A DNA stretch of 64,000 nucleotides from Pseudomonas sp. FP2196 (GTDB taxonomy: Bacteria; Pseudomonadota; Gammaproteobacteria; Pseudomonadales; Pseudomonadaceae). The position numbers and the translations under genes were made by a program. Location of the stretch: the NCBI RefSeq assembly GCF_030687715.1, contig NZ_CP117445.1:1670501-1734500 (forward strand), given 5' to 3'. Of this stretch, positions 1 to 64,000 are shown piece after piece; the first letter of the stretch is position 1, and every line of letters begins with the position of its first letter. The notes under the pieces were generated by a model. It saw only the letters and a list, made by a program, of their open reading frames with translations. It was not told the origin of the DNA and did not search any database.

Positions 1-2
1 TG

Positions 3-1457
3 TCGGGCAACATCGTCGTGCCGGGCGAACTGTTGCTGGCCAACGACACCGATCCGAACGGTGACACCCTCAATGCCACACCAACCAGCTTCAACACCGG
101 CTGGGTCTCGAAAGCGGCGGACTTCACCGGTACCGGTGCCATCAGCTTCACCGGCACCAATGCCAACAACGCCGCCAACCAGAACCTGGCCAACGTGCGC
201 AATGCGTTCTCGGCCAACGCGGCAACCATGACCGCCGTGCTGGTGGTCAGCGGCTACCTCGGTGGGGTGAGCAACAGCAACGCCAACGATGAAGATCGCA
301 TCACCGTCAACCTGCGCCAGGGCGAAACCCTCAATCTGGATCACAACCTGGCGGCCGGTCAAATCAGCATGGAGTACTCGATCAACGGTGGCGCCTACGT
401 TGCGCTGGCGGACGGGCAAACCCTCACCGCGACGTCGGACGGCGTTTACCAGATCCACATCACCAACATCACCAACCCCACAGGTGGTAACGCCAACGGG
501 TCGGAAAACTACCAACTGACCATGACCCTCAACTACGCCGGGGCGCATGACATCACCCCGGACTACCACGGCACCTACACCGCCAACGACAACCACGGCG
601 GCAGCGACACCGCTGCCGTTACCATCAGCTATCAGGATGGTCATACCCTCACCGGCACTGCGGGCGATGACGTGCTGGTGGCCGGCACCGGCAACAACAT
701 CGTCAACGCGGGCGACGGCAACGACGTGCTCACCGCAGGTTCGGGCAACAACGAACTGCACGGCGGCGCTGGCAACGACTTGCTTTACAGCGGCCCGGGC
801 AATGACCTGCTCGACGGCGGCAGCGGTATCGACACCGCGAGCTACGCCCATGCCACCACCGGGGTAACGGTCAACCTGGGGCTGCTCGGTGCGCAAAACA
901 CCCTTGGCGCCGGGACCGACACCCTGACCGGCATCGAAAACCTCGTCGGCTCGAACTTCAATGACAGCCTGACGGGCGACAACAATAACAACGTGATCAA
1001 TGGCGGTTTGGGCAACGACAACCTCAACGGCGGCGGCGGTGATGACCTGCTGATCGGCGGTCTGGGCAATAACACCATGACCGGCGGCGCAGGGGCCGAC
1101 ACCTTCCAGTGGCTCAAAGGCAACAGCGGCCACGACCTGATCACCGACTTCACCCCCGGCACCGACAAGCTCGACCTGTCGCAACTGCTGCAAGGTGAAA
1201 ACGGCAGCACGTCGTCACTCGATGACTACCTGCACTTCACTGTTACTGGCAGTGGCGCCTCGGTGCTTACCAGCATCGATGTGAGTGCCATGGCTGGTGC
1301 TACGCCGAATCAGACCATCGACCTGGCCGGCGTCAACCTGGCTAGCCACTACGGCGTAACGCCCGGGGCGGGCGGGGTGATTGCCAGCGGGCATGACACG
1401 GCGACGATCATCAGCGGCATGCTCAATGATCATTCGTTGAAGGTGGATACGGTGTGA
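3..1457 (+). CDS. Large RTX adhesin, C-terminal part (5' end outside window)
   Basis: The reading frame is open from the first bases of the window, so only the last 484 residues of a larger secreted protein are present. The first ~210 residues look like an adhesin repeat or linker region (NDTDPNGD at its start). From ~residue 220 to 350 come glycine/aspartate nonapeptides such as GGAGNDLL, GGLGNDNL and GGGGDDLL, which bind calcium in RTX proteins. The last ~110 residues (GADTFQW, DLITDFTPGTDKLDLS, then a hydrophobic tail) match the type I secretion target domain of the VCA0849 subclass. It is therefore probably a LapA/MapA-like surface adhesin exported by an ABC type I system that is not in this window. 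A strong terminator follows immediately. Confidence 0.88.
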   Translation, partial: SGNIVVPGELLLANDTDPNGDTLNATPTSFNTGWVSKAADFTGTGAISFTGTNANNAANQNLANVRNAFSANAATMTAVLVVSGYLGGVSNSNANDEDRITVNLRQGETLNLDHNLAAGQISMEYSINGGAYVALADGQTLTATSDGVYQIHITNITNPTGGNANGSENYQLTMTLNYAGAHDITPDYHGTYTANDNHGGSDTAAVTISYQDGHTLTGTAGDDVLVAGTGNNIVNAGDGNDVLTAGSGNNELHGGAGNDLLYSGPGNDLLDGGSGIDTASYAHATTGVTVNLGLLGAQNTLGAGTDTLTGIENLVGSNFNDSLTGDNNNNVINGGLGNDNLNGGGGDDLLIGGLGNNTMTGGAGADTFQWLKGNSGHDLITDFTPGTDKLDLSQLLQGENGSTSSLDDYLHFTVTGSGASVLTSIDVSAMAGATPNQTIDLAGVNLASHYGVTPGAGGVIASGHDTATIISGMLNDHSLKVDTV

Positions 1458-1485
1458 TCGGCCTTTGATTCAGGCCTGAAACGAC

Positions 1486-1526
1486 AAAACCCGCCGTCCC
1501 GGTTGAACGGGACGACGGGTTTTTTC
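1486..1526 (+). terminator. Rho-independent terminator of the RTX adhesin gene
   Basis: CCCGCCGTCCCG and CGGGACGACGGG form a near-perfect 12-bp stem with a short loop, followed by a run of six T. It lies 30 bases after the adhesin stop codon. Confidence 0.9.
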
Positions 1527-1642
1527 TGCCTGAAGCGATGTATCGCCTGTGAGTCAGCCTTCGCGGGCAAGCCCCCGGACGGCGATCCGACGAAGACGTC
1601 AGCAATCACAACATCTCACTCAAGGCTTGTCACTGAGGCCTG

Positions 1643-1999
1643 CTACTGCGGCAATTCCAGATTATTCAGCACCCGATTCACCGCCAGTTCCCCGAGCATG
1701 ATCAATTGCGCAAGGCCCAGCACTGTTCTGCGTTGCGGCGCGGGCAACAGGCGGGCGAAGTCATGGGCGATGGTCTTGGCCGAAGCGAGTGTTTCGCAGG
1801 CATCGAGCAGCAATTCCTCGTTTTTGGTGTCGGCAGTCGCGGCATACATTCCGCGGGTTTTACGGGGCGGCGTGGATCCAGGCGGGCAGAGGTAATGATC
1901 GAGGGCGCGGTCGGCGGCTTCGTTGAGCTTTTTCGAGTCGAGGGATTCGTAGGGGGAGGAGGGGGCGGTTTCAGGCGGGTTGGGCGTGGGTTTGATCAT
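1643..1999 (-). CDS. DUF6124 family protein
   Basis: 118-residue cytoplasmic protein of unknown function. The N-terminus (IKPTPNPPE, then SPYESLDSKKL) and the 'AADRALDHYL' helix are recognisable as the Pseudomonas DUF6124 family; the C-terminal half is helical and ends in LAVNRVLNNLELPQ. No membrane segment or signal peptide is visible. The ATG is preceded by AGAGG at 8-nt spacing. That ribosome site lies inside a CTCTAGAG block which is complementary to a stem of the unusual leader RNA (see 2009-2178), so translation may be controlled by RNA folding. Function unknown; the family assignment is by remembered similarity. Confidence 0.8.
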   Translation of the reverse strand: MIKPTPNPPETAPSSPYESLDSKKLNEAADRALDHYLCPPGSTPPRKTRGMYAATADTKNEELLLDACETLASAKTIAHDFARLLPAPQRRTVLGLAQLIMLGELAVNRVLNNLELPQ

Positions 2000-2008
2000 G
2001 GGTAAAGC

Positions 2009-2178
2009 CTCTAGAGTAGTGAAGCTGCCACCGTTCGCTGCTAACGAAGGAGGTGGCGGCTGTACGCGGGTTAGCAGACCAGGACTCTAGAACCCGGCGC
2101 ACCGAAGTGCCCCACGCAAAGCCGCCATAACGGCGACGGACTTTGTGCGTCTAGAGAAAACCCGGGCTGCTAAACCCG
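2009..2178 (-). promoter_or_regulatory. Highly structured leader RNA upstream of the DUF6124 gene (candidate cis-regulatory RNA)
   Basis: Read on the minus strand the leader contains: P1, 2167-2178 pairing with 2067-2077 (CGGGTTTAGCAG/CTGCTAACCCG); P2, 2150-2156 with 2085-2091 (CTCTAGA/TCTAGAG, perfect); P3, 2141-2149 with 2113-2121, capped by a CCGCC/CGGCG hairpin (2122-2135); P4, 2096-2112, GCAC-TTCG-GTGC with a UUCG tetraloop; and P5, 2052-2060 with 2024-2032, whose loop is TTAGCAG. The P5 loop repeats the P1 5' strand, so it could compete for the same partner. The CTCTAGAG at 2009-2016 holds the ribosome site and is complementary to P2 strands. This is the architecture expected of a switch; ligand and family are unknown. 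Confidence 0.7.
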
Positions 2179-2204
2179 ATCACTGAAAAGTCAGCGACCG
2201 AACC

Positions 2205-2233
2205 ACAATAGAAGCCGCTCCCAAGGCGCACAA
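2205..2233 (-). promoter_or_regulatory. Candidate sigma-70 promoter for the DUF6124 leader
   Basis: On the minus strand TTGTGC (2228-2233) and TATTGT (2205-2210) are separated by 17 bases. Initiation would fall near 2198, about 20 bases before helix P1 of the leader, which fits the structured element being fully transcribed. The boxes are imperfect matches to consensus. Confidence 0.45.
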
Positions 2234-2327
2234 GCCGGCGGATTCTGGCGTAGCTGTAGGCAATTACGCAAGGTCGTGTAGCTTCGGAGAGTGTCTGCCA
2301 GTCTGGTTTAAACGTGGGTGTTTAAAG

Positions 2328-2402
2328 TCAAAAGATCGCAGCCTGCGGCAGCTCCTACAGACGATCTTCATGTAGGCGCTGCCGCAGGCTGCGATCTTTT
2401 AG
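2328..2402. repeat. REP-type palindrome, AAAGATCGCAGCCTGCGGCAGCTCC family
   Basis: Inverted pair of the second intergenic repeat family (AAAGATCGCAGCCTGCGGCAG ... CTGCCGCAGGCTGCGATCTTT with small differences), just after the ybaN-family stop codon. Confidence 0.85.
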
Positions 2403-2406
2403 CGTT

Positions 2407-2802
2407 TCAGGATTTGCGCAGGGTCTTCTGCCGCAAGATGTAAACCGTCACCAGCACCGCACTGGTCAGCATGAACCCCCGCGCCCACGGCAGTGGCACC
2501 AGGTAGCACGAGAACAAAATGCTCGCCCACATCAGCCCGATCGCGTAGACCTTGCCTTTGAGCGGAATGCCGTTGCCATTGAGGTAATCGCGAATCCACG
2601 GCCCAAGGCGCGGGTGCTCGACCAGCCAGCGATAAAAACGCGGAGAGCTGCGGGCGAAACACGCGGCCGCGAGCAATAGAAAAGGGGTAGTGGGCAGGAC
2701 AGGCAGGAAAATCCCGATCACCCCCAATGCGACGCTTAGCCAGCCGATGGCCAGCAGGATGTAGCGCAACATCAGGGGGCGGTTGCCTATGGGGTTGTCC
2801 AT
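2407..2802 (-). CDS. YbaN (DUF454) family inner-membrane protein
   Basis: 131 residues with membrane helices near residues 10-45 (LLAIGWLSVALGVIGIFLPV, then PTTPFLLLAAACFARSS) and about 85-120. The PTTPFLLLAA.CFARSSPR signature is characteristic of DUF454/YbaN proteins, small inner-membrane proteins of unknown biochemical role. Length matches the family. It lies 10 bases downstream of the yecA-family gene on the same strand and is probably co-transcribed with it. A REP palindrome follows the stop codon. Confidence 0.85.
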   Translation of the reverse strand: MDNPIGNRPLMLRYILLAIGWLSVALGVIGIFLPVLPTTPFLLLAAACFARSSPRFYRWLVEHPRLGPWIRDYLNGNGIPLKGKVYAIGLMWASILFSCYLVPLPWARGFMLTSAVLVTVYILRQKTLRKS

Positions 2803-2812
2803 AGGCCCGATC

Positions 2813-3400
2813 TTAGTGGTGACGGGGCTTGAGGATCGCCGGTTTTTCGTCTGGTGCCTGGCACAGCAGGTACAGCGCGGTCAGGGCTTCCGGGATCTGT
2901 ACGATCATGTCGTCCATCAGGTTGGCGTCCTTGGCGATGTCTTCGAACTCTGGCTGTTCGTCGAACAGGCCCGAACCGACCATGATCGGCAGGAGCATTT
3001 CGCTGACTTCTTCTTCGGCGGTTTCGAACCAGGCCGCTTCACGCAGGAACACGCCCTCCATGAAGCCGATGCACCAGCCACGCAGTTCCGAATCGTCCGG
3101 CTCTTCGCCCAGATCCAGTTCGCATGGCAGTTCGAATTCTTCGTCGGACGCCAGTTGGCGGGCGATGTGCGCCTTGAGGCCGATCAGGGTGGCTTCGATC
3201 TCTTCACGCTGTGCCTCGCTGCTGTAATGCGGCTCTTCGGCGAACAGGGCGTCGATCCACTCACGCTCCGGTACGTCTTCTGCGCAGATCGACAGCGCGG
3301 TCAGGTAGCCGTGAGCGGCCACGTAATCCAGCGCCTCGTCATGCAGCTCGTCGGCGTCGAGGAAAACTTGCAGGCGGGTCAGTTGCTCAGCGAAGGACAT
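2813..3400 (-). CDS. YecA/UPF0149 family protein
   Basis: 195-residue acidic, helical protein beginning MSFAEQLTRLQ. The body contains the UPF0149 hallmarks (DALDYVAAHGYLTAL-like opening, GWCIGFMEGV around residue 108, and a C-terminal helix EALTALYLLCQ). It lacks the zinc-binding SEC-C tail found in longer YecA proteins and ends in KPRHH. An upstream in-frame ATG at 3427 would add nine residues; the internal start at 3400 gives the usual family N-terminus. Function unknown; it heads a two-gene unit with the ybaN-like gene. Confidence 0.82.
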   Translation of the reverse strand: MSFAEQLTRLQVFLDADELHDEALDYVAAHGYLTALSICAEDVPEREWIDALFAEEPHYSSEAQREEIEATLIGLKAHIARQLASDEEFELPCELDLGEEPDDSELRGWCIGFMEGVFLREAAWFETAEEEVSEMLLPIMVGSGLFDEQPEFEDIAKDANLMDDMIVQIPEALTALYLLCQAPDEKPAILKPRHH

Positions 3401-3508
3401 TACGGGGCTACCTTGGGGAATAAACAATGCGGGAATTCTAGGCCTTCTTGCGCGCTCAAGCCAGCCGCATGGCAGATTTGCCGCAATTGCCGGGCTGCAT
3501 ACAAATCC

Positions 3509-3600
3509 TGTGGGAGCGAGCCTGCTCGCGAAAGCGGCGTATCAGGCACCTTTGTATCGACTGATCCACCGTATTCGCGAGCAGGCTCGCTCCCACAGGG
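3509..3600. repeat. REP-type inverted repeat, GGGAGCGAGCCTGCTCGCG family
   Basis: CTGTGGGAGCGAGCCTGCTCGCGAA at 3509-3533 is repeated in inverse orientation at 3574-3599 (TTCGCGAGCAGGCTCGCTCCCACAG), giving a potential long hairpin between yecA and recQ. Confidence 0.88.
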
Positions 3601-3738
3601 GATTTATGTGTGGCAGGTTCATCTGTGTCTTATCAGCGGCACCCTGTGCAGGGGAGGGCTCGGGTATACTGCCGCGTTTTGCGATCCCTGCCCGTATCGC
3701 GGCCGCCATGCAACGCGCCCTTACGTTTTGTTTAAGCA

Positions 3739-3766
3739 GCTCAGGCTGTCTTGAACCAGCCTGAGC
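3739..3766 (+). promoter_or_regulatory. Perfect 10-bp hairpin in the recQ leader
   Basis: GCTCAGGCTG and CAGCCTGAGC are perfectly complementary with an 8-base loop, ending 31 bases before the recQ start codon. No T-run follows, so it is not a simple terminator. The spacing does not fit a LexA box. Confidence 0.5.
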
Positions 3767-3797
3767 AGGGATGTTTCGGTAGATTTTTGGAGTTTTT

Positions 3798-5927
3798 ATG
3801 CTCGAACAGGCTCAACGCGTCCTCAAGGACATCTTCGGCTACGACAGTTTCCGTGGCCGGCAGGGTGCAATCATTGAGCGCGTGGCCAGCGGCGGTGATG
3901 CGCTGGTGCTGATGCCTACCGGTGGCGGCAAGTCCCTGTGCTTCCAGGTGCCCGCGTTATTGCGCGATGGTCTGGCGGTGGTGGTCTCGCCGTTGATCGC
4001 CTTGATGGACGATCAGGTCGCTACCCTTGAAGAGCTGGGCGTGGCTGCCGCCGCGCTGAACTCCACTTTGAGCGCCGAGCAGCAGCGTGATCTGGCGGCG
4101 CGGATCAAGCGCGGTGAGGTGAAGATGTTGTATCTGGCGCCCGAGCGTCTGGTGCAGCCGCGCATGTTGTCGTTCCTGCAAGGGTTGAACATTGCCCTGT
4201 TCGCCATCGACGAAGCCCACTGCGTATCGCAATGGGGCCACGACTTCCGTCCGGAATACCTGCAACTAGGCCAATTGGCCGAGATGTTCCCCGATGTGCC
4301 GCGCATCGCCCTGACGGCCACCGCCGACAAGCGAACTCGCGAAGAAATCGTGACACGCCTGCATCTGCAGAACGCCGAGCGCTTCCTGTCGAGTTTCGAC
4401 CGGCCGAATATCTTCTATCGCATCGTGCCCAAGGAGCAGCCGCGCAAGCAGTTGCTGGCGTTTCTCGCCGAACGACGCAGCGATGCCGGCATCGTCTACT
4501 GCCTGTCGCGCAAGAAGGTCGAAGAGGTCGCGGCGTTCCTCAGCGAACAGGGCTTCCCGGCGCTGCCGTATCACGCCGGCCTGCCCAACGATCTGCGTGC
4601 CTTCAACCAGAAACGCTTCCTCAACGAGGAAGGCCTGATCATGGTCGCCACCGTGGCGTTCGGCATGGGCATCGATAAACCCAACGTGCGCTTCGTCGCT
4701 CACCTCGACTTGCCGAAATCCCTTGAGGCGTATTACCAGGAAACCGGGCGCGGCGGCCGCGATGGTCTGCCGGCGGATGCGTGGATGGCCTACGGTCTGC
4801 AAGACGTGGTGATGCTCAAGCAGATGTTGCAGAACTCCGAAGGTGACGAGCGTCACAAGCGTCTGGAGCAGCACAAGCTCGATGCCATGCTCTCGCTCTG
4901 CGAGGAGACCCGTTGCCGTCGTCAGACCCTGCTGGCCTATTTCGATGAGGAGATGGCCGAACCTTGCGGGCATTGCGACAACTGCGTCGATGGTGTGCAG
5001 ACCTGGGACGCTACCGAGCCGGCGCGTCAGGCACTGTCGGCGATCTATCGCACCGGTCAGCGTTATGGCGTCGGCCATCTGGTCGATGTGCTGCTGGGCA
5101 AGGACAACGAAAAGGTCCGCAGCTTCGGCCATCAGCATCTCTCTGTGTACGGCGTCGGCAAGGCGCTGAGCGAGAGCGAATGGCGCTCGCTGTTCCGCCA
5201 GTTGGTGGCGCGTGGCCTGGCCGATGTCGATCACGAAGGTTACGGCGGCCTGCGTCTGAGCGACACTTGCCGGCCTCTGCTCAAGGGCGAGGTTACGCTG
5301 GAACTGCGCCGCGATCTCAAACCGCAGGTCACCGCCAAAAGCGGCAGCAAGAGTCCGGCCAGCCAACTGGTGCGCGGCGAAGAGCGCGAACAATGGGAAG
5401 CCCTGCGTGCGCTGCGGCGCAAACTCGCCGAAGAGCATGGTGTGCCGCCGTACGTCATCTTCCCCGATTCGACCTTGCTGGAAATGCTCCGCAGCCAACC
5501 GACCTCGTTGGCGGACATAGCTCGGGTCAGCGGTGTCGGCGCGCGCAAGCTGGAACGTTATGGCGATGCCTTCCTCGAAGTGCTCGGCGGCGAAGCGGAG
5601 GCGCCGAAAGTGGTGGCCGACGTGCGTCACGAACTGATCACCCTGGCTCGCGCCGGCATGACGCCGATGCAGATCGCCGGTCAGTTGCAATGCTCGGAAA
5701 AGAACGTCTACACCATGCTCGCCGAAGCTATTGGCAAGCAGCAGTTATCGCTGGAGCAGGCGCTCGACCTGCCGGAAGAACTGATGGGTGAAGTGCAGGA
5801 CGCATTCCTTGATGGCGAGGGCGAACTGCCGCCGGTCGCCGAAGTGGCTGAGCTGTTTGCTGGTCGTGTTCCAGAAGGTGTTCTTTATTGCGTGCGGGCT
5901 GCGCTGCAATCCGAATTTGAAATGTAA
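3798..5927 (+). CDS. recQ: ATP-dependent DNA helicase RecQ
   Basis: 709-residue superfamily 2 helicase acting 3'-5' on DNA in recombination and repair. Visible in order: Walker [11 protein letters not shown] (~residue 44), Walker B DEAHC (~143), the motif '[10 protein letters not shown]' near 315, the RQC zinc-binding cysteines ([17 protein letters not shown] at ~390-400), the HRDC domain (~residues 530-600) and a C-terminal HTH_40-like region ([13 protein letters not shown]). At 709 residues it is about 100 longer than E. coli RecQ, the extra part being the C-terminal HTH-containing tail, as in other pseudomonads. TTGGAG precedes the ATG, and a strong hairpin lies in the leader. Confidence 0.97.
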
Positions 5928-6012
5928 GGCGGCGTTTGCGCCAAGCCCCATACAGTTGTAACGATTCAGTACAGAGCGCCACTTGCCTATAGCTGCAGCT
6001 CATGCTTAGCTG

Positions 6013-6025
6013 ACTAATAATTAGT
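6013..6025. promoter_or_regulatory. Perfect palindrome upstream of the SlyA-like regulator (candidate operator)
   Basis: ACTAATAATTAGT is a perfect 6-1-6 inverted repeat located 37 bases before the regulator start. MarR/SlyA proteins typically bind such AT-rich palindromes and autoregulate; the assignment is inference. Confidence 0.55.
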
Positions 6026-6061
6026 TTTTCTCTATTACTTCAGTTTAATCACGAGAGTTTT

Positions 6062-6496
6062 ATGCCGTTAACCGATCAACACCGCTTTGGCATGCAACTG
6101 GCCCAGATGTCACGCGGCTGGCGTGCCGAGCTGGACCGCCGACTGGCCGGGCTGGGGCTGTCCCAGGCTCGCTGGCTGGTGCTGCTGCACCTGGCGCGTT
6201 TTGAAGACGCCCCGACCCAGCGAGAGCTGGCGCAAAGCGTCGGCGTTGAAGGCCCGACGCTGGCACGCTTGCTCGATAGTCTGGAAAGCCAGGGTCTGGT
6301 GCAACGCCAGTCCGTGATGGAAGACCGCCGGGCGAAAAAAATTGTCCTCTGTGCCCCGGCCCTGCCACTGATTGAGCAGATTGAAACCATTGCCACCCAG
6401 TTGCGTCACGAATTGTTCGAAGGCGTCGACGAGGCGGATTTGAAGGTGTGCATGCGAGTTCACGGGCACATTCTGGGCAACCTGGAAAAATCTTGA
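6062..6496 (+). CDS. MarR/SlyA family transcriptional regulator
   Basis: 144-residue winged-helix regulator. The recognition helix region (GVEGPTLARLLDSLESQGLV, ~residues 62-81) and the wing (DRRAKKIVL, ~88-96) are typical of SlyA, as is the N-terminal pattern in which a Trp-Arg helix precedes 'LGLSQARWLVL'. It binds DNA as a dimer and usually responds to small phenolic or lipophilic ligands. A perfect 13-bp palindrome 37 bases upstream is a good candidate autoregulatory site. The ATG follows a GAGAG-type ribosome site. The regulated genes cannot be named from the sequence; the next gene, a fimV paralogue, is 120 bases downstream. Confidence 0.9.
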   Translation: MPLTDQHRFGMQLAQMSRGWRAELDRRLAGLGLSQARWLVLLHLARFEDAPTQRELAQSVGVEGPTLARLLDSLESQGLVQRQSVMEDRRAKKIVLCAPALPLIEQIETIATQLRHELFEGVDEADLKVCMRVHGHILGNLEKS

Positions 6497-6623
6497 GGCA
6501 TAACCACGTGCCGGTTTTTTGAGGGATCGCGTTGAGCAAGCTATAAGAACTACTAGGCAATATCGTGTTCGTACCGGATGTGCGAACGCATAGAAGTCGG
6601 TTTTGCTTATTTAAGGGATGCTC

Positions 6624-8408
6624 ATGCTCGTAAGTTGGCACGTGGTACTGCGCGTTTGCGCCAAAGGGCTGTTGGTCGCTGGCGCAGTCGGCTATTCAAC
6701 CTTGTCGTTGGCTCTGGGGCTGGGTGACATCACGATTCATTCTGGCCTTAATCAGCCGCTCAAGGCCGATATTGCGCTGATCGATGTCGGCGCTTTGACG
6801 CAAAGTGACCTGTCGGTGAGCCTGGCCACGGCAGACGAATTCGGCAGTGCCGGGGTCGAACGGGTGTTCTTTCTCAACGACCTCAAGTTCACGCCGATTC
6901 TGCATGGCAATCGCCAAATGATCCGGGTCACCTCCAGCAAACCGGTCAACGAACCCTTTCTGAATTTCCTCGTGCAGCTCAATCAGCCCAATGGCCGCTT
7001 GTTGCGCGAATACACCGTACTGATCGATCCGCCGGGCTCGCCGGGTATCGTGCCAGCCACCGATGAACCGGATCCGCGCGCGCAGTCCTCGGCGTTTCCC
7101 ACGGTCGAACCGGTCACCGCGCCGCCCCAGGCAACGCAGGGCAAGCGCGAAAAACCTGCGGTGTCACCACCGCCGACAGCGCCGGTCAACGAGGCGCTGG
7201 CCGAGCAATTGGCCGCCAGCGTGCTGCAGAGCCAACAATTGCAAAAGTCCCTGGACGAGCTGAATGCGAAACTGCAGGCACAGGATGTGCAGATTGCCGA
7301 CGGCAAGAAGCAGGTCAGTGATCTGCAGACACGCTTGGCCGAATCTCAGAAGGCACCGCCAGCGCCGGTGGTAACTCCGGCACCTGCTGCGGTTGTTGTA
7401 CCGGTCGAGTCCACGGACGATGGGTTGAACTGGCCACTGCTTGGAGGTCTGTTGTTATTGCTGGGGGCATTGGCTGCGTTGTTCGTTCACCGTCGACGCC
7501 AACAACAGGGGCCGAGTGACGCACCCGTTCCGTTGTTGCCGCTGCGCAATGACGTCGATGTGGATGAACCCGAGAGCGCCGAACCGGTCAGGACTCACGC
7601 CTCAGCCGAGCATCGTGAAGAGCCGGCGGCGGGTGATGTCCTCGAAGCCGTGGGCATTTACCTGGCATACGGGCGACTTGGCGAAGCAGCCGGGTTGTTG
7701 CGCGATGCGCAGCACAAGGAGCCGGAGCGCCTCGATCTCGGTCTGCAATTGCTCGAGGTGCTGGGGCGTCAGGGCGATAGTGCTGCTTACGAGCAGCAGG
7801 AAAGTCATTTGCGTGCGCGTGGAGTGGAGGCTCACCAGTTGCATGAAATTCGCGCCCGGCATCCAAAACTGACGAGCACTGAGCCGCTGGCGGTAAAGGC
7901 GCCATTGGTCGCCAGCATGACGCCTGTCATTGTCGCCGCTCCCGAATCAACTGCGGCTGAGCATGATTTCGAGTTGAACCTGGATGAGTTGTCGATGGAT
8001 TCCAGTTGGGATCTGGAGGACAGCCTTGCGGCGCCGGTTCAGCCACCAGCCGAAGTGTCCGCTTTGGGGGCCAGCCTGCAAGTGTTGCCGCAGGATTTTG
8101 AATTGCCGGAAACCGCGACCAGCGAGGAAGCCGAGCTTGAGTGGATCCCCGAGCCGGACTCGCAGCCGCTGGACGATGACTTTCTCAATGAATTTTCTGA
8201 TCCGGAGCCATCGCTCGCGCAGGAGCCGTTAGAGTTGCAAATATCGGAGCCCGAAGAGGCGGCAGGTTCCGGGAAGCTCGAACAGGCCCAGACCTGCATC
8301 GATGACGGCGATATCGACAGCGCGATTGCGTTGCTCAATGAATTGCTCAAGGAAGGGGATGAGCCTTTAAAGCAAACGGCGCGGACCCTTCTGGCAGGCA
8401 TCCGCTGA
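6624..8408 (+). CDS. FimV-like inner-membrane/peptidoglycan-associated protein (paralogue)
   Basis: Starts with a hydrophobic signal segment, followed by the FimV N-terminal domain (LGDITIHSGLNQPLKADI, FLNFLVQLNQPNGRLLREYT, ~residues 28-135). Then come a proline-rich linker, a short coiled coil (~195-245), one transmembrane helix (WPLLGGLLLLLGALAALFVH, ~270-290) and an acidic cytoplasmic region ending in a FimV C-terminal TPR-like motif (AQTCIDDGDIDSAIALLNEL). At 594 residues it is much shorter than classical FimV (~900 or more), and I see no LysM domain in the linker. FimV proteins organise type IV pili and polar functions; this paralogue's role is unknown. I chose the second ATG because AAGGG lies six bases before it; the ATG at 6618 abuts that site. 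Confidence 0.85.
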   Translation: MLVSWHVVLRVCAKGLLVAGAVGYSTLSLALGLGDITIHSGLNQPLKADIALIDVGALTQSDLSVSLATADEFGSAGVERVFFLNDLKFTPILHGNRQMIRVTSSKPVNEPFLNFLVQLNQPNGRLLREYTVLIDPPGSPGIVPATDEPDPRAQSSAFPTVEPVTAPPQATQGKREKPAVSPPPTAPVNEALAEQLAASVLQSQQLQKSLDELNAKLQAQDVQIADGKKQVSDLQTRLAESQKAPPAPVVTPAPAAVVVPVESTDDGLNWPLLGGLLLLLGALAALFVHRRRQQQGPSDAPVPLLPLRNDVDVDEPESAEPVRTHASAEHREEPAAGDVLEAVGIYLAYGRLGEAAGLLRDAQHKEPERLDLGLQLLEVLGRQGDSAAYEQQESHLRARGVEAHQLHEIRARHPKLTSTEPLAVKAPLVASMTPVIVAAPESTAAEHDFELNLDELSMDSSWDLEDSLAAPVQPPAEVSALGASLQVLPQDFELPETATSEEAELEWIPEPDSQPLDDDFLNEFSDPEPSLAQEPLELQISEPEEAAGSGKLEQAQTCIDDGDIDSAIALLNELLKEGDEPLKQTARTLLAGIR

Positions 8409-8412
8409 TCCC

Positions 8413-8512
8413 CGGTAGGAGCTGCCGAAGGCTCGGGCCGCGATCGGACGACCTTTCAAAGCAAGATCAAAAGATCGCAGCCTCGTTTCACTCGACAGCT
8501 CCTGCAGGGGTA
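8413..8512. repeat. REP-type palindrome, GTAGGAGCTGCCGAAGGCT family (degenerate)
   Basis: GGTAGGAGCTGCCGAAGGCT and a diverged inverse copy (AAAAGATCGCAGCCTCG ... ACAGCTCCTGCAGGGG) fill the gap between the convergent fimV-like and patatin genes. Confidence 0.75.
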
Positions 8513-8513
8513 T

Positions 8514-10703
8514 TCAAAAGGTTTGGCCCAGATTCAAATACACAGCCTGCTCATTCGCATCATTCAACCCATAACTGAAATTCAACGGCCCCAGTGGTGT
8601 ATCGAAGCCAATAAACACGCTGGCCGCATTGATGTAGCCACTGTCGAATTCATTGTCGTTGTTCCAAGCTCGCCCACGTTCCAGCGAGGCGCCAGCGTAA
8701 AGCGGGAAATCCAGCGGCAGATATGAACGCGGTGTCAGCCGACGGTAATACACCGCCCGCATCAAACTGACGTTCTGCCCGGAAATCGCGTCCTCACGAA
8801 AGCCTGACAACTGCCGAGCGCCGCCGAGCAGGAAGCTCGACGTCACCACATTGGTGTCGTCGAGTGTGCGGCCATAGCGTCCCCCCAGAATCAGCGTGTC
8901 CGGGCCGTGGCTCATGGCTTTGTCGAGTTTGAATTCCCATTGTCGGTAGCGTGTGTCTGAACCCAGGCTCGGTTCAAATTGCAGTAAGGTCAGGCTGACG
9001 TCCTTGCCTTCGTGCGGGTAGTAAACGTTGTCCAGCGAGTCGTAGGAATATTTCAACGAATAGAAGCCTTCGTTGAAGTTTTCGCTGGGCAGATCCTGAT
9101 CGCCAATACGCACGTCGGCCTTGCCCCAGGCTTCACCGACACCGAAACGCACTTCGCCGTTGTTGCCGATCTGCCGACCGACATTCAAGGCCATTCCGTA
9201 GCGCTCGACCCGGTATTGGGCGATCGGATCATTGTCGAGCACTGCATCGACGTTCTGTGCCTCAAACACTACCGAGGGCGCGATGAAGTAGCGAGAGCCG
9301 ACGTCCAGTGGCTGATAGAACTCGCTGTACAGCTCCTGTTTTTCGCCGATCTGCGCGCGGGTCAGCCATTCCGCCCCAAGGCGGTTGATGCCGTTGATAC
9401 GGTAGCTGGCGCCAAGGTTGAAGGCGCTGGCGCCGCGCATGTCGTCCGACAGGTTGAGGCCGACCCGCAGGTAGTCGGTGCCGCTGCGCTTGCCCCGGGC
9501 GCTGATCACCAACGTGTGATCCTGACCTTTGTGCACTACTCGGTATTGCACTTGTTCGAAGTAATCGAGGCCGTACAAGGTGCCCATGTCGGAATGCAGT
9601 CGGCCCAGATCCAGCGGCTCGCCGATGTGCTGACGGATGTAGTAACGGATCACATCGTCGTCGACTTTCGAGTCATTCTCGACCTTGATCGCGGTGATGA
9701 TCGGCGTGCGTTGGCCGGGTGCGCGCGCGGCGTTGAGTTGGGCATCCTGAGAAACCACCGGTTTGAGCCGTGCCAGGCGGGCATCGAGGATTTTGGTGGC
9801 GCGGTAACCGGCATCTATCATTTCTTGGGCACGGCCGAAATCAGTGACGCCGAAACTCGCCAGCGCCGGTTGGATCAGCACGTCTGTCGGTTTCAGCGCG
9901 GCCAGTTGCTCCTCGGAGTTGCGCCGGGTCATCAGGGTGATCGACTGGTTAAGTACATCAACCACGGTGGTCAGTTGCTTGCGGTTGCGCAGCGGTGTGC
10001 CGATGTCGACGACAATGGCGATATCGACGCCCATTTGCCGCGCGACATCGAGTGGGATGTTGTCAGTCATGCCGCCGTCCACCAGCAGCCGGCCATCGAG
10101 TTCGACCGGGGCGAACACCGCCGGGATCGACATGCTGGCGCGGATCACCTGGGGCAGGTGGCCTTTGCGGAACACCACTTTTTCGCCGTTGGCGATGTCG
10201 GTGGCCACGGCGCGGAACGGGATCGGCAGTTTGTCGAAATCCCGGGTGTCGCTGGTGTGCGCCAGAAGGCTTTCGAGCAGCAGCGCCAGATTCTGACCCT
10301 GAATCACCCCCAGCGGCAGGCCGAGGCTGCCGTCGTCGCGAAAGCTCAGTTTCTGTTTCACCAGAAAATCGCGGTCATCCTGCTTGCGCCGGAACGGCAC
10401 GTCTTCCCGAGGCGGCGCATCGGACAACGCCTGTTGCCAGTCGATGCTCAGGGCGAGTTTTTCCAGTTCGTCGATCTTGTAGCCCGAGGCATACAGGCCG
10501 CCAACCACTGCGCCCATGCTGGTACCGGCAATCGCGTCGATCTTGACGCCTTGCTCCTCCAGCGCCTTGAGCACGCCGATGTGCGCCAACCCGCGAGCGG
10601 CACCACCGGACAGCACCAGGCCGACTTTCGGTCGCGGCGTTTCGCTGGCGAAAACGAACAGGGGAAGCAAACCAAGCAGCAGGCAGAACAGCAGACGGCG
10701 CAT
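8514..10703 (-). CDS. plpD: Patatin-like phospholipase with POTRA and beta-barrel (PlpD type, type Vd autotransporter)
   Basis: 729-residue outer-membrane protein. A Sec signal peptide (residues 1-19) precedes a patatin domain with oxyanion loop GGAARG, nucleophile elbow GTSMG (~residue 62) and the catalytic DGG (~208). A POTRA domain (~325-400, beginning PIITAIKVEN) and a 16-strand-type barrel ending in YLNLGQTF follow. The terminal Phe is the usual BAM recognition residue. In Pseudomonas PlpD the lipase domain is secreted across the outer membrane through its own barrel and has phospholipase A1 activity. It is transcribed alone, with REP sequence downstream and the Rdx gene divergent upstream. 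Confidence 0.92.
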   Translation of the reverse strand: MRRLLFCLLLGLLPLFVFASETPRPKVGLVLSGGAARGLAHIGVLKALEEQGVKIDAIAGTSMGAVVGGLYASGYKIDELEKLALSIDWQQALSDAPPREDVPFRRKQDDRDFLVKQKLSFRDDGSLGLPLGVIQGQNLALLLESLLAHTSDTRDFDKLPIPFRAVATDIANGEKVVFRKGHLPQVIRASMSIPAVFAPVELDGRLLVDGGMTDNIPLDVARQMGVDIAIVVDIGTPLRNRKQLTTVVDVLNQSITLMTRRNSEEQLAALKPTDVLIQPALASFGVTDFGRAQEMIDAGYRATKILDARLARLKPVVSQDAQLNAARAPGQRTPIITAIKVENDSKVDDDVIRYYIRQHIGEPLDLGRLHSDMGTLYGLDYFEQVQYRVVHKGQDHTLVISARGKRSGTDYLRVGLNLSDDMRGASAFNLGASYRINGINRLGAEWLTRAQIGEKQELYSEFYQPLDVGSRYFIAPSVVFEAQNVDAVLDNDPIAQYRVERYGMALNVGRQIGNNGEVRFGVGEAWGKADVRIGDQDLPSENFNEGFYSLKYSYDSLDNVYYPHEGKDVSLTLLQFEPSLGSDTRYRQWEFKLDKAMSHGPDTLILGGRYGRTLDDTNVVTSSFLLGGARQLSGFREDAISGQNVSLMRAVYYRRLTPRSYLPLDFPLYAGASLERGRAWNNDNEFDSGYINAASVFIGFDTPLGPLNFSYGLNDANEQAVYLNLGQTF

Positions 10704-10774
10704 TGTGAGTCTCGGGGCAAGCGGTAAAGCCGGCTATTATAGCGGCGCCCTCTGTCTCAGGAGTTTCCGCGAAC

Positions 10775-11062
10775 ATGAACGTCGCAAAAGCAGAAGTTGT
10801 CATCACTTATTGCACCCAATGCCAGTGGCTCTTGCGCGCCGCGTGGCTGGCGCAGGAACTGCTCAGCACATTTGGCGATGATCTGGGCAAAGTGTCATTG
10901 GTGCCGGGTACCGGCGGGGTTTTCCACATTACGTGTGATGACGTGCAGATCTGGGAGCGCAAGGCCGATGGCGGTTTTCCCGAAGCCAAGGTGCTGAAAC
11001 AACGAGTGCGCGATCAGATCGATCCTGACCGCGACCTCGGCCACAACGACCGTACTCAGTGA
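10775..11062 (+). CDS. SelT/SelW/SelH (Rdx) family thioredoxin-like protein
   Basis: 95-residue protein with the Rdx-family redox motif CTQC (residues 13-16) at the end of the first strand, where eukaryotic SelW has Cys-x-x-Sec, and the family core GTGGVFHI and WERKADGGFPEAKVLKQ. It is presumably a small thiol oxidoreductase; the substrate is unknown. AGGAG precedes the ATG by 9 bases. Its 3' end overlaps the convergent EamA transporter gene by 7 bases. Confidence 0.88.
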   Translation: MNVAKAEVVITYCTQCQWLLRAAWLAQELLSTFGDDLGKVSLVPGTGGVFHITCDDVQIWERKADGGFPEAKVLKQRVRDQIDPDRDLGHNDRTQ

Positions 11063-11949
11063 GAGGTTGCCTCGGCGGCGACGGTTTTTTTGTCGGTATG
11101 GCCGGACATCCGCGCTGACACCACGATGGCCACGATGATCAACGCGCCGCCGAGCAGCATGCGCAGCGTCGGGTTCTCGTCGAACAGCAGCCAGGCGACG
11201 GTGATGCCGTAGACCGGCTCCATGGCGAACACCACCGCGGCGGTGCGCGCCTTGATCACCGCCAGGCTGGCGACGAACAGGCTGTGGGCGACGCCGGTGC
11301 AGAACACCCCGAGCAGGGCGATCCACAACCAGTCCAGCGCGCGCACTTCGCTCAGTTGCGGCGCCGCGACTGGCAGCAGACACAGCGCCACCACCACGTT
11401 TTGACACAACGCCGCCTGCACCGCCGGGATGCGTCCGGAGCTGGCGCGGTTGGTCAGCGACAGCAGGGAAAACAACAGCCCGGACAGCACCGCCCAGAGC
11501 AGACCGACCGTCGAGCCGCTGGCCAGGTCGAACGCCGGGGTCACCAGCACCAGACCGACGCTCACCAACACCACCAGCACGATTTCATTGGCGCGGATCC
11601 GTTCGCGGAAGATCAGCCCTTCCAGAATCACCGTGAAGGCGGGGAAACTGGCGAAACCCAAGGTCGCGATCGCCACACCCGCGACCTTCACTGCAATGAA
11701 AAAACTCACCCAGTGCCCGGCCAGCAGCACGCCGCTTAGGGCGAGGCGGCGCCAGTCCAAGGCCTGAAGTTTTTGCCAGCCGCTCTGGCTGGCGAAACGG
11801 GCGAAAAATGCCAAAGCGAGCACGGCGAAGGCGGCACGTCCGAAGACGATCACGGCGGGCGATGCTGCGGCGAGTTTGCCGAATACACCGGTCAGTCCGA
11901 ACATCAGAGCGCCGATATGCAGGGCGCCAAGGGCGGTACGCGGAGTCAT
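11056..11949 (-). CDS. EamA/DMT family transporter
   Basis: 297 residues with ten hydrophobic helices arranged as two EamA repeats (first starting LGALHIGALMFGLTGVFGKL, second near GLLWAVLSGLLFSLLSLTN). This is the drug/metabolite transporter superfamily, which exports amino acids or other small metabolites; the substrate cannot be deduced. I chose the ATG at 11949 because AAGGA lies 7 bases upstream; an ATG 24 bases further upstream has no clear ribosome site. A REP palindrome occupies the upstream region and the AraC regulator gene lies beyond it on the same strand. Confidence 0.87.
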   Translation of the reverse strand: MTPRTALGALHIGALMFGLTGVFGKLAAASPAVIVFGRAAFAVLALAFFARFASQSGWQKLQALDWRRLALSGVLLAGHWVSFFIAVKVAGVAIATLGFASFPAFTVILEGLIFRERIRANEIVLVVLVSVGLVLVTPAFDLASGSTVGLLWAVLSGLLFSLLSLTNRASSGRIPAVQAALCQNVVVALCLLPVAAPQLSEVRALDWLWIALLGVFCTGVAHSLFVASLAVIKARTAAVVFAMEPVYGITVAWLLFDENPTLRMLLGGALIIVAIVVSARMSGHTDKKTVAAEATSH

Positions 11950-11979
11950 TGCAATCCTTTTTTCAAACGCCAATTCAAA

Positions 11980-12060
11980 TGTAGGAGCTGCCGCAGGCTG
12001 CGATCTTTTGATTTTTTACGATCAAGATCAAAAGATCGCAGTCTGCGGCAACTCCTACAC
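11980..12060. repeat. REP-type palindrome, GTAGGAGCTGCCGCAGGCTGCGATC family
   Basis: TGTAGGAGCTGCCGCAGGCT at 11980 faces an inverse copy ending AGTCTGCGGCAACTCCTACA at 12059, separated by about 30 bases containing TTTTGATTTTTTACGATCAAG. Confidence 0.88.
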
Positions 12061-12097
12061 ATTGAACCGTGTAACGACGGACTTGTCTGTCGGCGGA

Positions 12098-12862
12098 CTA
12101 TCCGGTTTTGTTGTAGGAATCGCGCCGCAGTTTGCCGGGTGATGAACCAAACTCGCGTAGGACAGCGGCCGAGAAAGCGCTTTGCGAACTGTAGCCGACC
12201 CGACTGGCGATTTCGCCGATGGGCAGCGCGGTTTCACGCAGCAGGCACACAGCCTTGTGCAGCCGCCGACTGCGGATGTAATCCATCGGCGTCTGCCCGC
12301 ATTCGGCCATGAAACGCGCATGCAGGCGAGCGCTGGACAACCCGGCCACACGTGCCAGATCGGCGACTTGTAGCGGATACGCAGCGTATTGCTCGATGTG
12401 CGCATCCAGCGCCGCGTAGGGCAGGCGCCGGGCGGCCAGTTCGACCGGTTGTACATGATTCAGGCTCGCCAGCAACAGTACTGCTCCTTGCTGAGCAATC
12501 AACGGATCGTTGACCTGACTGTTCGCCAGCCAACTGACCAATTGGCTTTGCCCCGAATCCAGCGACAAGCGAGCAGGATTGTCGAGCAAGCGCCGGCTGG
12601 CCTCGGCATGGTCACCGAGTGAATCCGCGACCCATTGCCCATCGGGAATATCGAGCACCAGACAACGACTGCCTTGTGGACTGCCGCAGGCATGATGGGC
12701 GCCGGACGGGACGACCACGAAGCTCTGCTGGCGCACCTGACTGCCGCAACCCTCGACCTCGAAATCCAGCGCGCCGGACAAACCGAACACCAGTTGAGCA
12801 TGCTCGTGGCTGTGGACGATCAGGTCGTGGGTGTACTGACGCAGGGTGAGGATCGGTCGCAT
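12098..12862 (-). CDS. AraC family transcriptional regulator
   Basis: 254 residues: an N-terminal cupin-like sensing domain (HSHEHAQLVFGLSGALDFEV at ~residues 16-35) and a C-terminal AraC HTH pair (AGLSSARLHARFMAECGQTP and IGEIASRVGYSSQSAFSAAV). The ending FGSSPGKLRRD is the usual AraC signature. I chose the ATG at 12862, preceded by GGAGA at 8 bases; upstream in-frame starts lack a ribosome site. The regulon is unknown; the EamA gene downstream on the same strand is a natural candidate because AraC/cupin regulators often sit beside exporters. Confidence 0.88.
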   Translation of the reverse strand: MRPILTLRQYTHDLIVHSHEHAQLVFGLSGALDFEVEGCGSQVRQQSFVVVPSGAHHACGSPQGSRCLVLDIPDGQWVADSLGDHAEASRRLLDNPARLSLDSGQSQLVSWLANSQVNDPLIAQQGAVLLLASLNHVQPVELAARRLPYAALDAHIEQYAAYPLQVADLARVAGLSSARLHARFMAECGQTPMDYIRSRRLHKAVCLLRETALPIGEIASRVGYSSQSAFSAAVLREFGSSPGKLRRDSYNKTG

Positions 12863-12994
12863 AGCAAGTCTCCGGGCAGGCGGCCAGTCTACACCGACGC
12901 AGCCGGGATGCGCTGTCACAGGACTGACTTGTGACTGTCATGGTCGATTAACCGGACGGGCGCACTGTGGCGAAAACATCGCAGAGGGTTGCCC

Positions 12995-13810
12995 ATGACC
13001 AGCGCCGAGCTCGCCAAACCCAGCCGCAAACAAAGGGTGCGCACCTTGTGGATCTCCGACGTGCATCTGGGCACTCGGGATTGCCAGGCCGAACACTTGT
13101 CGCAATTTCTCAAGGGCTATCACGCCGACAAGATTTATCTGGTCGGCGACATCATCGACGGCTGGAAACTGCGTGGCGGCATGTACTGGCCGCAAGCGCA
13201 CACCAACGTGATTCGCCGCCTGCTGACCATGAGCAAGCGCGGCACCGAGGTTATCTACGTCACCGGCAACCACGATGAATTCCTGCGTCGTTATTCGAAG
13301 CTGATTCTGGGCAATATTCAGTTGGTCGATGAGGCGGTGCATGTCACGGCGGACGGCCGGCATCTGCTGGTGATTCACGGTGACCAGTTTGATGTGATCA
13401 CTCGATACCACCGCTGGCTGGCGTTCCTCGGCGACTCGGCCTACGAATTCACGCTGACGCTCAATCGCTGGCTGAACCATTGGCGCGCGCGCTATGGCTA
13501 CGGTTACTGGTCGTTGTCGGCGTACCTGAAACACAAGGTGAAAACCGCCGTCAGCTTCATCAGCGATTTTGAAGAAGCGATTGTCCATGAGTGTGTGAAG
13601 CGTGAATTGCATGGCGTGGTGTGCGGGCACATTCACCATGCCGAGATCCGCAAGGTCGGCGAGGTGGATTACCTCAATTGTGGCGATTGGGTGGAGTCGT
13701 GCACGGCGTTGATCGAGCATTGGGACGGCACGATCGAGTTGTATCGCCTGGCGGATGCGCAGGCGCGTGAGGCGGAGCTCAAAGCGGCCAAAGTCGCCGA
13801 ACTCGCTTAG
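12995..13810 (+). CDS. UDP-2,3-diacylglucosamine diphosphatase-like metallophosphoesterase (LpxH/LpxI-related)
   Basis: 271 residues of the calcineurin-like phosphoesterase fold. Metal ligands are visible as SDVHLG (~residues 23-28), GDIIDGW (~52-58), GNHDEF (~89-94), and the distal HGD (~124) and CGHIHH (~208-213). This larger, lipid-A-associated subfamily resembles LpxH but is longer (LpxH is ~240), so a different phosphoester substrate is possible. The ATG at 12995 follows GAGGG at 6 bases; a TTG six bases earlier is less likely. It is a single-gene unit followed by a REP element. Confidence 0.85.
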   Translation: MTSAELAKPSRKQRVRTLWISDVHLGTRDCQAEHLSQFLKGYHADKIYLVGDIIDGWKLRGGMYWPQAHTNVIRRLLTMSKRGTEVIYVTGNHDEFLRRYSKLILGNIQLVDEAVHVTADGRHLLVIHGDQFDVITRYHRWLAFLGDSAYEFTLTLNRWLNHWRARYGYGYWSLSAYLKHKVKTAVSFISDFEEAIVHECVKRELHGVVCGHIHHAEIRKVGEVDYLNCGDWVESCTALIEHWDGTIELYRLADAQAREAELKAAKVAELA

Positions 13811-13833
13811 TTCTCGAGTGGTTGATAGGGCCT

Positions 13834-13916
13834 TGTCGCGAGCAGGCTCACTCCTACAGTGAGCGAATTTCTTCAGGTGGAATACGATCAACTGTAGGAG
13901 TGAGCCTGCTCGCGAT
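13834..13916. repeat. REP-type inverted repeat, GGAGTGAGCCTGCTCGCG family
   Basis: TCGCGAGCAGGCTCACTCCTACAG and its inverse CTGTAGGAGTGAGCCTGCTCGCGA flank a ~35-base spacer between two convergent genes. Confidence 0.9.
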
Positions 13917-13936
13917 GAACCGCGCAGCGTTTCCCT

Positions 13937-14527
13937 TCACGCCGGGGCGTGTTCTTCCATGGCTGCCTTGTAAATCGAGTTTTTAGGCTGGGCAAACAGA
14001 CGCTGCATCATCGGCTCGAAAAAGCTCAGCGGCAGGGTGTCATAGGCCGGGTCAAACGCCGCTGCATCGTACTTGGCGCAAAACTCGGCAGTCGCCTGAA
14101 ACTGCGGATGGTCCTTGAATTGATCGCGCAGGTGTCGATCCATGCCCAAGTGATGGAAGAAGTAATAGCCCTGGAAGATCCCGTGCTTTTCTACCATCCA
14201 AAGGTTTTCGGCGCTGACGAACGGCTTGAGAATCGCCGCCGCAATGTCCGGATGGTTATACGAGCCCAAGGTGTCGCCGATGTCGTGCAATAGCGCGCAA
14301 ACCACGTATTCCTCGTCGCGCCCGTCACGCCAGGCGCGGGTCGCGGTTTGCAGGGAGTGGGTCAGGCGATCCACCGGGAAACCGCCGAAATCACCTTCAA
14401 GCAATTTCAGGTGGGTCATGATCCGCGACGGCAACTGTTTGGCGTAGGCACTGAAGTCCGCGGCGATGATCGCCCAGTCTTCCTGCGTACCGTCCTTCAT
14501 GTGGGTGAAGCGGGCATTGGCGTTCAT
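13937..14527 (-). CDS. HD-domain protein, possibly an HD mixed-valence diiron oxygenase
   Basis: 196 residues. Metal-ligand pattern: H in 'THSLQTATRAW' (~residue 57), HD in 'LLHDIGD' (~85-86), H in 'NHPD' (~94) and H in 'EKHGIFQGYYF' (~116). The order H...HD...H...H, the 'HSLQTA..A' helix and the length (~190) resemble PhnZ/myo-inositol-oxygenase-like HD proteins more than nucleotide phosphohydrolases. That functional reading is inference. It is followed on the same strand by nothing and preceded by the DUF962 gene 22 bases upstream, so the two may form an operon. Confidence 0.75.
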   Translation of the reverse strand: MNANARFTHMKDGTQEDWAIIAADFSAYAKQLPSRIMTHLKLLEGDFGGFPVDRLTHSLQTATRAWRDGRDEEYVVCALLHDIGDTLGSYNHPDIAAAILKPFVSAENLWMVEKHGIFQGYYFFHHLGMDRHLRDQFKDHPQFQATAEFCAKYDAAAFDPAYDTLPLSFFEPMMQRLFAQPKNSIYKAAMEEHAPA

Positions 14528-14549
14528 TGGCCATCCTCAATGTCGGTTT

Positions 14550-14861
14550 TCAGAAGGCCACGCGACCCAGAATCATGTCGCGGTACATGGCGAAATCTCC
14601 GAGCAAGCTGTACAGCGGATGCTGAAAAGTCGCCGGTCGATTCTTTTCAAAGAAGAAGTGCCCGACCCAGGCAAAGCTGTAACCGGCCAGCGGCAGGGCC
14701 AGCAACAGCAGCCAGGCACCCTTGGCGATGGTCAGCGCGAGAATAAAAATGACCAGTGTCGTGCCGATGAAATGCAGGCGACGACAAGTGCTATTGCTGT
14801 GTTCGCTGAGGTAATACGGGTAGAACTCAGCGAAGCTGTTGAAATGCTTGATGTTTTCCAC
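14550..14861 (-). CDS. DUF962 (Mpo1-like) small membrane protein
   Basis: 103 residues from a GTG start: NIKHFNSFAEFYPYYL, a conserved HSN..CRRLHFIG block, then two membrane helices (LVIFILALTIAKGAWLLLLA, LAGYSFAWVGHFFFEKN) and PATFQHPLYSLLGDF. This matches DUF962, the family of yeast Mpo1, a 2-hydroxy-fatty-acid dioxygenase; the histidines HEHSN/RRLH, GHFFFEKNRP and FQHP are the family's putative iron ligands. In-frame upstream ATG (14936) exists, but the family N-terminus begins at this GTG. It lies upstream of the HD-domain gene on the same strand. Confidence 0.78.
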   Translation of the reverse strand: MENIKHFNSFAEFYPYYLSEHSNSTCRRLHFIGTTLVIFILALTIAKGAWLLLLALPLAGYSFAWVGHFFFEKNRPATFQHPLYSLLGDFAMYRDMILGRVAF

Positions 14862-15025
14862 GACCGCGTTCTCTGTGGTTGTTGTTCTGGCGACGAGTTG
14901 TTCTGCGGGTAGCTTATTTGAGTCTAGAGTGATCATTGGCGTGGGCCAGTGACAATCGGCGCCACTTTAGTATCCTTCGCAAATCAGGCCGTAGCATGCG
15001 GCCCCTCATGTAAAAGAAAAACACC

Positions 15026-16087
15026 ATGAGCGAACGAACGACTTCTGCAAGCTGGGCGATGGGGATTGTCAAAGCATTGGAGATGGACGGCCTGGATTGC
15101 CGGGTTCTGTTCAAGCAGTTGGGGCTCGATTACGCGGCCCTGGATGATCCGGATGCGCGCTTCCCGCAAGACTCCATGACCCGACTCTGGCAACGGGCAG
15201 TCGAGCTGTCCGGCAACCCGGCAATCGGCCTGAACATGGGCAAAGTGGTGCGGCCAGCCTCGTTTCATGTTGCCGGTTACGCGCTGATGTCCAGCAATAC
15301 CCTGGCCGAAGGCTTTCAGCGACTGGTGCGCTATCAGCGCATCATTGCCGAAAGTGCCGACCTGAGTTTTCGTCTGCTGGAGGAAGGCTATGCGCTGATC
15401 CTGACCGTGCACGGCGATCACCTGCCGCCGACCCGGCAAAGTGCCGAAGCCTCGCTGGCGTGTGCGTTGGCCCTGTGTGGCTGGCTGAGCGGGCGCACGC
15501 TGCACCCGGTCAAGGTTCTGGTGCAGGGCGATGAACCGGATGATCTGCAACCCTACAAACAAGCCTTCCATGCGCCCCTGGTGTTCAACGCGCCGTATGA
15601 CGCGCTGATCTTCGAACGTGCCGACATGGAGGCGCCGCTGCCCACCGCCAACGAGGCGATGGCGCTGCTGCATGACCGGTTTGCCGGGGAATACCTGGCG
15701 CGGTTTTCCGAAAGTCGCGTGACCCACAAGGCCCGCCAGGTGCTCTGCCGTTTGCTGCCTCAGGGTGAACCCAAGCGCGATACCGTCGCACAGACCCTTC
15801 ACTTGTCGCAGCGCACTTTGCAGCGTCGGTTACAGGAGGAGGGCACGAGTTTTCAGCAATTGCTCGACGACACCCGCCGCGAACTGGCCGAACAGTATCT
15901 GGCGCAACCGAGCATGACCCTGCTGGAAATCGCCTATCTATTGGGTTTTGCCGATCCGAGCAATTTCTTCCGCGCGTTCCGTCGCTGGTTCGACACCACG
16001 CCCGGCGATTACCGGGCGCGGCTGTTGCAGGCGCCGAATGCGATCAGTGACGCCAAAAGGCCGGAATACACAGCACAAACACCGTGA
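15026..16087 (+). CDS. AraC family regulator with arabinose-binding-type N-terminal domain (OruR-like)
   Basis: 353 residues: an N-terminal PF12625-type ligand domain (~residues 20-210; 'FHVAGYALMSSNTLAEGFQRL') and a C-terminal AraC HTH (LHLSQRTLQRRLQEEGTSF, then LLEIAYLLGFADPSNFFRAF, ending TTPGDYRA). Relatives such as OruR and ArgR control amino-acid or fatty-acid catabolism in pseudomonads. The target here is unknown and no obvious catabolic gene adjoins it. Its last 44 bases overlap the convergent trkH gene. Confidence 0.88.
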   Translation: MSERTTSASWAMGIVKALEMDGLDCRVLFKQLGLDYAALDDPDARFPQDSMTRLWQRAVELSGNPAIGLNMGKVVRPASFHVAGYALMSSNTLAEGFQRLVRYQRIIAESADLSFRLLEEGYALILTVHGDHLPPTRQSAEASLACALALCGWLSGRTLHPVKVLVQGDEPDDLQPYKQAFHAPLVFNAPYDALIFERADMEAPLPTANEAMALLHDRFAGEYLARFSESRVTHKARQVLCRLLPQGEPKRDTVAQTLHLSQRTLQRRLQEEGTSFQQLLDDTRRELAEQYLAQPSMTLLEIAYLLGFADPSNFFRAFRRWFDTTPGDYRARLLQAPNAISDAKRPEYTAQTP

Positions 16088-17498
16088 TGATCTCCAGTCG
16101 GCCGAGCAGCATGCCGAACGACAAAATCCACTTCGCTGCATCCGGCAGGGTCGCGAAATTGCCCGCCGGGCCGATGGTTTCGCCAAGGCCTGGGCCGACA
16201 CCGGAAACAGTGCTGGCGGCGCCGGTCAGCGCGGTCATCCAGTCCACGCCCAACAGTGACAGCAGCAGGGCGATCACGCAGATGGTGATGGCGAAGAAGA
16301 ACGAGAAGGTCAAAATCGAGCGTACGATCTCCTCGTCGAGGCGGTGACCGTTGTACTTCTGCTTGATCACCGCGCGCGGGTGGATCAACTGGTTAAGGTT
16401 GGCCTTGAGCAGGATGTAGGCGACCTGGAACCGGAAGATCTTGATCCCGCCCGCCGTCGATCCAGAACAGCCACCGACAAAGCCCAGATAGAAAAACAGC
16501 ATCAGCGAGAAGTTGCCCCACAGGCTGTAGTCCCCAAGGGCAAAACCGGTGGTGGTCAGCACCGAAGTCACGTTCAGCGCCACATGGCGCAGAGCTTCGA
16601 GCCAATGCAGGTTGGTCGTCCACCAGTACCAGGTTCCGAGCACCAGCCACGTCACCAGCAACATCGCCAGCATGCCCTGCACCTGCTGATCCTTGATCAA
16701 CGCCTTGCGATTGCCACGCAATGTGGCCACGTACAGGGTAAACGGCAGGCTGCCGAGAATCATGACCACCACCGCCACCCAGTGCACTGCCGGTTGCGTC
16801 CACTTGGCCAGCGACTGGTCGGAGGTCGAAAAACCGCCTGTGGAAATGGCCGACATCGCGTGGTTGATCGCATCGAACAGGCTCATCCCGGCCCACCAGA
16901 ACGCCAGGCTGCCGAGGATGGTGATGCCGACATAAGCCGCCACGATCAGGCGCGCCACCATGTGCGAGCGCGGCATGACCTTTTCCGAGCGATCGGAGGA
17001 TTCGGTCTGGAACAGGCGCATGCCACCGATACGCAGTAGCGGCAGAATCGCCACCGCCATGCCGATAAAGCCGATACCGCCGATCCAGTGCAGCAACGAG
17101 CGCCACATCAAGATGCCGGGGGACATGTTATCCAGACCCGTGAGCACGGTCGAACCGGTGGCGGTGATGCCGGACATGCTTTCGAAGAACGAGTCGGTGT
17201 AGCTGATGTGCTGGGTCAGCAGAAACGGCAGCGCCGCGAAGATACACACCACCAGCCAACTGCTGACGGTCAGCAGGTACATGTCGCGGGGGCGCAGATG
17301 AATGTGTTCCGGGCGACCGGGAATCACCAGCGCGAGGCCGGCGACGAAGGTGATCATGCTCGCCCAGAGGAACGACGGCAGGTCGCTGGTGCGCTCGAAA
17401 ATCACCAGCGTGGCCATGGGCACGACCATGGCAACCGCCAGGGTGATCAGGAAGATGCCGATGATGAAACCAATGATCCGTAAGGTCGGCAACGCCAT
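16044..17498 (-). CDS. trkH: Potassium uptake protein TrkH
   Basis: 484-residue inner-membrane K+ transporter subunit with four pore-type repeats. Selectivity loops are visible near 'SGITATGSTVL' (~residues 108-118), 'AISTGGFSTSDQSL' (~216-229), 'VTTTGFALGDY' and 'AASTVSGVGPGLGE' (~440). It works with the NAD-binding TrkA subunit, encoded elsewhere. Length matches E. coli TrkH (483). The 3' end overlaps the convergent araC-type gene by 44 bases, which could allow antisense interference. Confidence 0.95.
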   Translation of the reverse strand: MALPTLRIIGFIIGIFLITLAVAMVVPMATLVIFERTSDLPSFLWASMITFVAGLALVIPGRPEHIHLRPRDMYLLTVSSWLVVCIFAALPFLLTQHISYTDSFFESMSGITATGSTVLTGLDNMSPGILMWRSLLHWIGGIGFIGMAVAILPLLRIGGMRLFQTESSDRSEKVMPRSHMVARLIVAAYVGITILGSLAFWWAGMSLFDAINHAMSAISTGGFSTSDQSLAKWTQPAVHWVAVVVMILGSLPFTLYVATLRGNRKALIKDQQVQGMLAMLLVTWLVLGTWYWWTTNLHWLEALRHVALNVTSVLTTTGFALGDYSLWGNFSLMLFFYLGFVGGCSGSTAGGIKIFRFQVAYILLKANLNQLIHPRAVIKQKYNGHRLDEEIVRSILTFSFFFAITICVIALLLSLLGVDWMTALTGAASTVSGVGPGLGETIGPAGNFATLPDAAKWILSFGMLLGRLEIITVFVLCIPAFWRH

Positions 17499-17619
17499 GA
17501 AGTCCGCTCGGGCTGATGTGGGAAGGGCGCCATTCTACCTATGGGGTAGGGCATGTAAACCGGCATCCCTTTGACAGATACAGCTAGAATAGCCGCACAT
17601 TTTTCTCAGGAGGTGGCCG

Positions 17620-18186
17620 ATGCAGGCTCTCGACGCTTTGCTCAACCGTGTTTCCGTTCCCCGACTGGTCGAACCGGCCCCGACTGCCGAGCAGCGCGAA
17701 GCCTTGTTTGGCGCGGCGCTGCGTGCACCGGATCACGGGCATTTGCAGCCGTATCGCTTCCTGACTGTCGAAGGCGCGGCGCGTGAGCAGATGGGCGAGT
17801 TGCTGGCCGAGGCTGCGCAGAAGCAGGAAGGCGAAGTCACTGAAGCAATGATCGACAAAGCCCGCAACGGCCCGCTGCGTGCGCCGTTGGTGGTTGTGGT
17901 GATCGCCAAACTGCAGGAACACGTCAAGTACCCGAAGGCCGAGCAGTTGCTGGCGGCGGGCTGTGCAGCGCACGGGATTTTGCTGGCGGCGTATGCGCAG
18001 GGCATTGGTGCGGTTTGGCGTACCGGTGATCTGGCCTATTCGGCGCATGTGGCCAAAGGCCTGGGGCTGGCGGAAGGTGAAGAAGTGATTGCCTTCCTGT
18101 ACCTCGGCACGCCGCAGAAGGAGCCACGTGTGGCGGAGAAGGTTGATCTGGCCGAGTTTGTCAGCGCCTGGCCCGCCAAGGCCTGA
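17620..18186 (+). CDS. Nitroreductase family protein (YdjA-like)
   Basis: 188-residue FMN-dependent oxidoreductase. It has the YdjA pattern: a short N-terminal dimer arm, 'ALRAPDHGHLQPYRFL' (FMN contact, ~residues 33-48), 'AAGCAAHGILLAAYAQGIGAVWRTG' (~120-144) and 'FLYLGTPQ' (~171). Length is close to E. coli YdjA (183). It reduces nitro or quinone-like compounds in vitro in the family; the physiological substrate is unknown. AGGAGG precedes the ATG by 6 bases. A short REP element separates it from the convergent sensor kinase. Confidence 0.9.
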   Translation: MQALDALLNRVSVPRLVEPAPTAEQREALFGAALRAPDHGHLQPYRFLTVEGAAREQMGELLAEAAQKQEGEVTEAMIDKARNGPLRAPLVVVVIAKLQEHVKYPKAEQLLAAGCAAHGILLAAYAQGIGAVWRTGDLAYSAHVAKGLGLAEGEEVIAFLYLGTPQKEPRVAEKVDLAEFVSAWPAKA

Positions 18187-18199
18187 CATCCTGAATCTA

Positions 18200-18239
18200 C
18201 TGTAGGAGTGAGCCTGCGAGCAGGCTCACTCCTACAGGT
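18200..18239. repeat. REP-type palindrome, GTAGGAGTGAGCCTGC family (compact)
   Basis: CTGTAGGAGTGAGCCTGC followed at once by the inverse GCAGGCTCACTCCTACAG, forming a nearly loopless hairpin between two convergent genes. Confidence 0.88.
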
Positions 18240-18244
18240 TATGC

Positions 18245-19585
18245 CTAGGGTTGAACGATAGCTCCAGGTATTAGCGGTAATTCGAGACTCGCAACAAATC
18301 CACCCTGCGGATGATTGGCCAACGTCAAACTGCCGCCATGGCGCTCCGCCGCCCGCTTGGCAATCGCCAATCCCAGGCCATGTCCCGCCGCCGTTTGCCC
18401 CGGCGCCCGATAGAACGGCTCGCCTAACTGACTCAAATGCTCGGCCTGCACACCCGGCCCATGGTCACGCACACTGATCACGATCCGCTCGCCCTCCCGC
18501 GAAGCCTGCATTTCAATCGCCCGACCCTCAGGATTGAAACGCTGGGCATTGCGCAGCAGGTTATCGACAGCGCGCTCGATCATGGTCGGCCAACCCTTGA
18601 GATTCAGTTGCGGCTCGACGTCCAGCCGCACGTCTTGCTCCGGCGAGCTTAGTAGCGCGTCCTTTTGCAAAGTGCCCAGCAACGCATTCAAATCTACGTC
18701 TTCTGCACTGGCGTTGTCGGCATCGACTCGCGCCAATACCAGAATTTCACTGATCAGCGCTTCCAGCCGATCACATTCACGAGTCAACCGTGGCCAGAGC
18801 TTCTCGCGCTCTTCAGGATTGGCGCGTTCGGCCAGCGCCAAGGCAATCCGCAGCCGTGCCAACGGTGAGCGCAATTCGTGGGACACATCGCGCAGCAGTT
18901 GCCGCTGACTGCCAATCAGGCTTTGCAGGCGTGCGCCCATGCGGTTGAAGTCAGTGGCCAGGACGCCGAATTCATCACGACGATTGGCCAGTTTTGCCAG
19001 GCTGTTCTGTTGATAGGTGGTCTGCCCCAGATCATGCACCGCGCCGCGCAAACGGCTGAGCGGGCGGGTGATCGAGAAGGTCACCAACAGGCTGAACAGG
19101 GTCAGCACCACCAGCGCGATACCCAGCGCACTCAATGGCCAGAGCAGGCTTTCGCGGTGCCAGGAATCGAGTTCCGGGTGCGGGATGCGGTAGATGAACA
19201 GGTAGGTGTCACCGGTTTTGTTACTGGTGAATTCGTCAGTCAGACGGCGCCATGGCAAGCGGCGGTCATCGTTGTTCTGCCGGGCTTCGAAGGCGGCTGC
19301 GCGACGGGGGAAGGTGCCGCGCACCACTGGGTCGCCAGTTTCGTTGAGGACTTGAACGTCGATGTGGTATTGGCGTTTGCGTTGTTCGAGGATGTTCTGG
19401 GCGGCTTCTTCGCCTTGGGCTTCGTAGGTCTGCGTCCACTCGGCGGCCAGGGTGTTGAGGCCCGGATGGCGGCTGAGGATCCACGCGTCCTGGTTGAGCA
19501 TGTGCCCTAGCAGAATGGAAAGGCCAGCCACCAATGCGATGGCCAGCCAGAAGCTCGCGAGAATACGCCAGAACAATGAACGCAC
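18245..19585 (-). CDS. cpxA: Cpx-type sensor histidine kinase
   Basis: 446-residue inner-membrane kinase: TM1 (residues ~8-28), a periplasmic domain (~29-155), TM2 (~158-178), HAMP (~180-235), HisKA with phospho-acceptor His in RDVSHELRSPLARLR (~242), and HATPase_c with the N-box (DNLLRNAQRF), DHGPGV and GHGLGLAIAKR. The layout next to a CpxP-like gene and an OmpR-type regulator is that of the Pseudomonas Cpx-like system, which senses envelope stress and aminoglycoside or metal damage. It is transcribed downstream of the CpxP-like gene. The name is by context and similarity; calling it cpxS would be equally acceptable. Confidence 0.85.
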   Translation of the reverse strand: MRSLFWRILASFWLAIALVAGLSILLGHMLNQDAWILSRHPGLNTLAAEWTQTYEAQGEEAAQNILEQRKRQYHIDVQVLNETGDPVVRGTFPRRAAAFEARQNNDDRRLPWRRLTDEFTSNKTGDTYLFIYRIPHPELDSWHRESLLWPLSALGIALVVLTLFSLLVTFSITRPLSRLRGAVHDLGQTTYQQNSLAKLANRRDEFGVLATDFNRMGARLQSLIGSQRQLLRDVSHELRSPLARLRIALALAERANPEEREKLWPRLTRECDRLEALISEILVLARVDADNASAEDVDLNALLGTLQKDALLSSPEQDVRLDVEPQLNLKGWPTMIERAVDNLLRNAQRFNPEGRAIEMQASREGERIVISVRDHGPGVQAEHLSQLGEPFYRAPGQTAAGHGLGLAIAKRAAERHGGSLTLANHPQGGFVASLELPLIPGAIVQP

Positions 19586-19612
19586 AAAAAATCCTCAGAA
19601 CAAACTAAACCC

Positions 19613-19702
19613 CTGCAGGAGCGAGCCTGCTCGCGATAGCGGTGTGTCAGACATGCATACGTTGGCTGACACATCGCTATCGCGAGCAGGCTCGCTCCCA
19701 CA
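19613..19702. repeat. REP-type inverted repeat, GGAGCGAGCCTGCTCGCGATAGCGGTGTG family
   Basis: CAGGAGCGAGCCTGCTCGCG continues as ATAGCGGTGTGTCAG, with the inverse CTGACACATCGCTATCGCGAGCAGGCTCGCTCC. This is a long-armed version of the first repeat family, between cpxA and the cpxP-like gene. Confidence 0.9.
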
Positions 19703-19719
19703 TTCGATCTAAAGTAAGA

Positions 19720-19744
19720 AACCCGACGGCGTTAACCGTCGGGT
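19720..19744 (-). terminator. Probable terminator after the CpxP-like gene
   Basis: AACCCGACGGCGTTAACCGTCGGGT forms a GC-rich hairpin. On the minus strand it is followed by TTTCTTACTTT, 14 bases beyond the stop codon of the CpxP-like gene. Confidence 0.6.
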
Positions 19745-19757
19745 CCGGGTCAGAACA

Positions 19758-20207
19758 TTATTGCGCCTTTTGCGCCTGTTGCGCTTTCCAGGCCTTGAAT
19801 TCGGCCCATTCTGCGCGACGCTCGGCCTGTTTCTTCTGGATCTCGTCGAATTTCTTCTGTTGATCCGGTTTCAGCAGGGCGCGGACATCGGACTCGGCTT
19901 TCTTGTGGTTGGCCGCTATCTCGTCCTTCATGGCTTTCTGATCGGCTGGCGAGAGTTTTTCCAGATATTTGTCGACCACTTGCTTACGCTCGTGCATCTG
20001 CTCGCCCATGATCTTGCGGATCTGCTCGCGTTGTTCGCGGGACAGGTCGAGTTGGCTGTACGGGCCTTTGCCGTGCATGCCGTGCATCTGACCGCCGTGG
20101 CGTGGGCCGTCGAGCGGGCCACCCATCGGGCCACCGTCTTGCGGCATGGCCATGGCGACGGTTGGCAGAGCGGCAGCGAACATCAGAGCGATAAGAGTCT
20201 TGCGCAT
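19758..20207 (-). CDS. cpxP: Spy/CpxP family periplasmic chaperone-like protein
   Basis: 149 residues: signal peptide (residues 1-20, ending TVAMA), a Gly/Pro/His/Met-rich segment (~22-50) and a helical LTxxQ-type domain (LDLSREQREQIRKIMGEQM at ~55-73; LLKPDQQKKFDEI at ~118-130). The tail is Ala/Gln/Lys rich. CpxP/Spy proteins bind misfolded periplasmic proteins and dampen CpxA; the His/Met-rich stretch may also bind metal. A GTAAA-N6-GTAAA element lies 83 bases upstream of the start, consistent with CpxR control. It sits between the regulator and sensor genes. Confidence 0.85.
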   Translation of the reverse strand: MRKTLIALMFAAALPTVAMAMPQDGGPMGGPLDGPRHGGQMHGMHGKGPYSQLDLSREQREQIRKIMGEQMHERKQVVDKYLEKLSPADQKAMKDEIAANHKKAESDVRALLKPDQQKKFDEIQKKQAERRAEWAEFKAWKAQQAQKAQ

Positions 20208-20267
20208 GGTGTATCTCCTTGTCTCGTTCCCGGTACGTTCCGGATGAGTTCAGATTACGGAGATCAA

Positions 20268-20305
20268 GGTCAGCGGCGGTCAGCGCTACGTAAAGCTTGG
20301 GTAAA
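20268..20305. promoter_or_regulatory. Candidate CpxR box and adjacent direct repeat upstream of the cpxP-like gene
   Basis: GTAAA-GCTTGG-GTAAA at 20290-20305 matches the tandem GTAAA-N(4-8)-GTAAA CpxR consensus. Just beside it GGTCAGCG occurs twice (20268, 20278) with one-turn spacing. Both lie between the regulator gene and the cpxP-like gene. Confidence 0.6.
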
Positions 20306-20359
20306 GACGCGTTGCCATCGACCTGACAAACAATCACGCAAATCGATTCGCAACCCAAT

Positions 20360-20399
20360 GTAGGAGCTGCCGAAGGCTCGGGCAGCTCCTGCAGGGGGG
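20360..20399. repeat. REP-type palindrome, TGTAGGAGCTGCC family (compact)
   Basis: TGTAGGAGCTGCCGAAGGCT followed by CGGGCAGCTCCTGCAGGGG; a short hairpin-forming member in the regulator to cpxP-like gap. Confidence 0.75.
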
Positions 20400-20437
20400 C
20401 GATTTTTCGTCATCCCAATGCAGGAGGCCGTGCAGGA

Positions 20438-21115
20438 TTACAGGCTGTAGTAGTAACCACGGCTACGCAGCGCAACGATTCGTGGGCGGCCGTCGGGGTG
20501 TGGGCCGATCTTTTTGCGCAGGTTGCTGACGTGCATGTCGAGACTGCGGTCGTACAGGGTCAACTTGCGGCCCAGGGCCAGTTGCGCCAGTTCCTGTTTG
20601 TCCAGCGGCTCGCCGGGCTGCTTGAGCAACGCTTCAAGCAAGCGACTCTCAGAGACGGTGAGGGTCAGTTCTTTCTCGTCGATGCTGACCACGCCGCGCA
20701 CCGGACTGAAGCTCAGGTCACCCAGTTCCAACTGCGTCGACACGGCGGCCGGATGGCTGCGGCGCAACACGGCGCGCAAGCGAGCAGTCAGTTCACGCGG
20801 GTCGCAGGGTTTGGCCAGATAATCGTCGGCGCCCAGTTCCAGACCGAGGATGCGGTCCAGCGGCTCGCCACGGGCGGATAGCATCAGCACCGGCAGATCG
20901 GCGTGATCGTTGCGCAATTGTTTGAGCAGTTCCAGACCACTGCCATCGGGCAGCATCACGTCCAGCACCACTGCCGCCGGAGCGGTTTCGGCCAAGGCCT
21001 TGCGGGCGCTCTGACCGTCGTGGCAGGCGCGCACCTGGAAGCCTTCCTGGCTCAACCAACTGCTCAGGAGCTCACACAGCTCCACGTCATCATCAATAAG
21101 TAACAGCTCGCTCAT
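20438..21115 (-). CDS. cpxR: Cpx-type response regulator (OmpR/PhoB family)
   Basis: 225 residues: receiver domain with acidic pocket DDD (residues 8-10), phospho-acceptor Asp in VVLDVMLPDGS (~52) and the switch Lys in LAKPCDP (~104), then a winged-helix DNA-binding domain (LTVSESRLLEALL ... DRSLDMHVSNLRKKIG ... RIVALRSRGYYYSL). It starts 7 bases after the YgiM-like gene upstream, so the two are probably co-transcribed. The partner kinase is the cpxA-like gene downstream. The cpxP-like gene carries a matching binding-site candidate. Confidence 0.88.
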   Translation of the reverse strand: MSELLLIDDDVELCELLSSWLSQEGFQVRACHDGQSARKALAETAPAAVVLDVMLPDGSGLELLKQLRNDHADLPVLMLSARGEPLDRILGLELGADDYLAKPCDPRELTARLRAVLRRSHPAAVSTQLELGDLSFSPVRGVVSIDEKELTLTVSESRLLEALLKQPGEPLDKQELAQLALGRKLTLYDRSLDMHVSNLRKKIGPHPDGRPRIVALRSRGYYYSL

Positions 21116-21122
21116 GACTCAC

Positions 21123-21533
21123 TCAATTTAGCCATTGCCGACGTTTTCGGCTTGCACCACTGGCAAAGATACCGCAGAGCAGCGCCAATAGCGCTACCCC
21201 GGCGCCGGTGACGAACCACTGCTGCTGATCGGTCAGCAGGCGCGGCAGCGGGCTGGCCTGGGCTTCCTTGAGTTGCAGCTTGAGGCGCTGGTTCTCTTGG
21301 CGCAACCGGGCGAGCTGGGCGCTCTCGCGGGTGTTGTCGGCATTTTGCAGTTGTTTGTTCAATTCTTCCCGTTGCTGCTCACTGGCCTTGAGACGCTGTT
21401 GCAGCTCGGTAATCTGGCTGCCGGCACTCAATGACAATGGCGTGGAGCTGCCGCTTTCGGTGGCTTCCTCACCATGGGCGGGCGCCATGATCGACAACGT
21501 GACCAACATCAGACACAACGGACCCTTGCGCAT
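21123..21533 (-). CDS. Coiled-coil membrane-anchored protein resembling YgiM without its SH3 domain
   Basis: 136 residues: a cleavable signal (residues 1-21, ending APAHG), an acidic/Ser-rich stretch, a coiled coil (~35-90: QLKASEQQREELNKQL and heptads of Leu/Glu/Gln), and a C-terminal transmembrane helix (WFVTGAGVALLALLCGIFAS) followed by RKRRQWLN. This end is like that of the TIGR04211/YgiM family, but the bacterial SH3 domain that normally precedes the coiled coil is absent. I chose the ATG at 21533, with AGG 7 bases upstream; the longer in-frame start would bury the signal peptide. It is upstream of and probably co-transcribed with the cpxR-like gene. Confidence 0.7.
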   Translation of the reverse strand: MRKGPLCLMLVTLSIMAPAHGEEATESGSSTPLSLSAGSQITELQQRLKASEQQREELNKQLQNADNTRESAQLARLRQENQRLKLQLKEAQASPLPRLLTDQQQWFVTGAGVALLALLCGIFASGASRKRRQWLN

Positions 21534-21654
21534 CGCGACACCTGCTTCCAAATGGATATTGGGCAGGTTGTCGGCAGGCAAACGAGAATAATGAGCGATT
21601 GAGAACGCGATGAACCGACAAGGTTCATCACGTGGGGACATTGGCGAGGGAAAG

Positions 21655-21954
21655 TTACGGCAGGACTTGCTTGAACGGCTTGACGATCACATTGGCGTAG
21701 ACGCCGGCAGCGATGTAAGGATCGGCATCGGCCCAGGCTTGCGCGGCGCTAAGGGAATCGAATTCGGCGACGATCAGGCTGCCGGTGAAACCCGCTGCGC
21801 CCGGATCATTGCTGTCGACGGCCGGGTGGGGGCCGGCCAGGACGATGCGGCCTTCGCCCTTGAGCACTTGCAGGCGTTCCAGATGCGCAGGGCGCGCGGC
21901 CAGGCGAGCTTCCAGAGAGTTGGCGACGTCAGTGGCAATGATTGCGTAGAGCAT
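21655..21954 (-). CDS. yciI: YciI family protein
   Basis: 99-residue alpha/beta ferredoxin-like protein. It starts [10 protein letters not shown] and has the family's His/Asp catalytic-like residues ([20 protein letters not shown]) and the ending [18 protein letters not shown]. The biochemical role is unsettled. Its start lies 1 base after the yciB stop, so the genes are translationally linked, as in many gamma-proteobacteria. Confidence 0.92.
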
Positions 21955-21955
21955 G

Positions 21956-22552
21956 TCAGTCCTCGGTTTTTGGTGTTGTGGTATCGGTGTCGTGCAGGTG
22001 ACGGGACAGGTAAATCCCCTGTGCGACCAGGAACAGCACGGTCATGCCCAGGCTGCCGAACACCTTGAAGTCCACCCAGATGCTCTGGAAGGTGAACGCG
22101 ACGAACAGGTTGGCGGCCCCGCAGAACAGGAAAAAGGCGATCCAGGCGATGTTCAGGCGCGTCCAGACCGGATCCGGCAGGGTCAGCGCATGGCCCATGA
22201 TGCGTTTGATCAACAGGCGATCACCAATGAAGTGGCTGCCGATGAAGGCGACAGCGAACAACCAGTTGACCACCGGTGCTTTCCATTTCAGGAAGGTCTC
22301 GCTGTGGAAGGCCAGTGTCAGGCTGCCGAACACGAGACAGGCGATCAGGGTCAGCCATTGGCTCTTTTCCAGCTTGCGCTGTTTGATGAAAAGCGCGCCG
22401 TACACCGCCAGAGAGCTGATGATCAGCATCGCGGTGGCGCTGTAAATACCGCCTACAGTGACTTCATGGCCCGCAATGTCGACGACCCGTGGATCAAGTT
22501 TGTAAACGATGAAAAACAGCAGAAGCGGGATGAAATCGATGAATTGTTTCAC
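21956..22552 (-). CDS. yciB: Inner-membrane septation protein A (YciB/IspZ)
   Basis: 198 residues with about five to six membrane helices. It begins [18 protein letters not shown], characteristic of YciB, and continues with [16 protein letters not shown] and [22 protein letters not shown]. YciB influences cell-envelope synthesis and septation. I chose the GTG at 22552 to match the family N-terminus; the ribosome site there is weak, and a longer frame exists upstream. Co-transcribed with yciI; divergent from the PHP gene. Confidence 0.9.
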
Positions 22553-22639
22553 AGTGAGAGCCAGAAGCTGGATGTGGCGGCATAATAACAAACATATGGG
22601 CGCGCGATAGCGCCGGCTGATTTGAGGTTACAACTCCCC

Positions 22640-23503
22640 GTGAATGTTGATTTGCACTGCCATAGCACGGCCTCCGATGGCGCCCTGGCGCCTGCGGTTC
22701 TGGTTGCGCGTGCGTTCGAGAACGGCGTGCGAGTCCTTGCCCTGACCGACCATGACACCCTCGAAGGCCTCGCCGAAGCGCGCGCTGCTGCCAACGAGTT
22801 GGGCATGCAACTGGTCAATGGCGTCGAATTGTCCTGCACCTGGGGTGGGGCGACCATTCACGTGCTTGGCTACGGTTTCGACGTCAATGCCGCGCCGTTG
22901 GTCGAGGCGATCGCCAAATTGCACGATGGCCGCTGGCTGCGGTCGGAAGAAATAAGCCGCAAGCTCGCCCTCAAGGGCATGCCCGGCGCCCTTGAAGGCG
23001 CGCGGCAGGTCCAGCAGGAACTGGGCGACAGCGGCAACGCGCCGGCCCGTCCGCATTTCGCCGACTGGATGGTGCGTGAAGGTTATGTAAAGGATCGCGC
23101 CGAGGCATTCCGCAAATGGCTTGGCGCCGGCAAGCTGGGCGACGTCAAACTGCACTGGCCGACGCTGGAAGACACTGTCGGTACCCTGCGCGCCGCCGGC
23201 GCCTGGGTCAGTCTGGCGCATCCATGGCACTACGATTTCACCCGCAGCAAGCGCCGAAAGCTGATTGCCGACTATATTCAAGCGGGCGGGCATGCGATCG
23301 AAGTGGTCAATGGCCATCAGCCTGCGGAACAGGTGGGCAGCCTGGCAATCCTTGCCCGTGAGTTCGGTCTGCTGGTCAGCGCCGGCAGTGATTTTCATGG
23401 CCCTGGAGGCTGGTCCGAGATCGGCCAATACCGGCCGGTTCCCGAGGACCTTCCACCCCTGTGGTGTCGGTTCAAACATGACACAGTTATTGCCGCCGTC
23501 TGA
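22640..23503 (+). CDS. PHP-domain phosphoesterase (RNase AM / YciV family)
   Basis: 287 residues from a GTG start (NVDLHCHSTASDG). PHP metal-binding motifs: DLHCHS (~residues 4-9), LTDHDT (~34-39), a glutamate in GVELSC (~65-70), SLAHPWHYDF (~192-201) and SAGSDFHGP (~252-260). The E. coli relative YciV (RNase AM) is a 5'-3' exonuclease acting on short RNAs and on 3',5'-bisphosphonucleotides, and it matures the 5' end of 5S rRNA. It is followed 13 bases later by yciO, the common gamma-proteobacterial arrangement. Confidence 0.9.
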   Translation: MNVDLHCHSTASDGALAPAVLVARAFENGVRVLALTDHDTLEGLAEARAAANELGMQLVNGVELSCTWGGATIHVLGYGFDVNAAPLVEAIAKLHDGRWLRSEEISRKLALKGMPGALEGARQVQQELGDSGNAPARPHFADWMVREGYVKDRAEAFRKWLGAGKLGDVKLHWPTLEDTVGTLRAAGAWVSLAHPWHYDFTRSKRRKLIADYIQAGGHAIEVVNGHQPAEQVGSLAILAREFGLLVSAGSDFHGPGGWSEIGQYRPVPEDLPPLWCRFKHDTVIAAV

Positions 23504-23516
23504 ACAGGTAGAGAAT

Positions 23517-24146
23517 GTGAGTCAATTTTTCCAGATTCATCCGGAAAACCCGCAAGCGCGCCTGATCAAACAGGCGGTCGAGATCATTCGCAAGGGCGGG
23601 GTGGTGATTTATCCCACGGACTCTTCCTACGCCATCGGTTGCCAGATCGGCGACAAGACGGCCATTGAGCGCGTTCGACGCTTGCGTCAGCTCGATGAAA
23701 AACACAACTTCGCGCTGATCTGCAGCGATCTGTCGCAACTGGGTAACTACGCCAAGATCGACACCGGCACCTTCCGCATTCTCAAGGCTCACCTGCCAGG
23801 GCCGTACACCTTCATTCTCAATGCCACACGTGAAGTGCCGCGGCTGCTCCTGCATCCGAAGAAGCGCACCATCGGCCTGCGCGTGCCGAGCCACCCGATT
23901 GCGTTGGCGCTGTTGGCCGAACTCGGCGAGCCGCTGATGAGCGTGACCCTGATCATGCCCGGCGACGAAGATCCACTGAGCGATCCGTACGAAATGCGCC
24001 AGTTGCTCGAACACCAAGTGGACTTGATCATCGACGGCGGTTTTGGCGGCATCAAGGCCTCCACCGTGATCGACCTGACCGGCGACGATCCGGAAGTGAT
24101 CCGCGTCGGTTGCGGCGATCCAGCCCCGTTCATGGTCGAGGCCTGA
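23517..24146 (+). CDS. yciO: YciO, Sua5/YrdC-domain protein
   Basis: 209 residues from a GTG start preceded by AGGTAGAGA. It shows the Sua5-YciO-YrdC fold: the KGGVVIYPTDSSYAIGC nucleotide loop (~residues 27-43), HLPGPYTFIL (~90-99) and RTIGLRVPSHPIALALL (~113-129). It is a paralogue of the threonylcarbamoyl-AMP synthase TsaC; YciO itself has weak activity and is not the main tRNA t6A enzyme. It precedes scpA, whose ATG directly follows its stop codon. Confidence 0.9.
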   Translation: MSQFFQIHPENPQARLIKQAVEIIRKGGVVIYPTDSSYAIGCQIGDKTAIERVRRLRQLDEKHNFALICSDLSQLGNYAKIDTGTFRILKAHLPGPYTFILNATREVPRLLLHPKKRTIGLRVPSHPIALALLAELGEPLMSVTLIMPGDEDPLSDPYEMRQLLEHQVDLIIDGGFGGIKASTVIDLTGDDPEVIRVGCGDPAPFMVEA

Positions 24147-24968
24147 ATGTCCGCAGTAGAAACCGTTGTCGATCCACAGGCCGGCGCCCAGCAGGAACTG
24201 CCGTTTGCCATGGTCTATGGTCAGGCAGTCATGGAAATGCCGCTTGACCTGTACATACCGCCGGATGCGCTCGAGGTCTTCCTTGAAGCCTTCGAAGGCC
24301 CGCTCGACCTGCTGCTGTACCTGATCCGCAAACAGAACATCAACATCCTCGACATCCCGGTGGCGGAAATCACCCGCCAGTACATGGGCTATGTCGAGTT
24401 GATGCAGTCGGTGCGTCTGGAGCTGGCCGCCGAGTACCTGGTGATGGCCGCGATGCTCGCCGAGATCAAATCGCGGATGCTTCTGCCAAGGGCCGAAACC
24501 GTCGAAGACGAAGAAGACGACCCGCGCGCCGAGCTGATCCGCCGCTTGCAGGAATACGAACGCTTCAAGGCCGCTGCCGAAGGCATCGACGGTTTGAGCC
24601 GGGTCGGTCGCGATGTGATCGTGCCCAAGCTCGACGCCCCGGAAGCCCGCGCGCGCAAGTTGTTGCCGGATGTCGCGCTGGAAGAGATTTTGATGTGCAT
24701 GGCCGAAGTGCTGCGCCGTGGCGATATGTTTGAAAGCCACCAGGTCAGCCGCGAGGCACTGTCCACCCGCGAGCGCATGAGCGATGTGCTGGAACGGCTC
24801 AAGGGCGGCGGTTTTGTGCCGTTCGTCGAGCTGTTCACCGCCGAAGAAGGGCGGCTGGGTGTGGTGGTGACCTTTATGGCGATCCTTGAACTGGTCAAGG
24901 AATCCTTGGTCGAGCTGGTGCAGAATGAGCCGTTCGCCGCGATCCACGTGCGAGCCCGAGCCGAATAA
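24147..24968 (+). CDS. scpA: Segregation and condensation protein A
   Basis: 273-residue kleisin subunit of the SMC-ScpAB complex that compacts and segregates the chromosome. It shows 'FEGPLDLLLYLIRKQNINILDIPVAEITRQY' landmarks near residues 50-80 (the kleisin N-terminal helices) and the AAEYLVMAAMLAEIKSRMLLP helix. The winged-helix C-terminus ends near RLGVVVTFMAILELVKE. The start codon directly follows the yciO stop; a later Met (residue 22 or 29) could be the true start. scpB follows after 11 bases. Confidence 0.94.
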   Translation: MSAVETVVDPQAGAQQELPFAMVYGQAVMEMPLDLYIPPDALEVFLEAFEGPLDLLLYLIRKQNINILDIPVAEITRQYMGYVELMQSVRLELAAEYLVMAAMLAEIKSRMLLPRAETVEDEEDDPRAELIRRLQEYERFKAAAEGIDGLSRVGRDVIVPKLDAPEARARKLLPDVALEEILMCMAEVLRRGDMFESHQVSREALSTRERMSDVLERLKGGGFVPFVELFTAEEGRLGVVVTFMAILELVKESLVELVQNEPFAAIHVRARAE

Positions 24969-24979
24969 CGAGTCGAAAC

Positions 24980-25951
24980 ATGAACCTGACTGAACCCCGC
25001 GAGCTGGCATCCCTGCTTGAAGCCTTTCTGTTGGCCTCGGGAAAGCCGCAATCCCTTGAGCGCCTGTTTGAACTGTTCGAAGAAGGCGAGCGGCCCGAGC
25101 CTGCGGTCTTCAAGAAAGCCCTGACGTTGCTGGGCAAGTCCTGCGAGGGCCGCGCGTTTGAGCTCAAGGAAGTCTCGTCGGGCTATCGCTTGCAGATCCG
25201 CGAGAAGTTTTCGCCGTGGGTCGGCCGCTTGTGGGAAGAACGCCCGCAGCGTTATTCCCGCGCCTTGCTCGAAACCATTGCGCTGATCGCCTATCGCCAG
25301 CCGATTACTCGTGGCGAGATCGAAGACGTACGTGGTGTGGCGGTGAACAGCAACATCGTCAAAACCTTGCTGGAACGTGAGTGGATCCGCGTCGTCGGCT
25401 ACCGCGACGTACCGGGCAAGCCGGCGATGTTTGCCACCACCAAGATGTTTCTCGATCACTTCAACCTGAAAAACCTCGAAGACCTGCCGCCGCTGGCCGA
25501 ATTGCGCGAGATGGAAACCGACCCGGTGCTCGATTTCGACGACGCTCCGGTGCCGCAGGGCTTGCAAGAACTGGCCGATGCCAGCGCCGAGCCGGAGGAG
25601 GAGAAGGAAGAAACCAGTTTCCATTCCTTGCTGCTGGAACTGGACAGCATGGAGGAGGGGATCAAGACCGACTTCGACGATTTGCTGCGTGATGGCGCCG
25701 ATGGCGACGCGCCGCCGACCGAGCCTGAGGTAGAAATTGTCGAGGCAGTCATTGAGATTGAACCTGAGACCGAGCCTGAAACCGAACCTGAAGAGGACAG
25801 TCTTGGAGTTGCCGAGGCCCGGGAAAAACTTCTCGCCGCCGTCGCCGCCCTGGAACAGTCTGCACCGGAACCCGAATTGAGCGAAGAAGAAGCCGAAGCC
25901 CGCGCGTTGGCCGAAGCCATCGAAGCCGAACGTCGCGAGTTCGAGGACTGA
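24980..25951 (+). CDS. scpB: Segregation and condensation protein B with long acidic tail
   Basis: 323 residues. The first ~185 are the two winged-helix ScpB core (ASLLEAFLLASGKPQSLERL, YRLQIREKF, RALLETIALIAYRQPITRGEIE). The remaining ~135 residues are a Glu-rich low-complexity tail (EPETEPETEPEED and LSEEEAEARALAEAIEAERREFED). Core ScpB proteins are ~180-200 residues; the long acidic extension is common in Pseudomonas and of unknown role. It binds ScpA within the SMC condensin. It ends the yciO-scpA-scpB unit; a REP palindrome follows. Confidence 0.94.
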   Translation: MNLTEPRELASLLEAFLLASGKPQSLERLFELFEEGERPEPAVFKKALTLLGKSCEGRAFELKEVSSGYRLQIREKFSPWVGRLWEERPQRYSRALLETIALIAYRQPITRGEIEDVRGVAVNSNIVKTLLEREWIRVVGYRDVPGKPAMFATTKMFLDHFNLKNLEDLPPLAELREMETDPVLDFDDAPVPQGLQELADASAEPEEEKEETSFHSLLLELDSMEEGIKTDFDDLLRDGADGDAPPTEPEVEIVEAVIEIEPETEPETEPEEDSLGVAEAREKLLAAVAALEQSAPEPELSEEEAEARALAEAIEAERREFED

Positions 25952-25959
25952 GGCGCGCC

Positions 25960-26049
25960 GAAAAGATCGCAGCCTGCGGCAGCTCTCACAGGATTGACTG
26001 TGCACATGGCCCCTGTAGGAACTGCCGAAGGCTGCGATCTTTTGATCTT
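25960..26049. repeat. REP-type palindrome, AAAGATCGCAGCCTGCGGCAGCT family
   Basis: AAAAGATCGCAGCCTGCGGC at 25961 is paired with GTAGGAACTGCCGAAGGCTGCGATCTTTTGATC ending at 26049, between scpB and the DUF1289 gene. Confidence 0.85.
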
Positions 26050-26062
26050 CAAGGGAGACCCC

Positions 26063-26254
26063 ATGAGTTCCACCAAAGACCCCTGCATCAGCCTCTGCAA
26101 ATTCACCGACGACATCTGCCTCGGCTGCGGCCGCAGCAAGCGCGAAATCAAGGCCTGGAAGAAACTCGACAAGGACGACAAGCGCATCGTGCTGGCCGAA
26201 GCCGCGCTGCGCCTGATCAAGCTTGGCGGCGCCGGTCGGCGGAAAAAGAAATAA
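26063..26254 (+). CDS. DUF1289 small cysteine-rich protein
   Basis: 63-residue protein with the DUF1289 cysteine pattern C-x3-C-x7-C-x2-C (CISLC, then CLGCGR, residues ~8-23) followed by the helix EIKAWKKLDKDDKRIVL and a basic tail. It is probably a zinc- or iron-binding protein of unknown role. The ATG has GGAGA 4 bases upstream. An in-frame Met further upstream lies inside the REP repeat and is not the start. Confidence 0.88.
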   Translation: MSSTKDPCISLCKFTDDICLGCGRSKREIKAWKKLDKDDKRIVLAEAALRLIKLGGAGRRKKK

Positions 26255-26397
26255 CTGTCGATCGATCAGCTAGTCTCTGATGCGCGATGGTCCACATCCG
26301 CGTATGATTCGCGACCCTTCGCCGATCCCTTCGGCAAAGCAAACAGTTTTCAATGCTTCAGGCGCCGCCTGAACAGAACACACCGGGAGGTGCCCAG

Positions 26398-27612
26398 ATG
26401 AGTGACATCAATCAGAAAGACGACCAGGAAATCGGCCCAGCAGGCGAAAAACTGCAGAAAGTCCTCGCCCGTATCGGCGTCGGCTCGCGCCGCGACGTAG
26501 AAGCCTGGATCAGCCAGGGCCGCATCAAGGTCAATGGCAAAGACGCCACCCTCGGCCTGCGCGTCGACATGCACGACGCCATCACCATTGATGGCAAGGT
26601 GATCAAGCGTGAAGAGGCTGCCGAATCGGTACGCCGCGTGATCATGTACAACAAACCCGATGGCGAGATCTGCACCCGTGACGACCCGGAAGGCCGTCCG
26701 ACCGTGTTCGACAAGCTGCCGCGTCCGAAAGAAGGACGCTGGATCAACATCGGTCGCCTCGACATCAACACCACTGGTCTGTTGATGTTCACCACCGACG
26801 GTGAACTGGCCAACCGCCTGATGCACCCGTCCTACGAGATGGACCGTGAATACGCCGTGCGTGTACGCGGTGAAGTCGATGACGAAATGATCGAGCGTCT
26901 GAAGGCCGGCGTCGTGCTGGAAGACGGTCCGGCCAAGTTCACCGACATCAAGCAGGCACCGGGCGGCGAAGGTTTCAACCACTGGTATCACTGCGTGGTC
27001 ATGGAAGGTCGTAACCGTGAGGTTCGTCGTCTGTGGGAGTCGCAAGGTCTCGTTGTCAGCCGTCTGAAGCGCGTGCGTTTCGGTCCGGTGTTCCTCAACT
27101 CCGACCTGCCGATGGGCCGCTGGCGCGAAATGAGCCAGTACGAAGTCGACATCCTCAGTGCTGAAGTGGGTCTGACGCCGGTAGCGATGCCGCAACTGAA
27201 TGCCAAGAGCAAAGACAAGCTTGAGCGCATGCAGCGCAAATCGTCGCGGCCGATGGCCAAGACCGAGCGCGTGCGTACCCTGCGTCCAGCCGCTGGCGCG
27301 CCGACCGGCCCTCGTCCAGGCCGCGAGCCGCAGATCGAAGGTGAGCGTCCGGGTCGCAAGCCTGCCGCGCGTCCGGATGGCGAGCGCGCTCCACGCGGCC
27401 GTACCGAGCGTAGCGAAGGCCGTGCACCTGCCGGTCGCGGTACACCGGTAGCGGATCGACCTGCTGACACCACCAACAAGCGTCCGGCCAAACCGGCGCC
27501 GAAGCGTCCGGGCATCAAGCTTGTTGACGGTGACAAGCCGTCGGGCAATCGCCGTGGCGCACCGGCCGGTTCTGGCCAGCGTCCGGGGTTCGGTCGCAAG
27601 AAGCCTGAGTGA
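26398..27612 (+). CDS. rluB: 23S rRNA pseudouridine(2605) synthase RluB
   Basis: 404 residues: an N-terminal S4 RNA-binding domain (LQKVLARIGVGSRRDVEAWI, ~residues 20-39) and the RsuA/RluB catalytic domain with the nucleophilic Asp in GRLDINTTGLLMFT (~119) and RNREVRRLWESQG (~205). The last ~120 residues are a Lys/Arg/Pro/Gly-rich unstructured tail, longer than in E. coli RluB (291 residues), likely helping to bind rRNA. Start at 26398 because GGAGG precedes it at 7 bases. A strong terminator follows. Confidence 0.96.
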   Translation: MSDINQKDDQEIGPAGEKLQKVLARIGVGSRRDVEAWISQGRIKVNGKDATLGLRVDMHDAITIDGKVIKREEAAESVRRVIMYNKPDGEICTRDDPEGRPTVFDKLPRPKEGRWINIGRLDINTTGLLMFTTDGELANRLMHPSYEMDREYAVRVRGEVDDEMIERLKAGVVLEDGPAKFTDIKQAPGGEGFNHWYHCVVMEGRNREVRRLWESQGLVVSRLKRVRFGPVFLNSDLPMGRWREMSQYEVDILSAEVGLTPVAMPQLNAKSKDKLERMQRKSSRPMAKTERVRTLRPAAGAPTGPRPGREPQIEGERPGRKPAARPDGERAPRGRTERSEGRAPAGRGTPVADRPADTTNKRPAKPAPKRPGIKLVDGDKPSGNRRGAPAGSGQRPGFGRKKPE

Positions 27613-27632
27613 TCGGATTTAGTGACTGAATG

Positions 27633-27668
27633 AAAAAACGCCAACCTCAGGGTTGGCGTTTTTTTTCG
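27633..27668 (+). terminator. Rho-independent terminator after rluB
   Basis: AAAAACGCCAACCTCAGGGTTGGCGTTTTTTTT: an 8-bp AACGCCAACC-type stem with short loop and a run of eight T. Confidence 0.93.
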
Positions 27669-27993
27669 TCTGGCAAAAGTATTTCCGCGCGCCTGGAAAC
27701 AAAACGCCCATCAGCCAGCGGATTGTCATCCAGCGCAAACCACCGCCAATGTGCAGACGTCTGACAGAGGATTCTGAAATGGAAATTTCACGTTACGCCT
27801 CGTAAAGAAATATTTACGAAAACCACGCGAAAACCCAATGAACGACAACCTGTGCCGAGCGTGTAAGGAAAAGCTGCCGAAGCACGCCCCTCCGGTAGCT
27901 GCGCAAGGCTCTGGCACGCTTGTTTCAGCAGTGCTGGAAGGGTGAGATGCGCCCCATGCCTGTCGTGCAGGTGCATAACAAGAAGGAGGCGCA

Positions 27994-28140
27994 ATGAACG
28001 CCGTGACTGATCTTCACCTCTCACCGTGGGACGGTTTTCCCCTCGTCCGCGTCGATGACCTGCAAAGGTCTGACTCAATTTTTGCAGCCGCTCGAGCGTC
28101 TCGAGGCGGACACACGCAATCCCGGCAACCAACACGCTGA
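27994..28140 (+). CDS. Small ORF of 48 codons with a strong ribosome binding site
   Basis: ATG preceded by AAGGAGG at 5 bases, giving a 48-residue product that begins NAVTDLHLSPWDGF and ends QSRQPTR. It lies alone between the rluB terminator and the permease promoter, in a stretch otherwise without genes. I do not recognise the product. The ribosome site is the best support; the C-terminal half looks random and Ser/Arg rich, so it may be a translated leader, a decayed gene or a genuine small protein. Confidence 0.4.
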   Translation: MNAVTDLHLSPWDGFPLVRVDDLQRSDSIFAAARASRGGHTQSRQPTR

Positions 28141-28151
28141 TCCAGCGGAGT

Positions 28152-28180
28152 CTGGCAGCAGGGGGTTAGCGGTGTACAAT
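28152..28180 (+). promoter_or_regulatory. Sigma-70 promoter of the AroP-type permease transcript
   Basis: CTGGCA (28152-28157) and TACAAT (28175-28180) with a 17-base spacer; the expected start is near 28187, which gives a ~245-base leader before the permease start codon. Confidence 0.6.
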
Positions 28181-28308
28181 GCGCCGCGTTTTAACTGTGA
28201 CCCTCTGCGTAATCGCGCAAATCTCAAGGCTATCCGCCTTGTTCACTCCGCCGCGCCACAAGCGTGTCGGGTTCGATTTCGTCACAGATAAAAACAAACA
28301 GGTGACGC

Positions 28309-28371
28309 ATGACCGTTGTAAAAAAGCTGAACTCCTGGTGCCTGCGCTGGGGTTTGATCGGGGCTGCTTGA
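28309..28371 (+). CDS. Candidate Trp-containing leader peptide of the permease gene
   Basis: 20-codon ORF with AGGTGA 3 bases before its ATG, encoding a basic then hydrophobic peptide with two Trp codons four residues apart (WCLRW). It ends 61 bases before the permease start. Inverted repeats overlap its end and follow it: GGTTTGAT (28351-28358) pairs with ATCAAACC (28406-28413), and GCTGC (28363-28367) with GCAGC (28384-28388). The arrangement suggests ribosome-mediated attenuation by charged tRNA-Trp; this is inference. Confidence 0.55.
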   Translation: MTVVKKLNSWCLRWGLIGAA

Positions 28372-28431
28372 AATCGCAACCTTGCAGCAACGTCTACTGA
28401 ACATCATCAAACCTTGCGTGAGACCTTTTTC

Positions 28432-29850
28432 ATGAGTGGACAACCCTCGCAATCAGGCGAGCTGAAACGCGGCCTGAAAAATCGCCATATTCAACTGATC
28501 GCCCTCGGTGGCGCGATCGGTACCGGATTGTTCCTCGGCTCGGCCGGGGTGCTGAAATCCGCTGGTCCGTCGATGATCCTCGGCTACGCCATCTGCGGCT
28601 TCATCGCCTTCATGATCATGCGCCAGCTCGGCGAAATGATTGTCGAAGAGCCGGTGGCCGGTTCCTTCAGTCATTTTGCGCACAAGTACTGGGGCGGCTT
28701 CGCCGGCTTTCTGTCGGGCTGGAACTGCTGGATTCTGTACATTCTGGTGGGCATGTCCGAGCTGACAGCCGTCGGCAAATACATTCATTACTGGGCGCCT
28801 GACATCCCTACCTGGGTTTCCGCTGCTGCATTCTTCGTGCTGATCAATGCGATCAACCTGGCCAACGTCAAAGTCTTCGGTGAAGCCGAATTCTGGTTCG
28901 CGATCATCAAGGTCGTGGCGATCGTCGGCATGATTGCCCTGGGCAGCTACCTGCTGGTCAGCGGCCATGGCGGCCCGCAAGCTTCGGTCAGCAACCTGTG
29001 GTCCCACGGCGGGTTCTTCCCCAATGGCGTCAGCGGACTGGTGATGGCCATGGCGATCATCATGTTCTCCTTCGGCGGCCTGGAAATGCTCGGTTTTACT
29101 GCCGCTGAAGCCGACAAACCGAAAACCGTGATCCCGAAAGCGATCAACCAGGTGATCTACCGGATCCTTATTTTCTACATCGGCGCCTTGGTTATCCTGC
29201 TGTCGCTGACCCCGTGGGACAGCCTGCTGGAAACCCTCAACGCGTCCGGCGATTCGTACAGCGGCAGCCCGTTCGTGCAAGTGTTCTCGATGCTCGGCAG
29301 CAACACCGCCGCACACATCCTCAATTTCGTGGTGCTGACCGCAGCCCTGTCGGTGTACAACAGCGGCACCTACTGCAACAGCCGCATGTTGCTGGGTATG
29401 GCCGAGCAGGGTGACGCGCCGAAAGGTCTGGCGAAGATCGACAAGCGCGGCGTGCCGGTGCGTTCGATCCTCGCTTCGGCGGCGGTGACGCTGGTGGCGG
29501 TGCTGCTTAACTATCTGATCCCGCAACACGCGCTGGAGTTACTGATGTCGCTGGTAGTGGCGACCCTGGTGATCAACTGGGCGATGATCAGCTTCTCGCA
29601 CTTCAAGTTCCGCCAGCACATGAACAAGACCCAGCAGACGCCGCTGTTCAAGGCGCTGTGGTATCCGTACGGCAACTACGTCTGCCTGGCATTCGTCGCC
29701 TTCATCCTGGGTGTGATGCTGCTGATCCCGGGGATTCAGATCTCGGTGTATGCGATTCCGGTGTGGGTCGTGTTCATGTGGGTCTGCTACCTGATCAAGA
29801 ACAAGCGCGGTGCGCAGCAGGCCGTGCACGCGGCAGGTGCTGCCAAGTAA
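28432..29850 (+). CDS. aroP: Amino-acid permease, AroP/PheP-like (APC superfamily)
   Basis: 472 residues with 12 membrane helices. It has the AAT-family opening 'GLKNRHIQLIALGGAIGTGLFLGS' (residues ~11-34), the conserved MIVEEPVAGSFSHFAHKYWGG and the C-terminal 'WYPYGNYVCLAF' typical of aromatic amino-acid permeases. It imports amino acids with protons, most likely aromatic ones; other AAT substrates are possible. A leader ORF rich in Trp codons precedes it, which would fit tryptophan-responsive control. The ATG at 28432 is used; GTGAG lies about 10 bases upstream. A terminator follows. Confidence 0.88.
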   Translation: MSGQPSQSGELKRGLKNRHIQLIALGGAIGTGLFLGSAGVLKSAGPSMILGYAICGFIAFMIMRQLGEMIVEEPVAGSFSHFAHKYWGGFAGFLSGWNCWILYILVGMSELTAVGKYIHYWAPDIPTWVSAAAFFVLINAINLANVKVFGEAEFWFAIIKVVAIVGMIALGSYLLVSGHGGPQASVSNLWSHGGFFPNGVSGLVMAMAIIMFSFGGLEMLGFTAAEADKPKTVIPKAINQVIYRILIFYIGALVILLSLTPWDSLLETLNASGDSYSGSPFVQVFSMLGSNTAAHILNFVVLTAALSVYNSGTYCNSRMLLGMAEQGDAPKGLAKIDKRGVPVRSILASAAVTLVAVLLNYLIPQHALELLMSLVVATLVINWAMISFSHFKFRQHMNKTQQTPLFKALWYPYGNYVCLAFVAFILGVMLLIPGIQISVYAIPVWVVFMWVCYLIKNKRGAQQAVHAAGAAK

Positions 29851-29867
29851 GCGTTGACGCAGAAACA

Positions 29868-29897
29868 CAAAACCCGGCCTGAGCGCCGGGTTTTTTA
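29868..29897 (+). terminator. Rho-independent terminator after the permease gene
   Basis: AAAACCCGGCCTGAGCGCCGGGTTTTTT: a CCCGGC/GCCGGG stem with T-run, 18 bases after the stop codon; the sequence is near-symmetric and may also serve the convergent SHMT-like gene. Confidence 0.9.
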
Positions 29898-29917
29898 TGG
29901 GTGTAAATGTTGGGGCG

Positions 29918-31267
29918 CTATTGATAGTCGGCGACAGGATAGTCCCTGCACAAGGTTTCGACCTCTGAACGAAACTGCGCGAGGAGCAGGGGTTCCAGTG
30001 TGTAGTCTTGTTCGCCGAGCGGCGCCACCGTGTTCAGAATCCGGACTATCAGATCGACGATCTGGCGGCTGCCGAGGACATCGACCCGGCGTTGTGCTAG
30101 CGCCCCCGTGCCGATACGCAGCCCGCTGGTAACAAGTGAGGAGCGGGGGTCGGCGGGTACGCGATGTCGGTTGACGATGATCCCGCAGTGCCCCAGCGCC
30201 GCTTCCGCAATGGCGCCGGTAATGCCGCCATGCAAGCGAACCAGCACCGTATGGTTTTCACTGCAGCCGCCGACCACCTCATAGTCCTTGGCCTGAAACG
30301 CTTTGGCCATTTCATCCGCAGTACTGCGGATCTGCGCCATGCAGGCATCGAATTCTGCCGACATGGCGTAACCCAGCGCGGCAGCCTTTGCTGCGATCAT
30401 GTTGGCGGCGGGCGCGCCCTGCATTCGCGGGTAAACGGCTTGATCCAGCAAACGACTGAAAGTCGTGCGCAAACCGGGAATCTTGGTGTTCGCATCAGCA
30501 CCGCTGAGGATCAAGCCACCCCGAGGCCCGGCGAGTTGCTTGTGCGTGCAGGTGACCGTGACGTGGGCGGCATCGATCGGACCTGGATGGCGCACGGTGG
30601 CGACCAGCCCGGCGATATGCGAAATGTCGGCGAGCAGGATGGCCCCGGCTTCATCGGCAATTTCACGAAACCGCTGGAAGTCCACGACGCGTGAATAGGC
30701 GGTGGCGCCGCAGAGGATGACGCGTGGGCGATGGGCGAGTGCCAGCAGGCGCACCTTGTCGTAATCAATAACACCGTCGGATGTCGTGCCGTACTGGATC
30801 GCCTTGTAGTAGGCGCCGGAAAACGCGGCGAGGCTGCCATGAGTCAGATGACCGCCGTGTTCCACCGCCATGCCCAGCAAGGTGTCGCCGGGCTCGAGTA
30901 AGGCTGTGAGCACCTGGTAAACGGCGTTCGACGCTGAGTGTGGCTGCACGTTGGCGTATTGTGCGCCGAACAGTTCTCGCGCCCGGCGGATGGCCAGCGA
31001 TTCGACCAGCTCGACATTCTCGCACCCAGCGCTGTGACGCTTGCCGGACATGCCTTCTGCGGTCACGTTGACCAGCACGGAAGCGGAGGCCGCCAAGGTT
31101 CGCGGCTGAACTGCGCAGGAGGACGAGACCAGTGAAAGCGTGTGCTGTTGACGCGTGACTTCTGCGTCGAGAATTGCCGCCAGTTCGGCGTCTTCTGCGC
31201 GCAGATCTGCAAGGCCGCGTCGCAGCAAGTCAGCCTGGTTCTTGAGCGGTTCAGTAATGACTGCCAT
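29918..31267 (-). CDS. SHMT-fold PLP enzyme with altered folate/substrate site
   Basis: 449 residues of the serine hydroxymethyltransferase family. PLP machinery is intact: the Schiff-base Lys in CTHKQLAGPRGG (K243), the Asp and His in ADISHIAG (D214), HGGHLTHG (~138-145) and the carboxylate-binding Arg in SGLRIGTGA (R384). Compared with E. coli GlyA (from memory), Tyr55 aligns with T69, Tyr64/Tyr65 with H78/S79 and Asn347 with A372, while Glu57 is kept (E71). These are substrate or folate contacts, so the enzyme may be a folate-independent aldolase-like or transaldolase-like SHMT paralogue. Start ATG at 31267 has GGAAGGA 8 bases upstream. It diverges from the HTH regulator across a 513-base intergenic region. 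Confidence 0.85.
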   Translation of the reverse strand: MAVITEPLKNQADLLRRGLADLRAEDAELAAILDAEVTRQQHTLSLVSSSCAVQPRTLAASASVLVNVTAEGMSGKRHSAGCENVELVESLAIRRARELFGAQYANVQPHSASNAVYQVLTALLEPGDTLLGMAVEHGGHLTHGSLAAFSGAYYKAIQYGTTSDGVIDYDKVRLLALAHRPRVILCGATAYSRVVDFQRFREIADEAGAILLADISHIAGLVATVRHPGPIDAAHVTVTCTHKQLAGPRGGLILSGADANTKIPGLRTTFSRLLDQAVYPRMQGAPAANMIAAKAAALGYAMSAEFDACMAQIRSTADEMAKAFQAKDYEVVGGCSENHTVLVRLHGGITGAIAEAALGHCGIIVNRHRVPADPRSSLVTSGLRIGTGALAQRRVDVLGSRQIVDLIVRILNTVAPLGEQDYTLEPLLLAQFRSEVETLCRDYPVADYQ

Positions 31268-31708
31268 TGCTTGATTCCTTCCTTGGTTTTGCGTGATTTG
31301 CGCATGTCCTTGCTTGCCAGATCTGTACAGGCGAATCCGTGTTTTGACCGCTGTGCGCGCAAAACTAAACCCTGTCCAGGCCCCCCGTTTTTTTTGTTCT
31401 TTCACTTTCGAGAATGAGACGCGGGGTTGACGCATCATAAATTTTTCAGTGAGGAACGCCACAGAATTAATCAAAAAAATGAACATTCTTCAAAGAAAAT
31501 GATTCTTTTTGTAGTCGCGTCGGGTGTAAAACAGGCATTGCCCGGAGCCGATTTTCAGGCCTTTGGTGGAAGTCGGCAGGAACTGACGAGTCGGTACGGA
31601 GGCTGAAATGACCCCGCACGTTGGCGGAAGCAGCCTGTGAAAGCTGACTTTTTATACCGAACCCAGGGAGGGAGAATGCTATGATCCGGCGCGGCACTGA
31701 CAGGGATA

Positions 31709-31777
31709 TAACTGCAATTTCCTACCTCACTTGTATGTCCGGAATGATCATTCGGGACGTGACATTGATTGCAGTTA
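31709..31777. promoter_or_regulatory. Nested inverted repeats at the promoter of the HTH gene (candidate operators)
   Basis: A near-perfect 22-bp palindrome, GTCCGGAATGATCATTCGGGAC (31737-31758, written here as two half sites around GAATGATCATTC), lies between the arms TAACTGCAAT (31709-31718) and ATTGCAGTTA (31768-31777), a perfect 10-bp inverted repeat. The right arm ends 3 bases before the regulator ATG; a TATAAC at 31707-31712 could be its -10 box. This is a typical autoregulatory operator layout. Confidence 0.65.
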
Positions 31778-31780
31778 AAA

Positions 31781-32404
31781 ATGGATGATAAGCATGTGAT
31801 GCATAGAAGAGAAAGATCGGAGAATCTGAAGAACAACATCAAGTACCTGATAAAGAGTCGCGGGGAGACGCAGTTGTCCTTGTGTCACTCCAGTGGTTTG
31901 ACCCGCACGACCATCTACAACATTCTTGAAGGCAAAGTGGTCAATGTACAACAGTCCACTGTGCGCAAGATTTCTGATTTCTTCGGCGTGTCTTATGAAG
32001 AAATAGAGACAATTGATTTTGAAGAAAAGGAAATAATCGAAAGCAGTATTTCGCCACAGGGGAATATGAATCCGGCGGCGGTGCCTGTCATCAAGGAAAG
32101 TATGCTGCTGCAAAGTCTGGACAAAAGAATTGGCGAGTTGGCCACGATTTATCCACTGACTTACTATTTTGGCGCTTCTTTTAACCTGATTGGTGTGCTG
32201 CTGGAAAACGAAATCAGCGGTCTGCATGAACCCGGTGAACTGTTGATCGTGCAGAAAGGAGCCTCAACCAGCCACAGGGAAAAACTGGTATATGACAAAA
32301 TCACAGCGAAGTTATCTATAAGCCATGAAGGCAGCTTTGATGCGGATCGTGTATGCGTGATCGGAGATGTAATCGAGGAACGATTTAATGGACTGCAGTG
32401 TTGA
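31781..32404 (+). CDS. Cro/C1-type HTH regulator with C-terminal sensor-like domain
   Basis: 207 residues. An N-terminal HTH_3 domain (~residues 14-75: LIKSRGETQLSLCHSSGLTRTT, then YNILEGK) is followed by a linker and a C-terminal beta-rich part (GELLIVQKG, DRVCVIGDVIEE) that vaguely resembles the S24/LexA-like repressor fold, but no catalytic Ser/Lys pair is evident. Several start codons are possible (TTG 31769, ATG 31781, ATG 31799); none has a good ribosome site. It overlaps the transporter gene by 17 bases, so the two are co-transcribed. AT-richer than the flanking genes. Its probable operator lies just upstream. Confidence 0.78.
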   Translation: MDDKHVMHRRERSENLKNNIKYLIKSRGETQLSLCHSSGLTRTTIYNILEGKVVNVQQSTVRKISDFFGVSYEEIETIDFEEKEIIESSISPQGNMNPAAVPVIKESMLLQSLDKRIGELATIYPLTYYFGASFNLIGVLLENEISGLHEPGELLIVQKGASTSHREKLVYDKITAKLSISHEGSFDADRVCVIGDVIEERFNGLQC

Positions 32405-33263
32405 AATGGAAAACAGCAAGTACAAATTGCTGGGGTTCGAAAATGGAAAAAGCCTGGCCGTTATCATGGTCATTGCGACGGGCAAGATAATTAAAATAAA
32501 ACTGAGTGAAGTGTTGAATAGTGAGATTATGGATAATCTGAATAAAATCGAAGTGAAAAACCTCTACAAGAAGTTTTACTCCCAGGGTGGTGCGCTAACC
32601 GCCTATGAAATAAATGACCGTCATGAGAGTTCCTGGATGATCTACATCATCCTGAACCTGATGCTGTTTACGCTGTATATCTTCACCAGTATTGCGGCGA
32701 CAAAACCGATCTACCTGGATTACTTTGACATTGTCGTGACCCCGGGAACTTTTCTTTATCCGCTGACCTTTCTGATCGTTGACCTGTTGAACGAGACCTT
32801 TGGTCTGCGGCTGGCACGCAGAGCGATTCTCTTTGCGTTCATCAGCAATGCGGCGATTATCATTCTATTGGCGATTACCACGCATTTGCCGGGGCTGCCG
32901 GGGTGGAAGCTTGATGGACCTTACAATGACGTGATCAGTCAGTTGTCTTCTGTTCTGGTAGCGTCTTCGATTTCGTTTCTGGTGTCCGAAAACATAAATT
33001 CATATCTGTTGTGCAAGATCAAGGAACTGACTAACTCCAGATTCCTGTTCTTGCGCGTGTTCTTGAGTACGTTGTTTGCGGTGATCATCGACAGCTTTCT
33101 GTTCTGCTACATCGCATTCTATGGAACGATGGAGAACAGCGCGATTTTGAGCATGATCTATGTGCAGATCGCGATCAAAGTGGGTTTTGCTTTCTTTAAT
33201 ATCATGCCCGCCTATGGTGCGCGGTCATTGTTCAAGAAGTACCTGACGGGGAGTCAGGCTTGA
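32388..33263 (+). CDS. VUT family (queuosine-precursor-transporter-like) membrane protein with extra N-terminal domain
   Basis: 291 residues. From ~residue 84 on, six membrane helices match the VUT/YhhQ family, which imports preQ0/preQ1-type 7-deazaguanines: conserved FLIVDLLNETFG (~122-133), LARRAILFAF and the SEN/DSFLF region. YhhQ is ~220 residues; here about 80 soluble residues precede helix 1 (KLLGFENGKSLAVIMVI ... LYKKFYSQGGALTAYEINDRHESSW), a domain I do not recognise. AGGA lies 9 bases before the ATG at 32388. It overlaps the HTH gene and faces queC across a shared terminator. Base composition is AT-richer than neighbours. Substrate specificity is inferred from family and from the adjacent queC. 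Confidence 0.82.
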   Translation: MDCSVEMENSKYKLLGFENGKSLAVIMVIATGKIIKIKLSEVLNSEIMDNLNKIEVKNLYKKFYSQGGALTAYEINDRHESSWMIYIILNLMLFTLYIFTSIAATKPIYLDYFDIVVTPGTFLYPLTFLIVDLLNETFGLRLARRAILFAFISNAAIIILLAITTHLPGLPGWKLDGPYNDVISQLSSVLVASSISFLVSENINSYLLCKIKELTNSRFLFLRVFLSTLFAVIIDSFLFCYIAFYGTMENSAILSMIYVQIAIKVGFAFFNIMPAYGARSLFKKYLTGSQA

Positions 33264-33274
33264 TTGAATAGCAG

Positions 33275-33310
33275 AAACGCTCGCTTGGGTATCCAGGCGA
33301 GCGTTTTTTG
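33275..33310. terminator. Bidirectional-type terminator between the VUT gene and queC
   Basis: AACGCTCGCTTGGGTATCCAGGCGAGCGTTTTTT: a 9-bp stem (AACGCTCGC/GCGAGCGTT) with a T-run on the plus strand, between convergent genes. Confidence 0.88.
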
Positions 33311-33314
33311 TGCC

Positions 33315-34013
33315 TTAACTTAGTTTTAGTTTCAATTTCAAACTGTTGGTCACCTGCTCTTTGTTATCCAGGAACTCGTTGAGTCCTTTTGCGCGAAGGT
33401 TGCACGCGTCGCAATTGGCGCAACCACTGCCGGCGATACCGTTGTAGCAAGTCAGGGTCTGATGGCGAATCAAGTTCAGTTGATTGTGGTAATCAGCCAG
33501 GGCCCAGGTTTCCGCTTTGTTCAGCCACATCAGTGGTGTTTCCAGGCGTAACTTGTAATCCATGCCCAGTTCAAGCGCGTTGTTCAATGCCTTGACGAAC
33601 TCATCCCGGCAATCCGGGTAACCCGAGAAGTCGGTTTCGCAAACCCCGGTAATAACTGTTCTGGCTTGAACCTGATACGCATAGATAGACGCGAGGGTCA
33701 AAAACAGAATGTTTCTTCCCGGTACGAAAGTGCTCGGCAGGCTTTCTCCAGAGCTGTTGACCGTCGGCACGGGAATGTTGTCGCGGGTCAGGCTGCTGAT
33801 CGCCAGTTCATTGAGCAGCGAAACATCCATTACCTTGTGTACGGTCACGCCAAGCTGTTTGCAAAGTTGCTGCGCAACTTCAATTTCCGCGTGGTGACGC
33901 TGGCCATAATCAAAGGTAATGCAGTGCACTTCATCGTAGTGGGTCAGCGCATGGATCAGGCAGGTCGTAGAGTCCTGGCCACCACTGAAAACGATAACTG
34001 CCTTGTTGCTCAT
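33315..34013 (-). CDS. queC: 7-cyano-7-deazaguanine (preQ0) synthase QueC
   Basis: 232 residues, the canonical QueC length. The PP-loop is SGGQDSTTC (~residues 10-18), and the zinc site has four cysteines in [16 protein letters not shown] plus CYNG (~residues 190-210). It converts 7-carboxy-7-deazaguanine to preQ0 with ATP and ammonia. queD and queE are not nearby, and pseudomonads usually keep queE-queC beside tol-pal, so this is probably a second copy. Start has AGGAAG at 8 bases. It belongs to the accessory block with the VUT transporter and SHMT-like enzyme. Confidence 0.9.
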
Positions 34014-34170
34014 AAGTCTGCTTCCTGCATTAAACGGGTAAATTCAAAGGTCAGAATGGTAACTCGAAATGACACTCGATATAAGTGCGCGGGAAGTTGC
34101 CCCTGCAGGCCACAGGTCGCTTTTCGGCTAATCGCGGTATCCTGTGCGCTCTGATTACGGACGCTTTTCC

Positions 34171-34584
34171 ATGCTGGTGATTTCCAACAACGTGCATCTG
34201 CCGGATGCCGAGATCGAACTGACCGCCATCCGCGCACAAGGCGCCGGAGGGCAGAACGTCAACAAGGTCTCCAGCGCCATGCACTTGCGCTTCGACATTC
34301 CGGCCTCGTCGTTGCCCGAGTTCTACAAGGAGCGGCTGCTGGCGCTGCGCGACAGTCGCATCACCAGCGATGGCGTGTTGATCATCAAGGCCCAGCAATA
34401 CCGCACGCAGGAAGCCAACCGCGCCGATGCGCTGGAGCGTCTGGTCGAGCTGATCCTCAGCGCGACCAAAGTCGAGAAGAAACGCCGCCCTACCAAGCCG
34501 ACCCTCGGCTCGAAGAAGCGCCGTCTCGAATCGAAAACCAAGCGCGGCAGTATCAAGGCCGGGCGTGGCAAGGTGGATTTCTAG
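34171..34584 (+). CDS. arfB: Alternative ribosome-rescue factor ArfB (peptidyl-tRNA hydrolase)
   Basis: 137 residues. The catalytic GGQ motif is visible in [15 protein letters not shown] (~residues 21-35), and a basic C-terminal tail ([24 protein letters not shown]) enters the mRNA channel of stalled ribosomes. This matches ArfB/YaeJ in length and layout. The start at 34171 begins [13 protein letters not shown] lies about 9 bases upstream. Its stop overlaps that of the convergent MFS gene by 4 bases. Confidence 0.92.
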
Positions 34585-35780
34585 TCTTCGCGGTATTTTG
34601 CGGTGTGCTTGTACAGATAAACGCTCAGCGCCAATCCGCTTAGCGAGGCGAGGGCGGCGAAGAGGAAGATCGAGGCGAAGCCGAATCCGGCAGCAATTGC
34701 CCCGGCCAGTGGTCCGGTGATCCCCAGCGACAAGTCGATGAACAGCGAGTAAGCGCCAACGGCTGCGCCGCGACTGGAGGCCGGCACCAGATTCACCGCC
34801 TCCACACCCAGCGCCGGGAACACCAGCGAGAAACCAAACCCGCTCAGCGCCGCACCGGCCAGCGCCCAATGCGCGTCCGGCGCCAGCCACAACAGCAGCA
34901 GACCAAGGGTTTCCACCGACAGACAGGCAATCGCTACGCGAAAGCCGCCGAGGCGGTTGATCAGGTTGCCGAACAGCAGTCGCGCACCGATGAAACTGGC
35001 GCCGAACAGGCTCAGGCACAGCACGGCGTTGTCCCAATGCTGGGTCGCGTAATACAGGGTGATGAAGGTGGCAATGGTGCCGAAACCGATCGAGCCCAGC
35101 GCCAGGCCGCAGCCGTGGGGAAACACTTTACCGAGCACATGCATGAACGGCAGACGCTCGCCGGCGACAATCGGTGCCGGGGTTTTTGGCCAGGCGAGCA
35201 ACAGGCCCAACGCGGCGAGCAGGATGATGCTGACGCCCATGCTCCACAATCCCAACTGGCTGACCAGCCACACGCCAAACGGTGCGCCGACCGCCAGTGC
35301 GCCATAACTGGCGATACCGTTCCAGGAAATCACTTTGGCGGTGTTCGCTGCACCGACTCGGCCGATGCCCCAGCCGATCGAGCCGGAGCCGACGAGGCTT
35401 TCCGCGCTGCCCAGCACCAGTCGACCGATCAACAGACTGATCAAACTGAGCATCGGCATGCTCGGTGTCCACGCCGAAATCAGCATGAACACACCGCTCA
35501 AGCCGCACCCGGCCAGGCCAATCATCACCGCGCGTTTGCTGCCCTGGTTGTCGATGATCTTGCCGGCGTACGGACGGCTGAGCAGGGTCGCGAGGTATTG
35601 CACGCTGATCACCAGGCCGGCGATTACCGCGCCGAAACCCAGATCGCTGTGGACATAGCCCGGCAATACAGCGAGCGGAATGCCGATGTTCAGGTAGCCG
35701 ATGAAGGTGAAGAGGACGATGGAAACGACTTGCAGCGTGACCGCCAGGGGGCGCTGGGGCTCTGACTTGGAGAACGACAT
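34581..35780 (-). CDS. MFS transporter, YhhS/YfcJ family
   Basis: 399 residues with 12 membrane helices. Features include '[22 protein letters not shown]' early on, the MFS motif-A-like '[21 protein letters not shown]' (~residues 66-86) and a second [15 protein letters not shown] near the second half. The family is UPF0226 (YhhS), proton-coupled efflux-type transporters of unclear substrate. Convergent with arfB. No regulator is adjacent. Confidence 0.88.
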
Positions 35781-35883
35781 GGGTAAAGGTCCACGGGAGC
35801 AGCAGATTAGATAGGCTGCTTATGATACCGACGCGAACGGCTCTGGGGCGGGGAAAAGTAAAACTATTTGCCGGGCGGCAGTT

Positions 35884-36066
35884 TCAGGGTTTGGCGGGGG
35901 CAACCAGTTGCGTGGTGACCAGTGCGGCGAGGGCGTTTTCTTCGCTGCCAAAACGGGCGAGCAGGGCCGCTTGTTTCTCTGGGGAGAGCCGGCTCCAGAT
36001 CTCGATCATTTTCTCGGTGGCGCCGATCAGGACGGCAGCTTGGCTTTCGGAGAATTCGTCGGTCAT
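35884..36066 (-). CDS. Small hypothetical protein (60 residues)
   Basis: 60-residue soluble, helix-rich protein starting TDEFSESQAAVLIGATEKMI and ending VTTQLVAPAKP. Longer in-frame starts upstream produce an unlikely Arg-rich N-terminus, so I use the ATG at 36066. Function unknown. It lies 70 bases downstream of another very small gene on the same strand, so the two may form one unit. Confidence 0.65.
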   Translation of the reverse strand: MTDEFSESQAAVLIGATEKMIEIWSRLSPEKQAALLARFGSEENALAALVTTQLVAPAKP

Positions 36067-36136
36067 GGCGGGCTCGGGGTTCAGGCAGTGTGGAAAGCGC
36101 ATGTTAGCGCTTTCCACACGGTCTGTACGGCGGGTT

Positions 36137-36268
36137 TTACTCTTCGCTGTCGGCCGGGCGGCCCTCAACGGCTTCTTTCGGTTCGGGCTGCCCCGCACCG
36201 GCTTGTTGCGTGGTCGTCTGCTCAGGTACGTGCAGGCTTGGGAAGGGGAGATTAGGAATCTCGTGCAT
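36137..36268 (-). CDS. Very small ORF (43 residues) with strong ribosome site
   Basis: 43 codons encoding a Pro/Glu/Gln-rich peptide that starts HEIPNLPFPSLHVPEQ and ends GRPADSEE. GAGGAG is placed 7 bases before the ATG, an excellent ribosome site. No membrane or signal segment is visible and I do not recognise a family. Expected to be expressed with the 60-residue gene downstream. Confidence 0.6.
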   Translation of the reverse strand: MHEIPNLPFPSLHVPEQTTTQQAGAGQPEPKEAVEGRPADSEE

Positions 36269-36418
36269 GGTTGCGCTCCTCGCTAAGTCTGTTGATAGAT
36301 CTGGTAGATCCGCGCTTTTAGAAAGCCTGCGCAGGATACAGCAGGAAAAATGACAATCAGACTTTTAATTCGAATTATTGCGACAAATGGCCGCAGGGAG
36401 GCAGGTCGCCGAAACAAA

Positions 36419-36504
36419 TGTAGGAGCTGCCGGAGGCTGCGATCTTTTGATCCTGCTTTTAAAACAAGATCAAAAGATCGCAGCCTTCGGCAGCTCCTAC
36501 AGGG
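36419..36504. repeat. REP-type palindrome, TGTAGGAGCTGCCGGAGGCTGCGATC family
   Basis: TGTAGGAGCTGCCGGAGGCT at 36419, inverse AGCCTTCGGCAGCTCCTACA at 36502, with mirrored GATCTTTTGATC/GATCAAAAGATC inside. Confidence 0.9.
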
Positions 36505-36515
36505 GTATTGCGGTG

Positions 36516-37709
36516 TTATTTGCAGACGTTGGCGATGGCGTCGGCCAGCAGGGCGAGGCGCGTGGCGTCGATACCGGCGACATTCGCCCGGCCCGAGCTG
36601 ACCATGTACACGCTGTGATGCTCGCGCAGTTGCTTCACTTGCTCCGGCGACAAGCCGGTGTAAGAAAACATCCCGCGCTGCACGCCAATGTGCGCAAAAC
36701 GCTCGCGCAGACCATGCGGCTCCAGCGCTTCCACCAAACCACTACGCAGCTGCGCGATGCGCAAGCGCATGGCTTCCACCTCGTCGGCCCAGCGGCTTTT
36801 CAGTTCCGGGTCGGCAAGGATGGTTGCGACCACTGCTGCACCATGATCTGGCGGTGTCGACCACAGGTTGCGGGCGATGTTGGCCAGTTGGCTGCGGATG
36901 TCGATGAGCTTGTCGGCGGTCTTCGCGCAGACGATCAGCGCACCGGTACGGTCGCGATACAGGCCGAAGTTCTTCGAGCAGGAACTGGTGATCAGCAACT
37001 CCGGCACTTGCGCGGCGAACAAGCGGGTCGACCACGCATCCTGCTCCAGGCCGTCGCCAAAGCCTTGGTAGGCAAAGTCGATCAGTGGCAGCAGGTCGCG
37101 ACGGCGCACCACGTCCAGCACGCGCTGCCAGTCGTCGTGGCTCAGATCGAAACCGGTCGGGTTGTGGCAGCACGCGTGCAGCAACACCACATCACCTTTC
37201 GGCACTTCGTTGAGTACGGCGAGCATGGCGTCGACGTCGAGACGGTTGTCACTGCCCACGTAAGGGTAGTGACTGACCTTGACGCCAGCCGTGGCGAAAA
37301 TGGTTTCGTGGATCGGCCAGGTCGGGTTGCTCAACCACACGCCTTTGCCTGGCAGGCATTGGGCGATGAAGTCGGCAGCCAGACGCAGGGCACCGGTGCC
37401 ACCCGGGGTCTGGGTGGCGCCGGCGCGCTGTTCGGCGATCAGTTTCGAGTCGGCACCGAGCACCAGCTCATTGATGACTTTGCCGAACAGCGGGTTGCCG
37501 TGGCCACCGATGTAGGTTTTGGTGTCCTGGCTCTCGACCAGCCGCGCTTCGGCGATTTTCACTGCCTCCGGGATGGGTGTCAGGCCCTGGGCATCCTTGT
37601 AGACGCCAACGCCGAGGTCGAATTTGCGCGGATTGGAATCCTGCGCATAAGCCTCCATCAATCCGAGGATCGGGTCGCCGGGCACCCGGCCGATGGCGTC
37701 GAAGTGCAT
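36516..37709 (-). CDS. phhC: Aromatic amino-acid aminotransferase PhhC
   Basis: 397-residue PLP-dependent class I aminotransferase of the AspAT/TyrB type. PLP-Lys is in SSCSKNFGLYRDRTG (~residue 246), with CCHNPTGFDL (~176-185) and the C-terminal Arg in SSGRANVAG. It transaminates tyrosine and phenylalanine in the phh pathway. The ATG overlaps the phhB stop as TAATG, so translation is coupled. Length matches tyrosine aminotransferases (~397). Confidence 0.94.
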   Translation of the reverse strand: MHFDAIGRVPGDPILGLMEAYAQDSNPRKFDLGVGVYKDAQGLTPIPEAVKIAEARLVESQDTKTYIGGHGNPLFGKVINELVLGADSKLIAEQRAGATQTPGGTGALRLAADFIAQCLPGKGVWLSNPTWPIHETIFATAGVKVSHYPYVGSDNRLDVDAMLAVLNEVPKGDVVLLHACCHNPTGFDLSHDDWQRVLDVVRRRDLLPLIDFAYQGFGDGLEQDAWSTRLFAAQVPELLITSSCSKNFGLYRDRTGALIVCAKTADKLIDIRSQLANIARNLWSTPPDHGAAVVATILADPELKSRWADEVEAMRLRIAQLRSGLVEALEPHGLRERFAHIGVQRGMFSYTGLSPEQVKQLREHHSVYMVSSGRANVAGIDATRLALLADAIANVCK

Positions 37710-38065
37710 TACTTGCGTCCTTCTGCGGTCTTGGCCACTTCGTCAGTGCGCGCGGCCATGATGAAGTCGTTGCGGTGCAAGCCTTTGATCGAGTGGCTCC
37801 ACCAGGTCACGGTCACTTTGCCCCACTCGGTCAGCAGGCCCGGGTGGTGGCCTTCGGCCTCGGAGATTTCGCCGACGGCGTTGGTGAACGCCAGCGCGTG
37901 TTTGAAATTCTTGAACAGGAAGACTTTTTCCAGCTGCATGATGCTGTCGCGAACTTCGATGTTCCAGTCAGGGATCTGCTTGATCAGGATCGGCAGTTCT
38001 TCGTCGCTGACTTGTGGCGCATCGGCGCGGCAGGCTTCGCAGTGGGCTTGATTCAAAGTGGACAT
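37709..38065 (-). CDS. phhB: Pterin-4a-carbinolamine dehydratase PhhB
   Basis: 118 residues with the catalytic histidine motif [21 protein letters not shown] (positions ~70-90, quoted in parts). It dehydrates 4a-hydroxytetrahydropterin formed by PhhA, regenerating cofactor. It is 118 bases downstream of phhA and joined to phhC by TAATG. Confidence 0.95.
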
Positions 38066-38183
38066 GGTGTGATTCCTGAAATCGAGTGTGTTTTTTTTAT
38101 AGAAGCTATCGGGCCGTCAATGCCGTCACGCTAAACCAAAGCCGCGACGACTGACAGACTCAATTGTCAGCAAAAGTCGCGGA

Positions 38184-38975
38184 TCACGCGGCTTTCGGTT
38201 TTGGCGGAAATTTCGGTGCGTGCAAACCCAACTGCATGCCCTGCTTGACCATGGCCATGATGTCTTCATGAGCAACGTCGAACAGACGCTTGAGGTTCGG
38301 CAGGACAAAGTACAGCGGTTGCAGGATGTCGATGCGGTACGGCGTGCGCATGGCTTCCAGCGGATCGAAGGTCTGATGCTCCGGCTCGTCCGACAGGCAA
38401 TAAACAGTTTCTTTCGGTGAGGAGAGGATGCCGCCGCCGTAAATGCGTTTGCCTTGCGGGGTGTCGACCAGGCCGAATTCGATGGTCATCCAGTACAGGC
38501 GCGCCAGGTACACACGTTCTTCCTTGGTGGCCTGCAAGCCGAGTTTGCCGTAGGTGTGGGTGAACTCGGCGAACCACGGGTTGGTCAGCAGCGGGCAGTG
38601 GCCAAAGATCTCATGGAAAATGTCCGGCTCTTGCAGGTAGTCCAGTTCTTCGCGGGTTCGAATGAAGGTGGCGACCGGAAACTGCTTGCTGGCGAGCAAT
38701 TCAAAGAAAGTCTGGAACGGAATCAGTGCCGGAACGCGCGCGACCTGCCAACCGGTAGTCTCGCCGAGTACCTTGTTGATCTCGCCCAGTTGCGGAATGC
38801 GGTCGTGGGGCAGACCGAGTTTTTCGATACCGTCCAGGTACTCCTGGCACGCACGCCCTTCGATCACTTTCAACTGGCGGGTGATCAGCGTGTTCCACAC
38901 CGCGTGTTCTTCGGCGGGGTAGTCGATAAAACCTTGCGCATCGGGCTCGCGGGCCACGTATTGCGTCTGCTTCAT
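38184..38975 (-). CDS. phhA: Phenylalanine 4-monooxygenase PhhA
   Basis: 263-residue non-haem iron hydroxylase converting phenylalanine to tyrosine using tetrahydropterin. Iron ligands are visible: two His in FHEIFGH (~residues 118-124) and the Glu in TIEFGLV (~165). Length equals other bacterial PhhA proteins (~262). First gene of phhABC, divergent from phhR with a TyrR-box-like site between. Confidence 0.96.
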   Translation of the reverse strand: MKQTQYVAREPDAQGFIDYPAEEHAVWNTLITRQLKVIEGRACQEYLDGIEKLGLPHDRIPQLGEINKVLGETTGWQVARVPALIPFQTFFELLASKQFPVATFIRTREELDYLQEPDIFHEIFGHCPLLTNPWFAEFTHTYGKLGLQATKEERVYLARLYWMTIEFGLVDTPQGKRIYGGGILSSPKETVYCLSDEPEHQTFDPLEAMRTPYRIDILQPLYFVLPNLKRLFDVAHEDIMAMVKQGMQLGLHAPKFPPKPKAA

Positions 38976-39096
38976 ACTGCTCTCCTGCTAGGGGAATTCG
39001 TTCTTGTTATGTCCAGCGATGGACTCAGAATTACCCGAGAGCGCGGTGATGTGCAGCAGCTCGAATCGCCTGTGCGTAGGAAATTTCTCTTAAATT

Positions 39097-39114
39097 CGTA
39101 AAGTAATCGTTACG
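39097..39114. promoter_or_regulatory. TyrR/PhhR-box-like palindrome between phhA and phhR
   Basis: CGTAAAGTAATCGTTACG resembles TGTAAA-N6-TTTACA (5/6 and 4/6 in the arms) and is itself symmetric (CGTAA/TTACG). It lies 122 bases upstream of phhA and 231 upstream of phhR. Confidence 0.55.
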
Positions 39115-39229
39115 CTTTGACGCATATCTAGCGTTTACGGTAATTCTCGGGTTTGAAAAGGACGGTAGCTGTCACATAATCTTGACAACTATCTGCGCGC
39201 CTCGACAGAAAAGTCTGGCGCGGTCCCCC

Positions 39230-39317
39230 TGTAGGAGTGAGCCTGCGATAGCGGTGTGTCATTCACCTCAGTGCAGCCTGATAAACCGCTATCGCGAGCA
39301 GGCTCGCTCCTACAGGT
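39230..39317. repeat. REP-type inverted repeat, GTAGGAGTGAGCCTGC(GATAGCGGTGTG) family
   Basis: TGTAGGAGTGAGCCTGCGATAGCGG at 39230 with inverse CCGCTATCGCGAGCAGGCTCGCTCCTACA at 39316, between the phhA and phhR promoters. Confidence 0.88.
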
Positions 39318-39344
39318 TCTTCATCGTTTATTCGGACGATTTTT

Positions 39345-40907
39345 ATGCGCATCAAAGTCCACTGCCAGAACCGCATCGGCATTCTGCGCGACATTCTCAA
39401 CCTGTTGGTGGCGTACGGGATCAACGTCGCGCGCGGCGAGGTTGGTGGTGAGCATGGCAACGCGATCTATCTGCATTGCCCGAACTTGATCAACATCCAG
39501 TTTCAGGCGTTGCGCCCGAAGTTCGAAGCGATTGCTGGGGTGTTCGGCGTCAAGCGGGTAGGGCTGATGCCCAGCGAGCGTCGGCATATGGAATTGAACG
39601 CGTTGCTCGGCGCGCTGGAGTTTCCGGTGCTGTCGATCGACATGGGCGGTTCGATCGTCGCCGCCAACCGTGCGGCGGCGCAGTTGCTGGGTGTGCGCGT
39701 CGATGAGGTGCCGGGGATTCCGCTGTCGCGCTACGCCGAGGATTTCGACTTGCCGGAGTTGGTGCGCGCCAATAAATCGCGAATCAATGGCATGCGGGTC
39801 AAGGTCAAGGGTGACGTCTTTCTTGCCGACATCGCCCCGCTGCAATCTGAGCACGACGACAGCGAAGCCATGGCCGGCGCAGTACTGACCTTGCATCGCG
39901 CCGACCGTGTCGGCGAGCGCATCTATAACGTGCGCAAGCAGGAGTTGCGCGGTTTCGACAGCATCTTTCAAAGCTCGAAAGTCATGGCGGCGGTGGTGCG
40001 CGAGGCGCGTCGCATGGCGCCCCTCGATGCGCCTCTATTGATAGAAGGCGAAACCGGCACCGGCAAGGAGTTGCTGGCACGCGCCTGTCACCTCGCCAGT
40101 CCGCGCGGACAATCGCCGCTGATGGCGCTCAACTGCGCCGGCCTGCCGGAGTCGATGGCCGAGACCGAGCTGTTCGGCTATGGCCCCGGTGCTTTCGAAG
40201 GCGCACGCGCTGAAGGCAAGCTCGGTCTGCTGGAGTTGACGGCGGGCGGCACGCTGTTTCTCGATGGCGTCGGCGAAATGAGCCCGCGCTTGCAGGTGAA
40301 ATTGCTGCGCTTCTTACAGGACGGCTGTTTCCGTCGCGTCGGCAGCGATGAAGAGGTTTATCTGGATGTGCGGGTGATCTGCGCGACCCAGGTGGACTTG
40401 TCTGAGTTGTGCGCTCGCGGTGAATTTCGCCAGGATTTGTACCATCGCTTGAACGTGCTTTCGCTGCACATTCCACCCCTGCGCGAATGCCTCGACGGTT
40501 TGACGCCGCTGGTCGAGCACTTTCTTGATCAGGCCAGTCGACAGATCGGCTGTTCGCTACCAAAACTGGCGCCGGCGGCAATGGATCGGCTCAGTCATTA
40601 CCACTGGCCGGGCAATGTGCGGCAGTTGGAGAACGTGCTGTTTCAGGCGGTGTCGCTGTGTGATGGCGGCACGGTCAAGTCCGAGCATATTCGTCTGCCG
40701 GATTATGGCGTGCGTCAGCCGCTTGGCGATTTTTCGCTTGAGGGTGGGCTGGACGAGATTGTCGGGCGGTTTGAGAAAGCGGTGCTGGAACGGCTCTATT
40801 CCGAGCATCCGAGCAGTCGGCAGTTGGGTAAGCGGCTGGGGGTTTCACACACCACGATTGCCAACAAACTGCGCGAATATGAGGTTGGCAAAGATAGCGA
40901 AGCTTAA
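39345..40907 (+). CDS. phhR: PhhR, TyrR-type transcriptional regulator
   Basis: 520 residues: N-terminal ACT domain (~1-70), PAS domain (~80-185), AAA+ domain with Walker A GETGTGKE (~234) and a C-terminal Fis-type HTH (LGVSHTTIANKLREYEV). It activates phhABC in response to Phe/Tyr. The AAA+ domain has diverged: the sigma-54 contact loop is GAFEGA (residues 282-287) rather than GAFTGA, and Walker B reads LFLDG (G308 in place of Glu). Both fit a TyrR-like sigma-70 mode of action rather than classical sigma-54 activation. Confidence 0.95.
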   Translation: MRIKVHCQNRIGILRDILNLLVAYGINVARGEVGGEHGNAIYLHCPNLINIQFQALRPKFEAIAGVFGVKRVGLMPSERRHMELNALLGALEFPVLSIDMGGSIVAANRAAAQLLGVRVDEVPGIPLSRYAEDFDLPELVRANKSRINGMRVKVKGDVFLADIAPLQSEHDDSEAMAGAVLTLHRADRVGERIYNVRKQELRGFDSIFQSSKVMAAVVREARRMAPLDAPLLIEGETGTGKELLARACHLASPRGQSPLMALNCAGLPESMAETELFGYGPGAFEGARAEGKLGLLELTAGGTLFLDGVGEMSPRLQVKLLRFLQDGCFRRVGSDEEVYLDVRVICATQVDLSELCARGEFRQDLYHRLNVLSLHIPPLRECLDGLTPLVEHFLDQASRQIGCSLPKLAPAAMDRLSHYHWPGNVRQLENVLFQAVSLCDGGTVKSEHIRLPDYGVRQPLGDFSLEGGLDEIVGRFEKAVLERLYSEHPSSRQLGKRLGVSHTTIANKLREYEVGKDSEA

Positions 40908-40994
40908 GATCAAAGGATCGCAGCCTTCGGCAGCTCCTACAGGAGTACGCATTTCAAATGTAGGAGCTGCGGCACGCTGCGATCTTTTGATTCT
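40907..40994. repeat. REP-type palindrome, ATCGCAGCCTTCGGCAGCTCC family
   Basis: GATCAAAGGATCGCAGCCTT at 40908 with inverse GTAGGAGCTGCGGCACGCTGCGATCTTTTGATT ending at 40993, just after phhR. Confidence 0.82.
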
Positions 40995-41106
40995 TTGCCG
41001 CGAAGCGGCATAACACCGCCGGTTTTTCGACTTCGATACATTTCCCGATTCCCCGCAATACCCCTCAAGTCCTTTGTTTGCCGGGCTGCGAGCCGCCAGA
41101 AAAAAG

Positions 41107-41123
41107 TTGGTCTGCAAATTGCT
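41107..41123 (+). promoter_or_regulatory. Sigma-54 promoter of the flgF operon
   Basis: TTGGTCTGCAAATTGCT has the -24 GG and -12 GC dinucleotides exactly 12 bases apart (41109/41121). It is 57 bases upstream of flgF, consistent with RpoN/FleR control of the class III flgF-L operon. Confidence 0.7.
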
Positions 41124-41179
41124 TATGGCTCAGCAGTACAGCGGTGGGCGGCAAACGTCCGGCATGCAGAGGAAAGAGT

Positions 41180-41920
41180 GTGGACAAGTACCTTTATGTG
41201 GCAATGACCGGCGCCAGCCAGAACGCACTGGCGCAAAAGGCTCATGCCAACAACCTGGCGAACATCTCCACCAACGGTTTTCAGCGCGACCTGGAGCAGG
41301 CGCGTTCGATGCCGGTGTTCGGTGACAGCTTTCCGGCGCGCGCGTTTGCCCTGAGCGAACGGCCCGCCACAGATTTCACGCCAGGCTCGCTGGTGCAGAC
41401 CGGCCGTGATCTCGACGTCGCCGTGACCGGCAATGGCTGGATCGCCGTGCAAAATCCAAACGGCGGCGAGAGCTACGTGCGTACCGGCAGCCTGAATGTC
41501 GACGCCCTCGGCGTCCTGCGTGCCGGCAACGGCATGCCGGTGATGGGCAATGGCGGTCCGATCGCCGTGCCACCCGAGCAGCAGATCGAAGTCGGCGAAG
41601 ACGGCACGATCAGTATTCGTGCGATGGGTGAAGGCCCGCGCGTCATGGCGGAAGTCGACCGGATCAAACTGGTCAACCCGGACATCAAGAACATGAACAA
41701 GGGCCTCGACGGCTCGATCTACACCAAGGACGGCCAGCCTGCGCCGATCGATGCCAACGTCAAACTGGTGTCGGGTTTCCTGGAGTCGAGCAACGTCAAT
41801 GCCGTGGAAGAAATGACTTCGGTGCTGGCCTTGGCCAAGCAGTTCGAGTTGCACGTCAAGATGATGAACACCGCCAAAGACGACGACCAGGCCATGGCTC
41901 GGGTCTTGCAGATCAGCTAA
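41180..41920 (+). CDS. flgF: Flagellar basal-body rod protein FlgF
   Basis: 246 residues from a GTG start with GAGGAAA upstream. It shows the flagellar rod-protein N-terminal motif 'ANNLANISTNGFQRD' (~residues 28-42) and the C-terminal rod/hook helix (NAVEEMTSVLALAKQFELHVKM). FlgF forms the proximal rod at the base of the distal rod. First gene of flgFGHIJKL, behind a sigma-54 promoter. Confidence 0.96.
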   Translation: MDKYLYVAMTGASQNALAQKAHANNLANISTNGFQRDLEQARSMPVFGDSFPARAFALSERPATDFTPGSLVQTGRDLDVAVTGNGWIAVQNPNGGESYVRTGSLNVDALGVLRAGNGMPVMGNGGPIAVPPEQQIEVGEDGTISIRAMGEGPRVMAEVDRIKLVNPDIKNMNKGLDGSIYTKDGQPAPIDANVKLVSGFLESSNVNAVEEMTSVLALAKQFELHVKMMNTAKDDDQAMARVLQIS

Positions 41921-41965
41921 TTATCAGAACGTCGCGCCGTAAAACAGGCGCACGAGGAGAATCGA

Positions 41966-42751
41966 ATGCTTCCGGCTCTATGGGTTGCCAAAACCGGTCT
42001 GTCCGCCCAGGACACTAACCTGACCACCATTTCCAACAACCTGGCTAACGTCTCGACCACGGGTTTCAAGCGTGATCGTGCCGAGTTCCAGGACTTGTTG
42101 TATCAGATCAAGCGTCAGCCAGGCGCCCAGTCGACCCAGGACAGCGAACTGCCGTCGGGTCTGCAAGTGGGTACTGGTGTGCGCATTGTCGGCACGCAGA
42201 AAAACTTCACTGCCGGCAGCCTGCAAACCACCGAGCAGCCGCTGGACCTGGCCGTTGACGGTCGCGGTTTTTTCCAGATTCTGCAGCCGGACGGCACCAC
42301 GTCCTACACCCGTGACGGTACTTTCCACCTTGATTCCAATGGCCAGGTCGTCAACGCCAGCGGTTTTGCTCTGGAACCAGCCATCGTCATTCCGAACGAT
42401 GCCCAGACTTTCACCGTCGGCCGTGACGGTACCGTATCGATCACCGTTGCCGGCAACCCGGCGTCCCAAGTGATCGGCAACCTGCAAACCGCCGACTTCA
42501 TCAACCCGGCCGGTCTGCAAGCGGTGGGCAACAACCTGTTCCTGGAAACCGCTGCTTCCGGCGCGCCGCAAGTCGGTACTCCGGGCCTGAACGGTTTCGG
42601 TACCACGCTGCAGAACACCCTGGAAACTTCCAACGTCAGCACCGTTGAAGAGATGGTCAACATGATCACCACTCAGCGCGCTTACGAGATGAACTCCAAG
42701 GTGATCTCCACCGCCGACCAGATGCTCTCGTTCGTAACGCAGAATCTGTAA
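41966..42751 (+). CDS. flgG: Flagellar distal rod protein FlgG
   Basis: 261 residues with rod motif 'ISNNLANVSTTGFKRDRAEF' (~residues 22-41), the FlgG-specific GSLQTTEQPLDLAVDGRGFFQI and the C-terminal EEMVNMITTQRAYEMN helix. Usual length (260). GGAGA precedes the ATG. Confidence 0.97.
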   Translation: MLPALWVAKTGLSAQDTNLTTISNNLANVSTTGFKRDRAEFQDLLYQIKRQPGAQSTQDSELPSGLQVGTGVRIVGTQKNFTAGSLQTTEQPLDLAVDGRGFFQILQPDGTTSYTRDGTFHLDSNGQVVNASGFALEPAIVIPNDAQTFTVGRDGTVSITVAGNPASQVIGNLQTADFINPAGLQAVGNNLFLETAASGAPQVGTPGLNGFGTTLQNTLETSNVSTVEEMVNMITTQRAYEMNSKVISTADQMLSFVTQNL

Positions 42752-42803
42752 TCAAGTCTATGAGGCGGCCATGAGGTCGCCTGCAACACCGTGAGGTAGG
42801 GTC

Positions 42804-43499
42804 ATGAATCGCTTCGTATCTGTTCTGGCATTGAGTGGGGTCGTCTCGCTCGCGGGCTGCGTCGCCCCGACGCCCAAGCCCAATGACCCTTACTACGCCC
42901 CGGTGTTGCCGCGCACGCCGCTGCCGGCGGCTGCCAATAACGGCTCGATCTACCAGGCCGGCTTCGAACAGAATCTGTACAGCGACCGCAAGGCGTTCCG
43001 CGTCGGTGACATCATCACCATCACCCTGAACGAGCGCACCCAGGCAAGCAAGAATGCCAACTCGCAGATGGACAAGAACAGCGACAACTCGGTCGGTCTG
43101 ACCTCGTTGTTCGGTTCCAGCCTGACCACTAACAACCCGATTGGTGGCGGTGACCTGAGCCTGAACGCCGGCTACAGCGCCGACCGCTCGACCAAGGGCG
43201 ATGCCAAGTCGGGGCAGAGCAACAGCCTGACCGGTTCGATCACCGTGACCGTCGCTGACGTGCTGCCCAACGGCATCATCGCCGTGCGTGGCGAAAAATG
43301 GCTGACGCTGAACACCGGTGACGAACTGGTGCGCATCGCCGGCCTGGTGCGCGCCGATGACATCGCCACGGACAACACGGTGTCGTCGACCCGGGTCGCC
43401 GATGCACGCATCACCTACTCGGGTACCGGCGCGTTTGCCGATACGAGTCAGCCAGGCTGGTTCGACCGTTTCTTCCTCAGCCCGCTGTTCCCTTTCTAG
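42804..43499 (+). CDS. flgH: Flagellar L-ring lipoprotein FlgH
   Basis: 231 residues with a lipoprotein signal whose lipobox ends SLAGC (cysteine ~19). FlgH forms the outer-membrane L ring; typical motifs include '[16 protein letters not shown]' and '[23 protein letters not shown]'. The tail is the usual [14 protein letters not shown]. Confidence 0.96.
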
Positions 43500-43508
43500 G
43501 TGGCTACG

Positions 43509-44615
43509 TTGAATTTCAAGAGCCTCATGCTGGCTGCGGCGCTGATGTCCGCAGCCTTTGGTGCCCACGCCGAGCGGCTGAAAGATATCGCCAGCATTTC
43601 CGGCGTGCGTTCCAACCAGTTGATCGGTTACGGCCTGGTGGTCGGGCTTAACGGCACCGGTGACCAGACAACGCAAACCCCGTTCACCCTGCAGACCTTC
43701 AACAACATGCTCTCGCAGTTCGGCATCAAGGTGCCGCCGGGATCGGGCAACGTGCAGTTGAAAAACGTCGCGGCGGTATCGATCAGTGCTGATCTGCCGG
43801 CGTTCGCCAAGCCGGGTCAACAAGTCGACATTACCGTTGCTTCGATCGGCAACTCCAAGAGCTTGCGCGGCGGCACGCTGTTGCTGACTCCGCTCAAGGG
43901 TATCGACGGCAACGTCTATGCCGTGGCCCAGGGCAACCTTGTGGTTGGCGGTTTTGACGCTGAAGGGCGAGACGGTTCCAAGATCACGGTCAACGTTCCG
44001 TCGGCCGGTCGCATCCCTGGCGGTGCGTCGGTGGAGCGCTCGGTGCCGAGCGGTTTCAATCAGGGCAATAGCCTGACGTTGAACCTCAACCGTTCCGACT
44101 TCACCACCGCCAAGCGCATTGTCGACAAGATCAACGACATGCTCGGCCCTGGCGTTGCGCAAGCCATTGATGGTGGATCGATACGTGTGACCGCGCCGCT
44201 CGATCCGAGCCAGCGCGTCGACTACTTGTCGATCCTGGAAAACCTCGAAGTCGATCCGGGTCAGGCCGTGGCGAAAGTCATCATCAATTCGCGTACCGGT
44301 ACCATCGTCATCGGCCAGAACGTCAAGGTTTCGCCTGCTGCCGTGACCCATGGCAGTCTGACCGTGACCATCACCGAAGACCCGATTGTCAGCCAGCCGG
44401 GCCCTCTGTCCAATGGCCAGACCGCTGTCGTACCGCGCTCGCGGGTGAACGCCGAACAGGAAGCCAAACCGATGTTCAAGTTCGGCCCGGGCACCACCCT
44501 CGACGAGATCGTTCGTGCGGTGAACCAGGTCGGCGCGGCGCCGGGTGACTTGATGGCCATTCTCGAAGCACTGAAGCAGGCCGGCGCGTTGCAAGCCGAC
44601 CTGATCGTGATCTGA
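43509..44615 (+). CDS. flgI: Flagellar P-ring protein FlgI
   Basis: 368 residues: signal peptide (~1-20, ending FGAHA) and the conserved start [20 protein letters not shown]. It forms the periplasmic P ring. I chose the TTG at 43509 because AGGTGG lies 6 bases upstream; a GTG at 43500, adjoining the flgH stop, is an alternative that adds three residues. Confidence 0.94.
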
Positions 44616-44626
44616 GGCCGACGACC

Positions 44627-45922
44627 ATGGATATGCGCAAGAGTGGTCTGGTCAGCAGCAGCGATTCGGGTTCTTACTCCGACCTCAATCGTCTGAACCA
44701 GCTCAAGGTCGGTGACAAGGACAGCGATGCGAACATGCGCAAAGTTGCGCAGGAATTCGAATCGCTGTTCCTTGGCGAGATGCTCAAGTCGATGCGCTCG
44801 GCGACCAATGCCCTGGGTGAGGACAATCCGCTCAACACACCGGCGGCCAAGCAGTATCAGGAAATGTACGACCAGCAACTGGCCGTTTCCATGTCCCGCG
44901 AGGGCGGTGGTATCGGTCTGGCCGACGTGCTGATGCGCCAGATGTCGAAGAACAAACCAATGGCACCGGGTGAGGCTGCGGCCGCGTCCGCCGCCAAGCA
45001 GGAAGAAGCCAAGGCCAAGGCTGCTGCCGTGGCGACGCCGATTGCCGCTGGCACCGTCGCCACCAACGGTCCGTTGTCGCGCCTCAATGGTGAGCGTCCA
45101 TTGTGGGCCTCGCGTTCGGTCAATGCGCCGAACACGCAACTTGCCCATCGCAACGACATGGAAATGATCAACCAGCGTCGCCTGGCCTTGCCACCGAAAC
45201 TGGCTGATCGTTTGCTCGCCGGTCTGGTGCCATCGGCCACTACCGCGAATGCCGCGACGCAATTGCCGCAGCGTGCCACGACTGTCGCCATCACTGGCGC
45301 AGGTCCGCTGTACAACGGCGACTGGCTGGCACGCGCCGAGGCTGACAAAGCTTCCGGTGGGCAGATGCAGGTTTACGGCCGTGCGATGGCGCAGATTCCA
45401 TTGGCGCCGGCGAAAAAAGCTTTCAGTTCCGCCGACGAATTCGTCAACACCATGCTGCCGATGGCCGAGGAAGCCGCCGCTCGTATCGGCGTCGATCCGC
45501 GTTACCTGGTGGCGCAAGCCGCACTGGAAACCGGTTGGGGCAAGTCAGTCATGCGTGCTCAGGATGGCAGTAGCAGCCACAACCTGTTCGGTATCAAGGC
45601 GAGCAGCAACTGGAAGGGTGATTCAGCCCGCGCAATCACCAGCGAGTTCCGTAATGGCGCGATGGTCAAGGAGACGGCCGAGTTCCGTTCCTATGCCTCG
45701 TACAAGGACAGCTTCCACGATCTGGTGACTTTGCTGCAGAGCAATAATCGCTATCAAGATGTGCTGAAGTCGGCCGATAACCCAGAACAGTTTGTACGCG
45801 AGTTGCAAAAGGCCGGTTACGCCACCGACCCGAACTACGCAAGCAAGATTTCGCAGATTGCCAAGCAGATGAACGTTAACCAGAACTACGCTGCGGCGGG
45901 CGTTTCGACAACGCCTCTATAA
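44627..45922 (+). CDS. flgJ: Flagellar rod-cap/peptidoglycan hydrolase FlgJ
   Basis: 431 residues: an N-terminal rod-cap domain (~40-110: FESLFLGEMLKSMRSA), an Ala-rich linker (~115-270) and a C-terminal GH73 glucosaminidase domain with the catalytic Glu in AALETGWGKS (~residue 299). The linker is longer than in E. coli FlgJ (313 residues). It opens a gap in peptidoglycan for the rod. Confidence 0.95.
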   Translation: MDMRKSGLVSSSDSGSYSDLNRLNQLKVGDKDSDANMRKVAQEFESLFLGEMLKSMRSATNALGEDNPLNTPAAKQYQEMYDQQLAVSMSREGGGIGLADVLMRQMSKNKPMAPGEAAAASAAKQEEAKAKAAAVATPIAAGTVATNGPLSRLNGERPLWASRSVNAPNTQLAHRNDMEMINQRRLALPPKLADRLLAGLVPSATTANAATQLPQRATTVAITGAGPLYNGDWLARAEADKASGGQMQVYGRAMAQIPLAPAKKAFSSADEFVNTMLPMAEEAAARIGVDPRYLVAQAALETGWGKSVMRAQDGSSSHNLFGIKASSNWKGDSARAITSEFRNGAMVKETAEFRSYASYKDSFHDLVTLLQSNNRYQDVLKSADNPEQFVRELQKAGYATDPNYASKISQIAKQMNVNQNYAAAGVSTTPL

Positions 45923-45944
45923 AACATAAAGTAAGGTTTGAACC

Positions 45945-48005
45945 ATGAGTTTGCTCAACATCGGGATGTCGGGTTTATCCGCTAGCCAATCTTCTTTGAT
46001 GGTGACGGGCAACAACATTGCCAACGTCGATACGGCCGGCTACTCGCGCCAGCAAACCGTGCAGAATTCAAAAAGCTCGATCCAGAACGGCAACCTCTGG
46101 ATCGGCACCGGTACGACCCTGGCCGACGTGCGCCGGGTGTACAACAGCTACATCGATGCGCAATTGCAGACCACCACTTCGCTCAACAGCGATGCGGCGG
46201 CTTACCTGGGGCAGGTCACTCCGCTCGACAAATTGCTGTCCGACAGCGGTACCGGCCTCAATGGCGCGCTGACCAAGTTTTTCGCCTCGGTGCAGAACGT
46301 CAACGCCAAACCCGGTGATGATGCTTCGCGCCAACTGCTGCTCAGTGATGCCCAAGCCTTGAGCGCGCGCTTCAACTCGGTTTCCAGCCAGTTGAACGCG
46401 CAGAATCAGGACATCAACGGCAACCTGACAAGCATGGCCGATCAGGTCAACAAGCTCGCAGCGACTGTCGCGCAACTGAACCAGAAGATCTCCGAAATCT
46501 CCAACGCCGGCGGCCAGCCCAACGAGCTGCTCGACGCGCGTAACGAGACCATTCGCCAACTGTCGACCTTCACCGGCGCACAGGTCGTCGAGCGCGACGG
46601 CAACATGGACATCTACCTTGGCAACGGTCAGCCGCTGGTGATGGGCAGCAATGTCAGCAAGCTGGAAGTCACCCCAAGCAAGACCGACCCGTCGCGTATG
46701 GCCCTGCAGCTCAATAACGGCTCCAGCACCATCGACATCACGTCGGGCATCACGGGTGGCGAGATCGGCGGCCTGCTGCGTTATCGCAGCACCGTGCTCG
46801 ACCCGGCGATGAACGAGCTGGGCCGCGTGGCACTGGTCGTCGCCGATCAGATGAACACGATTCAGGCGCAAGGCATCGACAAGAACGGTGACTTTGGCGG
46901 CAGCCTGTTCAACAGCATCAATACTGCGGCCAACATGTCTTCGCGCAGCACTGCCACCGTCGGCAATAGCGCCGGCTCGGGTAAATTCGATGTGAGCATC
47001 GAAGACACCGGCAAGTTGACCATCAACGATTACAAAGTGACTTTCACCAGCGCCACGGACTACACCGTGCAGCGTCTGCCGGAAGGCACCGCCATGGGCG
47101 CGTTCAGCACCACCACCAACCCGCCACCGGTCATCGACGGCTTCTCGCTGAAACTCACTGGCGGCACAGCGGCGGCGGGCGACACGTTCAAGATCACCCC
47201 GACCCGCAACGCCGCGGCCAACATCAAAACCGAGATGACCGACTCCAAACGTCTGGCCATCGCAGCTCCATTGGGCGCCGCCATTGCACCGGGCGGCAGC
47301 GGTACGCTGACCATTCCGGCCAGCGGCCAGCCGACCCTGACGACCCAGTTCGACATCTACGACGCCACCACCACCACGGCGATGCAGAATGGCCTGAAGT
47401 ACTCGACTCCGGTCAAAGTGGTGTTTGGTGATCCTTCGGCAGACGGTACCAGTCAGGGTTACCAGCTTCTGGACGCCCAGGGCGGCGTGCTGAGCAGCGG
47501 CACCATCAAGCCAGGTCAGAACAACACCCTGAACCTGAGCATTCCGCTCAAGGACTCGACCGGCGCTGCGATCCCGCCAGCTCCGGCCACCCAGTACACC
47601 GTCAGCTTCGACATGACCGTCGCCGGCTCGCCAGGCAAAGGCTCGACGATCAATGTCAGCCTCAGCCAGCCGGGCACACTGGACAACCGCAACGGCGGCG
47701 TACTGGCTGACTTGCAGACCAAGCAGACAGTGGACACCGGTTCGGCCAGCAAAGGTATTTCCCTGACCGACGCCTACGGCAAACTGGTCGAAGGTGTCGG
47801 CGCCAAAGCCGCCCAGGGCAAGCTCGACAGTGCGGCCACCGACGCCATTCTGGCCAACGCCAAGGGTGCGCGGGACTCGCTGTCCGGCGTCGACCTCGAC
47901 GAAGAGACCGGCAACCTGGTCAAGTTTCAGCAGTACTACACCGCGTCCTCGCAGATCATCAAGGCTGCGCAGGAAATTTTCAGCACATTGATCAACAGTC
48001 TTTAA
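45945..48005 (+). CDS. flgK: Flagellar hook-associated protein 1 FlgK
   Basis: 686 residues. N-terminal HAP1 motif 'VTGNNIANVDTAGYSRQQTV' (~residues 22-41), a large variable central region, and the C-terminal helix 'SSQIIKAAQEIFSTLINSL'. It forms the first hook-filament junction zone. The central insert is larger than in E. coli FlgK (547), as in other pseudomonads. Confidence 0.95.
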   Translation: MSLLNIGMSGLSASQSSLMVTGNNIANVDTAGYSRQQTVQNSKSSIQNGNLWIGTGTTLADVRRVYNSYIDAQLQTTTSLNSDAAAYLGQVTPLDKLLSDSGTGLNGALTKFFASVQNVNAKPGDDASRQLLLSDAQALSARFNSVSSQLNAQNQDINGNLTSMADQVNKLAATVAQLNQKISEISNAGGQPNELLDARNETIRQLSTFTGAQVVERDGNMDIYLGNGQPLVMGSNVSKLEVTPSKTDPSRMALQLNNGSSTIDITSGITGGEIGGLLRYRSTVLDPAMNELGRVALVVADQMNTIQAQGIDKNGDFGGSLFNSINTAANMSSRSTATVGNSAGSGKFDVSIEDTGKLTINDYKVTFTSATDYTVQRLPEGTAMGAFSTTTNPPPVIDGFSLKLTGGTAAAGDTFKITPTRNAAANIKTEMTDSKRLAIAAPLGAAIAPGGSGTLTIPASGQPTLTTQFDIYDATTTTAMQNGLKYSTPVKVVFGDPSADGTSQGYQLLDAQGGVLSSGTIKPGQNNTLNLSIPLKDSTGAAIPPAPATQYTVSFDMTVAGSPGKGSTINVSLSQPGTLDNRNGGVLADLQTKQTVDTGSASKGISLTDAYGKLVEGVGAKAAQGKLDSAATDAILANAKGARDSLSGVDLDEETGNLVKFQQYYTASSQIIKAAQEIFSTLINSL

Positions 48006-48019
48006 GGGAGTCGTAATCC

Positions 48020-49585
48020 ATGCGCATTTCTACCGGCCAGTTTTACGAATCTTCGGCAGCCAACTATCAGAAAAACTTCGCCAACGTGGTCAAGAGCAGT
48101 GAAGAGGCCAGCAGCCTGATTCGCGTCAACACGGCGGCAGATGATCCGGTTGGCGCTTCGCGTCTGCTGCAGTTGGGCCAGCAAGCTTCGATGCTCGATC
48201 AGTACGAAGCCAATGCCACTACCATCAAAGGCACACTGGGTACCGCTGAAGCGGTGATGACCAGCATCAACAACGTGCTGCAGCGTGCCAAGGAATTGGC
48301 TGTGAGTGCCGGCAACGCCGGGTACACGGACGCCGACCGTCAGGCCACGGCGTCCGAGCTGGGTCAGATCGAAGAGCAACTGCTCAGCTTGATGAACAGC
48401 AAGGACGAGAACGGTAAATACATCTTCGCCGGCTCCAAGGGCGACACCGTGCCGTTCACTCGCAATGACGATGGCACCTACGCCTACAACGGCGACCAGG
48501 TGACCCTCGATCTGGCGATCGGTGACAACATGAAGATGGCCACCAACACCACCGGCTGGGAAGCCTTCCAGCAAGCGGTCAACACCAGCCGCAGCCAGGT
48601 CACCATGACGGCGCCTGCGGTCAATGACAATCGCGTGGTTCTGTCCAACGGTCAGGTGTCGTCGAACGTCAGCTACAACAGCAAGTTCCGTAGCGGCGAG
48701 CCGTACACTGTTGATTTTGTCAGCGGCACCCAGCTCAAAATCACTGACTCGGCCGGTAACGATGTGACGGCCGAAGCCAGTCAGGGCGGCGCGTTTGATC
48801 CAGCCAGCAAGACCGGTCAGACCGTCAGCTTCCGGGGCGTGGATTTGACGCTGAACATCAACCTGCAATCGGGCGATGTACCGGGTACTGTTCTGCCGGG
48901 TCACACCTTCACCCTGGAGGCCAAGCCTGACACTTTTACCGGCACCCGCAGCCCGGGCAACCCGTCGTCGGCCCAGATCACCGGCAGCAGCGTCACCAAC
49001 TCGACCGACTACAAAGCCAGTTTCCCCACCGGTTCAGCGGTGATGAAATTCACCAGCGCGACCGCGTTCGATCTGTACGCTGCACCGTTGACGGCTGACA
49101 GCAAACCGGTGTCCAGCGGCACAGTGGTCGCAGGCGTCGCCACCGCTTCGGGTGTGAGCTTCAACATCAGCGGTACCCCGGCTGCCAACGATCAGTTCAG
49201 CGTGGCGGTCAATACTCACGAAACCCAGAACATTCTGGACAGCGTGAGTCAGTTGAAAAACGTGCTGAACACGCCAACCAATGGCAATGCGCTGGCGATC
49301 CAGCAATTGCAGGCCGGTCTGGCCTCCGGTCTGGGCAACCTCGCCAGTGGCACCGATCAGTTATCCAGTGCGATCAGTTCGGTCGGTGGTCGTGGCTCGT
49401 CGCTGATGACCCAGAGCGATACCAATCAGTCGCTGGTACTGGCCAACGCGCAGACACAATCGTCGATCCGCGATTCCGATCCGGCCGAAGTCATGACCCG
49501 TCTGACCCTGCAGCAAACCATGTTGCAGGCTTCGCAACTGGCCTTCAGCAAGATTGCGCAACTGGGCTTGTTCAACAAGATCTGA
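48020..49585 (+). CDS. flgL: Flagellar hook-associated protein 3 FlgL
   Basis: 521 residues. Flagellin-type N-terminus 'MRISTGQFYESSAANYQKNF' and C-terminal helix 'LTLQQTMLQASQLAFSKIAQ', with a central domain of ~300 residues. It forms the second hook-filament junction. It ends the flgF-L operon. Confidence 0.95.
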   Translation: MRISTGQFYESSAANYQKNFANVVKSSEEASSLIRVNTAADDPVGASRLLQLGQQASMLDQYEANATTIKGTLGTAEAVMTSINNVLQRAKELAVSAGNAGYTDADRQATASELGQIEEQLLSLMNSKDENGKYIFAGSKGDTVPFTRNDDGTYAYNGDQVTLDLAIGDNMKMATNTTGWEAFQQAVNTSRSQVTMTAPAVNDNRVVLSNGQVSSNVSYNSKFRSGEPYTVDFVSGTQLKITDSAGNDVTAEASQGGAFDPASKTGQTVSFRGVDLTLNINLQSGDVPGTVLPGHTFTLEAKPDTFTGTRSPGNPSSAQITGSSVTNSTDYKASFPTGSAVMKFTSATAFDLYAAPLTADSKPVSSGTVVAGVATASGVSFNISGTPAANDQFSVAVNTHETQNILDSVSQLKNVLNTPTNGNALAIQQLQAGLASGLGNLASGTDQLSSAISSVGGRGSSLMTQSDTNQSLVLANAQTQSSIRDSDPAEVMTRLTLQQTMLQASQLAFSKIAQLGLFNKI

Positions 49586-49681
49586 GTCTGTGCCTGTCGA
49601 GCTGCCAACCGTCTTTTCCTAAGCGGTTACGGGGTTCCTGCCTGAAGAGGGCAGGGGCCCGCCGCTCGAGAGTTTCCCGCC

Positions 49682-52600
49682 GTGAATCAACACCCCCTCG
49701 TCAGTATCGTCATACCCGCCTTCAACCCGCGCTTCTTCGATCAGGCGCTGATGAGTGCGCTCGCGCAGACGTACGAAAACGTCGAGATCGTCATATGCGA
49801 TGACTCGGCCGATGAGCAGATTCGCCAGATTGTCGAGTCGTTTGCCGAGCCGGCTCATCCGATCCGCTATCTGCGTAACCCTCAGCGTCTGGGGTTACAG
49901 AACAACGTGCTGCGTTGCGTCGAAGAGGCTCGTGGCGAGTTCGTCAAAGTGTTGTGCGATGACGATAGACTGTTCGCGCCGAGCATTGCCCTGCAGGCGC
50001 AGGTGCTGATTGATCACGCTGATGCCAATCTGGTGGTTGCCTTGCGCATGCTCAGCGACGCCGGCAATTTCCTCTTGCCGCCGCGCGTTGACAATTGTCG
50101 GTTCAGCCCGAACGACGCCTTGTTCAAGGGCGACGACATGCTGGCGATCTTCGAATCCACGCCGTTGAATTTTGTCGGTAACTTCAGTGCCGCGTTGATG
50201 CGTCGCGCCGACGTGTTGGCGTTACTGCCTGCGCTGATTCAAGAGGGTGCAGGTTTTGTCGCCACGCTCGATTTCGCCTTGTTCGTGTGTCTGATGCGGC
50301 GCGGCAATCTGGTCTCGCTCAACACGGTGCTGAGTACCGAGCGTCTGTACCCGGAGCGTCTGAGCAAAACCCCGGAGATGCTCAAGGCCGCCAAGGTCGA
50401 GTGGGACTGGCTCAAGCAAATGCTCATCGCCCGTAGCGGTGAAGCGGCGCCCGCCGCCGGCTGGGTGCGTTACATCGATCTGGCCAATATCAGCGATCTG
50501 CCGCACGCCTGGCAGGAGCTGTGCGTGACGCGCATCCTTGGCAACCGCAACACGGTGGTCAGTGGTCGAGTCGGTGCCGAGAGCGAAAGTTATGCCGACT
50601 TCTATCGTGAGTGGCTGTCGATCCGCTGCTTCAGCGAGGTCGAGCAACGGCTGATGCCACAGCGTATCGCCAGTTGGTCGATGCGCCCGCAGATCGTGCC
50701 GATTGTGATCGACAGCGCCGGTGACAGTGAGGCGCTGGCCTCCACGTTGCAGAGCCTCAAGGCGCAACTTTATCCGGCGCAGGCCGTGGTGGTGCTGTCG
50801 GATGCGCAGTGCGAGGTAGAAGAGCGCACATTGCAGTTGCCGTTTCAGGCCGATTGGGCCCGACAGCTCAACGCGGTGATCCCGCAACTGGAAGGCGCGC
50901 ACTGGTTTTACCTGCTGAATGCCGGCGACACCCTGCGTGAGTCGGCGCTGCTGATTCTGGCCGAGCGCATCGCCGGCACGTCGGGGTTGTTGTGTGCCTA
51001 TAGCGACGAAGGCGCGCGGGTCGATGACGAGTCGACCGAGCCGGTGTTCAAGCCCGACTTCAACCTCGATCTGATGCGCGCCTATCCGTATGTGGGGCGA
51101 GCGCTGGCGTTCGAGCGCGAGCGCTTTATGACTGTCGGTGGTTTTGACCCTGTTCATGGCGAGCTCGCTGCGCATGATTTGCTCTGGCGTCTGGTGGAAG
51201 AGGCCGGTCCGCAAACCATCGAACACATTGCCGAAATTCAGGTGGAATCGTCGCTGACCTACGCGCAATGGCTGTCGCTGCCGCAAGTCATCGACTACAA
51301 CGCCGCCGTGGTCGCGGCGCACCTGCAGCGCATCGGCGTCGATCACCTCATTCGTCATGAAGAACTGCCACTGATCAACCGCATCGACTATCGGCATGCG
51401 ACACGCCCGCAGGTCTCGATCATCATTCAGGCCGGCGATTCGCTGCACGCCTTGCAGCGCTGCACCGAGAGCCTGATCGAGCGGACGGCTTATACCCAGT
51501 ATGAAATTCTCATCGTCGACACAGGTGTCACTGATGCGCAGATGCTCGAATGGCTGAGCGCCATGGCACAGCTCGGTGCATCGATGTTGCGGGTGTTGCG
51601 TTATGCCGGAGACAACAACGCGGCCGCGATCCGCAATTTCGCCGCCGAACAGTCCCGTGGCGAATATTTGCTGCTGCTCGACGCGCAGGCGGTCATCTGT
51701 GAAAGCGACTGGCTCGATGAGTTGCTCAATCATGCCCAGCGTCCGGAAGTTGCCGTGGTCGGTGCACGGTTGCTCAGTCCTGAGGGGGCGATCGTCAGCG
51801 CTGGCTTGATTCTTGGGCTGGCCGGGCCGGTCGGTTCACCTTTTGCCGGCGAATCGGTCAGCAGCCGCGGTTACATGCAACGTTTGCATGTGACGCAAAA
51901 CTGGAGCGCGGTCAGCAGCCAGTGCCTGATGCTGCGCAAGCAGGTTTTCGAAGAGCTTGGCCAGTTTGATGAGGTGACCTACACCCGTGGTTTGAGTGAC
52001 GTCGACCTGTGTCTGCGTGCGGGCAAGCAAGGTTATCTGGTGGTCTGGACGCCATATGCCAGTGTGGTGATTGCGCCGCTGACCGATGTGCCGCCGGTGA
52101 TCCTGCCCGAGCAAGAGGAAGAAGCTTTCCACCGTCAGTGGATGAGTAAAATCATCAAGGATCCGTCGTACAGTCCGTCGCTCAGTCTCGGCGTGTCCAG
52201 CTTCAGTCTGGAGCCGTCGTTGCGCAATAACTGGAATCCGTTCTGTTCCCGTCACTTGCCGTTGATTCTCGGGTTGCCGGTCAACAGTTCGGCAGTCGGT
52301 CATTACCGCGTGACCGGGCCGCTGACCGAGCTTGAAGCCTCTGGCCGGGCACTCGGCCGCTGGGCCTACGAGTCACCCTCGACCGTCGAAATCGAGCGCC
52401 TGGCGCCGGATTCGATCATTCTGCAATGCCGCTACAGCGACGGTGCTGTCAGCGATATTCAACGAATCAAGAAGTACTCCAGCGCGCTGCGAATCTTCGA
52501 ACTCGACGACTACGTGATCAGTGCGCCGAAGAAAAATACCCACGCGCGCAACAAACCGGTCAACACCGAACAGATGCTGCGCGAAGGTATTGCGCTGTGT

Positions 52601-53242
52601 GATCGTGTGGTGGTCACCACCCAGGCACTTTCCGATGCGTTGTCGAGCATGCACAGCGATATTCGCATTGTGCCGAATATGCTTTCGCCGGAACCGTGGG
52701 CGACCCTGACCAGTCACCGTCGTACCTCGAGCAAGCCGCGTGTGGGTTGGGGCGGCGGCACCAGTCACTCGGGGGATCTTGAGATCATTGCCGACGTCGT
52801 GCGGGAACTGGCGAACGACGTCGAGTGGGTATTCTTCGGCATGTGCCCGGAGGAGTTGCGCCCCTACATCCATGAATTCCACTCGGCCATCAGCCTGCAG
52901 AGCTACCCGTTCAAACTGGCCAGTCTTAACCTCGACCTGGCACTGGCGCCGTTGGAATTCCATATTTTCAATGACTGCAAGAGCAACCTGCGTCTGCTGG
53001 AGTACGGTGCCTGCGGCTACCCGGTGATCTGCACCGACACCGAGGCCTATCGCGGTCACCTGCCATGCACCAAGGTCTACAGCAACAGCACCGCAGAATG
53101 GCTGCAGGCGATCCGCATGCATCTCGCCGACCCGGACGCCAGCTACCGCATGGGCGACGAACTGAAGGAAGCGGTACACCGTGATTTCATGTTGCGCGGT
53201 GACAGCCTTAATCACTGGTTGTGGGGCTGGTTGCCGGATTGA
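49682..53242 (+). CDS. Multi-domain glycosyltransferase (probable flagellin glycosyltransferase)
   Basis: 1186 residues from a GTG start. Domain 1 (~1-230) is GT2 with 'VSIVIPAFNPRFFDQAL' and DDD at ~96. A second GT2-like segment (~335-560) and a third GT2 (~575-800: 'PQVSIIIQAGDSLHALQRC', 'YLLLLDAQAVI') follow. The C-terminal ~320 residues form a GT4/GT1-like domain (GWGGGTSHSGDLEII; SNLRLLEYGACGYPVICTD). Length and position after flgL match the ~1200-residue Fgt1 flagellin glycosyltransferases of P. syringae; function here is inferred from that synteny. Confidence 0.85.
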   Translation: MNQHPLVSIVIPAFNPRFFDQALMSALAQTYENVEIVICDDSADEQIRQIVESFAEPAHPIRYLRNPQRLGLQNNVLRCVEEARGEFVKVLCDDDRLFAPSIALQAQVLIDHADANLVVALRMLSDAGNFLLPPRVDNCRFSPNDALFKGDDMLAIFESTPLNFVGNFSAALMRRADVLALLPALIQEGAGFVATLDFALFVCLMRRGNLVSLNTVLSTERLYPERLSKTPEMLKAAKVEWDWLKQMLIARSGEAAPAAGWVRYIDLANISDLPHAWQELCVTRILGNRNTVVSGRVGAESESYADFYREWLSIRCFSEVEQRLMPQRIASWSMRPQIVPIVIDSAGDSEALASTLQSLKAQLYPAQAVVVLSDAQCEVEERTLQLPFQADWARQLNAVIPQLEGAHWFYLLNAGDTLRESALLILAERIAGTSGLLCAYSDEGARVDDESTEPVFKPDFNLDLMRAYPYVGRALAFERERFMTVGGFDPVHGELAAHDLLWRLVEEAGPQTIEHIAEIQVESSLTYAQWLSLPQVIDYNAAVVAAHLQRIGVDHLIRHEELPLINRIDYRHATRPQVSIIIQAGDSLHALQRCTESLIERTAYTQYEILIVDTGVTDAQMLEWLSAMAQLGASMLRVLRYAGDNNAAAIRNFAAEQSRGEYLLLLDAQAVICESDWLDELLNHAQRPEVAVVGARLLSPEGAIVSAGLILGLAGPVGSPFAGESVSSRGYMQRLHVTQNWSAVSSQCLMLRKQVFEELGQFDEVTYTRGLSDVDLCLRAGKQGYLVVWTPYASVVIAPLTDVPPVILPEQEEEAFHRQWMSKIIKDPSYSPSLSLGVSSFSLEPSLRNNWNPFCSRHLPLILGLPVNSSAVGHYRVTGPLTELEASGRALGRWAYESPSTVEIERLAPDSIILQCRYSDGAVSDIQRIKKYSSALRIFELDDYVISAPKKNTHARNKPVNTEQMLREGIALCDRVVVTTQALSDALSSMHSDIRIVPNMLSPEPWATLTSHRRTSSKPRVGWGGGTSHSGDLEIIADVVRELANDVEWVFFGMCPEELRPYIHEFHSAISLQSYPFKLASLNLDLALAPLEFHIFNDCKSNLRLLEYGACGYPVICTDTEAYRGHLPCTKVYSNSTAEWLQAIRMHLADPDASYRMGDELKEAVHRDFMLRGDSLNHWLWGWLPD

Positions 53243-53259
53243 TCTGAATTCGGCGGGCA

Positions 53260-53303
53260 CAAAAAAACGCAGGTGACCTCACGGTTGCCGGCGTTTTTTT
53301 TTT
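53260..53303 (+). terminator. Probable terminator after the large glycosyltransferase
   Basis: AAAAAAACGCAGGTGACCTC then ACGGTTGCCGGCGT and nine T. The stem is imperfect but the T-run is strong. Confidence 0.6.
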
Positions 53304-53422
53304 GGAGGTCTTGATCTCAGTCTTTGGTGCTATCGGTCGATAGATTTCAAATACGTGCCCACTCAACGGAGGAGCGCCTCGCTCCTGGGACAGTATTTAA
53401 CAACCACACAAGGAAGGAACAC

Positions 53423-55393
53423 ATGGCAGTGATAAATGGAACGAGTGAAGCAGACTACCTCATCGGTACTCCTGACAATGACGAACTCTACGGGCTGGAG
53501 TCCGGGGATTTGCTCTATGGGGGCGAAGGGGCTGATCTGCTGAATGGCGGTGAGGGCTTTGACTGGGTCGATTACCGTGGTTCTGCCGCAGCGATCAGTA
53601 TCGAGTTTCAGGAGGGTTCGGTGATCGCTCATGGTGGTGAAGCTGAAGGCGATACGTTGATCGAAATTGAAGGCGTCATGGGCACTCAATTCGACGATAC
53701 CTTCGTTGGCAATATTGCTGGAATGACTCTGGATGGTCAGGACGGCAATGACATCTACATCATTGGCAGCGATGACGTGAAAATCGTTGAAGGAGTTGGT
53801 GGTGGATATGACGAACTCCGCACGACGCTCAACAACATGCAGATGGACGCGTCCGTTGAAAAAATGACCTTCACCGGCACCGGCGATTTCACCGGTTATG
53901 GAAATGCCAGTGACAACCTGATTATTGGTGGTGTCGGCAATGACCTGCTGTTCGGGGGGGGCGGCGCGGATCACTTTATTGGTGGTGAGGGTTTTGACAC
54001 GGTCAGCTACGCCGACAGTAGTGAAGGCGTGTTCATTGATCTGGCGCAAGGCTGGATGTCTACCGGTTTCGCCAACGGTGATACGTTCACCGGAATCGAA
54101 GCCATTCAGGGTTCAGGCTTTGACGATGTGCTGTTCGGCAAGGAAGCCGGACAAGCGTTCGATGGTGGAGATGGCTACGACGTTCTGAACTATTGGGATT
54201 CATTGGACGCTGTCAGTGTTGAGCTGCGCATCGGTGGTCTGGTCAGCAATGTGGAAAAAATCGTCGGCTCTGCGCTGGACGACCACTTCACGATCGACAT
54301 CGGTGGCGTAACGGTTGACGGTGGTCAGGGCAATGATATCTACACCATCAACAGTGCCGGTGTGACCATTTCCGAAATAGAGAGTGGTGGTGTGGACGAG
54401 CTGTATACCAGTCTGTCAGTGATGACCATGGATCCGTTCATCGAACGCATGACTTATACCGGCACAGGTGACTTCACCGGCCATGGCAATGCCGGTGACA
54501 ACATGCTGACCGGCGGCGCGGGCAATGACGTGTTGTCGGGTGGCGCGGGCAGTGATGCCTTTTATGGTAGTGCAGGGGTCGACATTGTCAGTTATGACGA
54601 CAGTGATGCCGGGGTAAACATCAATCTGGCGTGGGGTTCACAAACCGGTATTGCCTCGGGTGACACGTTCTACGATATCGAAGGCCTGCGCGGCAGTCAG
54701 TTTGATGATTGGCTGGATGGGGATTCGAATGGCAATTATCTGGAAGGGGGTGCCGGCAACGATTTCATTCGCGGTGGCGAAGGGGCCGATCACATTTATG
54801 GCGGGTTGGCATCCGGTCTCGACGGCGCGGCCGCGCAGAGCGATACGCTTTGGGGGGGCGAGGGTGATGACGTTATCGTCAGCGCTGCCAACGACCTGGC
54901 TACTTTTGCCCGCGGCGATGAGGGAAATGACACTATCACGGTCAATCGGGGCAGTGCTGACGGCGGCGATGGCAATGATGTTCTGACCGGTACCGGCAGC
55001 TATTACACGTTGTCCGCAGGCAACGGTGATGACCTTCTGATCCTGAACCTCGTGGGCAGCCAGGGCACGGGTGGTCAGGCGCGTGGCGGTGCGGGTGATG
55101 ACACCTATGTCGTGAACTCCACGGGTTTGGTGACCATTCAGGAATATGGCAGCAGTCTTAACGACACGCTGGTGTTGAACACCATTGCCAATGCCAGCCA
55201 GTTGAGTGTCACTCGGGTGGGCAAGGACGCCTATTTGCACAGTGCCAATGATGGCAGTAGCGGCGTTCCAGCCAGTGGCGTGAAGCTGGAAAACTGGTAC
55301 GCGCAGGGCAACACCATCGAGCATATCCAGACGGCCGACGGCATGATCTACGATCTGCCGGCCACCGGTGATGCGTTCGCCCTATTTGGTTGA
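53423..55393 (+). CDS. RTX-repeat calcium-binding protein in the glycosylation island
   Basis: 656 residues, acidic, without a Sec signal. RTX-like GGxGxDxL repeats occur in several blocks (GGEGADLLNGGEGFD, GGAGNDVLSGGAGSD, GGEGDDVI). Two long modules are duplicated: 'TFTGTGDFTGYGNASDN' (~residue 155) and 'TYTGTGDFTGHGNAGDN' (~350) each followed by ~75 similar residues. The C-terminus (LENWYAQGNTIEHIQTADG) resembles the haemolysin-type related domain. Likely a type I secreted surface or matrix protein; no ABC exporter is adjacent. AAGGA precedes the ATG; an upstream in-frame start is less likely. Confidence 0.8.
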   Translation: MAVINGTSEADYLIGTPDNDELYGLESGDLLYGGEGADLLNGGEGFDWVDYRGSAAAISIEFQEGSVIAHGGEAEGDTLIEIEGVMGTQFDDTFVGNIAGMTLDGQDGNDIYIIGSDDVKIVEGVGGGYDELRTTLNNMQMDASVEKMTFTGTGDFTGYGNASDNLIIGGVGNDLLFGGGGADHFIGGEGFDTVSYADSSEGVFIDLAQGWMSTGFANGDTFTGIEAIQGSGFDDVLFGKEAGQAFDGGDGYDVLNYWDSLDAVSVELRIGGLVSNVEKIVGSALDDHFTIDIGGVTVDGGQGNDIYTINSAGVTISEIESGGVDELYTSLSVMTMDPFIERMTYTGTGDFTGHGNAGDNMLTGGAGNDVLSGGAGSDAFYGSAGVDIVSYDDSDAGVNINLAWGSQTGIASGDTFYDIEGLRGSQFDDWLDGDSNGNYLEGGAGNDFIRGGEGADHIYGGLASGLDGAAAQSDTLWGGEGDDVIVSAANDLATFARGDEGNDTITVNRGSADGGDGNDVLTGTGSYYTLSAGNGDDLLILNLVGSQGTGGQARGGAGDDTYVVNSTGLVTIQEYGSSLNDTLVLNTIANASQLSVTRVGKDAYLHSANDGSSGVPASGVKLENWYAQGNTIEHIQTADGMIYDLPATGDAFALFG

Positions 55394-55427
55394 TCCTTTG
55401 ACGCCTTCAGCTTGAAGGTCGCGCGAT

Positions 55428-55464
55428 GAAGGGATGAGTCCACTGTTGGATTCGTCCCTTTTTT
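55428..55464 (+). terminator. Rho-independent terminator after the RTX gene
   Basis: AAGGGATGAGTCCA and TGGATTCGTCCCTT form a long stem with a CTGT loop, ending in TTTTTT. Confidence 0.88.
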
Positions 55465-55641
55465 ATGCCCGTCGCACTGCCGACGCAGCGTCCATCGAGC
55501 TGGCGCGTTTCCTGCAAGTCCCCCTCAAATCGCCATAAAACGAGCGCTAGCGGTCATTGACCCGCGCCCGGATTGGCAAAGGTTTAGCCAAAAGGCCTGC
55601 AACAGCTTGGCCAAGCCCGGTGACGAACAAGAGGGGAGACG

Positions 55642-56415
55642 ATGAAGGCAGTTATTTTGGCGGGTGGCCTCGGCACGCGCATCAGTGAAGAGTCGCACCT
55701 CAAGCCCAAACCGATGATCGAGATCGGCGGCAAGCCAATTCTCTGGCACATCATGAAGCAGTATTCCGCCCATGGAATCCACGACTTCGTGATCTGCCTT
55801 GGCTACAAGGGTTATGCGATCAAGGACTTCTTCGCCAACTACTTCCTGCACACCTCCGACGTCACCTTCAACATGCGTGAGAACCGCATGGACGTTCACC
55901 AGAACTACAGCGAGCCATGGAGCGTCACGCTGATCGACACCGGCGAGGAAACCATGACCGGTGGCCGTCTGCTGCGTGCCGCGCGTTATCTGAAGGACGA
56001 GGAGGCGTTCTGCTTCACCTACGGCGACGGCGTCTCCGACATCAACATTGCTCAGCTTGTGGATTATCACAAAGCTCACGGCCGTCTCGCGACCGTCACG
56101 GCCGTACAGCCGCCGGGTCGCTACGGTGCCCTTGAACGTCAAGGCGATCAGGTGCTTGGCTTTACCGAAAAACCTCGTGGCGACGGCGGCTGGATCAACG
56201 GCGGCTTCTTCGTGCTCTCACCCAAAGTGCTGCCGTATATCACCGATGACGCCACCACTTGGGAAGCCGAGCCGTTGGCCCGTCTGGCTCAGGATGAACA
56301 GTTGAAAGCCTTCGAACACGAAGGTTTCTGGCATCCGATGGACACCCTGCGCGACAAGAACCATCTCGAAGCGCTGTGGCAGAACGGGGAGGCCCCATGG
56401 AAGCAATGGGCCTGA
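55642..56415 (+). CDS. rfbF: Glucose-1-phosphate cytidylyltransferase
   Basis: 257 residues. Nucleotidyltransferase signature '[20 protein letters not shown]' (~residues 7-26, quoted in part), with [10 protein letters not shown] (~128-137) and the family end '[13 protein letters not shown]'. It makes CDP-glucose from CTP and glucose-1-phosphate. GAGGGGAG precedes the ATG. Its end overlaps rfbG by 19 bases. Confidence 0.95.
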
Positions 56416-57479
56416 GTGCGGATTTCTGGCGTGGCAAGCGTGTGCTGGTCACCGGCCACACCGGTTTCAAAGGCAGTTGGCTGACCCTGTGGCTGCAAAG
56501 CCTCGGCGCGCAAGTCAGCGGTTTCTCGCTTGATCCATCGACCGAGCCGAGCCTGTTCGAACTGGCGCGGGTCCACGAAGGCATCAACGATCAGCGCGGT
56601 GACCTGCGTGATCTCGGCGCCTTGCTGGAAATCATCGCCGACACCGAGCCAGAGATTGTTCTGCACCTGGCTGCGCAGCCACTGGTGCGCGAAGGTTATC
56701 GCGACCCGCTCGGCACCTATTCCAGCAACGTCATGGGCACGCTGAATCTGCTTGAAGCGATCCGTCAGGTCGGTTGCGTCCGCGCCTGCGTGCTGGTCAC
56801 CACCGACAAGGTCTACGCCAACAAGGAATGGCTGTGGCCGTACCGCGAAGACGAAGCCTTGGGCGGTCACGATCCTTACAGCAGCAGCAAAGCCTGCTGT
56901 GAATTGTTGGCGCAGTCTTACGCGGCATCGTTCTTCCCGGCTGAAAAGCACGCCGAACATGGTCTGGCCCTGGCTACCGCGCGCGCCGGCAACGTTTTGG
57001 GCGGCGGTGATTTTGCCCCGGAGCGATTGATTCCAGATGTGCTCAAGGCCTGGACTGCGGACGAGCCGGTGACCCTGCGCTACCCGCAAGCCGTGCGCCC
57101 ATGGCAGCACGCGCTGGAGCCACTGGCCGGGTATCTGCAACTGGCCGCAGGCCTCTACGAACAAGGCCCGGAATACGCCGGTGCGTGGAACTTTGGCCCC
57201 GGCGAGGCGGACATGTGCAGCGTCGGCGAAGTGGTTGAACTGCTCGCCAGCCGCTGGCCACAGGCCCGCGGTCTGCGCATTGAAAAAAGCGAACTGCACG
57301 AGGCCGGCCTGCTGCGTCTGGACAGCAGCCGCGCGCGCCAAGTGCTTGGCTGGCAACCGCGCTGGACCTTGCAGCAATGCCTGACCCAGACGCTCGACTG
57401 GCATCTGGCGTGGCAGAACGGCGACGACATGCGCGCCGTCACTCTCGGCCAACTGAATCTGTACCGAGGCGCGCTGTGA
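56397..57479 (+). CDS. rfbG: CDP-glucose 4,6-dehydratase
   Basis: 360-residue short-chain dehydrogenase/reductase. NAD-binding GHTGFKGSW (~residues 20-28), and the YxxxK-type region [13 protein letters not shown] (~154-166) with the catalytic Tyr/Lys. It converts CDP-glucose to CDP-4-dehydro-6-deoxyglucose. GGAGG precedes ATG 56397; it overlaps rfbF and links to the next gene by GTGA. Confidence 0.95.
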
Positions 57480-58036
57480 GCGAGTTCTCCTTGCTCGCAT
57501 TGCCGCTGGCCGGATTGTTCAGTGTCCAGCACAAACGCTTCGAAGATCAGCGCGGGCACTTCGCACGACTGTTCTGCGAAGGCAGTTTGAGTGCGTTCGG
57601 CAGCGAATTTCATATCCGCCAGATCAACCATTCCTGCACCCGCGAGAAGGGCAGTGTGCGCGGTCTGCATTATCAAAACGCGAATGCGCCGGAAGCCAAA
57701 CTCATCACCTGCTTGCGCGGTGAAGTCTGGGACGTGGCGGTTGATCTGCGTCCCGACTCCGAAACCTTTTTGCACTGGCACGCCGAGCACCTGAAGGCCG
57801 GTGACGGTCGCAGCCTGTTGATTCCGGCCGGGTTCGCCCACGGTTTCCAGACGCTGACCGAAGATGCTGAGTTGCTCTACCTGCACAGCGCCGATTACGC
57901 GCCGGAGCATGAGGGCGGTCTGTCGGTGAGCGATCCACGGCTGGCGATTACCTGGCCATTGCCTGTCAATAATTTGTCGTCGCGCGATTCCAGCCACCCC
58001 GCGCTCGATCAACACTTTGCTGGAGTGCGTCTATGA
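57476..58036 (+). CDS. dTDP-4-dehydrorhamnose 3,5-epimerase-like protein (RmlC family)
   Basis: 186 residues from a GTG inside the rfbG stop (GTGA). RmlC signature: the base His in VRGLHYQ (~residue 62) and the His/Asp dyad (VWDVAVDLRPDS), plus 'IPAGFAHGFQTL'. In this CDP-sugar context it probably epimerises C3 and/or C5 of a 4-keto-6-deoxy sugar; a 3-only or 5-only enzyme is possible. Confidence 0.85.
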   Translation: MSEFSLLALPLAGLFSVQHKRFEDQRGHFARLFCEGSLSAFGSEFHIRQINHSCTREKGSVRGLHYQNANAPEAKLITCLRGEVWDVAVDLRPDSETFLHWHAEHLKAGDGRSLLIPAGFAHGFQTLTEDAELLYLHSADYAPEHEGGLSVSDPRLAITWPLPVNNLSSRDSSHPALDQHFAGVRL

Positions 58037-59259
58037 ACTGCCGTGGGTGCGCCGCACCGCTGAGTCTGCCGCTGATCGACCTCGGCACCTCGCCACCGTC
58101 CAATGCCTACGTGCACGCCGATCGCCTGGAACAGGCCGAGCAATGGGTGCCGTTGAAGGTCGCCGTGTGTCAGCAATGCTGGCTGGTGCAGACCGAGGAT
58201 TACACTCGCGCCGACAGCTTGTTCGACGCTGAATACGCCTACTTCAGTTCGTTTTCCAGCACCTGGCTGGCGCATGCCGAGCGCTATGTCGCCGAGATGG
58301 TCGAGCGTTTTGGTCTGACGGCTGACAGCCGTGTGGTTGAAGTCGCCGCCAACGACGGTTACCTGCTGCAGTACGTCGCCGGTCGCGGTATTCCGTGCCT
58401 GGGCGTAGAGCCGACCCGCAGCACCGCGCACGCGGCGCGGGAAAAAGGTCTGGAAATTCGTGAACTGTTTTTCGGTCGCGACACCGCTGCACAGCTGAAA
58501 AACGAGAGCTGGGGCGCCGATTTGATGGCGGCCAATAACGTGCTTGCGCATGTGCCGGACATCAACGATTTCCTCGGTGGTTTCGCAGTACTGCTCAAGC
58601 CTACTGGAGTGGCCACGTTCGAATTTCCGCAACTGCTGACGCTGATGGCTGGCGCGCAGTTCGACACGCTGTACCACGAGCACTATTCCTATCTGTCGCT
58701 GACTGCCGTGCAGACTCTGTGCGAGCGCAACGGTCTGGAAGTCTTCGACGTCAGCCAGTTGAACACTCACGGCGGATCGCTGCGCGTGTTCGTCCAGCGC
58801 AAGGACGGCGAGCGCCGCGCGGTACAACCGGCCGTGCAGCAACAGTTGCAGGCTGAACTCGATGCGGGTGTGAAAACGGCCGCGTACTACACGAGCCTCG
58901 CGCCTGCCGCCGAACGCATCAAGCATGAACTGCTGCGCTTCCTGTTGCAGGCCAAGGCCGATGGCAAGCGTGTGGTCGGCTACGGCGCAGCGGCCAAGGG
59001 CAACACCTTGCTCAATTACGCCGGGGTCAAACCGGACCTGCTCGCGTGGGTGGCCGATGCCAACCCGCACAAGCAAGGCAAGTTCATGCCGGGCAGTCGT
59101 ATCCCGATTGTCGCGCCGGCGCAGATCGACATCGAGAAACCGGACTATGTGCTGGTGCTGCCGTGGAATCTGCTGCACGAAGTCAGTCAGCAACTGGCGC
59201 AGGTGCGTCAATGGGACGGCCGCTTCGTGATCGCCGTGCCTGAGTTGAGCGTGCTGTGA
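58033..59259 (+). CDS. Sugar C-methyltransferase-like SAM enzyme with zinc-binding N-terminus
   Basis: 408 residues: zinc-ribbon-like N-terminus with two CxxC pairs (CRGC at 3-6, CQQC at ~53-56), a SAM domain (VVEVAANDGYLLQY, ~residues 97-110), and the C-methyltransferase C-terminal domain (GYGAAAKGNTLLNYAG; DANPHKQGKFMPGS). This three-part layout is that of NDP-hexose C-3-methyltransferases such as TylC3. It starts at an ATG overlapping the previous stop (ATGA). Confidence 0.85.
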   Translation: MNCRGCAAPLSLPLIDLGTSPPSNAYVHADRLEQAEQWVPLKVAVCQQCWLVQTEDYTRADSLFDAEYAYFSSFSSTWLAHAERYVAEMVERFGLTADSRVVEVAANDGYLLQYVAGRGIPCLGVEPTRSTAHAAREKGLEIRELFFGRDTAAQLKNESWGADLMAANNVLAHVPDINDFLGGFAVLLKPTGVATFEFPQLLTLMAGAQFDTLYHEHYSYLSLTAVQTLCERNGLEVFDVSQLNTHGGSLRVFVQRKDGERRAVQPAVQQQLQAELDAGVKTAAYYTSLAPAAERIKHELLRFLLQAKADGKRVVGYGAAAKGNTLLNYAGVKPDLLAWVADANPHKQGKFMPGSRIPIVAPAQIDIEKPDYVLVLPWNLLHEVSQQLAQVRQWDGRFVIAVPELSVL

Positions 59260-60107
59260 AGGTTCTGGTGACGGGCGCCACAGGCTTTGTAGGTCGGCAT
59301 CTGGTCGCGGCCTTGCTGGCGCGTGGTTGCTCGGTACGGGCAGTGGCGCGCAATGCAGAAACCGCGCAGGGCATGCCGTGGATCAACGACGTCGAATTCG
59401 TCGCAGCGGATATTCACACCGCCGATCTCGACGTCGTTGCATTGACCGAGGATGTCGATGCGCTGGCGCATCTGGCCTGGCCGGGGTTGCCGAACTATCG
59501 CGCGCTGTTCCATATCGAGCACAACCTGATGGCCGATTATCGCTTTATCAAAAGCGCGGTCGAGGCGGGCGTGAAGCAGGTTCTGGTGACCGGTACCTGC
59601 TTTGAATATGGAATGCAGAGCGGGCCGCTAAGTGAAAGTACCGAGCCGCACCCAAGCAATCCCTACGGGTTAGCCAAGCATACGTTGCACCTGTTTTTGC
59701 AGAATCTGCAGCAGGAACATCCGTTCACCTTGCAATGGGCGCGGCTGTTTTACCTGCATGGAGAAGGGCAGAACCCTAACAGTCTGTTGGCGGCGCTGGA
59801 CCGGGCGATCGATGAGGGTGAACCATCGTTCAACATGTCTGCCGGCGAACAACTGCGTGACTTCCTGCCGATCAAGACCGCTGCCGATAACCTTGCCGCG
59901 ATCCTGCATCAGCGCGAATTCAACGGCGTTATCAATTGCGCCAGCGGTCAGCCAGTGTCGGTACGCGCGCTGGTCGAACAACGCCTGCGTGAGCGCGGCA
60001 AGTCCATCGAACTGAACCTCGGCCACTACCCATACCCGACCCACGAACCGCTGGCGTTCTGGGCTGTCACCGAGCGTTTGCAACAGTTATTGGGAGAGTC
60101 GCAATGA
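59256..60107 (+). CDS. NAD-dependent epimerase/dehydratase (nucleotide-sugar)
   Basis: 283-residue SDR protein: Rossmann GATGFVGRH (~residues 6-14), active-site region with Tyr/Lys (NPYGLAKHTLHLF, ~132-144; YGLAK is the YxxxK). It probably reduces or epimerises the C4 keto group at the end of the pathway. Overlaps the previous gene by GTGA. Confidence 0.85.
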   Translation: MKVLVTGATGFVGRHLVAALLARGCSVRAVARNAETAQGMPWINDVEFVAADIHTADLDVVALTEDVDALAHLAWPGLPNYRALFHIEHNLMADYRFIKSAVEAGVKQVLVTGTCFEYGMQSGPLSESTEPHPSNPYGLAKHTLHLFLQNLQQEHPFTLQWARLFYLHGEGQNPNSLLAALDRAIDEGEPSFNMSAGEQLRDFLPIKTAADNLAAILHQREFNGVINCASGQPVSVRALVEQRLRERGKSIELNLGHYPYPTHEPLAFWAVTERLQQLLGESQ

Positions 60108-61174
60108 GGCACGAGTTGTACCGCGTCACCGGTTTGCCGGTGCTGCAGAACCGCACCTTCGCCGATCCCGAGTCGGCGCAGGCATCGGCCAGTGCGGACA
60201 TGCTGCTGGTGCAGGACGAGCGCAGCGGCTTGATCTTCAACGCCGCGTTTGACGCCGACAAGCTCAGCTACGATGCCGATTACCAGAACGAACAGGCGCA
60301 TTCCGGGCAGTTCCAGAAGCACCTCAGCGACGTTGAAGGGATCATCGCCAAACACTTCAAGGGTCAGGAGCTGATCGAAGTAGGCTGTGGCAAAGGCTAC
60401 TTCCTTGAGTTGCTCAAGGGCCTCGGCTACTCGATCACCGGCATCGATCCGGCTTACGAAGGCGAAAATGCCGACGTGATCAAGGCACCGTTCACTCGCG
60501 GTCTTGGTCTGGCGGCGGACGCTATTGTGCTGCGTCATGTGCTCGAACACATCGAAGACCCGCTGAGCTTCCTGTCGGTGATCGCTGACGCCAATCAGGG
60601 CGGGCAGATCTACATCGAGGTACCGTGCTTTGACTGGATTCTTGAGCACAAAGCCTGGTTCGACCTGTTCTACGAACACGTCAATTATTTCCGCCTCGAT
60701 GACCTGCGCCGGATGTTCGGCACTGTGCACGAGTCCGGTCACCTGTTCGGTGGCCAATACCTGTACATCGTTGCCGACCTTGCGACGTTGCGCCTGACCC
60801 CGGAACAACCGGTGCCACGCCTGGCGCTGCCTGACGGTTTCACCGCCAGCCTCGAGCGCGCGGTGCAGATCATTCAGTCCGCCCCCGAGCAGGGTTCGGC
60901 GATCTGGGGCGCCTCGTCCAAAGGCGTGATCTATTCGCTGGCCCTGCAACGCGCTGGTGTGGCGGTGGATCGTGTGGTGGATATCAACCCGGCCAAGCAG
61001 GGTCGTTATCTGCCGTTGAGCGGCGCCCGCGTGTCCTCGCCGCAAGAGGCCATGGACGCCTTGCCCGAAGGCGCCAACCTGTTTGTGATGAACTCCAATT
61101 ACCTCGAAGAAATCAAGCGGATGACCGGTGGACGCTACGTCTATCACGCCGTCGATAGCGCTTCGTTCCAGTGA
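60104..61174 (+). CDS. SAM-dependent methyltransferase with C-methyltransferase-type C-terminus
   Basis: 356 residues. A SAM motif 'LIEVGCGKGYFLELL' (~residues 90-104), D loop, LRHVLEHIEDP, and a C-terminal domain (WGASSKGVIYSLAL; INPAKQGRYLPLSG) like that of the preceding methyltransferase but without an obvious zinc N-terminus. It may methylate the sugar or an acyl/amino-acid substituent. Overlaps by ATGA. Confidence 0.82.
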   Translation: MRHELYRVTGLPVLQNRTFADPESAQASASADMLLVQDERSGLIFNAAFDADKLSYDADYQNEQAHSGQFQKHLSDVEGIIAKHFKGQELIEVGCGKGYFLELLKGLGYSITGIDPAYEGENADVIKAPFTRGLGLAADAIVLRHVLEHIEDPLSFLSVIADANQGGQIYIEVPCFDWILEHKAWFDLFYEHVNYFRLDDLRRMFGTVHESGHLFGGQYLYIVADLATLRLTPEQPVPRLALPDGFTASLERAVQIIQSAPEQGSAIWGASSKGVIYSLALQRAGVAVDRVVDINPAKQGRYLPLSGARVSSPQEAMDALPEGANLFVMNSNYLEEIKRMTGGRYVYHAVDSASFQ

Positions 61175-61929
61175 CCATTGAGATTTTGACCATGACCGAC
61201 AACAGCATTAACCAAGCCTTTGAAGCCGAATGCCGCGAGCAGATCGCCCAGCAAGGTGACGACCAGAAACTCACTGGCCTGGCCCGTGATTTCTTCAACG
61301 AATCGGCCAGACACAAGTACAGCTACCACTTCTCGTGGATGGGTCGTCCGATCATTCAGTTGCCGCAAGACATGATGGCGATGCAGGAGATCATCTGGCA
61401 GGTCAAACCGGATCTGGTTATCGAGTGCGGTATCGCCCACGGCGGGTCGATCATCTACTACGCCTCCCTGCTGGAGCTGCAAGGCCACGGCGAAGTGCTG
61501 GGCATCGACCTCGATATTCGCCCGCACAACCGTGAAGCGATCGAAAGCCATCCGATGGCCAAGCGCATCAAGATGATCGAAGGTTCGAGCATCGACGCGG
61601 CCATCGCCGCTCAAGTGCAGGCTGCAGCCGCCGGCAAGAAAGTCATTCTGGTGCTCGACTCCAACCACACTCACGATCACGTGCTCGAAGAGCTGCGTCT
61701 CTACGCACCGCTGGTGTCGGTCGACAGCTACTGCGTGGTCATGGACACCGTGGTTGAAGACATGCCGGCCGATTTCTTCCCGGACCGTCCATGGGGCCCG
61801 GGCGATAACCCGAAAACCGCGGTATGGAAATACCTGGAAGAGAACAAGGATTTCGAGATTGACCAACAGTTGCAAAACAAACTGCTGATCACCGTGGCGC
61901 CGGACGGCTATCTGCGTCGCGTTCGTTAA
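61171..61929 (+). CDS. CmcI / rhamnosyl O-methyltransferase family protein
   Basis: 252 residues of the 'cephalosporin hydroxylase' family (PF04989), which are actually SAM-dependent O-methyltransferases. Motifs: 'IVECGIAHGGSIIYYASLLEL'-like (~residues 84-104), 'VLDSNHTHDHVLEEL' (~164-178; metal-binding Asp/His). Start GTG 61171 overlaps the previous stop; an ATG at 61192 is possible. Likely O-methylates the sugar made by this cluster. Confidence 0.82.
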   Translation: MTIEILTMTDNSINQAFEAECREQIAQQGDDQKLTGLARDFFNESARHKYSYHFSWMGRPIIQLPQDMMAMQEIIWQVKPDLVIECGIAHGGSIIYYASLLELQGHGEVLGIDLDIRPHNREAIESHPMAKRIKMIEGSSIDAAIAAQVQAAAAGKKVILVLDSNHTHDHVLEELRLYAPLVSVDSYCVVMDTVVEDMPADFFPDRPWGPGDNPKTAVWKYLEENKDFEIDQQLQNKLLITVAPDGYLRRVR

Positions 61930-61981
61930 TCAAAAACAGTTTCAGGCATCAGGCGTCTGGCCGGTTGTGGGGATAGGAAAA

Positions 61982-64000
61982 ATGCAGGTTCAAAGCAGCA
62001 CTCAAACCAACACGACACCGCTGAACGAGCTGTTCACGGTGGTGGTGATCACCCACAACCGCAATGCGTTTCTGCGTCGTACATTGCAGTACTACAGCAG
62101 CTACGCGGCCAAGGTGCTGGTGCTGGATTCGACAGTGCAGGGCGATGATCGCATCGCTGTCGATTTTCCGTCGGTGGACTATCGTCATTTGCCGCAGTAC
62201 TCCTACAAAGGCCTGCAGGAAAAGCTCAGTTGGGGCGTGCAGCAGGTGACTACGCCGTACATGGTGTTTGCGGCCGACGATGATTTCCTGATCCATGACG
62301 CACTGACGGCCTCGGTGGATTTCCTCCAGGCCAATCCTGACTACGGCCTGTGCCACGGCTACGGGTTCATGTACCTGACCCGTGCCAGCGAAGTGACCTA
62401 TTACCGTCGCGACAAGCTTGTTCAGGAAGACTATGACTCGGCACAGCCGGAAACCCGTGTCATGGAATTCATGGGGCAGTTCCTGCCGCCGTTCTATGCG
62501 GTGACCCGAACCGATCTGCTGAAGCAGTGGTATAGCTTGCTGCCAGCGGGCACCAGTTTCGAATGGCAGGAAATCGGTCACACGTTTTATCTGTTGGCGT
62601 GCGCCAAGGCGCGGGTTCTGCCGATTGCTTTTGCGGTGCGCGAAGCCAACTACGGCAGCTCTGATCACAACACCAACGTGTTGACGGTCCTGAGTTGGCA
62701 AGACGCGAAAACCGTAGCCGAGCGCGAGCGTTTTGCCGAGTTTCTGGCGTCGATCCCTACCGCTTTCAGTGGTCAGGATCCGGCCGCGATCAAGCAGATT
62801 GCCCTGAACAGTTTTGCCGAAATGGCTGACTGCCTGCTCAAGGGGCGTTCGCTGTCCGGTGCAGCGATTTTCCGCTCGGCGTGGATTGAACCGGGTCAGG
62901 AGCCGGTGCGCTCATTCGCGCCTGAGCAATTTGTCGAGATGCCGTTCTACAACAAGCCGGTTTTCGACTTGTTGACCGAGTACGAATTCCTGCTGCACGC
63001 CATGCCTGCCGGGCGCTTGCAATTGCAGGAGCTGGAAGGTGTGTTGCTGCGTCAGCACGAATTGATGCGTGTTCATCCCAATGACGATGAACGGACGATT
63101 CGTGCGCGTCTATGGGAAGCGCTGACACTGAACATGTTCAATCGCGAGGTAGTCGAACGCCTGGCCGAGTCCATGCTTGCCAGTGAAGAGCCTGAAGAAG
63201 GGGTGAAGCTACAAGCCTGGCTGGAGCGTTTGAATTCGGTACCGGGGCAACAGGAGCGCAAGCTTTTCGAAAACATGCCGACCGGGCGGCTGCTGCAATG
63301 GCTCGAAGCGCGCGATCCCGAGCCTGCGCAACTGCCAGCAATCACCCGGCACCTGACCAGCCATGCCGGCGGTCCGCAAATGGGCATTCTCCTGCTGGAT
63401 CTGGACGCCGACATGGTCAAGCTGCAGACGACCTTCGACAGCCTGGTTGGCGGCCATTGCAAGGCGTTCAAACTGGTTGTACTCACCACCGGGGAGTTGC
63501 CAGCGACCACGACCGTGCGCGATACCGTGCATTTCGTCAAAGTGACCACGACCAACTACGTCGAGCGGATCAATCAACTGCTGCCTCAGCTCGGTAGCGA
63601 CTGGATCATGCTCGCCGAGGCGGGGGTCCAGTTCACTGCCAGCGGTCTGCTGCGTGCAAGCCTTGAGCTACTGGGGGCCGAAGGTGTGCGCGCCGTGGCG
63701 ATGGATGAAATCCAGCGCCAGCCGGGCGGTGCGCTGGCGGATGTGTTCCGTCCGGGGGTCAACTTCGACCTGCTGCAAACCGTGCCGTCGATGATGGCGC
63801 GACACTGGTTGTTCCAGCGCGATGTGTTGGTTCAGGCCAAAGGCTTCGCCGCCGAGTACAGCGATGCGCTGGAGTTCGACCTTTTGCTGCGCTTGATCGA
63901 AGACGGCGGGCTGGCTGGCCTTGCTCATCTGGCGGAGCCGTTGCTGATCTGCGACGCACCGCCTGCTGAAGAAAACGCTCATGAGCGTCAGACCCTGACA
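61982..64000 (+). CDS. TIGR00180-type glycosyltransferase (3' end outside window)
   Basis: 673 codons, open to the window's end. The N-terminal ~250 residues are GT2-like: 'VVVITHNRNAFLRRTLQYYSS' (~residues 20-40, in part), 'VLVLDST' and the DDD of FAADDDFLI (~100). The later ~420 residues are less clear, with a second GT-like segment (~460 on: MGILLLDLDADMVKLQ...WIMLAEAGVQFT). Probably another transferase acting on flagellin or a surface glycan. The ATG at 61982 follows a GGATAGGAA site. Confidence 0.8.
   Translation, partial: MQVQSSTQTNTTPLNELFTVVVITHNRNAFLRRTLQYYSSYAAKVLVLDSTVQGDDRIAVDFPSVDYRHLPQYSYKGLQEKLSWGVQQVTTPYMVFAADDDFLIHDALTASVDFLQANPDYGLCHGYGFMYLTRASEVTYYRRDKLVQEDYDSAQPETRVMEFMGQFLPPFYAVTRTDLLKQWYSLLPAGTSFEWQEIGHTFYLLACAKARVLPIAFAVREANYGSSDHNTNVLTVLSWQDAKTVAERERFAEFLASIPTAFSGQDPAAIKQIALNSFAEMADCLLKGRSLSGAAIFRSAWIEPGQEPVRSFAPEQFVEMPFYNKPVFDLLTEYEFLLHAMPAGRLQLQELEGVLLRQHELMRVHPNDDERTIRARLWEALTLNMFNREVVERLAESMLASEEPEEGVKLQAWLERLNSVPGQQERKLFENMPTGRLLQWLEARDPEPAQLPAITRHLTSHAGGPQMGILLLDLDADMVKLQTTFDSLVGGHCKAFKLVVLTTGELPATTTVRDTVHFVKVTTTNYVERINQLLPQLGSDWIMLAEAGVQFTASGLLRASLELLGAEGVRAVAMDEIQRQPGGALADVFRPGVNFDLLQTVPSMMARHWLFQRDVLVQAKGFAAEYSDALEFDLLLRLIEDGGLAGLAHLAEPLLICDAPPAEENAHERQTLT

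Follow-up and report, generated by a model that had tools for sequence, protein, structure and literature searches.

A C4-type antisense RNA leader before a DUF6124 gene in Pseudomonas, its chromosomal copies and their pairing codes

C4 RNA belongs to textbook phage biology, and small protein genes silenced by their own antisense RNA, in many chromosomal copies, are familiar from type I toxin-antitoxin systems. In phage P1, C4 is described as being cut by RNase P from a longer RNA and as pairing with its target through two segments, a' and b', with b' over the ribosome site (excerpts of PMC5320573 and PMC8198154). C4 antisense RNA and c4-a1b1 are both listed in a table of PMC2864571. Group 1 small RNAs of Acinetobacter baumannii are reported to be C4-like, with many members per chromosome and variable a' loops (excerpt of PMC5320573). 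Neither a link between C4 and DUF6124 nor a Pseudomonas C4 set was found in the published literature searched, a corpus that leaves most subscription titles outside; one paper in it names DUF3077 and none DUF6124. The excerpts of PMC2864571, PMC5320573, PMC8546580, PMC8198154, PMC12197685, PMC4603805, PMC12189769 and PMC9630843 contain no C4-DUF6124 link.

The leader of the DUF6124 gene

The window, a stretch of 64,000 nucleotides from the chromosome of Pseudomonas sp. FP2196, carries at 1643-1999 a gene for a DUF6124 protein of 118 AA (PF19619; 60.6 bits, cut-off 27). This gene and all parts of its leader lie on the minus strand. The leader matches two Rfam families above their curated cut-offs: the C4 antisense RNA (RF01695; 2049-2132, 68.3 bits, cut-off 45), with its helices P1, P2 (UUCG) and P3, and the c4-a1b1 target region (RF03163; 2159-2211, 50.5 bits, cut-off 46.7). 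Against a model made from the 41 copies of the FP2196 genome, the window copy included, the same C4 scores 75.8 bits. It contains the a' strand (CTGCTAACCC, 2068-2077) and the b' loop (GTTCTAGAGTC, 2083-2093). Upstream lie a1 (GTTTAGCAGC, 2166-2175) and b1 (TTCTCTAGACG, 2148-2158), each with 7 nt complementary to a' and b' respectively, and downstream a2 (CGTTAGCAG, 2038-2046) and b2 (ACTCTAGAGG, 2008-2017), each with 8 nt. The b2 target is on the ribosome-binding site: its core spans -18 to -11 relative to the gene start. Because of the Rfam matches, the P1-type pairings and the position of b2, the leader is, as judged from its sequence, a C4 antisense RNA unit of a mostly catalogued kind and not a riboswitch.

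An earlier sequence-only reading of this DNA had picked out many of these parts under other names. Its perfect 7-bp CTCTAGA/TCTAGAG stem on the minus strand is the pairing of b1 with b', its hairpin with a UUCG tetraloop is helix P2, the TTAGCAG of its terminal hairpin is a2, a competitor for the same partner as proposed, and CTCTAGAGG at the ribosome site is b2. The outer stem exists as a1:a' (GGGTTTAGCAG against CTGCTAACCC) with 10 pairs and one bulged U rather than the 11 continuous pairs announced. Where a promoter had been predicted, no sigma-70 consensus site reaches the scan threshold; a weaker pair can be recognized by eye, with a candidate -35 TTGTGC (2228-2233), found at the same position in many paralogues, and, from its coordinates 17 nt away, a candidate -10 TATTGT (2205-2210). 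The mutually exclusive pairings thought to affect the start of translation correspond to pairings already described for phage P1, a1/a'/a2 on the one hand and b1/b'/b2 on the other. The riboswitch or protein-responsive leader deduced from them is contradicted by the Rfam assignment to an antisense RNA and by the variation of a' and b' together with their target sites.

Further upstream, a box common to many of the 41 units (GCTAC..CCTTGCG..TTGCCTACAGCTACGCCAGAATCCGCCGG, 2235-2282, minus strand, by eye) is perhaps a common activator or operator site. Inspection by eye of the DNA upstream of all 41 units revealed at least two shared box types, ..CCTTGCGCC.TTGCCTACAGCTACGCCAGAATCCGCCGGCTTGTGCG.. 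and ..TTCAGGTTGTCCGTCGGACG.., possibly bound by a common regulator.

The leader (1990-2225, minus strand) folds at -108.5 kcal/mol, against -81.6 +/- 4.8 kcal/mol for shuffled sequences (n=200; z -5.57; all of them less stable). In the most stable fold of 1990-2215 (-100.4 kcal/mol), a1b1 pairs with a'b', while a fold with C4 closed on itself reaches -92.3, i.e. 8 kcal/mol costlier. The two states therefore exclude each other.

The RNA, which the sequence-only reading could not place, is thus already catalogued as RF01695 and RF03163, and the covariation that it had suggested looking for among homologues is found in the C4 helices over the 41 paralogues. In these copies, 93.8% of the cells are paired and 16 of the 27 pairs changed on both sides; cells with change on both sides number 126 compared to 27 in shuffles, and none of 500 shuffles is as high on all five measures. 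With slid structures as a control, 30-40% of cells pair. Helix P3 is the weakest (84.9% of cells paired, change on both sides in one of five pairs). This pattern indicates that the C4 fold is under selection. CCACC, an RCCA-like tail, occurs near the 3' end of 36 of the 41 copies, and the sequence presents a 5' GG and 3' CCACC compatible with RNase P processing to about 77 nt. Conservation as a DNA palindrome for protein binding, which the same reading had named as a refuting case, could fit CTCTAGAG alone and does not explain the family: many b2 sites are non-palindromic and nevertheless match b' (e.g. GGAGACG, GTGTTAGGA, CATCAAGGA).

The next gene is a DUF454 gene (2407-2802), followed by a UPF0149 gene (2813-3427) and, at 3798, by an open frame resembling a helicase; 3-1457 is taken up by a long frame rich in repeats (the last two judged by eye). 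No phage-like features were seen in the 6 kb around the unit. A near-perfect inverted repeat of the GATCGCAGCCTGCGGCAGCTCCTAC kind (2328-2401) separates DUF454 from the C4 unit and resembles a Pseudomonas REP pair. Rfam microRNA matches at 2324-2407 sit on this repeat and were rejected as far below their cut-offs. For isrK, the Rfam scan gave no more than a sub-threshold match in the window. Outside the genus, isrK matches occur near C4 in three loci (L118, L121 and L123) and overlap the a1b1 match in the first two; an isrK-C4 pair is reported for Burkholderia (excerpt of PMC4603805).

Chromosomal copies and the genes behind them

The FP2196 genome contains 41 C4 matches over the cut-off, 42 a1b1 matches at E <=0.001 (19 over the cut-off) and 39 DUF6124 domains over the cut-off. 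A DUF6124 domain lies on the same strand behind 33 of the 41 C4 copies, with 86-236 nt between the C4 end and the start of the domain. Eight copies have no DUF6124 behind them: DUF3077 genes follow C4 in units 9 and 35, a Bro-N gene in unit 38, small frames devoid of Pfam match in units 1, 2 and 3, a small frame in unit 20 and a methyltransferase gene in unit 0, whose targets look decayed and are apparently lost. Conversely, six DUF6124 domains have no called C4, one of them as the second of a tandem; the domain at 3851639 is preceded by a C4 fragment, and about 1.75 kb separate it from an a1b1 match. Four C4 units are clustered on one strand within 15 kb at 3518327-3533180 (L063 4328-19181); they have closely related DUF6124 copies and different b' codes, and unit 22 has an altered end.

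At the DUF6124 loci kept from named genomes (the best 80 of 527 relatives, all Pseudomonas records), C4 ends 46-56 nt before the start codon in 78 of the 80, bearing out the earlier proposal of a structured cis-encoded RNA tied to DUF6124. Of the two exceptions, L304 matches the gene in part and L312 lies at the edge of a contig. Among 119 genomes of the genus, FP2196 included, C4 is detected in 110 at E 0.001 (109 over the cut-off), DUF6124 in 95 and DUF3077 in 93. DUF6124 never occurs without C4: 95 genomes have both, 15 have C4 only and 9 have neither. The C4 and DUF6124 counts per genome are correlated (Spearman 0.89 over the 119 genomes, 17 of which have at least 33 C4 copies each). At the class level, C4 was found in 12 of 229 genomes, FP2196 among them; the remaining eleven have 1-4 copies each. 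When the search model is derived from the 41 FP2196 copies, C4 is detected in 41 of 59 genomes of the family and in 17 of its 19 genera (FP2196 included). Several genomes of other genera of the family have 8-18 copies each, hence the C4 expansion is not limited to the genus. Behind C4 outside the genus, Bro-N-like and other genes can be recognized by eye.

Two genomes, G009 and G102, have many C4 and few DUF6124. Tandem C4 copies about 90-500 nt apart occur in both (G009 C21:16214-16512, C58:321065-321620 and C17:111255-112197; G102 C2:606875-607360), apparently several before one gene.

The window protein has P-N-P-P from residue 6. A P-[ND]-P-P motif is found in the first 16 residues of the open frame of 105 of 132 units, at residue 6 in 103, and such a frame also follows 23 of the 30 C4 loci read in G009 and G102, where the small proteins look largely different behind the motif (MKKIVPDPP and the like). 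The motif is kept as a peptide since its proline codons vary at the third base. Such proline motifs are of the kind that slows ribosomes lacking EF-P, and a ribosome pause beside the start codon might add to the control. The predicted model of the DUF6124 protein (mean pLDDT 73.5; 88-96 in blocks of residues 61-110) has a helical hairpin of high confidence at 58-113 behind an N-terminus that is predicted poorly. When this model was compared with the PDB by Foldseek, no match reached E 0.001 (the best had E 0.97); among PDB sequences, a profile search found nothing at E 1. A likeness to Rop was considered and dropped, no Rop being among the 50 listed of 58 Foldseek matches.

Recognition codes within a genome and between relatives

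When the segments are cut by a simple rule, no b' loop is repeated among the 41 units of FP2196, and 34 distinct a' segments are counted; seven units begin a' alike but differ in b'. Cognate a2 matches of at least 6 nt are found in 36 of the 41 units (five lack them) and b2 matches in 32 (nine lack them). Both reach 6 nt in 29 of the 41 cognate pairs compared to 18 of 1640 non-cognate pairs. The a2+b2 duplex energies, which take no account of site accessibility, average -23.6 kcal/mol for cognate and -14.3 for non-cognate pairs (z -18.6 when units are permuted, with unit 23 re-cut by hand for these energies and cut by rule for the match counts, the syntenic pairs and the cross-talk test). The cognate target is the single best of the 41 for 28 C4 copies; for the other 13 a non-cognate target is as good or better. 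Preference for the cognate partner is strong for a1 (z -13.8) and weak for b1 (z -5.8). The a2+b2 preference repeats on 36 distinct codes taken from the 78 named loci with C4 (best 80 of 527 relatives; z -13.0), a set in which some a' are visibly mis-cut. Where b2 matches over at least 6 nt and the start is called, b2 lies 5-19 nt before the start codon in 25 of 31 units. At limits of 6 nt for a2 and 5 nt for b2, no second target of the window C4 exists among the 41 unit targets, and four other C4 copies reach these limits on the window target. No selection against cross-talk was detected: strong b2 cross-talk amounts to 0.0634 within genomes and 0.0648 with permuted genome labels (P 0.35).

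The FP2196 units were paired with those of three relatives through their flanking DNA, giving 39 reciprocal-best syntenic pairs for 25 units; the relatives of unit 3 are visibly mis-cut in this set, as are some a' in the pairwise energies. Median identity is 89.0% for the flanks, 87.0% for P1/P2, 92.3% for a' and 82.6% for the protein (84.1% in a second alignment). It drops to 53.8% for b', near the level of FP2196 paralogues (50.0%), and b' is less than 75% identical in 33 of the 39 pairs. In these 33 pairs, b2 has a mean duplex energy of -14.4 kcal/mol with its own b' and of -8.3 with the b' of the other member; its own fits better in 32, by at least 2 kcal/mol in 28 and by at least 4 in 26. 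The b' loop and its b2 target have thus changed in concert. The b' median is lower than that of fourfold sites (70.8%; 35 of 39 pairs, P 0.013) and of the spacer (71.1%; 39 pairs, P 0.0006), the pairs not being independent in either comparison; where the proteins are at least 85% identical (14 pairs), the three medians differ little (b' 67.9, fourfold sites 75.4, spacer 71.1). These figures would be consistent with b' changing at most modestly faster than neutral sites.

Such differences could also arise if entire units were swapped by recombination, with no compensated change in place. The C4 unit is indeed more diverged than its flanks, and the b' loop of the window recurs at places that the synteny rule leaves unpaired, twice in the relative G036 and once in G016. 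Because of this recurrence of identical b' loops at unpaired loci, units seem to move, although the rule is strict and some other unpaired cases of identical b' may be syntenic. However, 13 of the 39 pairs remain at least 87% identical in the backbone (P1/P2) and at least 85% in a' while b' falls below 75%, and in these b2 follows the changed b' (-14.0 kcal/mol cognate, -7.9 cross). Change in place is therefore likelier than a swap of units in these pairs, and we regard wholesale exchange as a possible but rather doubtful account of the data. In the same 13 pairs b1 scarcely tracks b' (-15.3 cognate, -14.1 cross).

The locus of the window itself argues in the same direction. Its partner in G016 has the same a1, a', P2 and a2 core, while both b' and b2 differ. 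This is the only one of 29 DUF454 loci of relatives (1.5 kb flanks) with a C4 at the Rfam cut-off, a count to be read with the fact that many of the 29 stretches fail to reach or carry the downstream gene of the window. In G036, a unit with other codes adjoins the downstream flank found in the window, and its coordinates place it about 3.2 kb away from DUF454; a locus without C4 close to DUF454 may therefore still have a unit. By eye, two further loci hold degraded remains of a DUF6124 gene, and neither has a C4 match.

Phage occurrence, proposed mechanism and known systems

C4 alone occurs on a few phages and plasmids. The model detects it in the P. aeruginosa phages PAJU2, PAShipCat1 and vB_Pae_U10 and in an Azotobacter plasmid. 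In PAJU2 and PAShipCat1, 50 nt separate the end of C4 from an open frame, a spacing like that of the window unit, and b2 matches (-16.0; a' is mis-cut in both, so the energy is judged for b2 alone). The gene behind is annotated as the antirepressor Ant in PAShipCat1 and as hypothetical in PAJU2, whereas that of the window is DUF6124. In vB_Pae_U10, C4 lies inside an annotated gene, and both a2 (-14.8) and b2 (-18.9) match. The Azotobacter plasmid is conjugative; its C4 (L468 1500-1586), with a matching b2, is about 0.4 kb from an annotated VapC/Phd pair. The presence of C4 before Ant and Bro-N-like genes fits an origin in phage immunity units. A mobile-element reading of the window gene was dropped: at E 1e-5 its protein matches none of 72,556 plasmid records and a single one of 50,697 phage records. 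In that record (EU982300; L220 2868-3354), C4 precedes the DUF6124-like gene, which is the first open frame; being at the record edge, it possibly belongs to a host flank.

The chromosomal C4 copies might serve to silence incoming phages that carry matching a2/b2 sites before ant or icd, DUF6124 being secondary. A role of this type has been proposed for the C4-like RNAs of A. baumannii (excerpt of PMC5320573), and the gene behind C4 is annotated as an antirepressor in a P. aeruginosa phage, is a Bro-N gene in one FP2196 unit and looks Bro-N-like elsewhere (by eye). Yet in most chromosomal units the gene is still preceded by a2 and b2 that match the C4 of the unit (29 of 41 in FP2196, at least 6 nt in both). 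The extended a2/b2 pair of the window is found in 15 viral stretches, none with a C4 by the model, and this number is, by a rough estimate, that expected by chance; the hits of a further viral pattern scan were likewise chance-like. Moreover, matches to the window leader stay below 80% coverage in all phage records. An anti-phage function as the main role of these units is thus unlikely, although C4 may act in trans in addition to silencing its own unit.

We consider it highly probable instead that promoter, a1/b1, C4, a2/b2 and DUF6124 gene constitute a self-silencing antisense unit. All parts would lie on one transcript, from which RNase P would cut C4 as in phage P1. The a' strand and the b' loop of C4 would pair with a2 and b2, and, by analogy with P1, DUF6124 would be kept untranslated while its cognate C4 is present, because b2 sits on the ribosome site. 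In the competing fold, a1/b1 would pair with the a'/b' of their own transcript, so that C4 could neither form nor act. Absence of the cognate C4 would allow expression of the gene, whether in a cell that has newly received the unit, after C4 loss or following failed processing. A riboswitch or protein-responsive leader, in which a metabolite or protein would shift the folds in cis and no RNA acts in trans, might be read from the two exclusive folds about 8 kcal/mol apart, one of them freeing a1/b1, and from the position of the leader directly before one family in 78 of 80 loci (the best 80 of 527, a set selected through this very family), but is very improbable: Rfam identifies a known antisense RNA, loops expected to stay constant in a ligand pocket vary together with their targets, and in place of a conserved ligand core with the genes of one pathway, several families (DUF6124, DUF3077, Bro-N and Ant) stand behind the same RNA.

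The self-silencing unit could be given a wider meaning. An RNA of phage immunity might have been converted in Pseudomonas into a large set of genes that silence themselves, each under a private key, and this would amount to a test of self and non-self at the RNA level with small proteins of the DUF6124 type as output. If so, a unit would stay off in its home strain and become expressed once it enters a strain devoid of the key; each C4 would recognize chiefly its own a2/b2, and the codes would drift in step. We put this forward tentatively and lean against it, since units seem to move, no sign of selection against cross-talk within genomes was found, b' is at most modestly faster than neutral sites and b1 does not clearly follow b'.

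The RNA class itself is known; what is new is its chromosomal scale, with about forty C4 in the FP2196 genome, and the differing pairing codes. C4 would here be a multi-copy chromosomal control layer on a protein family of no known function. About forty natural and mostly private RNA-RNA codes in a single cell, with compensated changes from species to species, would provide a test bed for the evolution of antisense specificity and bear on the number of separate RNA regulators that one cell can hold. Expression of DUF6124 through removal of its C4 would offer an entry to its function.

Compared with type I toxin-antitoxin systems, in which the antisense RNA is opposite the gene, C4 would be upstream in the same transcript; we know of no toxicity of DUF6124. 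In A. baumannii, a cognate gene with matching a2/b2 is not described for each C4-like RNA in the excerpt of PMC5320573, whereas most Pseudomonas units carry one. The closest likeness is to the C4 of phages P1 and P7 (RF01695; immI operon c4-icd-ant), with the same three-stem fold, the same placement of a' and b', a1/b1 upstream, and a2/b2 before the gene with b2 on the ribosome site. In contrast to these phages, the window unit resides on a bacterial chromosome among ordinary genes, precedes DUF6124 with no antirepressor at the locus, and belongs to a genome with 41 copies and, by the simple cut rule, 41 different b' loops. A c4-icd-ant operon was considered for the window and rejected, the controlled gene being DUF6124 and the neighbours within the 6 kb around it DUF454 and UPF0149. 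By analogy, the window unit would work like a P1-type immunity operon, but it is not one.
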